Below, piece after piece: positions 1 through 64,000 of a stretch of 64,000 nucleotides of DNA; the first letter of the stretch is position 1, and every line of letters starts with the position of its first letter. Source of the stretch: Chelonoidis abingdonii (lineage: Eukaryota > Chordata > Testudines > Testudinidae); assembly GCF_003597395.2 (NCBI RefSeq), contig NC_133770.1, forward strand, positions 290,630,125 to 290,694,124. The letters are read 5' to 3'. The position numbers and the translations under genes are program-made. The notes below the pieces were generated by a model. That model saw only the letters and a list, made by a program, of their open reading frames with translations. It was not told where the DNA came from and ran no database searches.

Positions 1-389
1 GTGTTCAGAATGAGAGATGCAAGTGGCACCTTTGGAACATCCCATGTGAGTAATGCAGCCACCGGGAACTTGCCTTTCCACAGGCTTTGTACATCTTCAT
101 TAGTCATCAATTCCCTTTTCAACTATGGTATAAAATAATTAGATTTTTAAACTTCATGTTCCGAAGTTTGACGCACTGATGGTTTTCTGAGGGCCTGCAC
201 TGCCTCAGGTGGGATCTTTTATCCCTTGTTTTTTAAACTGCTCTAACCTTTATGGCGAGGACTGTAGTGTGTAAACCACAGCTCACGGTATGGCACAGCA
301 CCTCTTCAGGGACCCCTACAGGCCCTGCCATGCTCTGGCACAATGCTCTAGGAGCACTGAGAATAGAGCAGGCTGTGCAATACTCTTAG
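1..389. other. unassigned non-coding sequence
   Basis: No long open frame, splice-framed exon or repeat I recognise. The stretch ends at the target-site duplication of the MITE that follows. Confidence 0.5.
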
Positions 390-772
390 TAGGGTTGTCC
401 CCCGTCTGGGTTTTACCCAGATAGGCTGATTTTTGGTTTGCCAGGTGCCCTGTTTTTGGGGGCCTACAACCCTAAATTGCACCCAAACCAAAAGCCCTGT
501 TACTACGGGGCAAGGGAAACGTACTGGACCATTAACGCACCCGAGCCTCTGCTCAGCTGGGGTTGCCTCCTAACTGCAGCCAGGCTCCTTGAGACGCTCC
601 AGTGAGCGACCAGGGGTGTGTGTGTGTGGAGGGGGCAGAATAGGAGCGAGCAATTGGGGTCAGGTCTTCCAGGAAGAAGCAGAGAGGAGGCGGAGCCTTG
701 GAGGGAAGAGGAAGGGCAAGGGACGGGGTCATCAGGTTCCAGTTACCAGAAATTAGAAAGGTGGCAACCCTA
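390..772. mobile_element. hAT-like MITE with inverted ends
   Basis: The left end reads tagggttgtc and the right end ggtggcaaccctaa, which are imperfect inverted repeats. Flanks ACTCTTAG (382-389) and ACTCTAAG (773-780) match at 7 of 8 positions, as expected of an 8-bp hAT target duplication. There is no transposase frame inside, so this is a non-autonomous element. A short GT run lies near 616-628. Confidence 0.6.
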
Positions 773-917
773 ACTCTAAGAGTTCAGCAGGAAATCCATC
801 CTGTCCCAGCCCAGCTACACTAGCCAGTGTCTAGGGGCCCACAAAAACTCTGCACTGACTCACCCTTTTGATAGGTCAGAGCAACTGTCAGCTAACCCAA
901 GGGCTGTAATGGCCTCT

Positions 918-1110
918 AGAACATAACAGCCATACTGGGTCAGACCATCAAGCTCAGTATCCTGTCTCTGACAGTGCCCAATGGCAGCTACCCCAGAGGG
1001 AACAAACAGGTTATCATCAAGTGATCCCTGCCCTGTCACCCAATCCCAGCTTCTGGCAAACAGAGGCTAGGGACACCATCTCTGCTCATCCTGGATAATA
1101 GCAATCACTA
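918..1110 (-). mobile_element. CR1 LINE 3' end fragment
   Basis: The stretch reading tactgggtcagacc...cagtatcctgtct...acagaggctagggacacc recurs at 23.4, 26.2 and 60.2 kb. At 23.4 and 26.2 kb it lies at the 3' end of reverse-transcriptase-bearing CR1 copies, so it is read here as a 5'-truncated CR1 tail on the minus strand. Confidence 0.75.
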
Positions 1111-1244
1111 AAGAATGCAAGGGCGTGGATTCACGCACCTTCTGCCCCACTGCACATCCATGCAGGGCTAATCTTTTGACTAATCCTAAGCACCAATAAA
1201 TCCACAATCAGGAATATTATTTATATTAGAGTAGAACCTTCAGG

Positions 1245-1450
1245 CACAAGTGATCAGGGCCACATTGTGCCAGGCATAGTACAGACACACAAAAGAAAAG
1301 TTCTCTGGGGCAGGGACTATCATTTAAACAAAGAGTTGGAGAGGTAACAGAGGAGTGACATGACTTGCCCCAGGTTAGGCAGAGCTGGTACTAGAACACA
1401 GATTTCCCTTAGTGCTCATCCGGTGTCCTGTCTGCCAGCCAACACTGCTT
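1245..1450 (-). repeat. MIR-like (CORE-type) SINE
   Basis: It carries the tail-side signature cacattgtgccaggcatagtacagac and the core signature tgacttgccccaggttaggcagagctgg in antisense. The same order occurs at 8.77-9.0 kb. No TSD is visible, so it is old. The MIR-like label is by similarity of the core; the exact family was not computed. Confidence 0.55.
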
Positions 1451-1773
1451 CCCAATGACTAGTTCTGCATTTTCAGGAAGCCAAACTAATAGTGTGTTTT
1501 GTTTCTAACTCCTATGACTCTATAAACACCAAATGTTAAAACTAGGCTGGCCAAAACCCAAGAATTTTGTTTTGAAAAAAAAAAAAAAAAGAGTTTTTGG
1601 AATTTGTTTTTCTTCCATATCAGGAAGAACCTGAGACCCTCTGAGATTTTTCATGAAAAAAACAGAGAGTGAGTGTCCAGAAGAGCCAATAGACCAGTGG
1701 CTGGGCACTCATCTGGGATGTGGCAAACCCCACTTCAATCTCTACTCTATCTGATTCAGACCAGAATCTAGAA
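1451..1773. other. unassigned sequence with an A-run
   Basis: Contains an A-run near 1574-1590, possibly an old retrotransposon tail, but no body could be identified next to it. Confidence 0.4.
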
Positions 1774-1912
1774 CAGTGGTTGGCAACGTGCGGCCCGTAG
1801 TCTACACATGGCCCATCAGGGTAATCTGCTGGCAGGTCACCAGACAGTTTATTTACATTTGCATGGCCGCCTGCAGCTCCCGGTGGCTGTGGTTCGCCGT
1901 TCCCAGCCAAAA
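1774..1912 (+). mobile_element. truncated hAT-like MITE
   Basis: Begins cagtggttggcaacgtgcgg, a hAT-type terminus, and continues with GC-rich sequence (ctgcagctcccggtggctgtggttcgc) before stopping abruptly at cccagcc. The opposite terminus and a TSD are missing, so about half the element appears deleted. Confidence 0.5.
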
Positions 1913-2812
1913 CTAGTTAAACTGTTCTAAGTAGCTGGTGTCTATTATTTAAGGCTTACTGGCTTCTCCTTTGCCTTTTCTGTTTCATTCTACCTTAGAC
2001 AGTGAGAATAAGTAATCTTACATTGATTTTTTTAAATTGAAGCAAGTTACCAGGTTTGATGAACCAATGGTGGCTAGATAGTATCTTGGAAAATCCAATG
2101 TTCTTTCAATACTATCGGTGCAACATCACTAATGAAACATCAACACATGCCTGCATAGTACCATTAGATCCTGCTCCTTTTGTAGCAAGACAAACACTAA
2201 GGTGATGAACGCTCTAAAAATACCATAGATCAGATTGTGTCATGAATTGCATGGTGACAGCCTATAGCTTTGGACCTCCTGACAAGCAGCAAGTTTCAAA
2301 ATGAAGTTCTGAGTTAGACTGTACATTTTAACAAAGGATCAGAAAAATACATACTACAAACAAACCGACTGTACACTAACACTGTAATTCAATCCAGAGT
2401 TTCCGTAGCTCTTTATACAATTGATGGAGCTGCCTGCAAACAACTCATGTCAGCAGAACCTTCTCAATTGAATTATTGTCTTGTGCTGAGCCAAGGCCAT
2501 GCATTATTCTATGAGAAAACAAAGCTTGAACTTGCAGGCAAAGGAAAGGCAGAAGAAATACTGCATGAAAAGAGCACTCAGAGGGGCTTCAAATGACTCC
2601 ATAGAACCCCATTCCCCCCTTGTGTGTCATCAGAAAGAAGAATCTTCAGGATCAAAGAACAGATTTCTATCACTTGAGTTAAAGGGCAAACTTCATCAGC
2701 TGGCAACAGATGTAAGCTATTATACGCCAGGTGGCCCAGCACCTAGAGGGGAATCATGACGCACACCACAAGTGTATGGCATTCAGATAGCCTCCAACAA
2801 CATTTTTCACAG
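1913..2812. other. unassigned non-coding sequence
   Basis: AT-rich sequence without a supported gene. The longest open frame (2499-2759, plus) is low complexity and matches nothing I know. Confidence 0.4.
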
Positions 2813-2960
2813 TGGTATACATACTTAAAGCCAGAAGGGACCCTTGTGATTAACTAGGCCGATCTCCTGCATAACACTGACCTTTGAATTTCACCCAGTA
2901 ATTTCTGCATCTAGCTCAACAATTTGTGGCTGAGCCACAGCATATCTTTTAGAAAGACAT
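2813..2960 (-). mobile_element. CR1 3' end, target of the LTR element
   Basis: Reads taaagccagaagggaccc...ctcctgcataacactgac...cagtaatttctgcatc...gcatatcttttagaaagacat, a CR1 3'-end type on the minus strand also seen at 10.19 kb. It is cut at GACAT by the LTR retrotransposon and seems to resume at 7629 as gacatccatttttgaatctttaaa. Confidence 0.65.
2956..2960. repeat. 5-bp target duplication, left copy
   Basis: GACAT immediately before the 5' LTR. The same five bases follow the 3' LTR at 7629-7633. Confidence 0.8.
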
Positions 2961-2992
2961 TGTCATAAGTAGATAGGTAAGGTAAGGGTTAA
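2961..2992 (+). repeat. 5' LTR, first 32 bp only
   Basis: tgtcataagtagatagg corresponds to tgtcatacgtagatagg at 6788, with a few differences. The rest of this LTR is hidden by the assembly gap; sequence after the gap (3093 on) does not match the LTR end. Confidence 0.75.
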
Positions 2993-3092
2993 NNNNNNNN
3001 NNNNNNNNNNNNNNNNNNNNNNNNNNNNNNNNNNNNNNNNNNNNNNNNNNNNNNNNNNNNNNNNNNNNNNNNNNNNNNNNNNNNNNNNNNNN
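2993..3092. other. assembly gap, 100 N
   Basis: Exactly 100 N, the usual placeholder for unknown size. The missing sequence must hold most of a roughly 840-bp LTR, the primer-binding site and possibly gag. Confidence 0.95.
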
Positions 3093-4008
3093 AACCTACA
3101 AACCGAGGGCACCCAAACCCACCTCAAACCAAGGAAGCCACAGACCCCTTTCTTCCACCTCACCGTATTCGTACTTACTTCACCCGTAACCGTTTCTGAA
3201 GATGCTATAGTGTATGAAACGGACAATCAAAGCAATGCCATAAGGCAACTCGCCCGAATAACCCCACCGGGTGCAAGTCATTGCACCCAGCAACCAAAGA
3301 TCCGTCCAGCTACTCTCCTCCCCGGAGCCGAGGGAATTGAGAGTGGGCGGAAGAGGTTACCGTGGAGAACGGAGCACGTGTCAGCTATCACCATCCTTCG
3401 TCGATCCCAAACTCCTCACCAAGGGGCCAAAGTGACCATTCCCTTACGTCCGCTGCTGACTTGCTACAGCTGAATGCCTGTCAGTAAAAGCTCGTCAGGA
3501 TTGCTGGACTTTTGCAGTTCTATTTGACATTATCCCCATCCCATGCTACTGGCGGGAAGACTTGGCCACCGTGAAGCAGTCCAGAAGAGAATGGTTACAC
3601 ACAGCAAACCGTGCAGCTTCAGACCCTTCACTATTCCTAGCGTCCACAGAGACTGTATGTGTTACCATGTACCAGATGAGGTAGTGGACCGGATCCCATG
3701 TACGCTGAAACGCCAAACTCGTCCCAGACCGGCTTGGACAGCAACCGCGCCAAGCAAGTGAACAACTTCACGAACGCCGAAGGGACCACGAGGCCTCAAC
3801 TGAGAAGTAACAGACACCTACGAGAGGCTCAGGCGAGCCTGATACCACCGGGTGCACCAGCGGGACAGCGCTACACAGCTACAGGAACACCCATCATCTA
3901 CATCACTTCAGAGAGACCAGCCAAGTCCCGTCTGAGTAGAACTGGTGTCCCCTGCGTCAAGGGAACGTTCAGACTTGAGCAGGAAGCAGTGAAGCTTCAG
4001 AAGCTTGG
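3093..4008 (+). other. 5' internal region of the LTR element, coding not recognised
   Basis: By position this should hold gag and protease. Open frames at 3210-3473 and 3698-4174 show no capsid, CCHC knuckle or DSG protease motif that I can identify. The stretch is visibly CpG-richer than its flanks. It may be badly eroded or mis-assembled. Confidence 0.4.
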
Positions 4009-4206
4009 GTGGCGGCCGGGAACACCCACGCTCTCAGCTCTTCTGACGATCCCGGTTTGTTTAGCCAAGGACTTTTTACAGGGAATTCTTTCTGGTGGAC
4101 CGCCAGGAAAGAAGGGCAGCCGCACAACGGGTTGGTGGTTCCAACTAAGTTACAGGGGAAGCTCTTTAGCTTAGCCCATGATCATCCCAGTGGCCTGCTG
4201 GGGTGA
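4009..4206 (+). pseudogene. pol relic: linker and start of integrase zinc-binding region
   Basis: One open frame ends in GLVVPTKLQGKLFSLAHDHP. This resembles the segment just before and into the HHCC zinc-binding domain of gypsy-type integrases, where a VVP...L...HDHP...GHLG pattern is usual. The two histidines are at 4177-4185; the expected GHLG reads GLLG. The frame stops at the homopolymer patch where the rest of the zinc finger should be. Confidence 0.6.
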
Positions 4207-4318
4207 CAAGAGGGGGGACCCCCAAAAGGGGGGGGAAAAAAAAACGGGGGTTTTTAGGGGGAAAAGGTTCCTTTTTTTTTTCCCCACTGGAAAGGGGGGG
4301 GGGGGGGATGGGGGGCAG
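4207..4318. other. homopolymer-rich patch, probable sequence error
   Basis: A chain of G, A, C and T runs, many 5-15 bases long, unlike anything else in the window. Its length is about what the missing part of the integrase zinc finger would need, and a cys-gln (TGCCAG, 4322) follows it. I read it as corrupted consensus or gap-fill over real coding sequence. Confidence 0.6.
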
Positions 4319-4454
4319 AGTTGCCAGTATGTCCAGGTCTTGTAGGTGTGGCAAAGGTGGGAAAGCTTCACATCTGGTCAAGGCCCTCTCCAGCACTCCC
4401 TCTTGAGGTCATTTCGCGGTACTTGGGCTATTTGGGTCTTTTCCGGAAGACACC

Positions 4455-5240
4455 CAGGGAAAGCGTTACGTATTGACTTTGTGGACTTGCTCCCGATGGC
4501 CAGAGCGTTGCTCTAGGCAACACCAGGGCTAAGCGTGTTGCCGCCCTAACAGATTCGCCAGGGTAGGTTGGCCCTCCGATATCCTTCGATTCAGGACTTT
4601 ATTTCCTGTCGGACATGAAGACCTGTGGGACATCATGGGTTTATCACTTGGTTGCCACCCGTACCCCATCAACCAATGGCTGGTGGAATGTTTAATGGAC
4701 TTTGGGGGCATGCATCCCGTAATTCGTTAACTGATACTCCATGACTGGGACCTAGTGTTGTGCAGTTGCTCTTTGCTTACAGAGGCTGCTACCACATCCA
4801 TTATAGGGTTTTCGCCATTTGAATTGTGTATGGCTTGAGTGTTTTAGGGGCCATTACAGCTGGTTGAAACACAATGGGAGGGGTTACACCTCTCCAGGCT
4901 AACATTCTGGATTTGTAGCACCTCACAAACACCCTCTGCCATTCTCTAGCCTTGTGAGGCAAACCTCAGGTACTCGAAGGCAAAGGCCTGGTACGTCTAC
5001 ATACCGCGACCGTTCCTTCAGAGAGGAGACCAGGTTATGGTCTTCGAAGGCGCAACAGGCCATAAGATGGACGCATCTGGGACGGGCCATTTCAGGTCCA
5101 AGAAGCGCTGGGAGCTGTTAACTTCTCTAAGCATTTCCCGATTCTCACTCAAACCCAAGTGGTACCATGTTAATTTCATCTCACGCCTTTTTTCCGAGAC
5201 TTACAGTTTGTCAGTTTACAGTCAGGGGCAGAGGCGCTGA
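4455..5240 (+). pseudogene. integrase relic of the LTR element
   Basis: A single reading frame, broken by several stops, carries integrase landmarks in order. GKRYVLT (about 4458) is followed by CSRWPER, where the first catalytic Asp is lost. VGWPSDIL lies near 4563 and DLWDIMG near 4620. HPYPINQWLVE (4656-4688) matches the HPY.PQTNG.VER box, with the final catalytic Glu at 4686. GFSPFEL is at 4806-4826. Further on, RGDQVMV (about 5022) and KWYHVN (5160-5174) match the post-integrase region of gypsy-type elements. In canonical Ty3/gypsy elements this domain follows RNase H; here it precedes RT. It cannot be functional. Confidence 0.75.
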
Positions 5241-5260
5241 GTGCTTGATGGCGATCTACT

Positions 5261-5866
5261 ATGACGGGAAAAAGGACGGCGGCGTGGAGAGGTGACCTCT
5301 CAACCCACCCTGGAAGTCTGCCGCGGCACAATCCGGAGCTGTGCACCAACTTGCACCATTGTTTCACACTCCAGGACGGACTGACGGGCATACCACTCAT
5401 TGACACAGGTATGCTCCCCATAGACCACCACCCTACCGGGTGTCCCCTTCCGCACAAGCCTGCTATAGAGCGGGGATCCAGGACATGCTCAGATGGGTAT
5501 AATCCCTATTTACCAGTGTGGCATCTCCGTGGTTCTGGTACCCAACCGATGGGGAAATACGCTTTGCCGTGGACTACCGTAGCTAACTGCGGTACTCGTC
5601 CAGACAACTATTCCATTTGCCACGCACGATGAGCTATTGGAAGTTGGGACGTGCCCAGTTCATCTCTACATGACTTAAACCAAAGGGGTACTGGCAGTAC
5701 TGCTAGATGAACTGCCACGGAAAGGTCAGCATTCGTCACCCATGGCGGGCGGTATATGAATTTAATGTATTCCTTTTCGGGCTGCGAAATGCACCCGCCA
5801 CCTTCCAGAGGCTGGTGATGGGTCTCTAGCAGGACTGGGGGAATATGCGTTGCTCTCGATGATGTT
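5261..5866 (+). pseudogene. reverse transcriptase relic of the LTR element
   Basis: Frames shift several times. IDTG (5399) with the following proline-rich stretch matches the N-terminal side of gypsy-type RT. RPDNYSICHA (about 5600) then DELLE (5628, other frame) match the PDxYP.P..DELL box. FGLRNAPATFQRLVMG (5776-5823) is the hallmark Ty3/gypsy RT motif. VALDDV (5849-5866) stands at the catalytic YxDD site, with Tyr replaced. Later WPEHLEHW (about 5888) fits the palm region. It starts soon after the post-integrase YHVN motif, as expected if the two domains were adjacent in the original element. Confidence 0.8.
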
Positions 5867-6305
5867 TGGCCATTTTTTCAGATCCTGGCCCGAACACCTA
5901 GAACACTGGAAAGGTCTGTTTGACCGTAATCAGACAGGGCAGACTAACTGTTAGGCAAAGTGTCAATTCGGCCAACCGAGTTACTTACCTGGGACACCGG
6001 TGGCTCCGGGACCTAAACCCCTATTCTTGTAATGGTCTCAGAGCCCGCTGGGATTGGTCTCTCACGGTCAGATATACGCTTCTGTTTTGGCTGTCCAGCC
6101 TCATTTGACATTTTCGGGTTTCAGATTTTTTTTAGGCTTTGCGTGTTGCAGGCTCTTGCCAGCAAAGTCTTAAAGCATTTGTCCACACTACAGCCAATCG
6201 CTGCACCACTGACCGAAACCTAACCAAGAAGCCCCGCCAACTACAGTTAATGGATGAGGAGTGTCAGGGAGGCCTTTACCCAACCTTAGGCGCGCTCAGT
6301 CTTAC

Positions 6306-6655
6306 CTGTGCTAAGGGCCCCAGACTTTGACAACCTTCCTAGTACACGATGCATCTGGCGTGGTTATTAGAGGCAGTTCTTATGCAGGGAAGGACGGATC
6401 GAACTTCCATCCTGTCGTGTTTCTCGCAAGAAACTATCTGGAGGAAGCCACTGGTCGTCGTGAAAGGAATGCTATGCCATTGTGTACGCCCTGGAAAGCT
6501 AGCCATAGTTTGGGACGCGGTTCCAGTCAACTGACCTGTTCGCTTTAAGTGGTTTCATACGCAACGGGAACACAGAAACTTCTTCGTTGGGTCTAGCTCT
6601 CAGTTTTATTGATTCACCATTCAGGACTTCTAAAAGTAGTGATGCACTCTCCCGC
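6306..6655 (+). pseudogene. RNase H relic of the LTR element
   Basis: TTFLVHDASGVV (from 6327) matches the first catalytic Asp box of gypsy RNase H (usually HTDASG). HPVVFLARNYLEEA follows in the same frame. A shifted frame then gives the YAIVYALE-type segment (about 6470), and DALSR at 6641-6655 is the usual end motif. Multiple frame breaks. The 3' LTR begins 132 bp later. Confidence 0.75.
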
Positions 6656-6787
6656 GGAGTTTCCGGCATACACTGCGTAAAACTTTTCCTTAATGTAAGG
6701 TTGATGTGTTGGTATTCTCTGTTTTAGTTTACGTTTCTAGGTAGAATCACTCCACGTGGATTTTTCCTGTCTGTGATTTGGGGGGCG

Positions 6788-7628
6788 TGTCATACGTAGA
6801 TAGGTCACGGTTAAGGGTTAAATTTCTTTTACTGTAAAGGCGTGACAAGGGAACAAAAACCAAAACCTGAAACAGAGACCAATCAGCGAGCTGGATTTTT
6901 TAAAGTCAGGGGCGGATTGTGTATTGGGTCTTTGTGTTTCTCCCGCTATGGGGAAAAGCTTTCCTGCTACTCCTATTTCTTTCTACATTTTCCTTACAAA
7001 GTGTGAGTACAAGGCACCAGGCAAATAGGCTGTTTATTGCTTTGTGTTTGTTTTACATGTGTGTTGTACTGTGCTGGACTTGGTTTCTTTTGGCTATCCT
7101 TTATCAGACTTTGTATTTCATATTTTCTTATAGCGAGCCTGCTTGATTCTTATGCATATATTGTTTTGTATTTTTCTTTCTTTTTTATGAAGTTTCTTTT
7201 TTAACCTGGCTGAGGTTTTGGGGTATTCTCCAGTGAGGTACAGGAAGGGAGGAGTGGACATTCTTCGTTTATATTCGCTTACTAGATTTGATGCATCGCC
7301 TCAGGGATGAGGGTGTTTCCTCTTTTGTTTTGCCTTTTCACGGAGTTAGTACTGCATCGCCCGGCTCACCCAGGGAAACTGGAGGGGAAGCGGGGGGCAG
7401 ATAACGAGGGACAATGGAGGGAGCTTGTTTTCCCGTTGAGATAGGGAGACCCATGGCTCGTGGGTCTGGGGGTCCCAGTATGTTGGGGTGACTCGGGGTA
7501 ATAGGAACCTAAATTGTCCTAGTGGTGGCAGCGAGATAATTCCAGCTGAGGTTTAAGCTGGGCGAGGTTCGTAACACTAGATGTTGTCTAGTACTCTAAG
7601 TCCAGATCTGAGACAGACGTTTATTACA
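6788..7628 (+). repeat. 3' LTR, complete
   Basis: 841 bp from tgtcatacg to gtttattaca, with TG...CA termini. Just before it is a short G-run (ggggggcg) that may be the remains of the polypurine tract. Inside, ccaatcagcg (about 6878) is CCAAT-like and ttttttaaag (about 6896) may be TATA-like. An open frame of 75 codons at 6919-7146 is hydrophobic, but nothing shows it is a gene. Confidence 0.75.
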
Positions 7629-7633
7629 GACAT
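7629..7633. repeat. 5-bp target duplication, right copy
   Basis: GACAT directly after the 3' LTR, pairing with 2956-2960. Confidence 0.8.
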
Positions 7634-7742
7634 CCATTTTTGAATCTTTAAAAACAAAACAATATAAAAAACCCTAACCACTTTAAATGCAAGCTAAACA
7701 AAATGAAAATCAAGAAAACACCACCATCAGTATTATTTAAAG

Positions 7743-8460
7743 CCATGGTTCTCAACTAGGGGTATGTGTATCCCTGGGGGCACATTGAGGTCTTCCAGGG
7801 GGTACATTGACTCATCTAGATACTTGCCTAGTTTTACAAAAGGCTACATAAAAAGCACTAGCGAAGTCAGTACAAACTAAAATTTCATACAATGAAATGT
7901 TTATTCTGCTCTGTATATTATACACCAGGGATAGACAACCTATGGCACGCATGCTGAAGGTGGCACGCAAGCTGATTTTCAGTGGCGCTCGCACTGCCTG
8001 GGGCCTGGCCACTGGTCTGGGGGGGCTCTGCATTTTAATTTTAAATGAAGTTTCTTAAACATTTTAAAAACCTTATTTACTTTACATACAATAGTTTAAT
8101 TATATATTATAGACTTATAGAAAGATCTTCTAAAAGCGTTAAAATGTATGACTGGCACGCAAAACCTTAAATTAGAGCAAATAAATGACGATTCGGCACA
8201 CCACTTCTGAAAGGTTGCTGACCCCTGTTATACACTGAAATGTAAGTACAAAATTTATATCCCAATGGATTTATTTTATAATTATATAGTAAAATTGAGA
8301 AAGTAAGCACTTTTTCAGTAATAGTGTGCTGTGACACTTTTGTATTTTTATGTCTGAATTTGTAAGCAAGTAGTTTTTAAGTGAGGTGAAACTTGGGGTG
8401 CACAAGCCGAATCAGACTCTTGAAAAGCGTACAGTAGTTTGGAAAGATTGAGAAGCACTG
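7743..8460. mobile_element. outer hAT-like element, interrupted
   Basis: Ends ccatggttctcaac and gattgagaagcactg are inverted repeats. Perfect 8-bp duplications ATTTAAAG lie at 7735-7742 and 8461-8468. Without the inner insertion it would be about 408 bp, AT-rich and without transposase. It was present before the inner element landed in it. Confidence 0.8.
7926..8227 (-). mobile_element. inner hAT MITE nested in the outer one
   Basis: 302 bp with ends cagggatagacaacct and aggttgctgacccctg. Perfect 8-bp duplications TTATACAC lie at 7918-7925 and 8228-8235. The sequence tggcacgcatgctgaaggtggcacgc and AT-rich centre lack any coding capacity. It would have been moved by a hAT transposase supplied in trans. 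Confidence 0.85.
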
Positions 8461-8764
8461 ATTTAAAGCATAGGAGGGAAGAATGGGTAAATTACCCTCC
8501 ATACTACAGATGCTCAAACTACTTTTCTGATCAACCATTCACATGCTTATAATTAATAGATCTTCACTAAATGAAGTTAGAAAACCATATTCCCTCTGGT
8601 TTTAAGGCTTGATATCTGAAGTAAAATCTGAAGTAAGCTGAGATATTCATAAGAACAGTGCCAAACAAACACATCCTAGTGACTGCATTGGGTGTAGAGA
8701 TGCTTCAGAGAACTACATTGTGCAAGTGTTTATTAATTTGTATTACAAAACTGTCTTGAGGCAA

Positions 8765-9005
8765 CAACCCAGATGGAGGCCCCATTGTGGAAGGTGCTGT
8801 AAAAACTCATAGCTATTCCCTGCCCCGGAGAGCCTGAAATCCAAGTATACAAGCCGGACAAAGGGTGGGGCAATGGATGACATATCCCTCATCTTACAGA
8901 TAAGGAACAGAGAGATTGGCAACTTGCCCAAGGTCACACAGGAAGTCTGTGGCAGACATTGAAACCAAATCTTCTGATTGCTATGACAGTGCCTTAGCCA
9001 TAAAA
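8765..9005 (-). repeat. MIR-like SINE, near full length
   Basis: ccccattgtggaaggtgctgtaaaaac (tail side) is followed by the core signature aacttgcccaaggtcacacaggaagtctgtggcag and the head side. The order is reversed relative to the plus-oriented copy at 14.85 kb, so it lies on the minus strand. The 88-codon frame across it is fortuitous. Confidence 0.65.
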
Positions 9006-10185
9006 TCAATCCAAAGCAATTAGCAAAGAGCCACCTGTGAATGAAATAGATTTGCGTTTGCCATTTATATCCATTTAAGAAACAAAAGAAAACATTTGAC
9101 AGGGTTTCATTTCAAATATTATTCTACCTATGGCTTTTCCCCTATATGACACAGCTGAAGTGCCAAATAACTACAGCAGATGAGCTAAGCACGACCACCT
9201 GGGCTTGAATCCATGCTCGCTATCATTAAACATTCTGTTTCCAAGACTTTCTTACCAGATTTTTCCTAGGGCTCTTGCATAATTCTTCGCAGCCCAGCTT
9301 CTATATTTTAATGCTGAGAAACCCTGTGAGGGCCCAATCCTTCAATCCCAAAGAAGTATTCAGCACCTTCTACTCCCAATGAAATCCACAGATTTCAAGG
9401 CTCGGATCAGTACCTTGCCAGAAGTGCTCAGCACCTCAGCAGTGCAGGCACTTAGAGATGTGCACTGGGCCCAGGATTTAGGGCTCAATCCCGTAAGGAG
9501 GTGAGCACTTTGGACCCGATGCAGCAAAACCTTAAATAATTTTAAACAAGTGAAAAGTCGTGTGCTTAAGTGCTTTTCTGGATCACAGCCAGTGCTTGCA
9601 ACTTCATAGGATTGAGCCTTTGGAGCACTGGAGGCCAGGCTTTTATTTAGATGTGAGTGAACCTCAGTCATGATCAGTTTAATTCCTCCACTTCCTTACA
9701 CCTTTTGATCAAATCATCTCTTCCCCACAGGAGCCTGCAATTCTAGATGCCGTAATCCCCCCAGCCCTTTAATCTCCTGCAGCTCTCTGACAATTACGCC
9801 AACGGGTTCTCTTTACATCTCCTTTTATGTTCACCTCAGGAGCCTTTACCCTTTTTCTGCCCACCAAGGTAGCACTGTCTGCATGACTACTTTTAAACCA
9901 ATTTGACCTTTTCTTCCCATTCATGCTACTTAACACAGCTGGAGGTGAAAGAGGCTGGGGAGAAGGCTGAACAGCAGAGTAAAGCTGGGAAAAGATATTT
10001 TACTATAGGCAAAGAGGCAGTGGGAAAGGAAAGGCCAAAAGCATTTAGGAACCCATTAAGAACTGGGCACAGATACTTAAGACTCAGGAGAAACGAGAAC
10101 CTTGGCAATATGGGCTAATTTTGTGTCACAGTCAAGGAGTAAGGTATAAGATCTAGTCTTACATTATACTGTACACCTGTACAGT
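9006..10185. other. unassigned non-coding sequence
   Basis: No supported gene. 9355-9660 has a patchy look, with repeated words such as gcactta and caatccc, that may be an old SINE-like repeat. The frame at 9360-9671 (minus, 103 codons) has no recognisable domain. Confidence 0.35.
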
Positions 10186-10262
10186 CATAAATTTTAAGAC
10201 CAGAAGGGACCATGGTGATCAGTCAGACCTCCTGCAAAAACACAGATCAAGACAACCTTAGT
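10186..10262 (-). mobile_element. CR1 3' end fragment
   Basis: attttaagaccagaagggaccatgg...cagacctcctgc matches the CR1 3' end at 2.82 kb. Only about 75 bp remain. Confidence 0.65.
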
Positions 10263-12593
10263 AATGCTTAACTGCCTCATTGTTTTGGGCACAAACTAGC
10301 ATAAAAGCAAAGCACCCTTTAATATATGTGTGAGAAATCCAGAGATTGCTGGAGGTAGGTCATTCTTTCTGTCTTTATTCAAATTTTTATACTGCAGTTT
10401 GCTTGTATAATACTTTGCTCCCTTCAGAAGATGTATAGATCTAGCTAAAGAGAGAATGAATGTAGCGGCTCAGATTTCCAATGTTTCTATAATGTTGTTC
10501 GTGATATTTTAAGACGTTAAATAGTGCTGGCTCTACATTCCTGGATCTGATTTCAGGATCGGGCCCTAACTGAGTGTAAGGAAAAAGAAGCGATTTAGAT
10601 AGGTACATGAGAAAACAACTTATAACACTTCCCTCCATTCAGAAAGTCTCAGATCTAGTCACAATATTGTCTAAGTGAAAACTAGAATTTCTGTACTGCA
10701 AGAAATTCTGATTTAAACATTCGTTGTTCCAAATAAGGACAAAAAGATGAAATATTGAATTTTTTTGCAGAACAAAAAGTTCCAAAAAATATTTTCAGTT
10801 CTGAAGTGGTAAAATGTTTTGTTTCAGAATTTTCAGTCAAAATGAAATATTTCATTATTCCCAAATAAGAATATTTCATTTCAGTTTGTTGACCTTGACA
10901 GAGAGACATAAAAGGGAATGCTTTGATCTTACAGTGTTAACTTACATTTTCATAGCGGCTGAACTTTTTGGACACGCTACCACTGTGTTCCCCAGAGGGA
11001 ACAATTTCTACACACTCCCTACCCTGGCTGGCTGGGATATAGGGCTAAACTTGTTAGTTTGAGCCCTTTTCCCACTGACCCCTGAGTCGGTCTCTATTCT
11101 GCATTACAGGCATGTGCTGTACATTTACTCTTTAACGAGTTCTAAAATATTTATTGCCTAAATAGAAAATTGTTCAAAGTACTAGGAATATGCGGCTGCA
11201 GAAAATCAGTTGCAGCTTGTTGTTTTACTCCTGTCAGGCCAGTCCTTGGGCACTGAGTACGGTAAAGAAGCAAAAGAGCTTAAACCATGAGGTTTATTGA
11301 TATTAGGAAGCTGAATCCTGTTGCTCAGCCATGTTAAACTATGTTTGGGGCATCTGAGTTTGATCTTTTTTTCTTATAGAGCAGAGGGAGACTCAGGGAT
11401 CTATTTCAGGTGTTTGAAGTCACCAAATTCTTTACAAAGAGCAGAATCTGAGTTTGAAGTGTGTCACAAACTGACCCAAACTATTTTGTTTTGAGTCAGT
11501 TCAACATTAAACAGCAACTTCCTAGGGTGCCACATTTCCTCATGACAGCTATAGGTTGGGCAGCAGGTAACCCCTTTGGGCCTGTCCACATGCCCCACAA
11601 TGCACCCACAATGATATGAATCCCATGATGCACCACATGGCTCAGTCAGAGCGAAGACTTTGTTGCATCATGGTAGAGGTAATCCAGCCAGGGAGCTTGG
11701 CTGATTTGGGAGAATGGGTGGATGACATTCCCAAAACTAGAACTCCCAAGAGGCAATGCATTGCCATACGGAAACTTTAACGTTGAATTGATTTGAAATA
11801 AAAAGTTCTGCATCAGTTTAATAAGTCAATATTTTGATTTGGATCAAAATGGCCTGAAGGAAAATCTTTCATTTCAGTTCTCCCAATAGGGGCGGGGGGG
11901 AAGATTTAGACCATTTTTATTTTGTGAAAGCTGCATTTTACATGCAAAAAATCATTGTGATGCAAAGTTCCCGAGCAGCTGTAGTTGTTACTAAGGCCAG
12001 CATTGTTCTCTCTCAAGATCTTGGGCAAAAATAAACTCTGTTGTTGCTATAAATGTATAAAGCCATTTTATTTATCCCTGCATCTCTCTCCTCTCCCCTA
12101 CCTGTACCATCTATGAAAAATTAGTGCCCCCAGGAGATCCGCCTGCCTTTCCTCTGGGCTTTTCCAACGTTCATTCTAATCTTCTCTCTAGGCCTCTTTC
12201 CTTCTAGAACTCTCAGGAACATCTCCGCTTGCATCCCCAACCCTCAACGCATACACACATTGAGTTGGAAAACTGCCGAGTCTCATCCAAATGCACCTAT
12301 TTTTCTCATTGGATTGTTGGCAGCTCTGGAGGGGTTTCATCCCCATCGAGCAGACTAGAAACACTCTGTTCTAAAAGCACATTCAGTACTGGAGATTGAA
12401 GTCATCGGTTTACCACAGAATGGATGCAGCACCGGGAACTGCATTGCAAGTTCCCCTGACCCTGCCTTCACCAATATAAATAAATTTGGATTTACAGGAA
12501 CCCCTTTCTAGGTAAGTTCAATCTTCCCGCCCATTCTCTTGGCCTCTCTGTGAACACAGTCAACAACACAGACATTTGTAATGTCTGTGTAAC
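10263..12593. other. unassigned AT-rich sequence
   Basis: About 2.3 kb with no supported gene. 10720-10880 is a run of related AT-rich words (aaatatttcatt, aaatgttttgttt) with internal inverted matches, and 41.55-41.85 kb looks similar. Words like cccatgatgcac near 11.6 kb may be an old repeat. Confidence 0.4.
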
Positions 12594-12604
12594 TCATTGG
12601 TTAG

Positions 12605-12699
12605 CTTATGCTACAATAAATTTGTTAGTCTCTAAGGTGCCACAAGTACTCCTATTCTTTTGCAGATACAGACTAACATAGCTACTATTCTGAAAGCTG
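12605..12699 (+). mobile_element. Penelope-like element 3' tail
   Basis: aataaatttgttagtctctaaggtgccac...cagatacagactaacatagctactattctgaaa also occurs, reversed, at the end of the GIY-YIG-bearing element at 59.3 kb. It is flanked by a perfect 11-bp duplication, TCATTGGTTAG (12594-12604 and 12700-12710). This is therefore a strongly 5'-truncated but clean insertion. Confidence 0.75.
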
Positions 12700-12710
12700 T
12701 CATTGGTTAG

Positions 12711-13668
12711 TGTGTGTGTAATATGTCCCCCCATCTGTGCCCTATCAATGGAGAATATGGTTCTGTTACAGCCCAGCTACAGGGCTGGTCTCATTAGCTC
12801 AACCTATAGAGGTGTGTGTGTGTATCACTTTCAAGGTCCCTCCTTCATCCCCCATATGTCGGCCAAAATAAGCGCCTGTCTTTCTGTTATATGGGTGACT
12901 ACCTGTTAGCAACAAGGCAGAGATAGCCATGTTATTTCACATATCCTAGACATATGCCAGATGATGAGCATTTAGCCTTGCTAACATGGAACTGATTCTA
13001 AACTACGGACCGAGAACTAACAAGACTCCATAGCCCATTCAACCATCCTCTTAATCATCCAGTCCCCCCCTCACCCAATGCAGATATTTTAAATCTCTAG
13101 TGAGCTTCTGTGAATGGCCCCTATCTGCCAGTACGAGTGACTCCCAATGATTGACTCAAGAGGAGCAGTGAGTGCCCCTCCATCTGTATTTCCTCCATCA
13201 GGGCAACTAATTGAGTGAGCATTAATGGTCACTGAGCTCATAGCAACAAATCCCACTGTAAGGCCGCTCCCAGAAGTCGCAGTGAAATCCTCACTCAGAG
13301 GTTAGGCAATGGGAAGCAGCCAGCTATATTTAACCCCTCAGCATCTCTTGTCCTCTTTCCCTTGCTGTACATACCTCCTCGAAATAAATAGATAATAAAA
13401 CCCCAGGATTCCCCACAGGGTGCTCTTGGAAAGTCATATAACTGTTGCTCCCCAAAGGGTAAAGATTTGCTCTACCTCTGCTAATAAACGGGGAGATAGG
13501 TTATAATGAAAAAGACAGAGCCTGCTCACATTTTGCAGAATCACAAGCCACACGGATTTTAACCCACCAAACCTTTATCGTGCTAATTCCCATGGCTCAG
13601 ATCTCAGTCTCTCCATTCTTCTCCCTCCCCTTCCAGCAGGAGCCCTGCCTCTCTACTGCTCCCTTCCT
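12711..13668. other. unassigned non-coding sequence
   Basis: No gene or recognised element. Short GT run near 12812-12823. Confidence 0.4.
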
Positions 13669-13676
13669 CTCACAAC

Positions 13677-13899
13677 AGCAAGCAAGCAGGTCCTTGGGGC
13701 AGCCAACGGAAAGGAGCAGCACTTCCGGGTCTTTGGTGGCAATTTGGCGGCAGGCAGCAGGTCCTTCAATCCCTCCCGGAAGGACCTGTCACCGAATTGC
13801 CACCGAAGAATGAAGCGGTGGCGGCAGAGCTGCTGCCGATCGCAACTTTGTTTTTATTTTCCACCACTTGTGGCAGCAAAAACACTGGAGCCAGCCCTG
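13677..13899 (+). mobile_element. hAT-like MITE lacking its left terminus
   Basis: The right end reads aacactggagccagccctg, a hAT-type terminus. Perfect 8-bp duplications CTCACAAC sit at 13669-13676 and 13900-13907. The left side starts directly at agcaagcaagcagg without the expected inverted terminus, as if the end were lost during or just after integration. The right terminus resembles the visible end of the hAT at 62.5 kb. Confidence 0.7.
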
Positions 13900-14039
13900 C
13901 TCACAACATAGGAGACCCCTCTACCCAGACTGCTTAGTCACGCCCCCTTCACACTGAGCACTGCAGTGTGCACCTACCCTCTTTGCAGTGGCCCCAAGCT
14001 TCCCCTCTGCTCAGCCACCAAACTTCATTAGTGGTGTTT

Positions 14040-14130
14040 ATTTACAGAAGTGTCTAGGGATCAACTGCAAATGGGGCCCCAATTGTGCTGGTGCTGTACA
14101 CACACAGTCCCTTCTCTCGAAAGCTTACAG
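14040..14130 (-). repeat. MIR-like SINE tail fragment
   Basis: ggggccccaattgtgctggtgctgtac...cccttctctcgaaagcttacagtctaa matches the tail side of the copies at 1.25 and 8.77 kb. No core remains. Confidence 0.55.
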
Positions 14131-14135
14131 TCTAA

Positions 14136-14844
14136 ATAATCAGTATGAAGCACGGTTCCATGCCACAGCCATGAGGGACAACCTTCCGCGTGCTATGTTC
14201 TGGCCTGAAGAGAGGGTGGGAACCACAAGTAGAGGGAGATTTTAAGTGCACAAGGCAGACAGGTGTGGGTAGGGATGTCTTAGCAGCTGGGGCTCACCAC
14301 TGGAAAGAGTCCCGATCCAACTACATTTTACAGTGACCAGAATCCCTCCCTCTTGATGGAAAAGCATCCTATGGTGGAGCTAGCCAGTCACTAAGGAACG
14401 CTGCGGAATTACTCAATGTCCTAAGGGACAGATTCTACCACCATTACACGCATTTAGTGCTTTACTTTGCAGCTAGCCCCACTATCTTCAATGGGATTGC
14501 TCACAGAGTAAGGAACCGCTCAGTGTGAAGAAAGGTGGTAGAACGTAGCTCTTTATGAATAGGACTCCCAGACTTAAATATAACCATTAAATATAACAGT
14601 GCTATTGTAAAGCAGAACCGGGCAAATCTCACATCCACATCCCCAAAGGTATTCACTCCAGTTTAAAATTAATCTTCTTCCGCGGTGCTCACCCGCCTTT
14701 TGTTTCACTTGCAGCAAGTATCTGCACTACTGAGTTTCAGCCACAGAAATGCCAATGAAAAGCTAAATTTCAGACTAACAAGAGCAATTATTCACAGATA
14801 GTAAAATTTAAAGAGGCTGGTAAATGAGCGAGACAAGGACAGAG
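14136..14844. other. unassigned non-coding sequence
   Basis: Nothing supportable seen. Confidence 0.4.
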
Positions 14845-15035
14845 AGGAAGGATGGTTAGCACCCTGGTCTGGGACTCGGGAGACCGAGGTTAAATTTCCT
14901 GCTCTACCACAGATGTCCCATGTGACCTTGAGCAAGTCACTCAGCTACTCTGTGCATCAGTTTCCTTTCTGTAAAAAGGGGATAATAAAACTGCCCTCCT
15001 CCAGATGCTTTGTGGGGATAAATACATTTAATCCA
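14845..15035 (+). repeat. MIR-like SINE, plus orientation
   Basis: Reads in MIR order: gttagcaccctggtctgg (tRNA-like head), gaggttaaatttcctgctctacc (box B-like), tgtgaccttgagcaagtcac (core), then cagtttcctttctgtaaaaagggg and gggataaatacattt. No flanking duplication is evident. Confidence 0.7.
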
Positions 15036-15296
15036 TTAGATTATGAAGCAATCAGATAGCCCAATAACCAGGGCCATATAAATACCTAAGATAGGTGTCC
15101 CCTCACCATCCATAATTAGCACCATGCATGAATTACTGTATCCACATCTGTGGCGCAGATGACAGAGCAGTAAATGGAATAACTGATATATTTTATAAGG
15201 CATGGGACACTCAATGGCGATTCAGGCTCTCAAAACTCTTGCTCAGAGGTCAATATACAAGTCTGAGCAGTATCTTGGACCAAGCCCGTTTGGCCC

Positions 15297-16013
15297 TGTA
15301 ACAGGCCAGACTCACCCCTGCAGCGCCTCCTGCTGGTGACTTCCAGAAATTAGCTCAATTCAGCTCTGGAGCACCCAGTGCAGGCTGGTGATCCGTCTGT
15401 CTTCTGGTCTCTGTGTCCCTCCCTGGACCCGGTGCCCTTTTACATGGGGTGCTGCCCCCTAGCAGTAACCCCCTTCTCTCAGGGTCTCCTCTCCCCGGGG
15501 AACCCCCACCCTCTATCCCCACCTTGCCTCAGTATATATCTACTGCCAGTCATCGTCTAGCCCCACACCCTGGGGCAGACTGCAGTATCAGCCTACTCAT
15601 CACTGGCAAAGAGAGTTTGGACCTGCTGCCTTGGCCTACCGCTGGGCTGCCCTCTGCAACCCCCAGTACCTGTTAGCCCAATGCTAGGCCACAGCCTGGT
15701 GCTTTCCAGGCTAGAGCTCCCCTGCTCCTCTGCCTTTCTTCAGCCCTGCTTCACTCAGGTACCTTATGTCTAGCTCCCTGCAGCCAGGCCCATCTCACTC
15801 TACAGCTAGAGAGAGACTATTTTGGGCTTCTGGCTCACAGCCTCTTATATGGGCCAGCTGGGCCTGACTGGAGCATGGCCACAGCTGAGCCTACTTTCCC
15901 CCATCAGCCCAGGCTTCATGCCCCAGCCTAAAGGCTGCTTTCTCCAGCCACAGCCCCTTCCCAGGGCTCTTTTTAACCCCTTCAGGGCAGGAGCAGGGGT
16001 CCACCCTGCTACA
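15297..16013 (-). mobile_element. solo LTR (717 bp) with GGCCC target duplication
   Basis: Starts tgtaacagg and ends ccctgctaca, so both strands read TG...CA. Perfect 5-bp duplications GGCCC lie at 15292-15296 and 16014-16018. Read on the minus strand it contains ggttaaaaagagccctgg, a weak TATA-like site, so transcription would run leftward. There is no internal region, which indicates LTR-LTR recombination of an older retroelement. The open frames inside it have no known domain. Confidence 0.75.
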
Positions 16014-16018
16014 GGCCC

Positions 16019-17004
16019 ACATCTGTCCTCTCTCAGGACTGGGCATGCACTTGCAAATTGTGTGCGCCAGTGTAATGACAGATGAATTCAATATAAGTCC
16101 TCATCTGCCAAATGAATCTGACACTAGCCTGATTTAAAAAAAAAAAAATAGAAAAACTGATGTCCTAAGACTGTCTTTCCTAGAGGGGAAGAGACTAATA
16201 ATTGTTTTAAAGAAAACAAATTGCTTTGTCCTGTTTATCTGCTACCTGTCCCTAAATTCGTCCCCCCTTCCTGAGAGAGAGTCATAGGCTTAGCAGCTTT
16301 CTCCAGCTCTCTTCCTACTTATAATTTTCACTCATCCAATCAGGGAACAGAAACAATACTTTGTGACCAATCACAACTACTCATCAAGGCCCAAATTTCA
16401 AACACGTAGCATCAAATGCTGACCTTGAACTCTTTGTGTTCAATTCAGAAAGTAAAATAAAAATTGTGAAAAGATTAAAACAATGATGAACTCTGAGGAA
16501 ACTCAATCGGATAATGGACATTCCATGAGAGGAAAATTAAACTGAATCAATCAAGTAAATTATCTAAGAGAAATTACTATAGATAATATATACCTATATG
16601 GCTACCATTACCACAGTATTTGAATGCCTCAGACATTTCATGTATTTATTCTTGCAACAACCCTATGAGATAGGGAAGTATTATTCCAATGTTACTTACC
16701 TCAAACATACTGTCAAGTATTAAATGTTTATAGACATGGAGTCCAATCTCAAGCAGAACAACGTTAATTTTTAATTATCTGAGGTTAGCCATGGCATTTC
16801 ACAAACCATTCTCCACTTGAATTAATTCCTAATTATGTTCCAAATGTTAAATGCTTCATTATTTTATCCATTATTGAGTCTGATTTATCCTTGACATTCC
16901 TTAAATCATTTACCCATGCTTCCTTATACGCTCACTAACTACCCTTCCTCCCATAATTTTCTCTCACATACTTTCTCTCTCTCTCTCTCACACACATACA
17001 CTTT
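16019..17004. other. unassigned sequence with TC/CA microsatellite
   Basis: A-run at 16136-16149; (TC)n followed by (CA)n near 16974-17000. A stretch at 16630-16690 resembles the tail of a MIR-like SINE but is too short to call. Confidence 0.4.
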
Positions 17005-17009
17005 CCTCC

Positions 17010-17902
17010 TGTGATGGGGTGCTCCTCCCATGATGGGGTGCTTCTCCCATACCAGCACTGAAGGGGTTAAGGTGGCAGGAGAGGCCAATTAGCCTTAGGC
17101 TGAACCAGCTGGGAAGCTAAGCAGAAATGATAGCAACTAAAAATGGAGCTCACCTGGGGAGGAACAGGTAGGGCTTCTATCAGTATATCTACACAGCAAA
17201 GAAAAACCCAGGTCTTGCCCATACCAGCTGACTCGGGCTCATAGGGCTTGGGTTGCGAGGCTGTTTCATTACTGTGCAGATGTCTGGGCTGGAGTCTGGA
17301 GTCTCAGACCCTGCAGGGTTGGAGGGTATCAGGGCTCAGGGTCCAGCCATCTACACATCAGTGAAACTGCCCCATAGCCCAAGTCCCACGAACCTGACTC
17401 AGCTGGCATGGCCAGCTGCGGGTTCTTCTTTGCTGTACAGACATTCCCTATAAAGCCTAGGAGTTGAGGAGAGAAGAGGGGCGCAGTGAGGAAACTTGCA
17501 GTCACACCCCTGATACGAGCGGGGAGAGTAAGAGCCTGTTATAGGAGTATAGAAAGCAGTCCAGGAGAATAGACCTGAATGCTGGTTCAAGCGGCTCTGA
17601 ATTGGAACCCAGGGTAGGAGTATGAGCCTAGGTTCCCCTACAAGCCAGTGTGGGAATGGTGCAGTCAGCACAATGGATATGGAGACTGCCTGAAACCGCG
17701 TGGAGACAGACTCTGGTGAGACCCCTAGAAAGGGAAGACAACTGTGACTTGGCTAGAGGACTAAGACATGAAGGAGAGGCGCTGCAGCTCCCGACCAGCC
17801 CAAAGAGGGGCTGCAGAGTGAGTGACCTCCAGATGGGGAACTTATTCCCTAGACAAGCCACAAGGAGGCGCTGCTGAACAGTGAGTGGTAGACCTCCTTA
17901 CA
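17010..17902 (+). mobile_element. LTR-like repeat split by a foldback element
   Basis: Begins tgtgatggggtgctcctccc and ends gacctccttaca (TG...CA), with flanks CCTCC and CCTGC (4 of 5 identical). The two halves, 17010 to about 17179 and 17453-17902, are separated by a foldback MITE. The joint reads as gcttcta on the left and taaagcctagg on the right, a probable TATA-type promoter site. A tandem gatggggtgc duplication lies at its start. Confidence 0.55.
17180..17452. mobile_element. foldback MITE with long inverted arms
   Basis: The left arm (aacccaggtcttgcccatacc...gactcgggctcatagggcttggg) is the inverted counterpart of the right arm (cccaagtcccacgaacctgactcagctggcatggcc...gcgggttcttctttgctgtacag). 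The arms are roughly 100 bp with scattered mismatches. No transposase frame. Confidence 0.65.
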
Positions 17903-17907
17903 CCTGC

Positions 17908-18855
17908 CCAGCTGTTAAGTGTTTTCTATCAAAATATTTCCCTCCACTGCTTTATGCTGTTTATTTTACCAAAGGAAACATGTGCCCCGAGAATATCTCA
18001 TCCACAGGGTCAGTGTTCAAACTAGTCAACAACAAAAATAAAATTCCTGACATCCTCAGCATTTGTTATTAACTAGCTGAAAACATCACCCTGAGAAGTT
18101 ATATTTTCTGCTCCATTATAAGCTAACTTCTCATTTGTTACAGGACATCTCCATAAAGAGTTATCACACATAGCCAAATGAGTGCAGAAGATTATCAAGA
18201 ACAGTTCATTTTTTACCCTGCGTTTTGTTTGTAATACCTTTTCTTGGCAGATGTTATCCCTGCAGATGAATGGATGTTCTCAAATAACAAAATGAACATG
18301 GATTGACGGATGAATTGATCTGCATTTGTTAATCTACTGCCAAAGCTGCAAGCACTCTAAGTAATTAAAGTGCTTAAAAAAAGTCTCTGATCTAGACATA
18401 CTGTACGTTCAAACTCCACAATACAAGGATAAAAGCCAATTTTTCCACTTCTGCCCCGTGACTGTCTGCAATGTATGTACCAAATAATTTTAACACCATT
18501 GTATCCTTCTCAAAGTGGACTTTATTGTTACACAAGAGTACAATATTAGCCTCGAATAAATGTAAAGGCCTACATTTTCAAGAGGGATTCATGCTTTTGG
18601 CTGTCCAGTTGGGACCCCTTAAAGGGACCTGATTTTCAGAAAGTGCTGAATATCCACCCTATGAAAATCAGGCCCATTTAACAGTGTCTCAAGTTGGATA
18701 CCATACCGCTGTGCCTCAGTAGGTCCCAGCTGAGAATGCCAAATTCAGGACAGATTACTGAGAAACAGGGTAGACTTACCCCAAACTGGTGGTTATTCTA
18801 TCATTAGATTATACCAAGCCAGTAACAAAAGTGAACTTCTGTATCTCCACAATAG
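17908..18855. other. unassigned non-coding sequence
   Basis: 18560-18690 has matching halves (acctgattttcagaaag and tatgaaaatcaggcccat) like a small inverted repeat. Similar text occurs at 34.1 kb. Otherwise nothing. Confidence 0.4.
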
Positions 18856-19438
18856 TTAACAAGATGTCAAAATGCAGTCTCTTTAGGCATTCCAGCCCTT
18901 GGCTCATCACTCAAACACTAGACTTCATGATGAGTGGTTACTGAAAACCAATTTTATCAGCTATAGAGTGCTTCTAATCCCAACAGATCAGCCACTTAGC
19001 CAGGTCAATACATAACTCAGATTTTACCCAATAATCACGCTGATGCAAATCCTTCAGTAACTAAAACTAAAGGTTTAATACTATGTTTTAAAAAAACCAG
19101 AGTTATAAATGGTAAAGGAATCGTATACATACAAGTGATTGCAAAGTCTTTGTATCAGGTTTGTAGCAAAGATGGAATAAAAGAATAAACTACTAGCTTG
19201 CAAAGGTCTCTCTAGAATCACCCAAACAGATTGGGAATCATCAGGACTCCTTGTGTAGAGCGCCCGTGTTAGTAATTCAGTCCAGGGGAACGAAAACAAA
19301 AGGGAGATGTTTCAAGAGTCTTTTATATTCTCTGCCATGTGCATGGAATTTCACTGTCCCAAACAAAGACCACAGCCCCTGTTTGCGGAAAGTTACTGGC
19401 CCAAGATGGAGTCCAGGGTCACATGAGCATATTACATG
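18856..19438 (-). mobile_element. LTR-type repeat, probable
   Basis: Recognised only by general resemblance to a long dispersed reptile LTR. On the minus strand there is a tataaaag box near 19322 and an A/T-rich 3' part. Clean ends and a TSD were not found, so both boundaries are approximate. Confidence 0.35.
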
Positions 19439-19439
19439 T

Positions 19440-19880
19440 CCTTACCTATTGATCAGAATCAAATCTAAAAATGTCTTTCCACTTACTTACTTCCTCCACT
19501 TTCTGAAACAAAATGTTGCCAACAATACATTCCAAGAACTTACTGGAAAGTTTGAGATTTGCTGTTACTTTTCCAACAGATGTCTGGGTATTTAAAGCCC
19601 CCCATTACTACCAGATCTTATAGTTTTCATATTTCTGTTTTTTTGTTCTACAAATGTCTCCTCCATCACCTCTACCTGATTTGGTGGTACACAGTAGACC
19701 ACTACTGTGATGTCGCCCCTATTTTTTACCTTTTATCTTTACCCAGGGACTTTCAACTGTTCTGCCTCTCACCTCCTTCTGGACCTCAGAACAAGTATAT
19801 ACTATTCTTACTGAATGAAAGTTAAGAACTGTCAGATAAAAATGTTTGGACATATTCTGAAAAAAGAAAACCCTGATATC
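19440..19880 (-). pseudogene. CR1 endonuclease-region fragment
   Basis: On the minus strand the frame at 19719-19919 contains VESPWVKIKGKK, matching the ESLWVKIKG strand of the CR1 apurinic-type endonuclease. The adjoining nucleotide text (cacctctacctgatttggtgg, ttttacc...atctttacccagggactttcaactg) fits the same region. Both ends of the LINE are missing and stops are present. Confidence 0.65.
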
Positions 19881-20466
19881 TTTGGGGTTTAGACAAGCTT
19901 TCAATTGTTTACCAGGCATGAATTCAAAAGCCTGCTCACAGTCCCAGCCTGTAACACTAGCAATTCATCATTACAAGATGTTCTTCAAATCACTTGACAT
20001 TTAACTGGAAGTAGTTTTACCTGTTTTTTATCATACAATTTATAAAATAAAAGTCTGCTAAATAATATTGCAGGAAGAGAGTCTCAAGTTAAATTTATTA
20101 TACTCAGGAAAACGAGAGAGGCTTTGATCACTGTTAAGGAAGTCGATAAAATTTTCAGTTCAAGAAAGCATAACTGATCTACCGAAGATCTGCACCTTTG
20201 GGGAGAATTTCATTTTAAATTAATAGAGAGAATCTATACAATAGGTGCTTCTAGGTGACCAGAATATCTGTGTCCTTATTTAGGAGCCAACATATGCTCA
20301 CTCATAGGTTCCTATCTTTGGAGCTCCAAGTCTGAAAAATTAGCCCACAATTATTGGTGTTTTAGGAATACTATTGAGAGTTATAAAAATCATTAGAAGT
20401 GTGAGATGCTTTTTCTTAAAACTAGAAATATTTTAACACACCATTACATAAACATTTTATTTTCAG
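19881..20466. other. unassigned non-coding sequence
   Basis: AT-rich with nothing supportable. Confidence 0.4.
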
Positions 20467-20661
20467 GATGTGTGGAAGAAGATGCACAGTAACTATCCTG
20501 AGCAAGGTCAACGCTGCACTTGGTGCAGGAACCAGGGTGGTGAAGGAAAAGGAGGTGCTAAGCCCCAAACCACTCCTACAGTCTGCTCTAAGCGATGCTA
20601 GCTGGAGCAGTTGCCTAAGGACCATTGCATTGGCTGTGGACGGCCAGAACACAGTGTATAG
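20467..20661 (+). pseudogene. exon-like cysteine-rich frame with an internal stop
   Basis: A pyrimidine-rich tract ending ttttattttcag precedes an in-frame stretch beginning DVWKKMHSNYPEQ. It continues with paired cysteines (CTWC, CSKRC, and HCIGCGRPEH after a TAG at 20599). The Cys/His spacing could be a zinc-binding tail of a transposase or a decayed exon. I do not recognise the family, and a chance splice-like site is quite possible. Confidence 0.25.
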
Positions 20662-21855
20662 ATGATGACTCCATTCCCTCCATCCAGGAAAGACCAGTGT
20701 GCCAGGGGGTTGAGTGAGTGGGGTAGAGAAGGCTATACAGCTTTACACCCCCCCAGCCCCTCACCCCCCCCATCAGAGACTCTTTGGCTGCCACAGAAGG
20801 AAAGCTCTCTACCCTATTTGTGCCCTCTGAACGGTGCAAAGGGGCCCAGGATCTGGCCAGCTGTTTTTCCTAACAGCTCAGCCTATATTTAAATGCTCCA
20901 TTTGTTGCTGGTGATAATGCAGCTCTCTCCCATGAGATATGTGCAGCATGTAACAACATAACAACACATTCTGAACACAGATAACTTCACATGCCTCAAT
21001 TAGTTAGCATTTGTGAAGTGCTTCGGAAAGGAAAAGTGCCAAATAACTGCTAAGCAGCAGTATTATCCTCACATGCCAACTCCAGGAATAGCCTCAAATT
21101 CCACCACAATTGCTTGCGCAGCGCACAGGTTCTCTCTGAAGCACTTCAGAATTATATCATTACCAGTACTGCTCGTTTAGTTACAATCGTCAGCACCATT
21201 TCTCTTCTCGTTTAGATAAATGAACTGACTGCTTGTGTTGATGTTGTATTTCCAGCTTGTTCCAGTTAAGCTTAATGTTTAAAAATGTTTCACTTCACTT
21301 TAAGTAACAATATGTTGCAGCACATAAACAGGCATCATTTTATGAACCTGCCGGCTTGGCAACACCTCCCGTCCCCCACGCACACCGTGATCCCCAAATG
21401 GAGACACGTACATTCTTGTAATTCTACGAAGTAAGAGCTAGAGCTAATATTCAAAGTGTAACTCTGTAAAACTGTAAATCATATTAGGTGAGCCTGAAGC
21501 TTCTTTCAGACTCAATTCAGTCAGGATGCCATTAAAACAGCAGCGTAAATGCCACTTGGATTGTGGGGGTATTTTTTTTTCCTTACAGGAGCATCTTGTT
21601 GCTCAGGGAGCAGAGTTTGGTCTTTGGTAAACCAATTACAATGTCAAACTGGCTTTCTTAGGACAGCATGTGCACATTAGCAAAAGCTTTCAGAAAGCGT
21701 GGCTACTTTCAGCTTTTCAAGAACGGTTTACCGATGAGAGTTTGTTTAATAAAATAGCAAAAACTCATTATACTTTACAACTTAAATGTAAGGATCTCAA
21801 ACCACTTAACAGACAATCAATGAGACTTAAATAGCCAGCAGTACGATTAAACTCA
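20662..21855. other. unassigned non-coding sequence
   Basis: No supported gene or repeat. Short C-runs near 20748-20770. Confidence 0.4.
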
Positions 21856-22125
21856 AGCTTTCAAAATCACAAGTCAGCCCCCCCCAAAATCACAAGATTG
21901 CCTTAAAAATGTGATTTTAAAAAGTAATAAATCTGGGGTCCTTTTTTTCCCCTGCCTTCTTGGCTCACCGTTGCAAGGTTCTCTTTTCAACCACGAATGC
22001 TAAAAAACTTACTTTAAAAAAAAAATGAAAGCTGAGATTTACACATAATCATCTCATGCCAGGAGCTGGGGCTTTAAGAAAAGTACTATGCAAAACCTGC
22101 ATTAAAATCACAAGAGTTGCCTTGT
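21856..22125. mobile_element. DNA-transposon-like MITE, old
   Basis: Opens with aatcacaagtcagcc...aatcacaagattgcc and closes with ttaaaatcacaagagttgcc, repeating the word atcacaag around an A/T-rich centre. By eye it fits a dispersed non-coding element. Ends and duplication are not clear. Confidence 0.35.
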
Positions 22126-22716
22126 GTTGAGCTCCACTACAGATGCCTCATTTTTTAACTTAGGTACCCAGATTTGAAAACATTTGTGTAGGGGCCTGCC
22201 TGAGCTTTTGACATGCTGAATGCACATACTCAAATCACAAAGGGCCTGATCCAAAGTCATCTGAAGTCAATGAGTTTTGAATGAGGTCCTTAGTGGTCTG
22301 ATTGCCAAAAGGAGCAAAACACATGTAGTTTCCATTGGCCTAGTGAGTGCTCAGCCTACACTCTAGCTCAGGCTACAGGAGCACTGGAAAGCTACTAGCA
22401 CTCTCTCCAATATTAGTTTACTCAACTAGCATCATCACCCACAGGTAAGTTTGGTGACCTCACTAATGCATCCAACTCCCTTTACTTTTGAGGTTTTAAA
22501 TACCATGAATTTTATAAGGCACTCTAGTGGCTAACTTTTTATTAAAGATAAATAGAATTGTTAACCGCTGCTTTCTTATTCTATTCTGTATGAGTTCTTA
22601 TACCATGTTCCGCACCATAGCATCTGAGCGCCTTCCAGTAGTGCATTAAGCAACACAACTAACATCGGTCACATGTTTGTTCTGTCATCCCCTCCCCAGG
22701 GTTTGGTTCATTTTAT

Positions 22717-22747
22717 ACACACACACACACACACGCACATGCACACA
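22717..22747. repeat. (CA)n microsatellite
   Basis: Mostly AC dinucleotides with GCAC interruptions at the right end. Confidence 0.9.
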
Positions 22748-22789
22748 GTGCAATGTGTTTAGATTAGAGAAGGCAGGTCAAGAAGTTCT

Positions 22790-23335
22790 GGCACTTGGAG
22801 TGGAAGGTGGTGAGGTTTGTGATGTAGTGGTGAGGGAGTTCATTCCACAGTCTTGAACCAGTACCTGACAAGCTTCTGTCTCCTGCACAAAACAAGATTT
22901 ACTCTTATGGTAGAAAGCTGACGTTGTCAGTCATGGTCTTCATCCCAGAGCTTTTGCCGTTGTTGTTTTTTTTAAAGATAACCTGGGTCCAACCCATTGG
23001 AGCACTTTTAAAATAAGGACCAAGCCTTTGAACCTGATTCAATATTCTAAGGGCAGCCAGTGTATGGAATGGAAAATGGGTCTGATGTGGCTCAGATGAT
23101 GTGCCACGGTGTTCTGTACCAGCTGGAGTTTTTTAAGGGCTGAAAGCTTTCTGCTCAACTCGGTTACATTGCTGTAGTCAAGCCAAGAGATGACAAAGGA
23201 ATGAATAACTGAGGCCAGGTCATCACTTGCTGGGAAGGGACGCGATGTTTGTGTTCTGTGCTGTGTGTTTTTATTAGTGACGGGGGTGGTGAAGAAATGC
23301 ACCTTGCACTAAGAACATAAAGTTACATGGAGTGT
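22790..23335 (-). pseudogene. L2-like LINE fragment, RT C-terminal part
   Basis: The minus-strand frame (23039-23302) reads VIHSFVISWLDYSNV, then LKKLQLVQNTVA, then HSIHWLPLEY. This corresponds to the SRLDYCN, LQ.VQN.AA and LHWLP blocks near the end of L2/Rex-type reverse transcriptases. The surrounding 0.5 kb is probably the same LINE. It is 5' truncated and eroded. CR1 copies in this window use different blocks here, so this is a separate LINE group. Confidence 0.6.
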
Positions 23336-23409
23336 CCTTGCCCTGGTCCTCTAAGGGCAATATTTTCCATATCCTGGCCTCATACCATTGAGATCTGTGA
23401 AAATAACAT

Positions 23410-24715
23410 TTGAGAACATAAGAACGGCCGTACTGGGTCAGATCAAAGGTCCATCTAGCCCAGTATCCTGTCTACCGACAGTGGCCAATGCCAGGTGCCC
23501 CAAAGGGAATGAATCTAACAGGTAATGATCAAGTGATCTCTCTCCTGCCATCCATCTCCACCCTCTGACAAACAGAGGCTAGGGACACCATTCCTTACCC
23601 ATCCCGGCTAACAGCCATTAATGGANNNNNNNNNNNNNNNNNNNNNNNNNNNNNNNNNNNNNNNNNNNNNNNNNNNNNNNNNNNNNNNNNNNNNNNNNNN
23701 NNNNNNNNNNNNNNNNNNNNNNNNNNNNNNNNNNNNNNNNNNNNNNNNNNNNNNNNNNNNNNNNNNNNNNNNNNNNNNNNNNNNNNNNNNNNNNNNNNNN
23801 NNNNNNNNNNNNNNNNNNNNNNNNNNNNNNNNNNNNNNNNNNNNNNNNNNNNNNNNNNNNNNNNNNNNNNNNNNNNNNNNNNNNNNNNNNNNNNNNNNNN
23901 NNNNNNNNNNNNNNNNNNNNNNNNNNNNNNNNNNNNNNNNNNNNNNNNNNNNNNNNNNNNNNNNNNNNNNNNNNNNNNNNNNNNNNNNNNNNNNNNNNNN
24001 NNNNNNNNNNNNNNNNNNNNNNNNNNNNNNNNNNNNNNNNNNNNNNNNNNNNNNNNNNNNNNNNNNNNNNNNNNNNNNNNNNNNNNNNNNNNNNNNNNNN
24101 NNNNNNNNNNNNNNNNNNNNNNNNNNNNNNNNNNNNNNNNNNNNNNNNNNNNNNNNNNNNNNNNNNNNNNNNNNNNNNNNNNNNNNNNNNNNNNNNNNNN
24201 NNNNNNNNNNNNNNNNNNNNNNNNNNNNNNNNNNNNNNNNNNNNNNNNNNNNNNNNNNNNNNNNNNNNNNNNNNNNNNNNNNNNNNNNNNNNNNNNNNNN
24301 NNNNNNNNNNNNNNNNNNNNNNNNNNNNNNNNNNNNNNNNNNNNNNNNNNNNNNNNNNNNNNNNNNNNNNNNNNNNNNNNNNNNNNNNNNNNNNNNNGCT
24401 CTCAGTCCCTGAAAGGATCTTCCCTCTTATCCCATTATACCTTTATTTACATAAGAGCCTTTGGTGAGAGACCTTGTCAAAGGCTTTCTGGAAATCTAAG
24501 TACACTCTCTCCACTGGATCCCTCTTGTCCACATGTTTGTTGACCCCTTCAAAGAACTCTAATAGATTAGTAAGACACGATTTCCCTTTACAGAAACCAT
24601 GTTGACTTCTGCCCAACAATTTATGTTCTTCTATGTGTCCGACAATTTTATTCTTTACTATTGTTTCAACTAATTTGCCCAGTATGGACATTAGACCTTG
24701 AACTTGTAGGAAGCT
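23410..24715 (-). mobile_element. CR1 LINE, split by an assembly gap
   Basis: The 3' end (taagaacggccgtactgggtcag...) lies at 23415-23625, and coding sequence resumes at 24398. Order and strand agree with one element whose middle is in the gap. The 772-N size plausibly fits the missing RT C-terminal part. Confidence 0.75.
23626..24397. other. assembly gap, 772 N
   Basis: Non-round length suggests an estimated size. It lies wholly inside the CR1 copy. Confidence 0.95.
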
Positions 24716-24742
24716 AGTGTGACAAGCAGAGGATGGGTCCAA
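24443..24742 (-). pseudogene. CR1 ORF2 reverse transcriptase, central fragment
   Basis: The open minus frame contains LVETIVKNKIVGHIEEHKLL, GFCKGKSCLTNLLEFFEG and VYLDFQKAFDKVSHQRL, the fingers and palm blocks of CR1 RT including the first catalytic Asp (LDFQKAFD). The FADD block would be in the gap. CR1 homology ends about 24715; the first residues of the frame are flanking sequence. Confidence 0.8.
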
Positions 24743-26165
24743 CGTGCTCAGAGTAGCCTATGTTGCTAAGGAGATGTGCTGTTGGATTCTGTCCTAAGAG
24801 CTGATGGCTTCAATGGCCAAATAGATCACACCACTGCAGTCCAGCTGGTAGGTAACACACATGCATTCTTGAGGCTAAATCATCTGCCAAGATGGGATAC
24901 AGTCTCCCAGCGAGTCACAGATGAATGAGCTGCCTGTGGCTGATATTTGCCACTTTCATAGATAGTGTGCTGAACGGTATGGCCCACTGGTCAGACCCGG
25001 CATGGCAGTCATATTAATTATGTAAGGAGCCAGACTACATCTTTGTATTGGGTCCTGATATCACCCCCTCTTCCAAAAGAAAAAAAAATGCTTCATCAAA
25101 ATGCTTCTCTTTGTTTCTCAGACATTGGCCTTCAATTCTAGAAATCAAGGGACCAATTGTGAATTAATTCAATCATTTGCCCTGACCATTCCTTTCATGT
25201 TCACTGTGTTTTAAAAATACATCAGTGTCAGAATTCCAGTATTATCAAGGCACCTGCTCACCTTTCCTGTGACCTTTGTTTCCCCCTCAGTCACTCAGGA
25301 AGTTATTTATACTGTGGATATGCCAGTATCAGGTTTGTTTTAAGTATGGAAATCCATCAAATAGGTCTTAAAACAGTTCAAGAATAAAGGTGCAGAAGGA
25401 TTGCTTCTGACAGAACCAGACAAAATCAATTAATTGATCTCCAGCAGACAGGGATAATTTTATTTCCTAGTCTATTAAAGAAGATCAGAATTGGCTAGCT
25501 AATTTTACTAGAGAAATATCTGTCACCAGTCATTAAGCAGCACATGATGGAGAGAACTCGGATGGAGAAACTAAAAACTGCTTTTCCGTCTAGAAATTGC
25601 ATTACTTATTACATAGCCTTTAGAACTCCAGGATCAAACATCAGCACGAGTCTTTTGTTTCAACAAAAAGTGTTTTTTCTCTCTACACAATAGTATTTTC
25701 TACAAATCAACAATTGACCATTCATGTCTGTAAATACTGACACTTATGTTTGTGCCTTTGAGTAAGAGAACATTAATATTAATTGCAAATATCTCACCAA
25801 GAAAAAACAAATTGAAGCATGTAACCTATTGATAACTGGTCCCCAGTACACAAGCCTGGACCACACAAAGAATCCTGATTATTTTCTATTTAGACATTCT
25901 TGATCATCCAGGCCACTTACTGTAGTTTTGAATGTTAACCATTTATTTAGAGAACAGACAATTTTGACTACTTCATGGAATTTGATTAACAACAGATGCC
26001 TTTGGGCTTTTATGAGGAAGGGCTTACCAGAACCCTCTTGTTTTGTCCTTTGGAAAATATTTTTATTTATTTAAGCCGTTGTTTCTAAAGCACTCACTGT
26101 TGGCCTCACTCTGCTCACACTGAAGTCAATGACTTTCAGAGGAGAGTGAGGCCACTCAGCCCTTT
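24716..26165. other. unassigned non-coding sequence
   Basis: 1.45 kb without a recognisable gene or repeat, possibly unique sequence. An inverted match (ggcctcactctgctcacactgaagtcaatg against gagagtgaggcc) lies at 26100-26160. Confidence 0.4.
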
Positions 26166-26826
26166 AGAAAATCATAAGAACAAAAGAACGGCCCATACTC
26201 GGTCAGACAAATGGTTCGTCTAGCCCAGTATCTTGTCTTCTAACAGTGACCAGTGCCAGATGCTTCAGTAGGAATGAACAGAACAGAACATGGCAATTAT
26301 GGAGAGACCCATCTCCTGTTGTCCAGTCTGAGCTTCTGGACATCGATAATTTAGGGATGCCCAGAGCATGGAGTTGTATCCCGAACATCCTGGCTAATAC
26401 TCATTGATGGGCCTAACCTCCATTAATTTATCTGATTCTTTTCTGATCCTGCTCATACTTTTGGCCTTCACAGGATCCCTTGGAAACAAGTTACAGAGGT
26501 TGATTACGTCTTGTGTGAAGAAGTACTTATTTATGTTTGCTTTAAACCTGCTGCCTATTAATATGATTGGGGTGACCACCAATTCTTGCATTATGTGAAG
26601 GAGTAGACAATACTTCCTTATTCACTTTCTCCACACCACTCATGGTGTAATAGACCTCTACCATATCCCCGCTTAGTCATCCCTTTTTAAGATGAAAAGT
26701 TCCCAGTCCTCTTAATCTCGCTGCACATGGAAGTTGTTCCATATCTCTAATCATGTTTCTTACTCTTCTCTGTAATGTTTCCAATTCTAATATATCTTTT
26801 TTGAGATGTGGTGACCACAACTGCAC

Positions 26827-27255
26827 TCAGTATTTAAAGTGTGGGCGTACCATGGATTTATTTAGTGACATTACATTTTCTCTATTATTCTCTACCCCTT
26901 GCCTGATTGTTCCTAATATTCTGTTAGCTTTTTTCACTGCCACTGCATATTGTGCAGATGTTTTCAGAAAACTATCCACAATGACTCCAAGATCTCTTTC
27001 CTGAATGGTAACAGCTAATTTAAACTCCATTATTTTGTATTCATAGTTGGGATTGTGTTTTCCAGTGTGCATTAGTTGGCACTTATCAACATTGACTTTC
27101 ATCTGCCATTTTGTTGCCCAGTTTTTCAGTTTAGTGAGATCCCTTTGTAACTCTTTGCAATCAGCTTTGGACTTAACTAGCTTGAGCAATTTTGTTTTGA
27201 CTGCAAACTTTGCCATGTCCCTCTTCACCATCTTGTCCAGATTATTTATGAACAC
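26827..27255 (-). pseudogene. CR1 ORF2, RT palm to thumb relic
   Basis: The 142-codon open frame reads FINNLDK, then KFAVKTKLLKLVKSKADC, NWATKWQMKVNVDKC, ERDLGVIVD and SMVRPHFKY. The catalytic FADD box is FAVK here, so the enzyme would be dead even if expressed. Confidence 0.8.
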
Positions 27256-27370
27256 AGCAGAACCTCAGAGTTATGAATGCCTCAGGAATGGAGGTTGTTC
27301 ATAACTCTGAAATGTTCGGAACTGTGCACAAAACGTTATGGTTGTTCTTTCAAAAGTTTACAACTGAACA
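27245..27370. mobile_element. DNA-transposon fragment inside CR1
   Basis: agaacctcagagttatgaatgcctc...ggaggttgttcataactctgaaatgttcgg contains internal inverted words (cagagttatgaa and ttcataactctg). It interrupts CR1 text, which resumes at ctatgtatctgataattc. About 400 bp of CR1 sequence expected between the two sides is missing. Confidence 0.45.
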
Positions 27371-28573
27371 TTGACTTGGTGTCTATCTATGTATCTGATA
27401 ATTCTGTTTTTTGCTATAGTTTCAACCAGTTTACCTGGTATTGAAGTTAGGGTTACTGGCCTGTAATTGCCAGGATTGCCTCTGGATCCTTTTTAAAAAA
27501 CAAATAGGCATAATATTATCTATCCTCCAGTACAGAGGCTGATTTAAGTGATAGGTTACATATCACAGTTAGTAGTTCTGCAATTTCATATTTGAGTTCC
27601 TTCAGAAGTTGTTCCCAGACCACCTCTACTGATATCTGGAACAGCACCTCAGATACTTCACCAAAAGAATGGCTGTGGGAATCTTCCTCACATCTTCTGC
27701 AGTGAAGACTGATGCAAAGAATTCATTTAGCTTCTCTGCAGGAGCTGTGTGTTCCTTGAGTAACTCTTTAGCGCTTTGATCTTCCAGTGGCCTCGTGGAT
27801 TCTTTGGCTGGCTTCCTGCTACTAATGTACTTAATTTTTTTGCTAGCTTTTCTGTCTTCTGATAGTTGTTCTTGAAGTTCTTTTTTGGCTTGCCTAATTA
27901 AACTTTTATACTTGAGTTGCCAGAGTTTATGCTCCTTTCGATTTTCCTCACGAAGATTTGAGTTTCAGTTTTCAAATGATGTATTTTTGCCTCTAACTGC
28001 CTCTTTTACTCGGTGGTTTAGCTACGGAAGCATTTTTATTTTATTTTTTTGTTCCTCTGTTTTTTTCCTTCAGGGTATAAATTTAGTCTGAGCCTCTATG
28101 ATGTTGTTTTTAAATAGTTTCCATGTAGCTTGAATGCATTTCTCTCTTGTGCCTATTCTTTTTAAATTTCCATTTAACTAGCTTCTTCATTATGTGTAGT
28201 TCCTCTTTTTGAAGATAAATGCTACTGTGGTAGGTTTCTTTGGTGTTTTCCCCTCTACAACTATGTTAAATTTAATTACATTATGGCCTCTATTATCTGG
28301 TCGTTCAGCTCTATTCACTTCTGGATCAGATCTTGCGCTCCACTTAGGACTAAATAAAGAATTACCTCTCCCCTTGGGAGTTCCAGGACTAGCTTCTCTA
28401 CAAAGCAGTCATTAATGGTGTCTAGAAATTTTTTCTCTGCATCATAGCCTGAGGGGATATGTACCAAGCCAACAGAGGGTTAATTGAAATCCCTCATTCT
28501 TGGGTTTTCTATCTTTGTAGCTTCTCTGAACTTTGAGCATTTTACAATCACTGTCATTATATTAGGCAGGCAA

Positions 28574-28762
28574 TCAGTAGCATATTCCTACTGTGGTATT
28601 CAAGCATGGAATTTGAATCCATAGAGATTCTATGGTACATTTTGATTTATTTAAGATTTTTCCTATATTTGACTGTATGCTTTCTTTCCCATACAGTGCT
28701 ACTCCTCCACTAGCACAACCTACTCTGTCATTCCTTGATATTTTGTACCCCAGAATTACCAT
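28574..28762 (-). pseudogene. CR1 ORF2 endonuclease relic
   Basis: The frame contains GYKISRNDRVGCASGGVALY and ESLWIQI, corresponding to the RxGGGVALYV and ESLWV.I blocks of CR1 endonuclease. Only a short part is open. Confidence 0.75.
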
Positions 28763-28934
28763 GTCCTATTGATTATCATCTTTCCACCAGGTTTCTATGA
28801 TGCATATTATAACATCATCATCAAATACCAGGCGTTCAAGCTCACCTATCTTAGTATTTAGATTGCAGAGAGAGCTAAAACGTACAGAACACAGTAAACT
28901 CTTTGCAGATTAAACCATTTTGTGATTAAGTTAC

Positions 28935-29639
28935 AATCATAGAATCATAGAATCAAAAGGTTGGAAGGGACCTCATGAGGTCATCTAGTCCAACCCCCTG
29001 CTAAAGGCAGGACCATTTTCCCTAAATAATCCCAGCCAGGGTGCAGTCTAGCCGGACTTTAAATAGCTCTAAAGATGGAGATTCTACCACCTCCCTAGGT
29101 AACCCATTCCAATACTTCACCACTCTCCTAGTCAGAAAGTTTTTTCTAATATCCAGCCTCGACTTCCGCAACTGCAACTTCAAACCATTGCTCCTTGTTC
29201 TGTCCTCCGTCACCACTGAGAACAGCCTAGCTCCCTCCTCCTTGGAGCACCCCTTCAAGTAGTTGAAGGTTGCTATCAAATCCCCCCTTAGTCTTCTCTT
29301 CTGCAGGCTAAATAAGCTTAGTTCCTTCAGTCTCTCTTCATAAGTCATGTGCTCTAGTCCTCTAATCATTTTTGTTGCCCTCCGCTGGACTCTCTCCAAT
29401 TGTTCCACGTCCTTTTTGTAGTGTGGCGCCCAAAACTGGACACAATATTCCAGATGCGGCCTCACCAGTGCCGAATAGAGGGGAATAATCACATCCCTCG
29501 ATCTGCTGGCAACACTCCTACTAATACAGCCCAGTATGCTATTAGCCTTTTTGGCTACAAGAGCACACTGTAGGCTCATGTTCAACTTTCCATCTACCGT
29601 AACCCCAAGATCCTTTTCTTCAGCACTGCTACTTAGCCA
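28935..29639 (-). mobile_element. CR1 LINE, second subfamily, young-looking
   Basis: The 3' end carries tandem aatcatag words (caatcatagaatcatag), the short repeat typical of CR1 3' ends, followed by ggttggaagggacctcatg. It is 5' truncated at about 29639. It differs from the neighbouring 26.2-28.9 kb copy in its whole 3' region and is far better preserved. Confidence 0.85.
29022..29585 (-). pseudogene. CR1 ORF2 C-terminus, still open (187 codons)
   Basis: Blocks in order: [92 protein letters not shown]. This is the thumb and C-terminal part of CR1 reverse transcriptase, after the FADD site. No stop or frameshift is seen across it, unlike every other LINE relic here. The initial Met is internal; the real protein would begin far upstream, in sequence lost by 5' truncation. 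It cannot make a working enzyme. Confidence 0.85.
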
Positions 29640-29683
29640 AAGTCCCTTGATTAAAAGGCATCAAGTCCCTTGATTAAAAGGCA
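29640..29683. repeat. 21-bp direct repeat at the CR1 5' junction
   Basis: Two identical 21-bp copies (aagtcccttgatt...aaggca) at 29640-29660 and 29663-29683 separated by TC. Confidence 0.85.
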
Positions 29684-31785
<2,102 letters not shown>

Positions 31786-32967
31786 TCACAAATGTCACAG
31801 ACAAGATTATGACAGCACCCCCAGGGTGCAGCCTGGGATTGTGCCACCTTAACTCTCTCCAGACTAGGCTGTATTTCACAATGCCTTGCTAGTGACCAGC
31901 GGCAAACCCCTCCAGGTGCTGTGATCACTCAACACGACAGCATGTGGAGCCCCACACCCAGCTAGATTGCATAAATGCTCCCACAGTCACTCATGAATCA
32001 GAGAAAGGCACCAGAACCATATCCCCCCAGCTTCCAGCACTGTATCTCAGGAATAGTCTGTCTTGCACTGCTCAACATGAGCACTGCGGATTTATTAATT
32101 GGTTCACCACTTCATCAATGGAAAGTGGGCCTACATCAACCTTTGCAAACCTGACCAAATTACCAAACACTTCAGGCAAACTCATTGGTAAAGATAAACA
32201 GTTAAACAAATGTATTGACTACCAAAGATAAAATTTAAGTGATATTAAGTGTTAGGCAAAAAGTCAGAGTTAGTTACCAAAAGAAAAGAAATATAAGCAT
32301 GTAGTCTAAACTCTCAACCCTATTAGACTGGGCAACATCTAGATTAAGCTGATTTTCTCACCCCACTGGATACTGCAGGCCTTAATATACAGGTTTGTCT
32401 TAAACCTGGGCCAGTCTCCTGTGCTGGAGTCTTGTCTTCTTCTCAGTGTCTTAGTTGCTTGCAGCGTAGGTGGGGACAGGAGAAGGGCCCAGTATGTGTC
32501 CTCTCTGTCTGATTTATACCCTCAGTCCACGTGCTTGGAAACACAAGTCCAGGCATGTCTGGGGGGCATTGCTGAGTCTCCAGGTAAGGTTGAGCAATTC
32601 CCCTGATGTGGCCTCATGCAGGTGAGTCATTGCATTGTAGCTCCCTTGCTGGACAATGGTTGTTGATGGGCTGATTGATACCCTGCCTGAGTGTTGATTA
32701 CTTTCCTTGCTGTTGCTTCTGGGGGGCTAATATCTGGCTGATTCCCCAATTTACAGCATGCTATAATGACCACCATACAACACAATTCTCATAACTTCAT
32801 ATGCATTAATGATACACATATATGGATAGAGAAATGACTTTCAGCAGATCATGACCTTTCCCCTGATACCTTACAAGGCATGGGTTATATGTAAGATCAC
32901 GATTATATGAAAATGAGGATGATGGGGGTTCCAAGACTCTCCCCCCCAGGTGTAGAATGTCACAAAT
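31786..32967 (-). mobile_element. LTR-type repeat, probable solo LTR
   Basis: An 8-bp word TCACAAAT occurs at both ends (31786-31793 and 32960-32967), and TGTCACA is at both termini. On the minus strand a gtataaatc TATA box (near 32513) and an aataaa signal (near 32092) are in the right order and spacing for a U3-R layout. No coding frame. Exact ends are uncertain because the terminal repeats overlap the flanking words. Confidence 0.5.
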
Positions 32968-33181
32968 ACGGCCCCCAGATTTGTTTACTTCACACATACA
33001 CAGTGGTCTTAGGTAGAGAAGCAGAGTGTAAGTGCAGAGAAGGATGTCTCATGAGCATCAGTCTGAGCGTAGATAGCTGTCTACTGTACACAACGGGGGA
33101 GGTGGGAAAGGGTGCCTGACATTCTGGTGCCACGGAGTAGTAGCAGATGCATTGGAAGGCTTTCCATTTAGCATCCAAAGG

Positions 33182-33311
33182 GACCAGGGCTGCTGGAACA
33201 ATTTGTATAGTGGGGAGTGCCCAGAGCCATTGATCCAAAATGTAAACCCTGTATATGATGGAAACCACTTCAAGTCAGGGGGAGCAGCAGCACCCTCAGT
33301 TCCAGCACCTA
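33182..33311. mobile_element. small hAT-like MITE
   Basis: ccagggctgctggaacaattt on the left and cagttccagcacct on the right are inverted. About 130 bp, with gtaaaccctgtatatgatgg inside. The flanking duplication is not clear. Confidence 0.5.
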
Positions 33312-34735
33312 AAAGAGGGGCTCTAGTTTGGAATTCTGCCCAGCTTCTGCAATAGGGGAGACTCTCTTCAGACTATTAGGTTCATTTGTATCATGCATAA
33401 AGGTGCGCTAAATGCCTCCCACCCACTCCAATACATCAATGCAAGGCTGGGCAAGATTCTGATGTTGTATATTTTCAAATCAGGAGACAGTACTACACTG
33501 TAGCTATCTGATAAGTTTAGTTGCCCACTCCTGGCTGTATGTTTTCCAGGTGACTGGCCTTTTATTTCACTGATGATTTAAACATTATTTTTTTCTTAAC
33601 CCCTGCCCCTCTCGAGCAATCTCATTTTTCAAAAGGCGCTTTGCTGAGCTTTATTTCCTCCACTGGAAAAATATGCATTGCAGACAGTGATTCCAGACTG
33701 ACAAGAACTACAACTATGCAATTTATATTATATATAAATAAAATAATTGCCAAACATTCCATTTTTTTTAATATATACCCCCAAGGTAAGGAAATGAATG
33801 TATCAGTCAAGTCAGTGTTATGTCATAATGATTTCCAGTAAAATTCAGGAGCAGTGAAGGTAAACTCAGTGTGATGCTCTGGTAGAGCTAATGTTATTTG
33901 TACCTTACCTAGCTTTCTAAAACTGTAACAAGATTGGCCCACCCTCATTTTACTCTTGATAAAGCCCTCGGTAGGACGGACATAAAAGTTATGTTTGTCA
34001 AAGATACTTCAGTGGAGGGCACCAATAGCACAAACAATAGACCCAGAGAAGAGCTGAAGTCACATAGCTTAAAGAAAAAGAATAAATGTTCAAAAGTGAC
34101 CAGTGATTTTGGGTGCTGCACCTGACTTATCCTTAAAGGGACCCAATTTTCAAAACATGGTCCTTTGAAAATAAGGTGCTTAAAGCTGGGCACTCACAAA
34201 ATAGAGGCACTCATACTCACTAATCACTCAGGACAATTTAAGCCAAAATGTATCACAGGGTAGTTAGTTAAAAGAGCATTACCTAAAAGTAGAGTAGCTA
34301 CCTGGCCGATTGTGCTGTTACCGAGGGCCAACGTATGACATCAGTATTTGCAGTATTGTAGAAAATATTGCCAATACTGAAGATATGTCACATACTTATC
34401 TAAGACGACCGGCGAGTGTTTAGGGAATGCCCCTGGGCACCTCTCTGTTGGACAGCACTTTGAGTGCTTTTAAACGAAGCACTACATGCCACACTAACAT
34501 TTCAGAACAAGAATAAAGCAGGTGCAAGGCAACCCAGCTGGTGATATGACATGGGGGACAGGCCTGCCAATGGCAGCCCTCCGTCTTTAGCGAGGCTGCC
34601 ATTGATCAGTCCAAGCACCTCTGAGTTTGGATTGGCTGGTGGAGTACTGCCCATAACGAGAGCACTGGATAGAAGTAGGCCTCTCTATGCTACTCCACAA
34701 GAGTTTGTGAGTATCCCACACTCGCTCCCTGAGAG
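33312..34735. other. unassigned non-coding sequence
   Basis: No supported gene. 34095-34200 shares words with 18.6 kb (aaagggaccc.attttca, ttgaaaataaggtgct), probably an old inverted repeat. Confidence 0.4.
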
Positions 34736-35155
34736 TAGGTCTGCACTGCAGAGTTAACTATATTCAAGTTACTCCTTTCAAGTTAGCCTCGCTTTAGTGA
34801 GAGAGGCCACACTGTGAAATAATACTACAACTGCTGTATGCACACTAGCATTGCATTCACTTGTGTGTGGTGCTAAGACTTCTGGGGCCACATCTTCTCT
34901 TTCTCTGTACTGCAGTAAATTGAGATGCTCTGTGAATTAATTCCTACTGAACTGCAGGAGAACTTCTGTCCTTTCTGGGCACACAGAGGAATTGTGGGAA
35001 GGCCCAGGAGCACTCAGATGGGAGCTAGTCTGCACTCAGACATTGTACTCATTTGAGTTTCAGCCTATACAACTCCCCAGCCCTTGGGCCTGAAAACTCA
35101 AATTAAAAGCACAATGACACCTGAGTTAAGAGTTGGCGTGTGTGGACAAGACTCA
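34736..35155. mobile_element. DNA-transposon-like MITE
   Basis: Begins taggtctgcactgcagagttaact and ends gagttaagagttggcgtgtgtgg, weakly inverted ends. Non-coding, with gtggtgctaagacttctggggcc inside. Called by general resemblance to dispersed reptile elements. Confidence 0.4.
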
Positions 35156-36750
35156 AGTTTGGGGCATCACTCAAATTATTAGTTGAATTCACTCTTCACT
35201 GAAGACATAGCTTTAGAGAGTAATGGCTATGGAGGATAAGCTGGATCAGTTACATTTCAGGGTCTATGGTTCATTGGTCTTAGCAAGTTCCACTTAACAT
35301 TTCAGGCAACTGCACTGGTTGTGTTGTGCTGGCAAAATCTACACAACAGAGGGGCCCAGATTGTCATGGTTTTATTAATTTATGATTTATTTAATTACAG
35401 GCTCACAAATCTGGGTAATTTTTCCTGCCCACAGGGGTTAGATTCCCCTTCATACTGTTAAATTTGAGTGGATGAGGATAGGAGTGGGGTCTCCCACGCT
35501 GGAAATCTGGACATCTTCTGCAAATGATAGCATGTCCTAATCTGTACGGTAGATGAATATGCATGATCTCATTTGCATTTTAAAAGGAACACTTGCTGTT
35601 ATTTTCTTTTGCTGCTGCTGGACCAGGTTGACTTTAAGGACTGGTGGTGGTTGTTTAAGTTATGATAAAGTTGTAATCATTTGGCCAAAATATGATGCTT
35701 GTGTTCATGCTCATTGGCCCTTCCCATGGGCAATGTTTAGTAGTTGGCTGTTTGGGCTAGCTACTAAGTTATACTACTTATTTTGGTAGTACAACTGATT
35801 GAGCTATATGCATTGATAAAATGGTTATTTGGTACATACACAGGTAAACACAGAGATAAACTAAAGGAATCATAATTGCAACAACCATGATTCCGAGCAA
35901 TTGGTTGGAAGTTTATTTCAGTGGAAATATATTGCGTGTCACTGAGGACAGAATCTGGCCCAGTAGCATTACTGTATTATAGACAGTAATAATCCTAATG
36001 GCATCCACAGTCCTCACAGGACTCTTAAGAACCGCATTAGCTTGATGGCGCTAATCACACTAGTGAGGGCTGCAGGATCTGGCCCCTACTTTGATTTACT
36101 TTCAGAAGCTATTCTACTACAACATAAAACGTGTTTACCTCCTCCAGCAGATTATAAATCTGCCTTACGTTCTGTATGTATTCTTGGCCAAAAAAAAAAT
36201 AAACCAGACATTTCCTCAGTGCTTTGGCCATACTTGTCTGGTTCCATCACAGGATTCATCAGAAAGTCAGGGACAAAAGAGCAAAATAAAAACACCTTCC
36301 CAGAGAAAGCAATGACTCATAAACCTAGAAGCATTCATTTAGGGCAAAGTTTAAAGAAGAGAACCCAGCTGTGTTCCTCAGGAAGCACAGCACATCTTAG
36401 ACATGAGTCTCCATAATACATTCCCTGCTATTTCTACATTTAGAAAAAACTATATTTTGTTATGGGTTCCCTGGGAAGCTGATATTTGCAAGATGGGGGA
36501 GGAAATTTAAGTTTTTCTAAAAGCTACAATCGTGTTTATAAAAAAAACCAGTCATGGTAAAACTGCATTACTCTCTTCTCCATACATATCTGCTCCTAGC
36601 ATAGATATGAATAAAGTCTGCGACACAGGAGCAAAATAATAAACAGCCTTTGAAAAACAGGGCAATCATGACTCAAACTCAGAAACCGTGAGTTAGGATA
36701 AAGTGTTGGGGAAAGGTGAAAATAGATTAAATGTCTTTTCTTTTTAGAGA
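35156..36750. other. unassigned non-coding sequence
   Basis: No supported gene. The 124-codon frame at 36042-36416 has no domain I recognise. Confidence 0.4.
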
Positions 36751-36857
36751 AGCAAGGTGAGATGGCTGAGGTAATATCTTTTATTGGACCAACCTCTGTT
36801 GGTGAGGGAGAGAAACTTTCGAGCTTACACAGAGATGTTCTTCAGGTCCAGGCAATC
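36751..36857 (-). mobile_element. Penelope-like element 3' tail, second family
   Basis: ggtaatatcttttattggaccaacc...gagagaaactttcgagcttacacagag...cttcaggtcc is the inverse of the tail text at 40.92-41.03 kb. Short, without a clear duplication. Confidence 0.6.
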
Positions 36858-37860
36858 TACTCAGAGTGTCACAAGTAAACACAAGGTAGAACAGATCATT
36901 TTGCATAAATAGTTAACATATTTCCTTTTAGTTTTCCATCATTTGCCTTTTCTCTAGTGAAATGGGTCCCAGGAGACCCTAAAGTCACTATTGAATCAAA
37001 ATGCCCCAAAATCAGGTGAGTTATTTTGATTCAGCGCAATCACAGAGGCCAGTCAGCACTTCTGTTGCACATCATCCTCATGTTCATGAACCCATGGGCA
37101 TCATTAGTACAGGGGAGGTGGAGCCTTTATTATATTAGTGGCCTATATTAATCATCTTTAAATTATGTTAGCCATGTTATTTTAGTTCCAAGATTTTGAA
37201 TACGACAAGGTATAATATAGCCACGTTTTAGTATTTGAATAAGGACAACGAACGGTAGAGTACTCAGGGCACATGGTAATACCTGCCCTATCTGAATGAT
37301 AAAGAATAGAAATACCAGCCCTTGCAATTATTATTAGATGAATAGTTGAAGAATAACCTACGAAATATCCTTAAAAAAAAAGAAAGAGGAGCATGGCCTT
37401 TATATAGCTCTAGCATTTGGGTTTTCTGGACTGCAGTGTACTGACCCAATTTTGAATTTAGCCAGGACACAAGAGTCAGCCACTTTTTTTTTTTAAAATG
37501 GCCACAACTATTCAGGATTTAAATTTGATATGTCCTCTGAAAAACACAGCATCTGCAGCCACATTGTGCCCTTCAATATTCTGCACGGACTCAAAAGTAT
37601 CAAGGATTAATCTTGTAGGTCTTCCATTGATATATATTCCTGTTTGGGGTGTGGAATGTAAAGGGATCACAGCACAAGATGGGATAGCTGCAGGTAACTG
37701 TTCCCATTATTTTGTAAAAGTTCGAGCCAGAAACATGCCCTTGAATTATCTCTTTACGTTGCAGGGCAGGATGGATGGATAGATACAAATGAATACGAGG
37801 CACATGACCTTATCCTGCCATATAATCCACAAAACATGCTTGTTTCTTTCACAAGTATAC
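36858..37860. other. unassigned non-coding sequence
   Basis: Nothing supportable; short A and T runs near 37370 and 37485. Confidence 0.4.
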
Positions 37861-37864
37861 CAGT

Positions 37865-38530
37865 TGTGACAGGGTCCAGCCAGATGGATACAGGAAAGTG
37901 TTAGAAGGCAGATATATTAGTCCCAGATTAAATAGATCTCTCTTCCCTGGGTAAGGTAACAGGGACAGTTCCAGAACAAGCAGGAACTTGCTGGAACCAG
38001 TTAAGGCAGGCAGGCTTATTAAGACATCTGGAGCCAGTTGGGAAGAAACTGCTAGAAACAATTAGGACAGGCTGGCTAATCAGGGCACCTGAGTTTAAAA
38101 AGGACCTCACTTCAGGAGCTGGGAGCAAGAGGCATTAGGAGCTGAGAGTGGAAAGGCTGGACAATTGATGAGTACAAGCATTATCAGACACCAGGAGAAA
38201 GGTCCTGTGGTGAGGATAAAGAAGTTGTTGTGAGGAGGCTATGGCGAAGTAGCCCAGGGACTTGTAGCTGTCACGCAACTATACCAGGAGGCACTCTAGA
38301 CAGCTGCGATCCACAGGGCCCTGGGCTGGAACCTGGAATAGAGGGCGGGCCCGGGTTCCCCCCAAACCTCCCAACTCCTGATCAGACACAGGAGGAGCTG
38401 ACCAGACTGTGGGTTCTACCAGAGGGGAAGGTCTCTGGGCTGTTCCCTGACCCACATGGTGAATCTCTGAGGCGAAGAAATCTGCCAATAAGTGAAGGAG
38501 CCACCAAGATAGAGGAGGAACTTTGTCACA
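37865..38530 (+). mobile_element. solo LTR (666 bp) with CAGT target duplication
   Basis: tgtgacaggg...aactttgtcaca gives matched TGTGAC/GTCACA ends. The 4-bp word CAGT flanks it at 37861-37864 and 38531-38534. gtttaaaaagg (about 38092) may be its TATA box. A diverged relative lies at 43170. No internal retroviral sequence adjoins either side. Confidence 0.75.
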
Positions 38531-38534
38531 CAGT

Positions 38535-39224
38535 TTAATTGTTAAACATTGTTTGTTTCTATTCTCTGATGAGCCAACACACTTTAGATAAGAGTCCTAT
38601 TTCAAAACTTTTCAAGTCTGCTGTTCTGCATTCCTGGGAAACCAAAATTGATTCCTTCATCAGCCATATGAAACCTTTTTAAAAAAAAAACAGCACAAAA
38701 AAAGTGAGTAATTTTTCCCAATGCCTGTTGATTTTTATTATAGAAAATAAAGTTGGTGATATAGGAGTAAAACAACAAACATCCCTTAAAAAAGGGAAAT
38801 AGTGATTCAAAACCCAAGAAAGATATTGAATTAAAAGTATTCAAGAAAGGATCCAACTCACTTATAGCTGTTGGCATTTTCACAGTTATATTTTTGCCTC
38901 CATATTCTACCTTTTCCCAACCCACTTCGGATCCACAAAATCCCAAACTCATGATCTAGGTCAAGGGTTCTCAGTTTGCTCCATGTCATTACTCTACAAG
39001 AAGTTCTGGGATAATACGCGTACACCTGCATCTAGCGATAAAGTGTGATCATGACTGTCTGAAACCTACTGGTGATATCTAAATTGAGAACCCATTACTT
39101 AGATTATCCTCAGAGATTAGCAAATCCAAGGCTATCCAGTTGAGTGGTAAATCTCCAAAGAAACTCCAGGTTCTGCCAGAGGTTTCGGTAAGTCAATACT
39201 GAACAGTTCCAGAACTAACGTCAG
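38535..39224. other. unassigned AT-rich sequence
   Basis: No supported gene. A-run at 38683-38704. Confidence 0.4.
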
Positions 39225-40857
39225 CTGTCATTGTCAGGAACTCATTGAAAATATGCATATGGAGACAGTGAAGCTTGAGGAAGCAAGCCAGTTGGAGAGA
39301 ACTGCAGTAACACCACCACGAGTGGAGGAAATGGCTCCACCACAAGGAGAAAGCTGGCTGCTGGTGACTTCTGGATGCAGACAGTGCTCCACACCTGCTC
39401 CCAACCCATCGTCCACGCAGATAAAGAAACTGATATGCTGCCCTGGCAATGAGGGATGAGAAATCTCCCCCAAAAGGTGGAGGAGGAGATGCCACATACC
39501 CCCAAGGCTAGGAGGATCATGGACACCACTCAGAGTAAATGAAGGGTGGTGGTGGTCTGTGACTCCTTTCTAAAGGAGACAGAGGCATGCTTTTAGGTAT
39601 GGTGCATATGTGGGGCCTATTATAGAGACACTGAGAAAGGATTGCCGAAGATCATCCGGCCCTCTGACTACTAACCCCATGCTGCTTATCCACATGGGCA
39701 TTAATGTTACTTCAAATTATGACCCTGAACCAATCAATCAGACGTGACTAGGGGGCTCTAGGAGAGAGGGTGAGCGTTGGGGCATAGGTGGTGTTCTCAT
39801 CAATCCTTCCAGTCAAGGGTAGGGGCCCAGGTGGAGTCAGATATCTTGGAGATGAATGCATGGCTGTGTGGACAGATTATCATATAACTCACACTACTGG
39901 AATATTGGTATAAAAGAGTACAGCTTGTTCAGGAAGAAAAAGCAGCAGAAAAAAGGGAGGAGGTGTTGCTTTGTATATCAAAGATGTATACACTTGCACT
40001 GAGATTGAGATAGAAGTGGGAGGCAGATCTGTTGAAAGTCTTTACCCAAAGATAAAAGGGGTAAAGACAAGCATGATGTCATGGTAAGGGTCTACTATAC
40101 GTCACCTAACCAGAAAGGAGAGGCAGATAAGGTTTCTTTTTTTAAAGAGTCAGAAATGATTTAGATAGTGGCATAGAAAATACATTTATAACATTAGTGG
40201 ATAATAGGAAGCTGGGGGCACTGAAAGCGCTTTGGAGGACAGAATTAGAATTCAAAATGATTTTGACAAACTGGAGAAGTTGTCTGAAATACGTTGAAAT
40301 TCCATCAGGCAAATGCAAAGTACTTCACTTAGGAATAATCCGTTGCACAAATGCACAAATACAAAATGGGAAATGAATGCCTAGGAAGGAGTATTTCAGA
40401 AAAAAATCTGGGAGACATGGTGGATGACAAACTGAATACGAGTCAGCAATGTAGCACTGTTGCAAAAAATAAAAGCAATCATTCTGGGATGCATCAGCGG
40501 GAATGTTGTAAGCACAACACAAGTAGTAATTCTTCCATTCTGCTCAGCACTATTAAGGCGTCAACTGGAGTACTGTGTCCAGTTCTGAACACCATACTTT
40601 GGGAAAGATGTGGGCTAACAGGAAAAAACAGAGCAACTAAAATCATTAAAGGTCTAGAAAACATGATCTACAAAAAAATGGGTTTGTTTAGTCTGAAGAA
40701 GAGAAGACTGAGGAGGGGGACATCATAAAAGTTTTCAGGTCTGGAAAAGGCTGCTATAAAGAGGAGGGAGATAAATTGTTCTCTTTATCCACTGAGGACA
40801 TGCCAAGAAATAATGGGCTTAAATTGCAGCAAGGGAGATTTAGGAAAATTTAGGTCA
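39225..40857 (+). mobile_element. CR1 LINE, plus strand, internally deleted
   Basis: An ORF1 relic is followed by an endonuclease trace (gttgaaagtctttacccaaagataaaagggg, about 40030) and RT C-terminal text (caactggagtactgtgtccagttctg, about 40565; gggcttaaattgcagcaaggga, about 40814). At 1.6 kb it lacks most of endonuclease and RT. Confidence 0.75.
39240..39760 (+). pseudogene. CR1 ORF1 relic with esterase-like segment
   Basis: The frame at 39253-39459 carries GESWLLVTSGCRQCSTPAP, matching the W.LVT...R.STPAP linker of CR1 ORF1. Further on are VCDSFLKETEA (about 39555) and DTEKGLPKIIRPSDY with a following IHMGIN (about 39630-39705). These resemble the GDS...L and HVGTND blocks of the SGNH-esterase domain known in CR1 ORF1. 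GDS reads CDS and HVGTND reads HMGINV, and stops intervene. Confidence 0.65.
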
Positions 40858-41032
40858 GAGAGATAAGGTGGTTGAAGTAAAAGACAAGCTTTCGACCTGA
40901 AGAAAAGCTCTGTGGAAGGCCAAAAGCTTGTCTCTCTCACCTACAAGAAGTTAGTCCATTAAAAGATATTACCTCATTCACCTTGTCTCTCTAATATTTT
41001 AGGACCCATATGGCTACAGCCACTGCATATAT
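40858..41032 (+). mobile_element. Penelope-like tail in foldback arrangement
   Basis: The right part (aaagcttgtctctctcacc...ttaaaagatattacctcattcaccttgtctctctaatatttt) is a Penelope-type 3' tail. The left part (gagagataaggtggttgaag...aagacaagctttcgacctgaag) is its inverse, so the two face each other about a centre near 40910. Confidence 0.6.
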
Positions 41033-41840
41033 AAATTTAGGTCAGATAATTTGACATAAAGAATGAATGCCAGCCCCAATTAGTCTCACTCAGCATGCTC
41101 TTTTCATGCAGCAGTCTTGAAATTAACTCAGCATCTGCTGTTAGAAAATAATAAGTTGCTGTGGCTATTGCCCACAAAATGGAAAGGCAGGGAAAATGCA
41201 GAAAGGCGAGGAGGTGGTAGAATATAAGGAGAAAAGTGGTAACAAACCTCCATCTGTACTGTCATATGATTCTCTTCTTTTTGGCCTGCACATATCCCTC
41301 CCTTCTGACTGTTCCCCCCCCCCCAAAAAAAATCTCTTACAAGTCCCAAAGCACCTATGTGCACAATTACAGTTAAAAATCATTAGCCTGATTTTCACTG
41401 CTGCTGAGCACCCATTGAGCCCAGATCTTCCGTTATGTCATGTCTCTTCCTTACAGTTCCCCTGCAGTAAAGGGATCATTTTCTGGCACGCCCCTGGACA
41501 GTCTTAGGACCATTTTTTGGTTTGCTAACAGCTCTGAGAAGTAAAAAACAAAAACAAATATTCTGAGTCAAACAAAATGTTTTGTTTGACCCAACATAAA
41601 CATGCTTTGTTTTAAATTTTGAGTTTCTAATTTTTCTAAATAAAATTAGAATTTGCAAAACAGAGTCACTTTGAATAAAAAATCGCAACGTGTCATTTCA
41701 GCATTTTTTAAAATGAAACATTTTTACTTTTTTTAAGGGTGGTTTTTCTTAACCTAAACAATTTAGTGAAATCGACACAAATTTGTGAATTGTTTCAGTT
41801 TAGTCCAATCTGAATTCACTTCTGAACAAAGTTTTGATCA
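41033..41840. other. unassigned AT-rich sequence with a palindrome
   Basis: A C-run then A-run at 41312-41332. A perfect inverted repeat with 11-base arms (gtcaaacaaaa and its complement, 2-base centre) at 41567-41590. Otherwise nothing. Confidence 0.5.
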
Positions 41841-42370
41841 AAAAATGTCACCCAAGTCTACTCAGGACCATAAAGTCCATCAACAAAAGTCATGCATTCA
41901 TTAACAGCACATTTGTTTTGGGAAAGCTGAGGACGCCACAGAAAACTGGTTTGGACTGGTACAAAAAGCATGGGGGACAGAGGCCCCTGAACGATATGCC
42001 CCCAAAGACCCCACGACTTAAAACCCTCCTGAGAGGTGAAGTAAGTTGGAGATCAACAGCAGACCCCAGACGACCTGTGCACAGGACAGAACTCCCATCC
42101 ACCTCTTCCCCCACTTCTTCGTACGTTACACCCAGGCTTGGCAGCACGTGTGTGAGTATGAAAGTGGGTTAGGGCTTGGGGCATTAACGCTTTCTTCCTT
42201 CCTCTGAGTGATGTGAGGAACCCCCAGCACTCTCTGCTGTTATTATTTTATTAATAAAGCTTTAAAACTCAATCGCTTGGTGTGCTCCATCATCTCCTCC
42301 TTCAATGATCCTGTGGCCTCAGCCTGATCACCTGATGCCTCAGGCAGATTGGTAACAGAAATCTGTCACA
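41841..42370 (+). mobile_element. LTR-type repeat with poly(A) signal, probable
   Basis: Starts tgtcacccaag (about 41847) and ends aaatctgtcaca (TG...CA). An aataaa signal at 42253-42258 is followed by about 110 bp to the end, a layout like R-U5. No target duplication seen. Open frames on both strands in it have no known domain. Confidence 0.45.
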
Positions 42371-43169
42371 AGTGCATCCTTAATTCCCCGCCCCATGCAC
42401 ATATGCATGATGGTCTTTAATTACATGATCACGTACAAAAATTTTCCCCACAGGATAAACCGGCTGTGGGGGTAACTTAGGGCTGCACAGTGAGGGAGAT
42501 TGTGTGGAAGACCCATTTAATTTCTTGCAGAAACTGGAAGGTGGGTAGTGACCGGGGCAGGGGACTGCAGGAAGTTAAACAACCATGTCATGGTTACGGT
42601 AGTTGAATACTGTGCTAGAGAACTGAATTATCTTGCAGCTCGTCCCATCTCTTAACTTTTGAGTGCTTGACTTTGCAACCTTAATAACAGTCCTTTCGCT
42701 TGTGCGTGTGAGCATGTGTACTATATCTCATTCTCACAGGGACAAATTCTGTAACTCTTTATTACAGGGTGTGATGTTTCTGACTATGTTCCTTTACAGC
42801 CAATGGGACTTCTCACACTAGCAAGCACTGTGTCAAGTAGTGCTTGCAGAATTGGGCCCAAATCCTACACTACATCAAGCACCACTATGCTGTCTTTCAC
42901 CGAGTAAGAATCAGACCACTCGGTGAGTGGTAAGCTGTGGTTGTTAGGATTAGTGCTACTGCTATTTATTGTTACCCTAGCCTCCTTCCTCATCTGTCCG
43001 TTGGTTTCATCCACCTGGTTTGTCTCATCTTTTTTTATGGCAGGCTGCTTGGGGGAAGGACTTATTTATTTCGTTTGTAAAAGCAGCTGGTGCAACTGGG
43101 AGACCTGATTAGATGCTATTGGAATATAAATATTATTAGTATGTGAAGAACAAAAAGAGAATAAAGTAG
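42371..43169. other. unassigned non-coding sequence
   Basis: The hydrophobic 61-codon frame at 42923-43108 has no start context or homology I can defend. Otherwise nothing. Confidence 0.4.
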
Positions 43170-43803
43170 TGTGACAGACCCAGACCAGTGGGGTGCAAGA
43201 GTCTGGTAGAGGGCAAATATACTGGTCACTGGATGAGTAGTTTTCTGTTCCCTGAGTGACCAGAGCAGGGGTTGCACTAGAGTAATCAAGGAACCATGCT
43301 AGGAACCAATAAAGTAGACAAGGCTGATTAGAATCACCGCAGCCATCAAGGCAGGCTTAATCAGGGACCTGTTTAAAAAGGACTTCAACAGTCAGGTAGG
43401 GGAGCCAGAGAAGAGAAGTGTGTGTGAGCAGCTGGACAAGAGGCAACAAGGGAGCATGAGAGTGAGAGGGTGTCTTGCTGGAGGACTTAAAGTGAGTAAA
43501 ACATTATCAGAACACCCAGGAGAAGGTCCGTGGTAGATAAGAAGTGTTTGGAGAAGCCAATAGTGGAAGAGCCCAGGAATATGTAGCTGTCATGCACTGT
43601 TACAAGAGGCACTATGACAGCGCAATCCACAGGGCCCTGGGCCTAGGAACCACAGAGTAAGAAGAGGGGCACGGTTCCCCGCAAACCCATCGCCCACACA
43701 TCCTGATACGACACAGGAGAGTTGATCCACGAACTGTGGGAAGATACACTGAACTGACCAAATCGCCAAACGCAGACCAGCAGAGTAAGAGGAACTTTGT
43801 TCA
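43170..43803 (+). mobile_element. diverged LTR of the same family as 37.9 kb
   Basis: tgtgacagacccag...ggaactttgttca shares its order of blocks with 37865-38530: gtttaaaaaggact, aacattatcagaacaccaggag-like, tgtagctgtca, ccacagggccctgggc. Indels are frequent and no clean target duplication is seen, so it is older than its relative. Confidence 0.65.
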
Positions 43804-44174
43804 TAAAGTAAGGTAAGTCTGAAGAAATTAGGTTCCTAAATATGGTGTAAATGGTAAACTAAAAATCTGAAAATGAATTAAAAATCAACTCTCATGCCTG
43901 TATCTTTGAAATACGTTGTGTGTGAAATGGCCATTCCGCACTGCAAGGACCATGGAACAATTCAACAGCAATGATGGGAACACTTACCATCTCCACTTGT
44001 CGAAAGCAACAGCATCTGCACTAAGGCAGTTCCAGTTAGGCAACTTACCAATGTTGGTTCGAAGTGATGGAGTAAGAGGGACTTCTGCCTGGGGGCATGA
44101 GAGGTGTAAACCAAAAGCAAGTTTGAGGACTTCAATAACTCGTCATGGTTATGAGGTGTATAAATAGTAATGTA
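43804..44174. other. unassigned non-coding sequence
   Basis: Nothing supportable. Confidence 0.4.
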
Positions 44175-44252
44175 GAGGTTTGTGGCCTGCCTTGTGCAGG
44201 AGGTCAGACTAGATGATCATATTGGTCCCTTCTGACCTACGAGTCTATGAGA
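44175..44252 (+). mobile_element. CR1 or CR1-mobilised SINE 3' end
   Basis: gtggcctgccttgtgcaggaggtcagactagatgatcat...ggtcccttctgacc is the plus-strand form of the 3' end at 2.82 and 10.19 kb. With under 80 bp, a CR1 and a SINE sharing its tail cannot be told apart. Confidence 0.6.
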
Positions 44253-44609
44253 GCAGGGGAGGACTTTAGGGAATGGACTATACCTGAGCCTGTAACCTGA
44301 GCTAGGTAAGGGGGGTGGGAGGTCAACACCTTTGCCTGGGAAGGAAGACAAAAGAGGCTGGCAGGAGGGACTTTAGTTTCAGTTTGGGTTTGGGGCTGTG
44401 TGGGCGGAATTCAGGGTATCCTAAGCTGGGATTCAAGCATCCTGAAAGCCCAGAAGGACTCGATTGAGGGGTCCTGACTGTGCCTGCAAGCTCTGCTGTA
44501 ACCTGCGTTCCTGTTGTCCAATAAACCTTCTGTTTTACTGACTGGCTAAGAGTCACTGAGAGTCCCAGGAAGAGGGGTGCAGGGCCAGACTCCCCCACAC
44601 TCCGTGACA
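44253..44609 (+). mobile_element. retroviral-type LTR, R-U5 part
   Basis: gttgtccaataaaccttctgttttactgactggc carries an aataaa signal (44520) about 90 bp before the end cacactccgtgaca. Upstream gtttgggtttggggctgtg looks like U3. The start is not resolved and there is no adjoining internal region. Old endogenous copy, non-coding. Confidence 0.5.
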
Positions 44610-44869
44610 CTTCCCCCTGGGGAAGTGAAGCCTCAAAAGAGGAAGTCTGGACACAACTGTGGGGGAGTTTTTCCCCAAAGGAGGGAGGATGCCAGGGTCT
44701 GCTCCTTAGCTCTGGGAGCAAGGGGATCTCAGCCTGAGGCTGTTGCTAACCCTTCCATTCACCCTTCAGTTTAGTGCAGACTGACACTACCCAATTGATA
44801 TGAGCAAAAGCCCTGAAAGGCTGCTTCCAGCTAGCGACCTATGAAGTGCTACCAGGGACTGGAGACAAG

Positions 44870-45398
44870 TAGGGTTACCATAGTTCCTGAAGGGAAATGG
44901 GACTCCATGTGGGACAGGCCCGAGCCAATCACCCAAGGTCCCCTCCCACAGGATTTGCCGGAGCCCCACCCCAATCCCACACCCCACCTCTCCCCCACAT
45001 GGGGCTGGCCCAAGCCCCTCTCCCCACACCTGGGGCAGGCAGGGCTTGGGCGAGCAACGGAAGACATACTAGATAAAATAACCATATTTCTCAAAAGCTG
45101 GAGCTGGCATCACTGCTCACTCGAGCCCTGTGTGCCCCTGACCTGAGGCCAGCCTCCCTTCCCCCTGTGAGGCTGGCATCATCTCATCTCCCCGCACCTC
45201 ACTTCTTTAAAAAAAGTGGGCATTTGTTGCACTTCCTCTTGTGAGCTGATCAAGTTGCCAAGAGCAAATGGGACAAATGCCCACTTCCCCTCTCACAAAA
45301 AAAATTAAAAACAAACAAACAAACCATACTTGGGATGGCCGGGATAGGGCTTAAAAAACAAGACTGTCCTGGCCAAAACAGGACGTCTGGTAACCCTA
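44870..45398. mobile_element. hAT-like MITE (529 bp)
   Basis: tagggttaccata and tctggtaacccta are inverted ends. Flanks GAGACAAG (44862-44869) and GAGACCAG (45399-45406) match at 7 of 8. Non-coding. Confidence 0.7.
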
Positions 45399-45432
45399 GA
45401 GACCAGGGGACTATAAACTGGACTTTTAAAAG

Positions 45433-45544
45433 CAGGGCTTTGGAGCTGTGCTCCAGCTCTGTTCCAGCTCCAGGCAAAAACCTGCAGCTCCACTGCTCAG
45501 GAGCTGCTCCGCGCTCCAGCTCCAGGCTCCGCTCCAAAGACCTG
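45433..45544. mobile_element. very short hAT-like MITE (112 bp)
   Basis: cagggctttggagc and gctccaaagacctg are inverted. Flanks TTTAAAAG (45425-45432) and CTTAAAAG (45545-45552) match at 7 of 8. The body is a series of gctccagctcc-type words. Confidence 0.7.
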
Positions 45545-45552
45545 CTTAAAAG

Positions 45553-46120
45553 ACCCTGGGAGTGAGCTGACCTCCCACTAGGGGTTGGAAAATTGCCCAG
45601 GAGTGGGGAGCTCCCATGGGAACCCATGAGCATGAAATTCAAAGATACGACTGAGCCCAAACGAAGGGTCAGATGACTACAACAGGCTCGCTGTCATGAT
45701 GATGGTATTGGTTCTTTGGGCAGGGAGTGGTTTCAGAATGACGCAAGTACAAGCAATAAAATATGTAGAGTCATAATCAGATTGGTCGACATGTGCTCAA
45801 AGTGCTGGGGACTAAACTGACACACAGCTGCACCAGATTTTGGCGTGCAGCCAGAGGCAAATCAAATGGCTCACAAACAAAACGGAAGTCTGATGCTTAT
45901 GTTGCATGGTATGTCTTGACCTTGCAGTTAGGCCTAGGGCCAAGGTCTTGCAGTGAAGCAGTCTGATCTAACCAGGCTTTGTGGAGTCTGTTCAAAACAA
46001 GAATTTCCGCTGGTCAGAGCTGAAACTGCAAGTTAACCCAGCACCTAAATGAATTTCAACAAAAGGATGAAGTTGTGCTTCAGTCTTGCGGACTGTGCGT
46101 CAGGCAAAAAGGCAGTTTCT
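45553..46120. other. unassigned non-coding sequence
   Basis: Nothing supportable. Confidence 0.4.
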
Positions 46121-46406
46121 TAGGCCTGGTCTATACTGGGGTGGGGGGAAATCGATTTAAGATATGCAACTTCGGCTATGAGAACAGCGTAGCTGAAGTT
46201 GATGTATCTCAGATCGAATTAAAATTACCTACTTTGTGTCCTCGCAGCACGCCGCGGTTCCCCCATTGACTTTGCTTCCGCCTCGCTCACTGCTGGAGTT
46301 CAGCAGTCAACGGGAGAGTGATCGGGGATTGATTTATCGCAATAAATCGATCCCCAATAGATCGATCACTACCCGCCAATCCAGCGGTAGTGTAGATGTA
46401 CCCTTA
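46121..46406 (-). mobile_element. palindrome-rich MITE, copy 1
   Basis: taggcctggtctatac and gtgtagatgtaccctta are inverted ends. aaatcgatttaag, cagcgtagctgaagt and cggggattgatttatcgcaataaatcgatcccc recur inverted relative to the copy at 51.3 kb, giving opposite orientation. Confidence 0.7.
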
Positions 46407-47591
46407 CATTAATTCTTCCTCCTTTCTGAACAGGAGAGCAGGACTTCTAATGCCAGCTACCACAGACACCTGAGTGCACCGCCCTCTCACTGGGTCAGCT
46501 CCTACAAGCCCTCCTCACAAGAATAGTGTTTATTCACTTTACAAAGTAAATGGCACTTTGTGAGTTAGTAACTGCTTGCATGATCAGATCTATAGTGTGT
46601 TGGGAGACCTCTAAATCTGTACAGCTGGGCCCAGCCACACTTCCTGGGGTAGGTTTCCTGACAGTCCTGGCACTTGGGGAAAATCCTGTTCCCTCCTCCA
46701 CAATGAGTCCCTTGGTACTGGAACTTCCATGGTTTCACGGAAGAAGGGGGCAGACCCACACAGGCAACACATACCCTTCTGTATATGGAAGGTTCCTGTT
46801 TGGCTGGCTGAGTTCTAGGTCTGGAGGTGCCCTTAGATTGTGTTGCTGAATTCTCAAGCACAGAGAGCTAACTCTCACCCAGCCAAATCACAGACAAGTA
46901 GGCTTTACAAATCACCTCTCTCTCAAGTCACTAGACAAATTCCAACACCCTGACTTCTTCTGTGTGTCGACTTCATTCATTCCTGGACAGTTACAGTGCT
47001 TTCCAAAATGATCTGCAGCACTCAGTTGTGTGAATCCGGAGAGCCCAGACATGCAGCTCCAAGTGACAGGTGCGAAGCCAGCTCCTGAGTCACCAGCACA
47101 ACTTCCTGCTAAGCCACCCCGGGCTTCCCTGGGAGATCTCCCTTCCAAGCACCAAACTGTAACACATTTCGTTTGTCAAATCTGTGCAGATTGCAGCTTG
47201 AAGTGTGACATATCCACAGGCGACTTTGCTTGCCAAAACCAGAGATAATTCTGTTGCTAAAAGCTCTACATCCACATGAGAGTCACATGCATCGGTGTGG
47301 ACAGCTTGCGCGCAGCAAAAAAAATGTTGTCCTTTCATTTAGGCTCAAGGCCAAGTTATTCTCTGGGAGATAAGGCTATATTTGAGGATGGCTGATCTCA
47401 GAGCCCAGCTGTTTTTCTCTGCAGCAATGTTATTAAAAGGCCAGTTCCTGGTACCCTTACAATGAGTAGCACCATAATCAATTGATTTCAATCTGATCAT
47501 AATGGAGTGAGATACTATTCCACATGACAGGTATTAGACTCTGACCCCAAGTTCTCCTCACTGGGTTTTGTGTACTCAGGATCATTTGCTA
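46407..47591. other. unassigned non-coding sequence
   Basis: 1.2 kb without a recognisable element or gene. Confidence 0.4.
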
Positions 47592-47599
47592 ATTATGGG

Positions 47600-47963
47600 T
47601 AGGGCTACGATTCTGTCACGGAATCCGTTACTTCCGGAGACCTCCGTGACTTGAGCCCCCAGTGCCTAGGAGCTGCAGGGTCCTCCTGCCACCCGTGGCG
47701 GCTGGGAACTGCAGGGCCCCAGGAGTTCCTAGCCACCGCAGGCGGCGGAGGTGTCCTGAGCTTGGAGCCATGAACGGTAGGGGGACCCTGCAGCTCTGAG
47801 CTGGACCCCCCAGGGTGGTGTGAGGAGCCTGCAACTCCCCATTGTCATGCATATTTTTAGTAAAAGTCACTGATAGGTCATAGGCAACAAAGAAAAATCC
47901 ATGGAAGCCTGTGACCTGTCCATGACTTTTACTAAAAATATGAGTGACAAAATATTAGCCTTA
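47600..47963. mobile_element. hAT-like MITE (364 bp)
   Basis: tagggctacgattctgtcac and gtgacaaaatattagcctta are inverted. Flanks ATTATGGG (47592-47599) and ATTTTGGG (47964-47971) match at 7 of 8. A second internal hairpin uses agtaaaagtca (about 47859) and tgacttttact (about 47924). GC-rich left half, AT-rich right half. Confidence 0.7.
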
Positions 47964-47971
47964 ATTTTGGG

Positions 47972-49560
47972 CCCATCATTCCCACCAGAACCATGAGTGG
48001 AGGGGACTCTATATGCACAGACCCTCAGCTGTCTTTGCAATGGCATCCCCTCATCCCCCAAACCACGAGGAAGGGAATTATGGGAAGAGAAGTCAGGCCA
48101 GGGACAGAGCAGAAAGCTGGAGCAGGAATAGTCATCCTCCTTCCCTGGGCCCCTCAAAGGCTAGGGCAGAAAGGCATCACAACAGACTGAATCATCCTTC
48201 CACTCCCGCCCCCCTTCTCCACTGCAGGGATTCCACCTCAAGTGCGGGAGTTCTGGGGGCAGCATGGCAGCAGAGCCTTGGCAAAGACTGTAGCAGGGTA
48301 GCTGAAGAAGTTGCATTGAATGCAGTTAGTTTTTCTTTTGGAGAGAAGCAGTAGCAGCAGTGATGTTCTGTAGGTTTCTCTGTTTCTTTCCCCTCTGTTG
48401 GCTGTCCGGCTGGTCTGTTAGTGTGATGCCGTTTCCAGAGGAGCTGGGGTGGCCAGCGTGCTGGAGCGAGACGCAGCAGCCGAGCAGGTTTCACTGGGGC
48501 TGGCGGCCATGGTGGCCACATTGGTAATGGTCTATTACAAGGGAGAGCTGACATCCTGATGGAATAACTGGGGAGAAATCTCCATGAACAGCAGCTAGCT
48601 GACAGAGCCTCCCATGACTCTGGCTCTGCAGCAGACGATCAGGCCCTGTAACTTTTACCCAACACTTTCAAAACTCCTTGGCCGAGTTTTCTTCCACCTT
48701 ATGCCCACCCTGCTGCCCCTTCCTGCATGCTGCTGAGCCACAGTTCCTGACAAGCAGAATGAGCGACATTTTTTTTCAGAACCTTCTCTCTGAAGAGATA
48801 CAGCAGCATGACATGACTAGATTCTCCCCCTTGTAAGAAACAACATTACAAAGCCGAGGGGACGCATTTCATTAGCATCCTCAGCCTCTGCAATATTGTA
48901 CATTTCAGTGCCTGAGTGCTCCTGGAGTACTGTGACCATTTACTATTCAGAGCCACTAGTCGTTTAATTTATTGTCTCAGCTGATGGCAACTTTTCGAGT
49001 TCACCTGGTAGCTTTTGTGCTCTTTTTAACTGTTCATTTTATCCAGAAACACACACGTGACCTAAATGACCAATCACAGCGAGCAGCCTAGCTCAAAATT
49101 TGCGAAGGGCATGTTGAAAAATTGGCATTGTTCCACCATGAGCCTAACAGCTTAAAATAAACAAAATGTATTCAAAAATGTTTTGATAAAATTGCAAAGC
49201 ACTACTGAAATTGGAGCAACCTCAGGAACAGGCAAATATTTCACATAGCTGTAATGGTTGTCGCTTCACCTAACACAGTAGCTTCACTAAACAATAATTT
49301 AGGCTATAAATTCAGGACGAATAGACTATTCAATCCAAACTGCAGAGGAAAAATCTAAGCAGGGAGGAATATCATTACCCAAGTTGCTGTAAGGACAGAT
49401 TCTGGGGTTAAAACATGTCTAACACTTGCAAGAAGTAATTTGTGCACAATGACCACAAATGGTCAAGATCTGGGTTTTAGATTTGTTCTGAAAGACACTA
49501 CCTCTATGTAGCACAATTGCCCAGCCCACCATGCAGAGACATTGGGTTCATAATTGACTC
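47972..49560. other. unassigned non-coding sequence
   Basis: 1.6 kb. Overlapping frames at 48.0-48.55 kb on both strands reflect GC-rich sequence; none shows a domain. Confidence 0.4.
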
Positions 49561-50090
49561 AGTCAGAAGCAACATTTAGGTGCTGATCAGGCCTCAACTG
49601 GAGTATTGTGTCCGGTTCTGGGTGCCACATTTCAGGAACGATGTGGACAAATTGGAGAAAGTCCAGAGAAAAGCAACAAAAATGATTAAAGGTCTAGAAA
49701 ACATGATCTGTGAGGGAAGATTTAAAAAAAAATGTTTTTAATCTGAAAAGGAGAAGACATGGTAACTTTTCAAGTACGTAAAGGGTTGTTAAAAGGAGAA
49801 AAATTGTTGTTCTTAACTTCTGAGGATAAGAAAAGAAGCAATGGGCTTAAATTGCAGCAAGGGAGGTTTAGGCTGGGCACTAGGAAAAATGCTTCCTGTC
49901 AGGGTGGTTAATCACTGGAATAAATTGCCTAGGGAGGTTGTGGAATTTCCATCATGGAGATTTAAGAGCAGGTCAGACAAACACCTGTCAGGGATGATCT
50001 AGATAATACTTAGTCCTGCTATGAGTGCAGGGGACTGGACTAGATGACCTCTCAAGGTCCTCTCCACTCCTATGATTCTGTAAAAAAAAA
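49561..50090 (+). mobile_element. CR1 LINE 3' part
   Basis: caactggagtattgtgtccg (RT thumb), gagaaagtccagagaaaagc, gggcttaaattgcagcaaggg, then the 3' end ggactagatgacctctcaagg and ctatgattctgtaaaaa. Frames are broken by A-runs. 5' truncated. Confidence 0.8.
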
Positions 50091-50822
50091 TTCTAGGAAT
50101 CATCCATACAACTTCCTGCAGTAACTGGATGTTTTGTGGAGGATTCTTTTCCAAAATACTGATGCAGTACACCTGCCCCAGTGCCTGATTTTACAAAGCA
50201 TTGAACTCCTCCTGTGAGGGCACCAAATCCCTCACAGACAGTGCTCAGCCTCTCACAAGACTCGACTCTTAGCAGGCGAGAGCTGACAGGATGAACAGCA
50301 TCGGGTAATACAACCTGTTGGCCAGATCTTAAACTGACATCTCGTTTATCCTCCAAATAATGAGGAGAGGTAGGTATGAGGATAAACTAAATCCTCTTGA
50401 GTTTATCACACTGCTACAAGCCAAAAATAAATACATCACTGCATCTCTATGATTCTCCGTTGCACAAGTCAGTGGGGGCATATTTAACACAGTGACTGTT
50501 TGGTTCCTGGGGACTTTTTGTAACCTAACTGTTAACACAGAACTGTACTGATGAATCACCTCACAATATCCCCCAGCTGGAGGCCTATTATCCTGCAAGA
50601 CTTTTAAGCTTTATTTTTTCAATTAGCACTTTATAGTCCAATCACCACCAGGGAACATCAGGAGAAACTCCAGGAGATGATGCAATGCTACATCAAAACA
50701 TAATGTTAAGTCCTGTGAGGACATCCACTAAAACTGATGTGGGATTGCCTCTCCTTGTACTGACCTATCTTAACCTATAGTGTCAAGAGTTAACTGAAGC
50801 TAATGAGATTGCAGAGGTTTAG
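50091..50822. other. unassigned non-coding sequence
   Basis: Nothing supportable. Confidence 0.4.
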
Positions 50823-50830
50823 CCAGCAGC

Positions 50831-51066
50831 CAGAGGCGGCTCCAAAACCCAGCACACCAAGCACGTGCTTGAGGCGGCATGGTGTGGGGGGTCCACTGGT
50901 CCCGCGGCTTCGGCGGTCCACCAAAGCTGCGGGACCAGCGGACCCTCCGCAGGCATGCCTGCAGGAGGTCCACCAGAGCCACCTGCCGCCCTCCCGACGA
51001 CCGGCAAAGCGCCCCCCGCGGCATGCCACCCTGCTTGGGGCGGCGAAATGTCTAGAGCTTCCCCTG
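50831..51066. mobile_element. hAT MITE (236 bp) with perfect duplication
   Basis: cagaggcggctcc on the left pairs imperfectly with gagcttcccctg on the right. CCAGCAGC is duplicated exactly at 50823-50830 and 51067-51074. The GC-rich body opens frames on both strands, none of them genes. Subterminal words (ccaagcacgtgcttgaggcggc, gcttggggcggc) are inverted. Confidence 0.8.
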
Positions 51067-51262
51067 CCAGCAGCAGAATTTAGCCTGCAGAACCTCTATT
51101 GCCCATGATGATGCCCAAGGGGGGGAGGTGGGAGCTTGACTTTTAGAGTGCAGTTGGAGATTGAGAGGCTGGCAGATAGGAAATGCAATCAACCATGTTT
51201 TGGGTGCAACAGGAAAATCAGCTAGATACAATGGAGTATAGCACTCTGCACTGATAACATTG

Positions 51263-51565
51263 CAAAGGCTACGTCTTCACTACCCGCCGTATCCACGGGT
51301 AGCAATCGATTTCTCGGGGATCAATATATCGCGTCTCATCTAGATGCAATATATCGATCCCCGAACGCGCTCCTGTCGACTCTGGAACTCCACCAACACA
51401 AACGGCGGTAGTGGAGTCGACAGGGGGAGCCGTGAACATTGATCCCGCGCCGTGACGATGGTAGGTAAATCGATCTAAGATACTTCGACTTCAGCTACGT
51501 TATTCACATAGCTGAAGTTGCGTATCTTAGATCGATCCTCTCCCCTAGTGTAGACCAGCCCAAAG
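51263..51565 (+). mobile_element. palindrome-rich MITE, copy 2
   Basis: Ends ggctacgtcttcac and gtgtagaccagccc. Hairpins lie in series. 51315-51364 has cggggatc and gatccccg arms. 51372-51382 and 51414-51424 form a perfect 11-bp inverted pair around GTCGAC. 51469-51480 and 51525-51536 form a perfect 12-bp pair. Nested inside the last is cttcagcta (51489-51497) with tagctgaag (51510-51518). Non-coding. Confidence 0.75.
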
Positions 51566-53137
51566 TCACTGTTCAGGAATAGCCACATTTTAAGGCCTAT
51601 TTTTTCCCCCTGCAAATATACACATCCACCCAAATTGCTGAGGGAAATGGTAACATTTGATCATCTACCTACCTGCTTGCAGATGCAAGTTAGGTATGCA
51701 GAATGTCCAGTTGTTACCATTTTCACTTGCAAAATTAGAGGCCAAGGTAAACTGATCAGTGGGATCTAAGGGACATATTTTCACAGGTATTTAAGTGCCT
51801 GTGATGGGGTGTAAAAACCCCACACTGGAAAGGAAGAGGTTAAAGAGCATTGTGCATCCTGCCCCACCACAACTAGGTGTCTATCTGCATCTTCAGGCAC
51901 CTAAACACCTTTGAAAATTGTCCCTTAGTGCTTAAACGTAACTAATTCAAATAAATAAAATCAACCCACCCATCTCTGGACAAAAAGAGAAATAAAATGA
52001 TATATGAATCACCCAATTGCCAAACCAGGGTGTTTAATGTTAGGCACCTAAATCCATATCTGGTCAACTAATTATGTATTTAGGAGCCAATATGTCTTTT
52101 ATGTGCCTAAAAGCAGGACAACAGATGCCGAAGCATGGATTTAGAAATGTAATTGTTAGCAGCAGGGTCCAATTTTCATGCTTAAGTACCTCTGGTTAAT
52201 ACTTGGCGTTTATATATCATTTTGCCTTTTCAATGCCTGGCCAAAAAAACCCAACACATTAGCCATCACAGAACCTCCAGCAGGTAGGAAAGTCTTATTT
52301 AAAACCAGATATACGGGTACCACATACGGGTAGAGATCCCATAGTACCTTTTGCAACAGCAGGTTAACCCCCATTGTCTTGGCTAAGTCCCACCTCAGGT
52401 GACTATTTTCTACCTAGCTACATTTCCATTGCTGCTTTATTTAGAGAAGACATTCTTTGTGTCTTCCCCTATAAACAGCTGTCTTGTAATATTGATGCAT
52501 TACAACTCCCTCTTTTAACTCACAGGTGGCTGCATTTCCATGTTGGGTGAAACGATAGAGAGTTATACTGGAAAACACTTTGGAACCTGCCTGGATGAAG
52601 GAGACAATATAAATGTATAGCATCATATTAAACACCTAGCATAGCAGAGAGCCACTCGCAAGAAATGGCATCTTATTCTGAGGTGAAAGTTAAAAAACAA
52701 ACAAAAAAACCACAGAAAACACAAAAAAGCTTATTTTTTCCAAATCGTGTTTTATCATTGTCAATTCACAGTGCCCAATAGACACAAGATCCCGATCAAA
52801 GAGTTTGCAAGCTAAAATAAGATAGAAATCAAGGGATAAGGAAGTACCAAGGTCTTAAAAGGCTTTAATACAAACAAGTTCAGGATTCTGATGATGAGTG
52901 AACATTCAGGATACATTTCTGATTTTATCCTCATTTAATCAGTTAATCCATGCAACAGAATTCTCACACAGCATGAGAACTAACAGAAGGACAGAACAAT
53001 ACCTGGCAGACATATGATTTCATCAGGCAGTAAAGAGTAAACTGGAAAGCGTTTTGTTCTTTTGAATTAGAATAGATATCACTGCAAAACAGACTACGAT
53101 AGGGAACCTGATTTATTTGCAGACCCTTGTCATAAAT
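51566..53137. other. unassigned sequence with small inverted repeats
   Basis: 51768-51935 has outer inverted words (taagggacatattttcacaggt and ttgaaaattgtcccttag) around a short gatggggtgtaaaaaccccac insert that resembles the start of the LTR at 17.0 kb. The rest is AT-rich and unrecognised. Confidence 0.4.
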
Positions 53138-53164
53138 ACACACACACACACACACACACACACA
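53138..53164. repeat. (CA)n microsatellite
   Basis: Uninterrupted CA run, followed by atatcatacacacagatatagatacacacac. Confidence 0.9.
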
Positions 53165-53384
53165 TATCATACACACAGATATAGATACACACACTATTAA
53201 GCTTCTTTAGCTTTCTCTGATTGCAGACACAAAAAATGTCAAGATTATTCCTGAATACATAACTCAGACTGGAGTCAAAAAACTAAGGTATAGAGTAGCC
53301 AAGGCATAAGCTTAAGTAAAAGGAGGATTAGCTCATGCACAACTGAATGGAAAAAAGGTGCCACAAATCAAAATCTAAAGGCCC

Positions 53385-53500
53385 TGATCTTACCAATACT
53401 GGCATACATGCTTAGCTTTATGCTTATGAATAGTCCCATTGCCTTCAGTGGGATTACTCACATGCTTAAAGTTCAGCACATGAATAAGTGTCTGCAGGAA
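53385..53500. repeat. small inverted-repeat element
   Basis: catgcttagctttatgc and gtcccattgccttcagtgggattactcacatgcttaaagttcagcac form the two halves of an imperfect foldback centred near ttcagtggg. By eye it matches a dispersed foldback type. Confidence 0.4.
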
Positions 53501-54809
53501 TGTCCATGACACTGATACAGTTGCTTTAAAAAACTCTGATATAATCACCACTTGTGCCGAACTTTGAAAGTGTGTGATGAATCGGCTTGCATGTCAGTTT
53601 TTAGAATGAGGTGCACAAACTGCTAGTAACAGTTCGTTTACTACGTCATCTCTTTTTCTGTTTGCAAGTTCTCTGAAAACACATCATGAGTTTCTAAAAC
53701 TTGTTATTTGTAATTCTTTGCCAAATGCTTTCAGCATTGTACACTCGATTTTTTCTTGTTATTAAAGGAATGTACATTTACTGCAAATCTGAGTGAATTA
53801 AGGAGTGCTTTGAGTTTACTCCAGTCAATATAGATGACAGCACGTTTTCAAAGAGTGGATGTAGGAAGTGCTTCTTTTTAGTGTGATAGAAGATACATAT
53901 GTTCCTAAGCTTAAGGTCAAAACAATATGCTCAACCACAGGGTTTATTCCTAATGAGATGCATTCATTGATTTTAAGCTTGTAACTCTGTACACGTGACA
54001 ATGTGGTCTTTGCTCACAGAAGACAAGAAAGCATCTACTGACATATATGAAAAATAGGTTAAGTTAAACAGATCATATCCAAAATGTTAAAACCTGCTTA
54101 TAATTTTGGGAAATTCAAGGAAGTTTGAGGTTCTATGAAACTGCCCAAGAAAGTTCTGATTCAATCCAAATCTGCAGAATCTCTGTTTTAGAAGGTCTAC
54201 ATATGACTGCATGGCACTGTCAGATCAGAACATGCAAACTCATCCAAACAAATTATAAAATACGCAGCCATGAATCTGACAAATTGAAGATGTTTGTGAG
54301 TTGACACTGAGCAAGGAACATTAATTACCAAACAGCAGGAAAGCTGAACCACCCAAGAGCTGGTGCATTTATCTGAGCTAGAGACGTAACTGATGACTAT
54401 TGATGAAATTTTACAGAGGTCTGTAGAGCTATGCCAGTTTACACCCACTGAGGATCTATCCCATTATATCTTTAAAATCTCTTATTTTTCAGTGCTTGCA
54501 GAAATAGCGATGTATTGTACAAGACAATGTCTGTGTGAGAGAGATAAAAATATCCCCTGATAGACTGCTGGATTAGAAATAGGATTTCATTTAGCAACGC
54601 ACAAAACGGTGAACCGTTTGAGTGAAAATTATTATTAATCTTTTCAGCTCAATGCAACTTTTAAATTGTGTGGTGGCACAGTTGCTATACTTTCCTTGCA
54701 AGAAATCATTTTACATAATACTAGCATCGGTAGATAACAACAAACATTCATCCATAATCCTAAAGATATTTGTTCTGAAGAAAAGAACCACCACTTGATT
54801 CAATGTATA
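53501..54809. other. unassigned AT-rich sequence
   Basis: 1.3 kb, nothing supportable. Confidence 0.4.
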
Positions 54810-54935
54810 AATTGTAAACTCTTCCAGGGCAGGGCCTGTGTTTTTTGTTCTGCATTTGTACAATGCCTAGCACAATGGGACCCTGATGCATGACAGGGAA
54901 TCCTTTGTGTTACTGTAATACAAATAAATAATCCT
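54810..54935 (+). repeat. MIR-like SINE tail, plus orientation
   Basis: aactcttccagggcagggcctgtg...gtacaatgcctagcacaatggg...taatacaaataaataa is the complement of the tail text at 1.25 and 8.77 kb, here with its A-rich 3' end preserved. Confidence 0.65.
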
Positions 54936-56749
54936 CCTCCAATATTTACAGAAACTAAATTTCAACTGGGTTTTATTATGCATAGGGAAATGCTTACTAC
55001 ATAACATTTTCAAAAGCATCTAAGTGAGTTAGGCTTCTGAATTCCTCAGGGATCCAGGAAGATTTTACAAATTATACCTATTTCTAATCTTAGTGGAAGG
55101 AATCGTTCAGTCTGAAATCCTGCATTCTGAGGTTTTACCATTTCTCAGGTCCAGTTTCTTATTCTGGAGCAGTGGTAACTACTTCAGATCTCATTCAAAT
55201 TCAGAGAAGCTTGCTCAATTTTCAGACCCTGTCCCCTCAGCACAGTTTCACCCAAAGAAATAAATCTGCTCTGATTTTTCCCCACACATTACATCTCATC
55301 TCCTGAGAGAATTTTTCTGTGATGTTTTAGAGCTTTGGGTTCAGATACTCCTCTGTCTAGCCCTTTACAGGTGTGCATATGGAGTGTAAATAAGACATTA
55401 GAAATATTTTACCAACACCGCAGTCATTCATTTCTGGGAAATTTTCCTAACTTTTTTTTGGGTCATCCTGTCTCCAAAGTGACTTGGCTCTCAACCTTTA
55501 ACTTTGTAGTTGTGCTTGGGAAAGAGACCATGTAGAAATGCAAGGACAGACAAGGGATATATATAGATATAGATATATCACTTTGTGCAAGTCTTTTGTC
55601 TTAGATATATATAAAGACAAAAGACGTTTATAAGGAAACTTTCTGCAGACTGCACTGCTGCAGTTGTAGGACTGATCTAAAGGTAAGAATGGTCTAGGAG
55701 ACTGAGGAAATGCAGAGGACCAGGAGTCCATAAGGGTATATGGCAGGATGAGGCATGAAGATGAGGTCTGGGGACTGACATGCAATCAACCTTCATCTAT
55801 TGCTATCACATCAGCTAGCGCAGTGAGACTTTGTCTACACACACAAGTTGCACTGGCTTTTTTAATTGATGTAGTTAAATCAGTGCAATGCCTTGATTGC
55901 GACCTTTAATTGTTTATTTCTAGACTTCCCATAGTAGGTGTTTGTTTTGTTTCCAAGGTGTAGAGTTTTTGGAAATAAAACTTTTTTTCTCCTGCAAGGG
56001 GAGGAGAAGTTGTTTGCTGGATGCCACCCGAAATGCCAACCTTAAACACTTTTATTAAGTGCTCCTGTTCAGAAACAGCGCATTTCATGCTGCCAACTCT
56101 ACTAAGGCCCCTATCCTGCACACTTTGAACTTCCACTGAGGTCACTGTGGATGCATAAAGGGCACGATCACACGTTCCTTCTGCGTTGGGCACTTGACTT
56201 CTTTAAGAGCTCAGCACCCTTGAAAAATCAACAGCCAGATTTTCAAAGGGTCTGGCTTGTGATGCTGTGGAAGCTTATTCAGTGAGCTTGTGTGCCTGTT
56301 ACCAGGGGGCCAGGCAATAGAGCAGCTTACAGATATAACAGCTGTTAAGTCTATAGTTGCTTTAAAAATTAAAAATTAAAAACGTATGAGCAGTGTAAAC
56401 ACCAAGAAGGGAAAGAATTATTTAGGGTGCTCCAAAAAGCACCTCTCTCAATACTTTGTGAACCAGAGCAAAGAATTGTGGGATGCAGCTGAGGAGGACT
56501 CAGCTACAACTGAATAAAGGTGGATACTGTATGCAAAAGCCTGACAACCTGTGCATCACAACATAAGATCCCAGCAATAAAGGATAAGATCAGCATAAAC
56601 AACAGTATTTGGCACCTCTGAAGAGTCTGTCATGTGAATTCAGAGTGTTTCATCTCACCACACCCAGGTGAAGCAAGCAAGAAATATCATCCCCCATTTT
56701 ACAAATGCCGTTAGGCATAGAGGTGTTTGCAAAGAACAGATCAAAGAAA
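54936..56749. other. unassigned sequence with AT microsatellite
   Basis: (AT/GATA) run at 55555-55590. 55820-55890 (tttgtctacacacacaagttgcactgg) may be the end of a DNA MITE. No gene supported. Confidence 0.4.
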
Positions 56750-56788
56750 CTACATTAATTCTTTGCATCATTCTTCACTGCAGAGGAT

Positions 56789-57850
56789 GTGAGGGAGATT
56801 GCTACACCCGAGCAATTCTTTTTAGATGATGTATCTGAAAAACTGTCCCAAACTGAGGTGAGAGTAGAGGTGGTTTTGGATCTAATTGATAAATTGAACA
56901 GTAATAAGTCACCAGAACGAAATGGTAGTCATTCAAGAGTTCTGAAAAAACTCAAATGTGAAATTGCAAAACTACTAACTGTAGTTCTGCAATCTATTGT
57001 TCAAATCAGCTTCTGTACCAGATGACTGGAGGATACCTAAGGGGACATCAATTTTCAAAAAATACTCCAGAGGTGATCTTGGCAATTACAGGCTGATAAC
57101 TTCAATACCAAGCAAATTGGTTGAAAGTACAGTAAAGAACAGACTTATCAGACACATAAATGGACACCATATATTGTGGAAGAGTCAGCACATCTTCTGT
57201 AAAGGGAAATCATGCCTCACCAATCTATTAGAATTCTTTGAGGGGGTCATCACACATGTGGACAAGGGTGATCCAGTTAATATAATGTACTTGGACTTTC
57301 AGAAAGCCTTTGAGAAGGTCCCTCATCAAAGGCTCAGAAGCAAAGTAAGCATCAATGTGATGAGAACAAAGGTCCTCTCAAAGATAAGTAACTCCTTAAA
57401 ACATAGGACATAAATGGCAGGAATGAATGGTTAGTTTACTGAATGGCGAGAGGTAAATAGCAGTGTCCCTGAGGGATCTGTACTTGGACCAGTACTCTTG
57501 AGCATACTCATAAATTATCTTGGAAGAGTGGTAAACACTGAGATGACAAAATTTGCAGATGAAACAAAATTACTCAAGATAGTTAAGTCTAAAGCAAATT
57601 GCAAAGAATTACAAAAGGATCTCACAAAACTGAATGACTGAGCAACAAAATGGCAGATGAAACTCAATTATGATATATGCAAAGTAATGCACATTGGAAA
57701 ACATAATCCTAACTATATATAGAAAATGAGGGGTCTAAATTAGCTGTTACCACTCGAGAAAGATCTTGGACTCATTGTGGATAGTTCTCTGAAAAACATC
57801 CACTCAATGTGTAGCAGCAGTCAAATAAAGTTAAGAAAATGTTATGAATC
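56789..57850 (+). pseudogene. CR1 ORF2, RT fingers and palm relic
   Basis: Frames 56789-57025 and 56997-57413 carry LVESTVKNRLIRHINGH, CKGKSCLTNLLEFFEG and MYLDFQKAFEKVPHQRL. Then SVLGPVLL (about 57470) and KFADETKLLKIVKSKANC (about 57549) follow. The catalytic FADD reads FADE and LDFQKAFD reads LDFQKAFE. A stop splits the NDWATKWQM block (about 57640). Confidence 0.8.
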
Positions 57851-57890
57851 ATTAGGAAAGGGATAAATAATACAACAAAATACCATAATA

Positions 57891-57964
57891 CCTATATATA
57901 CACACATCTATATATACACATATATAGGCATGTGTGTGTATACACACACACACACACACACATA
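57891..57964. repeat. (TA/CA)n microsatellite
   Basis: Alternating tatata and cacaca segments with a gtgtgtgta/tacacacac inversion. It lies where CR1 text reads ctatata, so it may have grown from that word. Confidence 0.85.
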
Positions 57965-58400
57965 GTGGCAAGGCATCCTCTTGGTCTCACCAGCCTCAGT
58001 GAGACAGGCTTGGGGTAACACAGTCCCTCTTAGCTACACAGAGGCAGTCTGCGCCTTCTCTCTGAGCCAGTCTTTTAGGCTTGTTTTTCTCCCTTATGGG
58101 AGGGAATGCAGCCTCCCCTCCTGGTGAGGCTTGCTATCTTGCTGCTCCTCACCTACTGGCAGCTTAACTTCCCCCCTTCCCCCCAACAGGAGAGAGTTTA
58201 AAAAAAGGTCTCAGGCAGCCCTTAGTTGGAATCAGCTGATCTTAACTGACCTCAGATAACTCCCTCTCAACTGATCCTAATTGTCTTGGTAATCCTCTTC
58301 TCAGGTGAACTAATGACGCTGTAGTCACCCTCAGTTGATAGGGAGGAGGGCTTCATTACCTCTGTTGGATTGTTTTCTCCCCACACTTCACACTCTGTTT
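57965..58400 (-). mobile_element. LTR-like repeat inside the CR1
   Basis: Foreign to CR1. On the minus strand cctttttttaaactctctcc could hold a degenerate TATA, and pyrimidine-rich blocks (gggaggggaggctg inverted) recall reptile LTRs. Ends and duplication not found. Confidence 0.35.
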
Positions 58401-58405
58401 TCCAA

Positions 58406-58860
58406 GTTTATAAAATCATAGAAATCAGGGTTGGAAGGGACCTCAACGAGGTCATCTAGTCCAAATCCCTGCTCAAGCAGGACCAATCCAACTAAATATC
58501 CCCAGCCAGGCTTTGTCAAGCCTGACGCTTAAAACCTCTAAGGAGGAGATTCCACACCTCCTACGAACCCATTCAGTGGGTCACCACCCTCCTAGTGAAA
58601 CACTTTTCCTATATCAACTAAACTCCCACTGCAATTGAGACCATTATCCTTGTTCTGTCATCAGGTACCATGGCGAACAGTCTAGGAATCTACCTCTTAT
58701 GGAACCCTTTCAGATAGTTTGAAAGCAGCTATTCTAAATCCCCTCATTCTCCTCTTTCTGCAGAACTAACCAACCCAGTTCCCCTCAGCCTCTCCTCATA
58801 ATCATGTGTCCCCAGCTCTCCTTATAATTTGTTGCCTTCGGGATCTCTCTCTATCACATA
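58406..58860 (-). mobile_element. CR1 LINE 3' end, minus, nested
   Basis: atcatagaaatcagggttggaagggacctcaacgagg...ccccagccagg...tgttctgtcatcagg follows the subfamily of 28.94 kb, with many more changes. Inserted in the opposite sense to the host CR1. Confidence 0.75.
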
Positions 58861-58879
58861 GTAGCGCACAACACACAAT

Positions 58880-59305
58880 CACACACCAGTCTGGGGTCAC
58901 CTTGACTCAAAAAAGATATGCAAATTGGAAAAGGTACTCAGAAGGGCAAACAAACATGAATTAGGGTGTGGAACACTTCCATTGGGAAGAGATTTAAAAG
59001 ACTGGACTTTTCAGCTTGGAAAGACCAGCTATAGGTATGAAGAAGGTCTATACAATCATGAATGGTGTGGAAAATGTGAATACTGAATATTTTAACTCTT
59101 CAAAAACACAGGTAGGAACAACCCTGGGTCACCCAATGAAATTAATAGGCAGCAGTTTGAAAACAAACAAAAAGAAGTACTTCTTCGCCCACGCACAGTC
59201 AACCTGAGGAACACTGCCAGGGGTATTGTGAAGGGCCAAAACTATAGCCATTCAAAACTGCATACCACATTCAAGGAGGATAGGTCATGAATGTCTATTA
59301 GCAAA
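58880..59305 (+). pseudogene. CR1 ORF2 C-terminal relic, continuation
   Basis: caaaaaagatatgcaaattgg, gacttttcagcttggaaag, aagaagtacttcttcgccc and acgcacagtcaacctg follow the RT C-terminus of the same CR1 type as 26.2 kb, on the plus strand. Heavily frameshifted. Confidence 0.7.
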
Positions 59306-59417
59306 TCAAAAAGAATAGGAGTAACCTGTGGCACCTTAGAACTAACAAATTTATTGAAGAGAAGTTTCGTGGACACAGCTCATTCATCAGATGCATTAGT
59401 GAAATACGAAGAAAGAT

Positions 59418-59450
<33 letters not shown>

Positions 59451-59455
59451 CACAG
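59418..59455. repeat. (AC)n microsatellite in the Penelope tail
   Basis: Almost pure AC run with one GCAC, inside the minus-strand Penelope element. Confidence 0.9.
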
Positions 59456-59629
59456 AGCAAAACGAAACAATGGGTGTACCATACTGCATTCTAGGAGAGG
59501 GATGCAGTTAAGGTGAGGCTGTTGTTCAGCGGAAAGAAAAATAACTGTTTGTAGTGGTAATGAGATGGCCCATTTCCAGCACTTGCAAGGAGATTTTAAG
59601 GAACTGTAGGAAAATAAGCAGGGAATAGT

Positions 59630-60075
59630 TTTTACTTGTTGTAAATGGCCATGCCACTCCAGTCTTTATTCAAGCCCAATTTAATGGTGTCCATTTTGCA
59701 AATTAATTCCAATTCAGCAGTCTCTCATTGGAGTCTGTTTTTGAAGTGTTTTTGTTGTAATATTGCGACTTTTAGGTCTGTAATCGAGTGGCCAGGGAGG
59801 TTGAAGTGTTCTCCAACTGGTTTTTGAATGTTATAATTCTTGACGTCTGATTTGTGTCCATTTATTCTTTTACGTAGAGACTGTCCGCTTTGGCCAATCT
59901 ACATGGCAGAGAGGCATTGCTGGCATATGATAGAATATATCACATTGGTAGATGTGCAGGTGAACAAGCCTCTGATAGTGTGGCTAATGTGATTAGGTCC
60001 TATGATGGTATCTCCTGAATAGATATGTGGACAGAGTTGGCAACAGGCTTTGTTGCAAGGATAGGTTCCTGTGTT
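59630..60075 (-). pseudogene. GIY-YIG endonuclease relic of the Penelope element
   Basis: In one minus-strand frame: VIYSIICQQC, then SAM-stop-IGQSGQSLRKRINGHKSD, then PVGEHFNLPGHSITDLKVAIL. The pattern of a cysteine pair, (Y)IG.(T).R.L..R...H and HF..H fits the C-terminal GIY-YIG nuclease of Penelope-like elements, which nicks the target. A TAG replaces the Tyr before IG. The upstream reverse transcriptase is absent because of 5' truncation. Confidence 0.75.
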
Positions 60076-60394
60076 AGTTAGTTAGCCAGCCAAATCAGTC
60101 AGGGATGAAACCCCATGCTCTGGGTGTCCCTAGCCTCTGACTGCCAGAAGCTTGAAGTAGATGACAGGGGATGGATCGCTTGATGATTACTTGTTCTGTT
60201 CATTCCCTCTGGAGCACCTGGCATCGGCCACTGCTGGAAGACAGGCTACTGGGCTAGACGGACCATTGGTCTGACCCAGGATGGCTGTTCTTATATTTAG
60301 TGGCAGAGCTGTGAATAGAACCCAGCACCCAACTCCTTGGCTTTTGCTCCACACGCTAGATTATGCTCCTTCTCAAAAGGCAGACCAGACACTT

Positions 60395-60780
60395 TGGCTA
60401 TGTCTACACTACACACCAGTGGTGGCAGTGTGTAGTGCACACTTAGCTACACTCCACAGTGAAAAGCATGCTGTGTTCACTGTGGTGTGTAGCTATAAAT
60501 GTCAGTGAAAGGCTCTGGTAGAGGGGAGGTAAAGGGGAAAGGCTGCCTACCCCCTGTCAGAGCCTTTCACTGCTGGAGGAGTCTTTTCCTGCAGAGGAGA
60601 AAGGCTCCACTAGTGAGGAGGCAGCAGGACTCTATACTGTTGGGGAGGCACAGCTTGGGTGAGCAGAGAGCATGGAGGGTATATCCTTGAATACATACCC
60701 CCATCATTCAGGCACGTCACCTCTACTTGCCTAAGCTGTGCCTGCTACACTGCTATCGCTCCCTGTACCTAGGATGCGGG
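60395..60780. mobile_element. DNA-transposon-like MITE
   Basis: Starts tggctatgtctacactac, similar to the termini of the 46.1 and 51.3 kb elements. It has inverted inner words (gtgaaaggctctgg and cagagcctttcac; tgtgtagtgcac). The right end is not resolved. Confidence 0.5.
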
Positions 60781-62275
60781 ATATTACAGTGGGAACAAAC
60801 TCATTTTACTTTTGTATTCCAAAAGAGGATGAATCATTTTTCTAAGAGTTATTTTGGGGATTGTCCTCAAATCTTCAATATATCAGCATTTAGGTCAGTT
60901 AATCTTGGATTGGGGAAAAGGAAAAGCAAACTAGAAATCAAAAAGCACATCCCATAATTATCTGCACATGCACGCACTCACATGTATTTATCACCTCTTA
61001 GCATGAAATGAAAAACACTTCATGTGCTGCCCTCCTTGAACAAAGAAAAGCAAACCTGATATGACAAGTGTTCTGCAATCAGAGTATAAAAGTGATCATT
61101 GAAAGTTTATTACTGAACGCTTGGCAAAGATATTTCTCATGACAATCTGATAAACATCTTTACTTTTCTACTCACCAAAATCTCAGATATTTATTGCTTC
61201 ATTCACTATAATGAATGTTCAGTTATCCTCTGACTATCCAGACTATATTTAACAGATTGTCTAATGGAATGTTGCTACTGCAGAAAAAGCTGAGTAGATA
61301 GGAAAGGAAGCTAAGAACTCCCTCGCTGATTAGGTCACTCCGCTATCCTTGCCAATTATAAGGAGAAAAACACCTCTACATCAACAACATACCACAGTGA
61401 AGCCAGCATGAAGCATCATGGAGACCGACATGCAGCTTGCTGAGACTATTTGTACAGTATCCCAACAGTTCCCTCACAGGTGAGGCTGCAATAGCCGATA
61501 GGCCTTCAAACCAGGGATAACACAGAAAAAACTATCCAGCCTCCCAGAGGCAAACGCTAAATGGAAGTTTGCAAGGCTCATCTATTTCCAAAAACAGGAG
61601 TTTTGTGGCCACAAGTATAATGGATCCTTTGAAATGACTGCTACAAATCTTTTTTCCTTAACAGAGGCAGAAGTAATTGACCGTTTGTGCTATCTCTCAG
61701 CTTTAGTGAATCTTTGAGGCATGTGCTTAGGGGACAAGGACATCAGAGTAAGATAAAATTCTTGAGCTCCAAACAGGGCCCAGAAGCAAATCCCCCAACT
61801 GGCAGTATAAAATGGATAATATGGCCATGGAATTAATTTAGAAAGGCTGTAGGGAAGCTAATGGTGCCACTCATATGAAGGAGAGCTGCCAAAAATAAAA
61901 TCTGGAGCCAAGTAGTGAGATCCTGCAATGCCAAACGTTTTATAACTTTAACACAGGGCTACCTTCTGCTGACTTGTGGTCAATGGCATCATTCTGGATT
62001 TGTGGAGGTGTTAATGAGGAGAAGATTGGTCCCATAATCTTCAAATGAGACTGAATACAATGGATGATCAATATCTGCAAACCACCCAGAGGCACAGCTC
62101 CCTAGAGCTAGGAGGAAAATATGTTCTCTCCTCTCTGCACCTGCAAATTTTGACACTTTTTTTTTTTCTTTAAACAAAACCTGTAGATTTTTCTTCTTTT
62201 GGGGAAGTCAAAATTGTCTGGTTTCTGTGAACAAACACTTTCTATGGAAAATTTCATTTAATCAAAAAACCCAAT
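60781..62275. other. unassigned non-coding sequence
   Basis: 1.5 kb, AT-rich, nothing supportable. Confidence 0.4.
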
Positions 62276-62340
62276 TTTGGGTCATAGTGGATCACAAGCT
62301 AAATATGAGTCAGTGTAACACTGTTGCCCCTCCCCCCCGT
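62276..62340 (+). mobile_element. small CR1 fragment
   Basis: tgggtcatagtggatcacaagctaaatatgagtcag encodes the LGVIVDHKLNMSQ block of CR1 RT. Cut off at a C-run. Confidence 0.6.
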
Positions 62341-62494
62341 AACGATGCTGCCTCTGTCAGGACAGAACTGAGTGTATCAATTCAAGATAAATTGCTTAGA
62401 GCAGGGCCAGTCACAGCCCAAAGCTGGGTGTCCTTTCTAAGGCACACCAAACCAGCCAAACAGAGAGGACTTCAGTTTTACCCCACTGGCTAAA

Positions 62495-64000
62495 CAGGGC
62501 CAGACCACAGCATTTTGGCACCTGAGGTGAGCAGCTCAAATGACACCCCCATACCCCCTCACTTAGGCCAAAAATTTGAAAGATCTCAGTTCTGCCTTCT
62601 TCCTGTTCTACACCTCTCATGGTACTGCTCTGCTACCTACCCCAATAAAAGGAGAACTAACAACTTAAAATGCCTTGTTCAAAAATTGTAAGTAACACTT
62701 ACCTTTCAAACACCTGGACAGCAAATGTAACTTTTCTTGTCTGCATAGTAAACATTGGCATTTTTATCTGTTTGAATAATCAAAGCGGTGCTTTCCGTGC
62801 CTCCTTGGCTGCAAAGATTTGACCTTCTTCCTGAAGGTCCACAGTCTGGGCCAGCTCATGCTCTATTGAGATGGTTGCAAGGCCGACAGCCTCTCCTGTG
62901 TCATTGTGGAGTGTACAGATGTGTTTTTATTAACTTCAGCTTGGAGAAGCTGCGTTCTCCACTGGCAACTGTTACAGGAAGTGTTAGAAGTATGCACAGA
63001 GCAACAAAAGCATTTGGAAAGAGGATGGTCATCTTATTTGTCACATATATTCCAGATTTGTGCTGAAATGTATTCTATAGGGCTTCCAGAACTAAATACT
63101 TGGAAATCATCATGTGTCCTGCTGAAATGTATCTTGAAAGGGCTTCATGTCATCACCTAAATCTCGCTACATATCAACTTCTCCAGAACAGCTCATATCA
63201 ATGTGCAATGTCATCATGTGTCAACACTTACATCTATCAGAGCACAACGCCTGCAACTGCTGGTGTAGGTGTGCCTTCTGCGGTCAGGTCTTAGTGGTAT
63301 AGTGAGGGAGTTTTGGAATATCATACAACATCCCAAATATACTGCTGTGTTCCTTGAGCTGCATGAAACATTCTTCAACTGACTGTATTGCACAATCTAG
63401 CACCTGGTTAAAGAATTCAACTTTGAATTGTTGTTTGGGGTCTCTTATGGGATTATCCTGTGCCTCATAATCAAAATGTCTTCTTCTTCGGTGACTCTTG
63501 TATTCTTGAATGGGTGGGAAAATAGCTTCAGTGTGAAGTTCCTCTGCCAACTTCTGTGCACTCTTCAGAACATTTTTTGAAATCCCTCATCTGACCGGTA
63601 AGACTGTAGGTATGACTTTGCTTTGTCCAGTTGTTCCATTGCTCCAGATATATCAAGGTCAACACCTTGGAGTCTCTTGCTTTACTTACAACATTTATTT
63701 TCAAACAGTATGTCATGCCACAACACTAAGCCACACAGAAATTTGAAGTTATGTATGTTTTCTCGTGATTCCATTTCCCTCTGCCACTGTTCTCTCACGA
63801 ACAGTTCCTGTCATAGCATTATCCTCCACAATGGCAACTATGGCATCATCTATCTTCCCAATTTGGTGTTGGATAGCCTTTATCGCCTCCACTCGACTTT
63901 TCCATTGTGTGGCACTCAGTGGTTTCAGTCTCAAAGAGGATGTTCCCAGATGTTGCTTCAAAATTTTCCATCGATGAGTTGATGCAGAGAAAAATACATG
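62495..64000 (-). mobile_element. hAT transposon with transposase relic, runs off the window
   Basis: Left boundary cagggccagaccacagc (62495) is a hAT-type terminus. Inward of it lies a minus-strand transposase relic reaching the window end. Only this end is visible, so the duplication cannot be checked. This is the only DNA transposon here with coding sequence. Confidence 0.7.
62790..63961 (-). pseudogene. hAT-family transposase relic, C-terminal half
   Basis: Reading leftward, 63749-63961 has LKPLSATQWKSRVEA, the L...S.T.W..R..A block. 63284-63550 has RRRHFDYEAQDN, FKVEFFNQVLD and LKEHSSIFGMLYDIP. Near 63005-62925 is LTLPVTVASGERSFSKLKL, the hallmark of the hAT C-terminal dimerisation domain, followed by IEHE/LAQTV-type text in a shifted frame near 62850. 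The sequence resembles the TTF/ZMYM1-like hAT group. Several frame breaks make it inactive; the N-terminal BED or TTF part is outside the window. Confidence 0.75.

Follow-up and report, generated by a model that had tools for sequence, protein, structure and literature searches.

Positions 2961-7628 of the window (the whole 64,000-nucleotide stretch of Chelonoidis abingdonii DNA analysed here, assembly CheloAbing_2.0) hold one LTR-retrotransposon insertion on the + strand in which integrase precedes reverse transcriptase (RT). We assign it, with a probability of about 0.95, to a single Gmr1-like Ty3/gypsy (Metaviridae) insertion with the order LTR, gag (SCAN-type capsid C-terminal domain and zinc knuckle), protease, integrase, RT, RNase H, LTR. 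Both the integrase-first arrangement and its link to the SCAN domain are already published; what is added here is a branch, from turtles, of gypsy elements with integrase first, and no paper on such elements in turtles was found among the literature matches listed. The parts of the insertion are as follows.

2956..2960, no strand: 5' copy of the target-site duplication, GACAT; same letters at 7629-7633
2961..2992, + strand: start of the 5' LTR, first 32 bp, beginning TG; direct repeat of 6788 onward
2993..3092, no strand: assembly gap of 100 N (N run), covering the remaining 5' LTR and the greater part of gag
3093..3999, + strand: gag end, protease and pre-integrase stretch, badly degraded; collinear DNA match to sister copies
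4000..4386, + strand: N-terminal zinc-binding part of integrase; tblastn with an L009 piece carrying Integrase_H2C2
4317..4688, + strand: integrase core, with HPY...LVE at 4656-4688; tblastn (4317-4664) with an L015 piece carrying rve, and translated motif
4745..5233, + strand: integrase post-core with the C-terminal SH3-like domain, GFSPFEL at 4806 and YHVN at 5163; tblastn with an L014 piece
5188..6000, + strand: reverse transcriptase, with FGLRNAPATFQRL at 5776 and LDD at 5855; tblastn with an L022 piece (5188-5898) and the L029 RT (5548-6000)
6197..6655, + strand: RNase H; tblastn with an L012 piece carrying RT_RNaseH at E 1.1e-38
6777..6787, + strand: polypurine tract TTTGGGGGGCG, directly before the 3' LTR; identical string before the 3' LTR of L009, L017 and L018
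6788..7628, + strand: 3' LTR, 841 bp, TG...CA; 78% match to the L019 LTR over 872 positions
7629..7633, no strand: 3' copy of the target-site duplication, GACAT; same letters at 2956-2960

The hallmarks of an LTR retrotransposon are present, namely TG...CA ends, an exact 5-bp duplication and a polypurine tract. The 841-bp LTR of the original prediction was recovered at the 3' end, while at the 5' end just 32 bp are visible before the gap, all of them (32/32) the same as at the beginning of the LTR in several sister copies (L014 and L015 among them). Because the rest of the 5' LTR falls in the gap, a repeat search found no long repeat pair within the window; paired LTRs were observed in sister copies (e.g. 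L017, L018 and L019). Gag is likewise out of view because it lies in the gap, and in L019 the distance from the end of the 5' LTR to the point matching window position 3095 is about 1.3 kb. The protease region of the window, judged by eye, lies near 3315-3470. Neither a tRNA gene nor a further copy of the same family was found in the window.

All five motifs named beforehand translate at their expected places (HPYPINQWLVE at 4656-4688, GFSPFEL at 4806-4826, YHVN at 5163-5174, FGLRNAPATFQRL at 5776-5814 and LDD at 5855-5863), and 132 bp do separate the end of RNase H (6655) from the 3' LTR (6788). The reading frame shifts from piece to piece, and the window copy therefore has no continuous frame; its assignment to Ty3/gypsy goes via DNA and tblastn collinearity with sister copies, whose protein pieces match the + strand of the window in the order integrase, RT, RNase H, as had been predicted. 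The L014 piece matching 4745..5233 carries SH3_Tf2-1 and Integrase_p58_C, and the L022 piece is RVT_1 (Pfam, E 8e-24).

The prediction further held that other copies should keep this order. Twenty copies from the same genome, half of the 40 places scored and chosen by similarity or open-frame length rather than at random, were fetched, and in 20/20 a single collinear DNA match covers integrase together with the front of RT or more of it; in 18 of them (all but L025 and L026) it extends past LDD with the RNase H part downstream. Pfam models, run on the unmended open pieces of sister copies, fall in the order Integrase_H2C2 and rve, then SH3_Tf2-1 and Integrase_p58_C, then RVT_1, then RT_RNaseH. 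Integrase after RNase H was seen in none of the 20 copies, nor in 12 loci of other families, within the stretches fetched. The order of integrase before RT is not due to chance.

The window copy itself is an outlier, sharing 79-86% identity with copies that reach about 93-98% among themselves. Much of its apparent decay is probably assembly noise added to real differences. Its differences contain more transversions than transitions (80 transitions and 94 transversions in integrase, 42 and 54 in RT), CpG sites have no excess of TG/CA (2/20 and 2/30) though the rates of difference elsewhere are 20% and 14%, and 167 and 95 letters are shared with no other copy. According to PMC12032190, contigs of this assembly were joined with 100 N and gaps were filled by PacBio reads of about 0.5x, and noisy gap-filling of this kind fits the divergence just described. 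That the divergence instead reflects true age, the natural decay of an old insertion, would concern the copy and not the family; it runs along the whole element, and divergent stretches occur in L011, L013, L023 and L027 too, but the transversion excess, the CpG sites, the private letters and the manner of assembly all speak against this reading, which we consider unlikely. A mosaic or subfamily origin was also considered for the divergent 5' parts of copies, where the star-like and transversion-rich pairwise identities point to noise as at least part of the divergence. LTR pairs were rejected as a clock. A long pair is present in 7 of the 20 copies (L009, L010, L017, L018, L019, L027 and L028), and the two LTRs of one copy are 76.5% to 94.4% identical, yet most copies share 95-100% identity with each other in pol, so that LTR divergence is no gauge of age here. 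Copy integrity and LTR age should not be inferred from this assembly, and repeat copies in such a gap-filled assembly can appear ancient and broken through assembly noise.

The gag of the family was seen in sister copies. SCAN was detected in two of the six gag-region pieces scanned, those of L021 (32.9 bits) and L019 (32.3 bits), above the Pfam cut-off of 27. For L015 and L022 the gag pieces gave no Pfam hit and resemble P0121, a protein that bears SCAN, at only 49-52%; the L014 piece begins inside the SCAN domain, and the L012 piece has no match. The four best-scoring non-spurious PDB matches of the L021 gag are all SCAN-type chains (ZNF42, ZNF24, ZNF174 and PEG3), although weak at E 0.0057 to 0.48. 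P0121, a host protein, combines SCAN with a zinc knuckle and a weak protease match. Protease matches in sister copies lie below the Pfam cut-off, as in the weak one of the L014 piece matching window 3093..3999, and the position of protease ahead of integrase is suggested by these sub-cut-off matches together with BLASTP to P0121. Among relatives, PF02023 is present in 12 of 48.

The same order is found outside the family. In other families of the genome the integrase core lies ahead of RT in 11 of 12 loci, which were chosen by similarity or open-frame length and not at random; at L029, integrase, RT and RNase H share one open frame with a stop after RNase H. The L022 RT has 44-51% identity to other integrase-first families of the same genome. 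Integrase also comes first in 91 of the 93 scorable database proteins, one of them from Atlantic cod (Gadus morhua P0204: integrase core 65-165, RT 459-618, RNase H 708-811), and the two with an integrase match after RT are P0186 (Emys, annotated partial) and P0093 (a weak 31-36% match). Of ten turtle proteins scanned, six carry both domains in a single natural frame, with the C-terminal part of integrase ahead of RT, and the other four lack one of the two.

In an RT tree of 26 rows, which includes an integrase-first Gadus morhua protein not named Gmr1, holds no named Gmr1 and leaves canonical vertebrate gypsies out, 9 of 23 inner branches are open. In it the window family stands as a separate turtle branch (99/94), which groups with L029 and one row from a sea turtle (88/81); how it joins the fish and amphibian rows is not strongly resolved. 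This topology could arise if a Ty3/gypsy lineage separate from Gmr1 had acquired the integrase-first order on its own, but integrase also comes first in the rows from cod, Xenopus, carp, salmon, sturgeon and lizard, the integrase-first Fundulus protein P0257 bears a SCAN gag domain, and SCAN is found in the gag of the window family itself, which leaves an independent gain very improbable. The Gmr1-like reading of the original prediction is well supported by gypsy-type enzymes, by integrase before RT family-wide and by SCAN in the gag of two sister copies. The chance that the order is an artefact, with two elements or two parts of one joined at the locus, is negligible: the window copy is noisy and adjoins an assembly gap, but all 20 fetched copies keep the order, the 5-bp duplication is exact with matching LTR ends, and single open frames of other families hold the same order. 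Ty1/copia identity, where integrase before RT is normal, has the domain order alone in its favour and can be set aside, as RT pieces fit RVT_1 and gypsy-type RT_RNaseH with no copia-type RT model among the Pfam matches, integrase fits SH3_Tf2-1 and Integrase_p58_C, and Ty3 chains are the best PDB matches.

By general LTR retrotransposon biology, RNA derived from the LTR would be translated into a Gag-Pol product that would be packed into particles, where RT and RNase H would copy the RNA from a tRNA primer before integrase inserts the copy and creates the 5-bp duplication. A putative primer site follows the 5' LTR in L009 and L027 (TGGTGGCAGCGG) and presumably fits tRNA-Leu.

The SCAN domain has been proposed to derive from a Gmr1-like gag, and a SCAN-type gag together with a permuted pol in one family bears on this origin. 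Copies sitting on different chromosomes of the Pinta tortoise share 98-100% identity in their pol pieces, and long open frames survive in some families. It is conceivable, at somewhat less than even odds, that several Gmr1-like families with a SCAN-type gag live side by side in tortoises and other turtles and have multiplied there recently. Turtles would then offer some of the best opportunities for studying living elements closely related to the one from which vertebrates obtained SCAN.

Compared with known systems, the family is like yeast Ty3 and canonical Ty3/gypsy elements in its enzymes, Ty3 being the best PDB match of both RT (4ol8, 4.9e-40) and integrase (7q5b, 1.9e-9), but the order is reversed: in one alignment the C-terminal part of integrase follows RT in Ty3 (1402-1447 after 590-819) but lies ahead of it in L029 (16-61 before 135-366). 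With Ty1/copia it shares integrase before RT, yet its RT, RNase H and integrase fit gypsy-type models. In zinc-finger proteins SCAN sits beside C2H2 zinc fingers, whereas here it lies in gag, between 5' LTR and protease; the L021 gag piece resembles these proteins by its Pfam SCAN and its weak matches to ZNF42, ZNF24 and ZNF174 chains. A SCAN-type gag domain is found in many, not all, Gmr elements. The closest counterpart is the Gmr1/Gmr1-like clade (Gadus morhua, frogs, pufferfishes, Ciona and an annelid), which has the same PR-IN-RT-RH order with gypsy-type enzymes. The predicted Gmr1-like order stands, but the group is no longer limited to deuterostomes, since an annelid family falls in the Gmr1 clade (PMC8220671). 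Over 50% of frog Gmr elements have SCAN in gag (PMC4131045). The turtle element, near 7 kb, is similar in size to the pufferfish consensus sequences of PMC11117352 (6.1-6.5 kb), but the 841-bp LTR of its branch is longer than the 337-518 bp in the pufferfish table.

The order of integrase before reverse transcriptase (RT) is a property of the whole family to which the window element belongs, and not of the window copy alone. In a whole-genome search with the window integrase DNA, 40 places among 934 first-look candidates were scored, and 20 of these were retrieved with flanks. All 20 sister copies (L009-L028) gave one collinear match spanning integrase and either the front of RT or more of it; in 18 of them, all but L025 and L026, the match extends beyond the LDD motif and RNase H follows. 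Seven places, counted by eye, are common to this search and the RNase H listing, and in each of them integrase is followed by RNase H at a distance of about 1.5-1.7 kb. A Pfam scan of open, unmended pieces of the sister copies gave Integrase_H2C2 and rve, then SH3_Tf2-1 and Integrase_p58_C, then RVT_1 and finally RT_RNaseH, while protease matches were weak and under the cut-off.

In the window itself, a single LTR-retrotransposon insertion occupies 2961-7628, starting with TG and finishing with CA, with the following features:

2956-2960 and 7629-7633: target-site duplication GACAT, exact over 5 bp, flanking the element
first 32 bp of the element: visible part of the 5' LTR, the remainder lying behind an N run
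6788-7628: 3' LTR

The 5' LTR is seen for 32 bp only because 100 N occupy 2993-3092. The integrase and RT motifs named in the original prediction all translate where it had placed them, and matches of sister-copy protein pieces order the domains as integrase zinc-binding part, integrase core, integrase C-terminal part, RT and RNase H. In L019, a full element (about 2224 to 9136), ~1.3 kb separates the 5' LTR from the point matching window 3095; the equivalent part, most of gag, falls inside the window gap. The 3' flank at 7735-8465 consists of a dispersed repeat present in many copies, for which a search gave 11874 first-look candidates. Short matches at 44380-44593 (90% over 214 bp, to sequence adjoining RNase H of L029, a locus of another family) and at 38311-38359 (86% over 50 bp, likewise for L031) are dispersed repeats or fragments of LTRs.

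The window copy is only 79% identical to the other copies in the aligned integrase block (19 copies, L016 left out) and 86% in the RT block (17 copies, L025-L027 left out); mean identities of the other copies are 93-97% and 95-98%, respectively. Its differences are rich in transversions and include many small deletions, a search for CpG excess among them found none, and 167 (integrase block) and 95 (RT block) of its letters match no other copy. We infer from these features that poorly corrected reads make up much of the sequence here. In CheloAbing_2.0, contigs are reported to be joined by 100 N and gaps to be filled from PacBio data of about 0.5x coverage (PMC12032190). The window holds N runs at 2993-3092, exactly 100 N, the size this assembly uses for joins of undetermined length (PMC12032190), and at 23626-24397. 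Within the element, a patch at about 4215-4315 with long runs of G, A and T resembles a base-calling fault more than a biological feature. Other copies, too, are noisy in their 5' parts and LTRs, and reading frames and LTR ages are therefore unreliable in this assembly. The LTRs of L009, L010 and L018 and the 5' parts of L011, L013, L023 and L027 vary far more than pol, both between and within copies, and abrupt switches along some of these copies could reflect noise, recombination or both.

Six gag-region pieces were scanned for SCAN at the Pfam cut-off of 27 bits. Two exceeded it (L021, 32.9 bits; L019, 32.3 bits) and four did not (L012, L014, L015 and L022). The L014 piece starts within the SCAN domain and is 71% identical to P0121, a Chelonoidis abingdonii protein with SCAN at 200-278, a zinc knuckle at 357-373 and a weak protease match at 410-443. 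The L015 and L022 pieces align to P0121 at 49% and 52%, and the L012 piece shows no meaningful alignment to it. A precomputed list assigns SCAN to 12 of the 48 relatives found for the L014 piece. PDB matches of the L021 piece are weak; human zinc-finger proteins supply the top three, all of them SCAN domains (E 0.0057, 0.018 and 0.046). A Caretta protein, P0133, joins in one frame, and in this order, a SCAN match (22.3 bits, below the cut-off), a weak protease match and Integrase_H2C2.

The same order recurs outside the family. Among 150 listed RNase H loci, 12 further ones were chosen by eye, mainly for long open frames, and represent several families by RT identity. Integrase core precedes RT in 11 of them, an integrase match is absent from the fetched stretch of L037, and downstream integrase was not found in any of the 12 within the fetched stretches. 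These loci (L029-L040) represent several other integrase-first gypsy families of the tortoise genome, and some have long open frames; the selected sample contained no gypsy element with integrase last. Matches to an integrase core and to RT occurred together in 93 of 288 database proteins found, of which 91 have integrase first, among them P0204 of Gadus morhua (possibly not Gmr1 itself); the two others are Emys P0186, a partial protein, and P0093, whose integrase match is weak. A predicted Malaclemys terrapin protein, P0088, matches 63% of the RT query yet scans as GDSL lipase-like, and is probably a gene model spanning a repeat junction. The RT tree comprises 26 rows, with Ty3 as a very long row and no canonical vertebrate gypsy among them, and in it the window family (5 rows) forms a single branch (99/94). 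This branch shares a group with L029 and one Eretmochelys row (88/81); of the 23 inner branches of the tree, 9 lack resolution.

Having integrase first is described as the feature that marks out the Gmr1 clade, an unusual group of gypsy elements (PMC2582038, PMC2774666, PMC6238403, PMC8220671), over half of frog Gmr elements are reported to carry SCAN (PMC4131045), and the SCAN domain is reported to derive from a Gmr1-like gag (PMC4592553, PMC3424704, both citing Emerson and Thomas 2011). The tortoise element therefore belongs to a kind already known, to which it adds a member. The top solved-structure match was Ty3 both for RT (4ol8, 4.9e-40, among the best 60 of 203 matched sequences) and for integrase (7q5b, 1.9e-9). 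In the Ty3 chain, RT (590-819) lies ahead of the integrase C-terminal part (1402-1447), whereas the tortoise L029 piece shows the reverse, with the integrase C-terminal part (16-61) ahead of RT (135-366). This comparison is a direct control for the domain swap.
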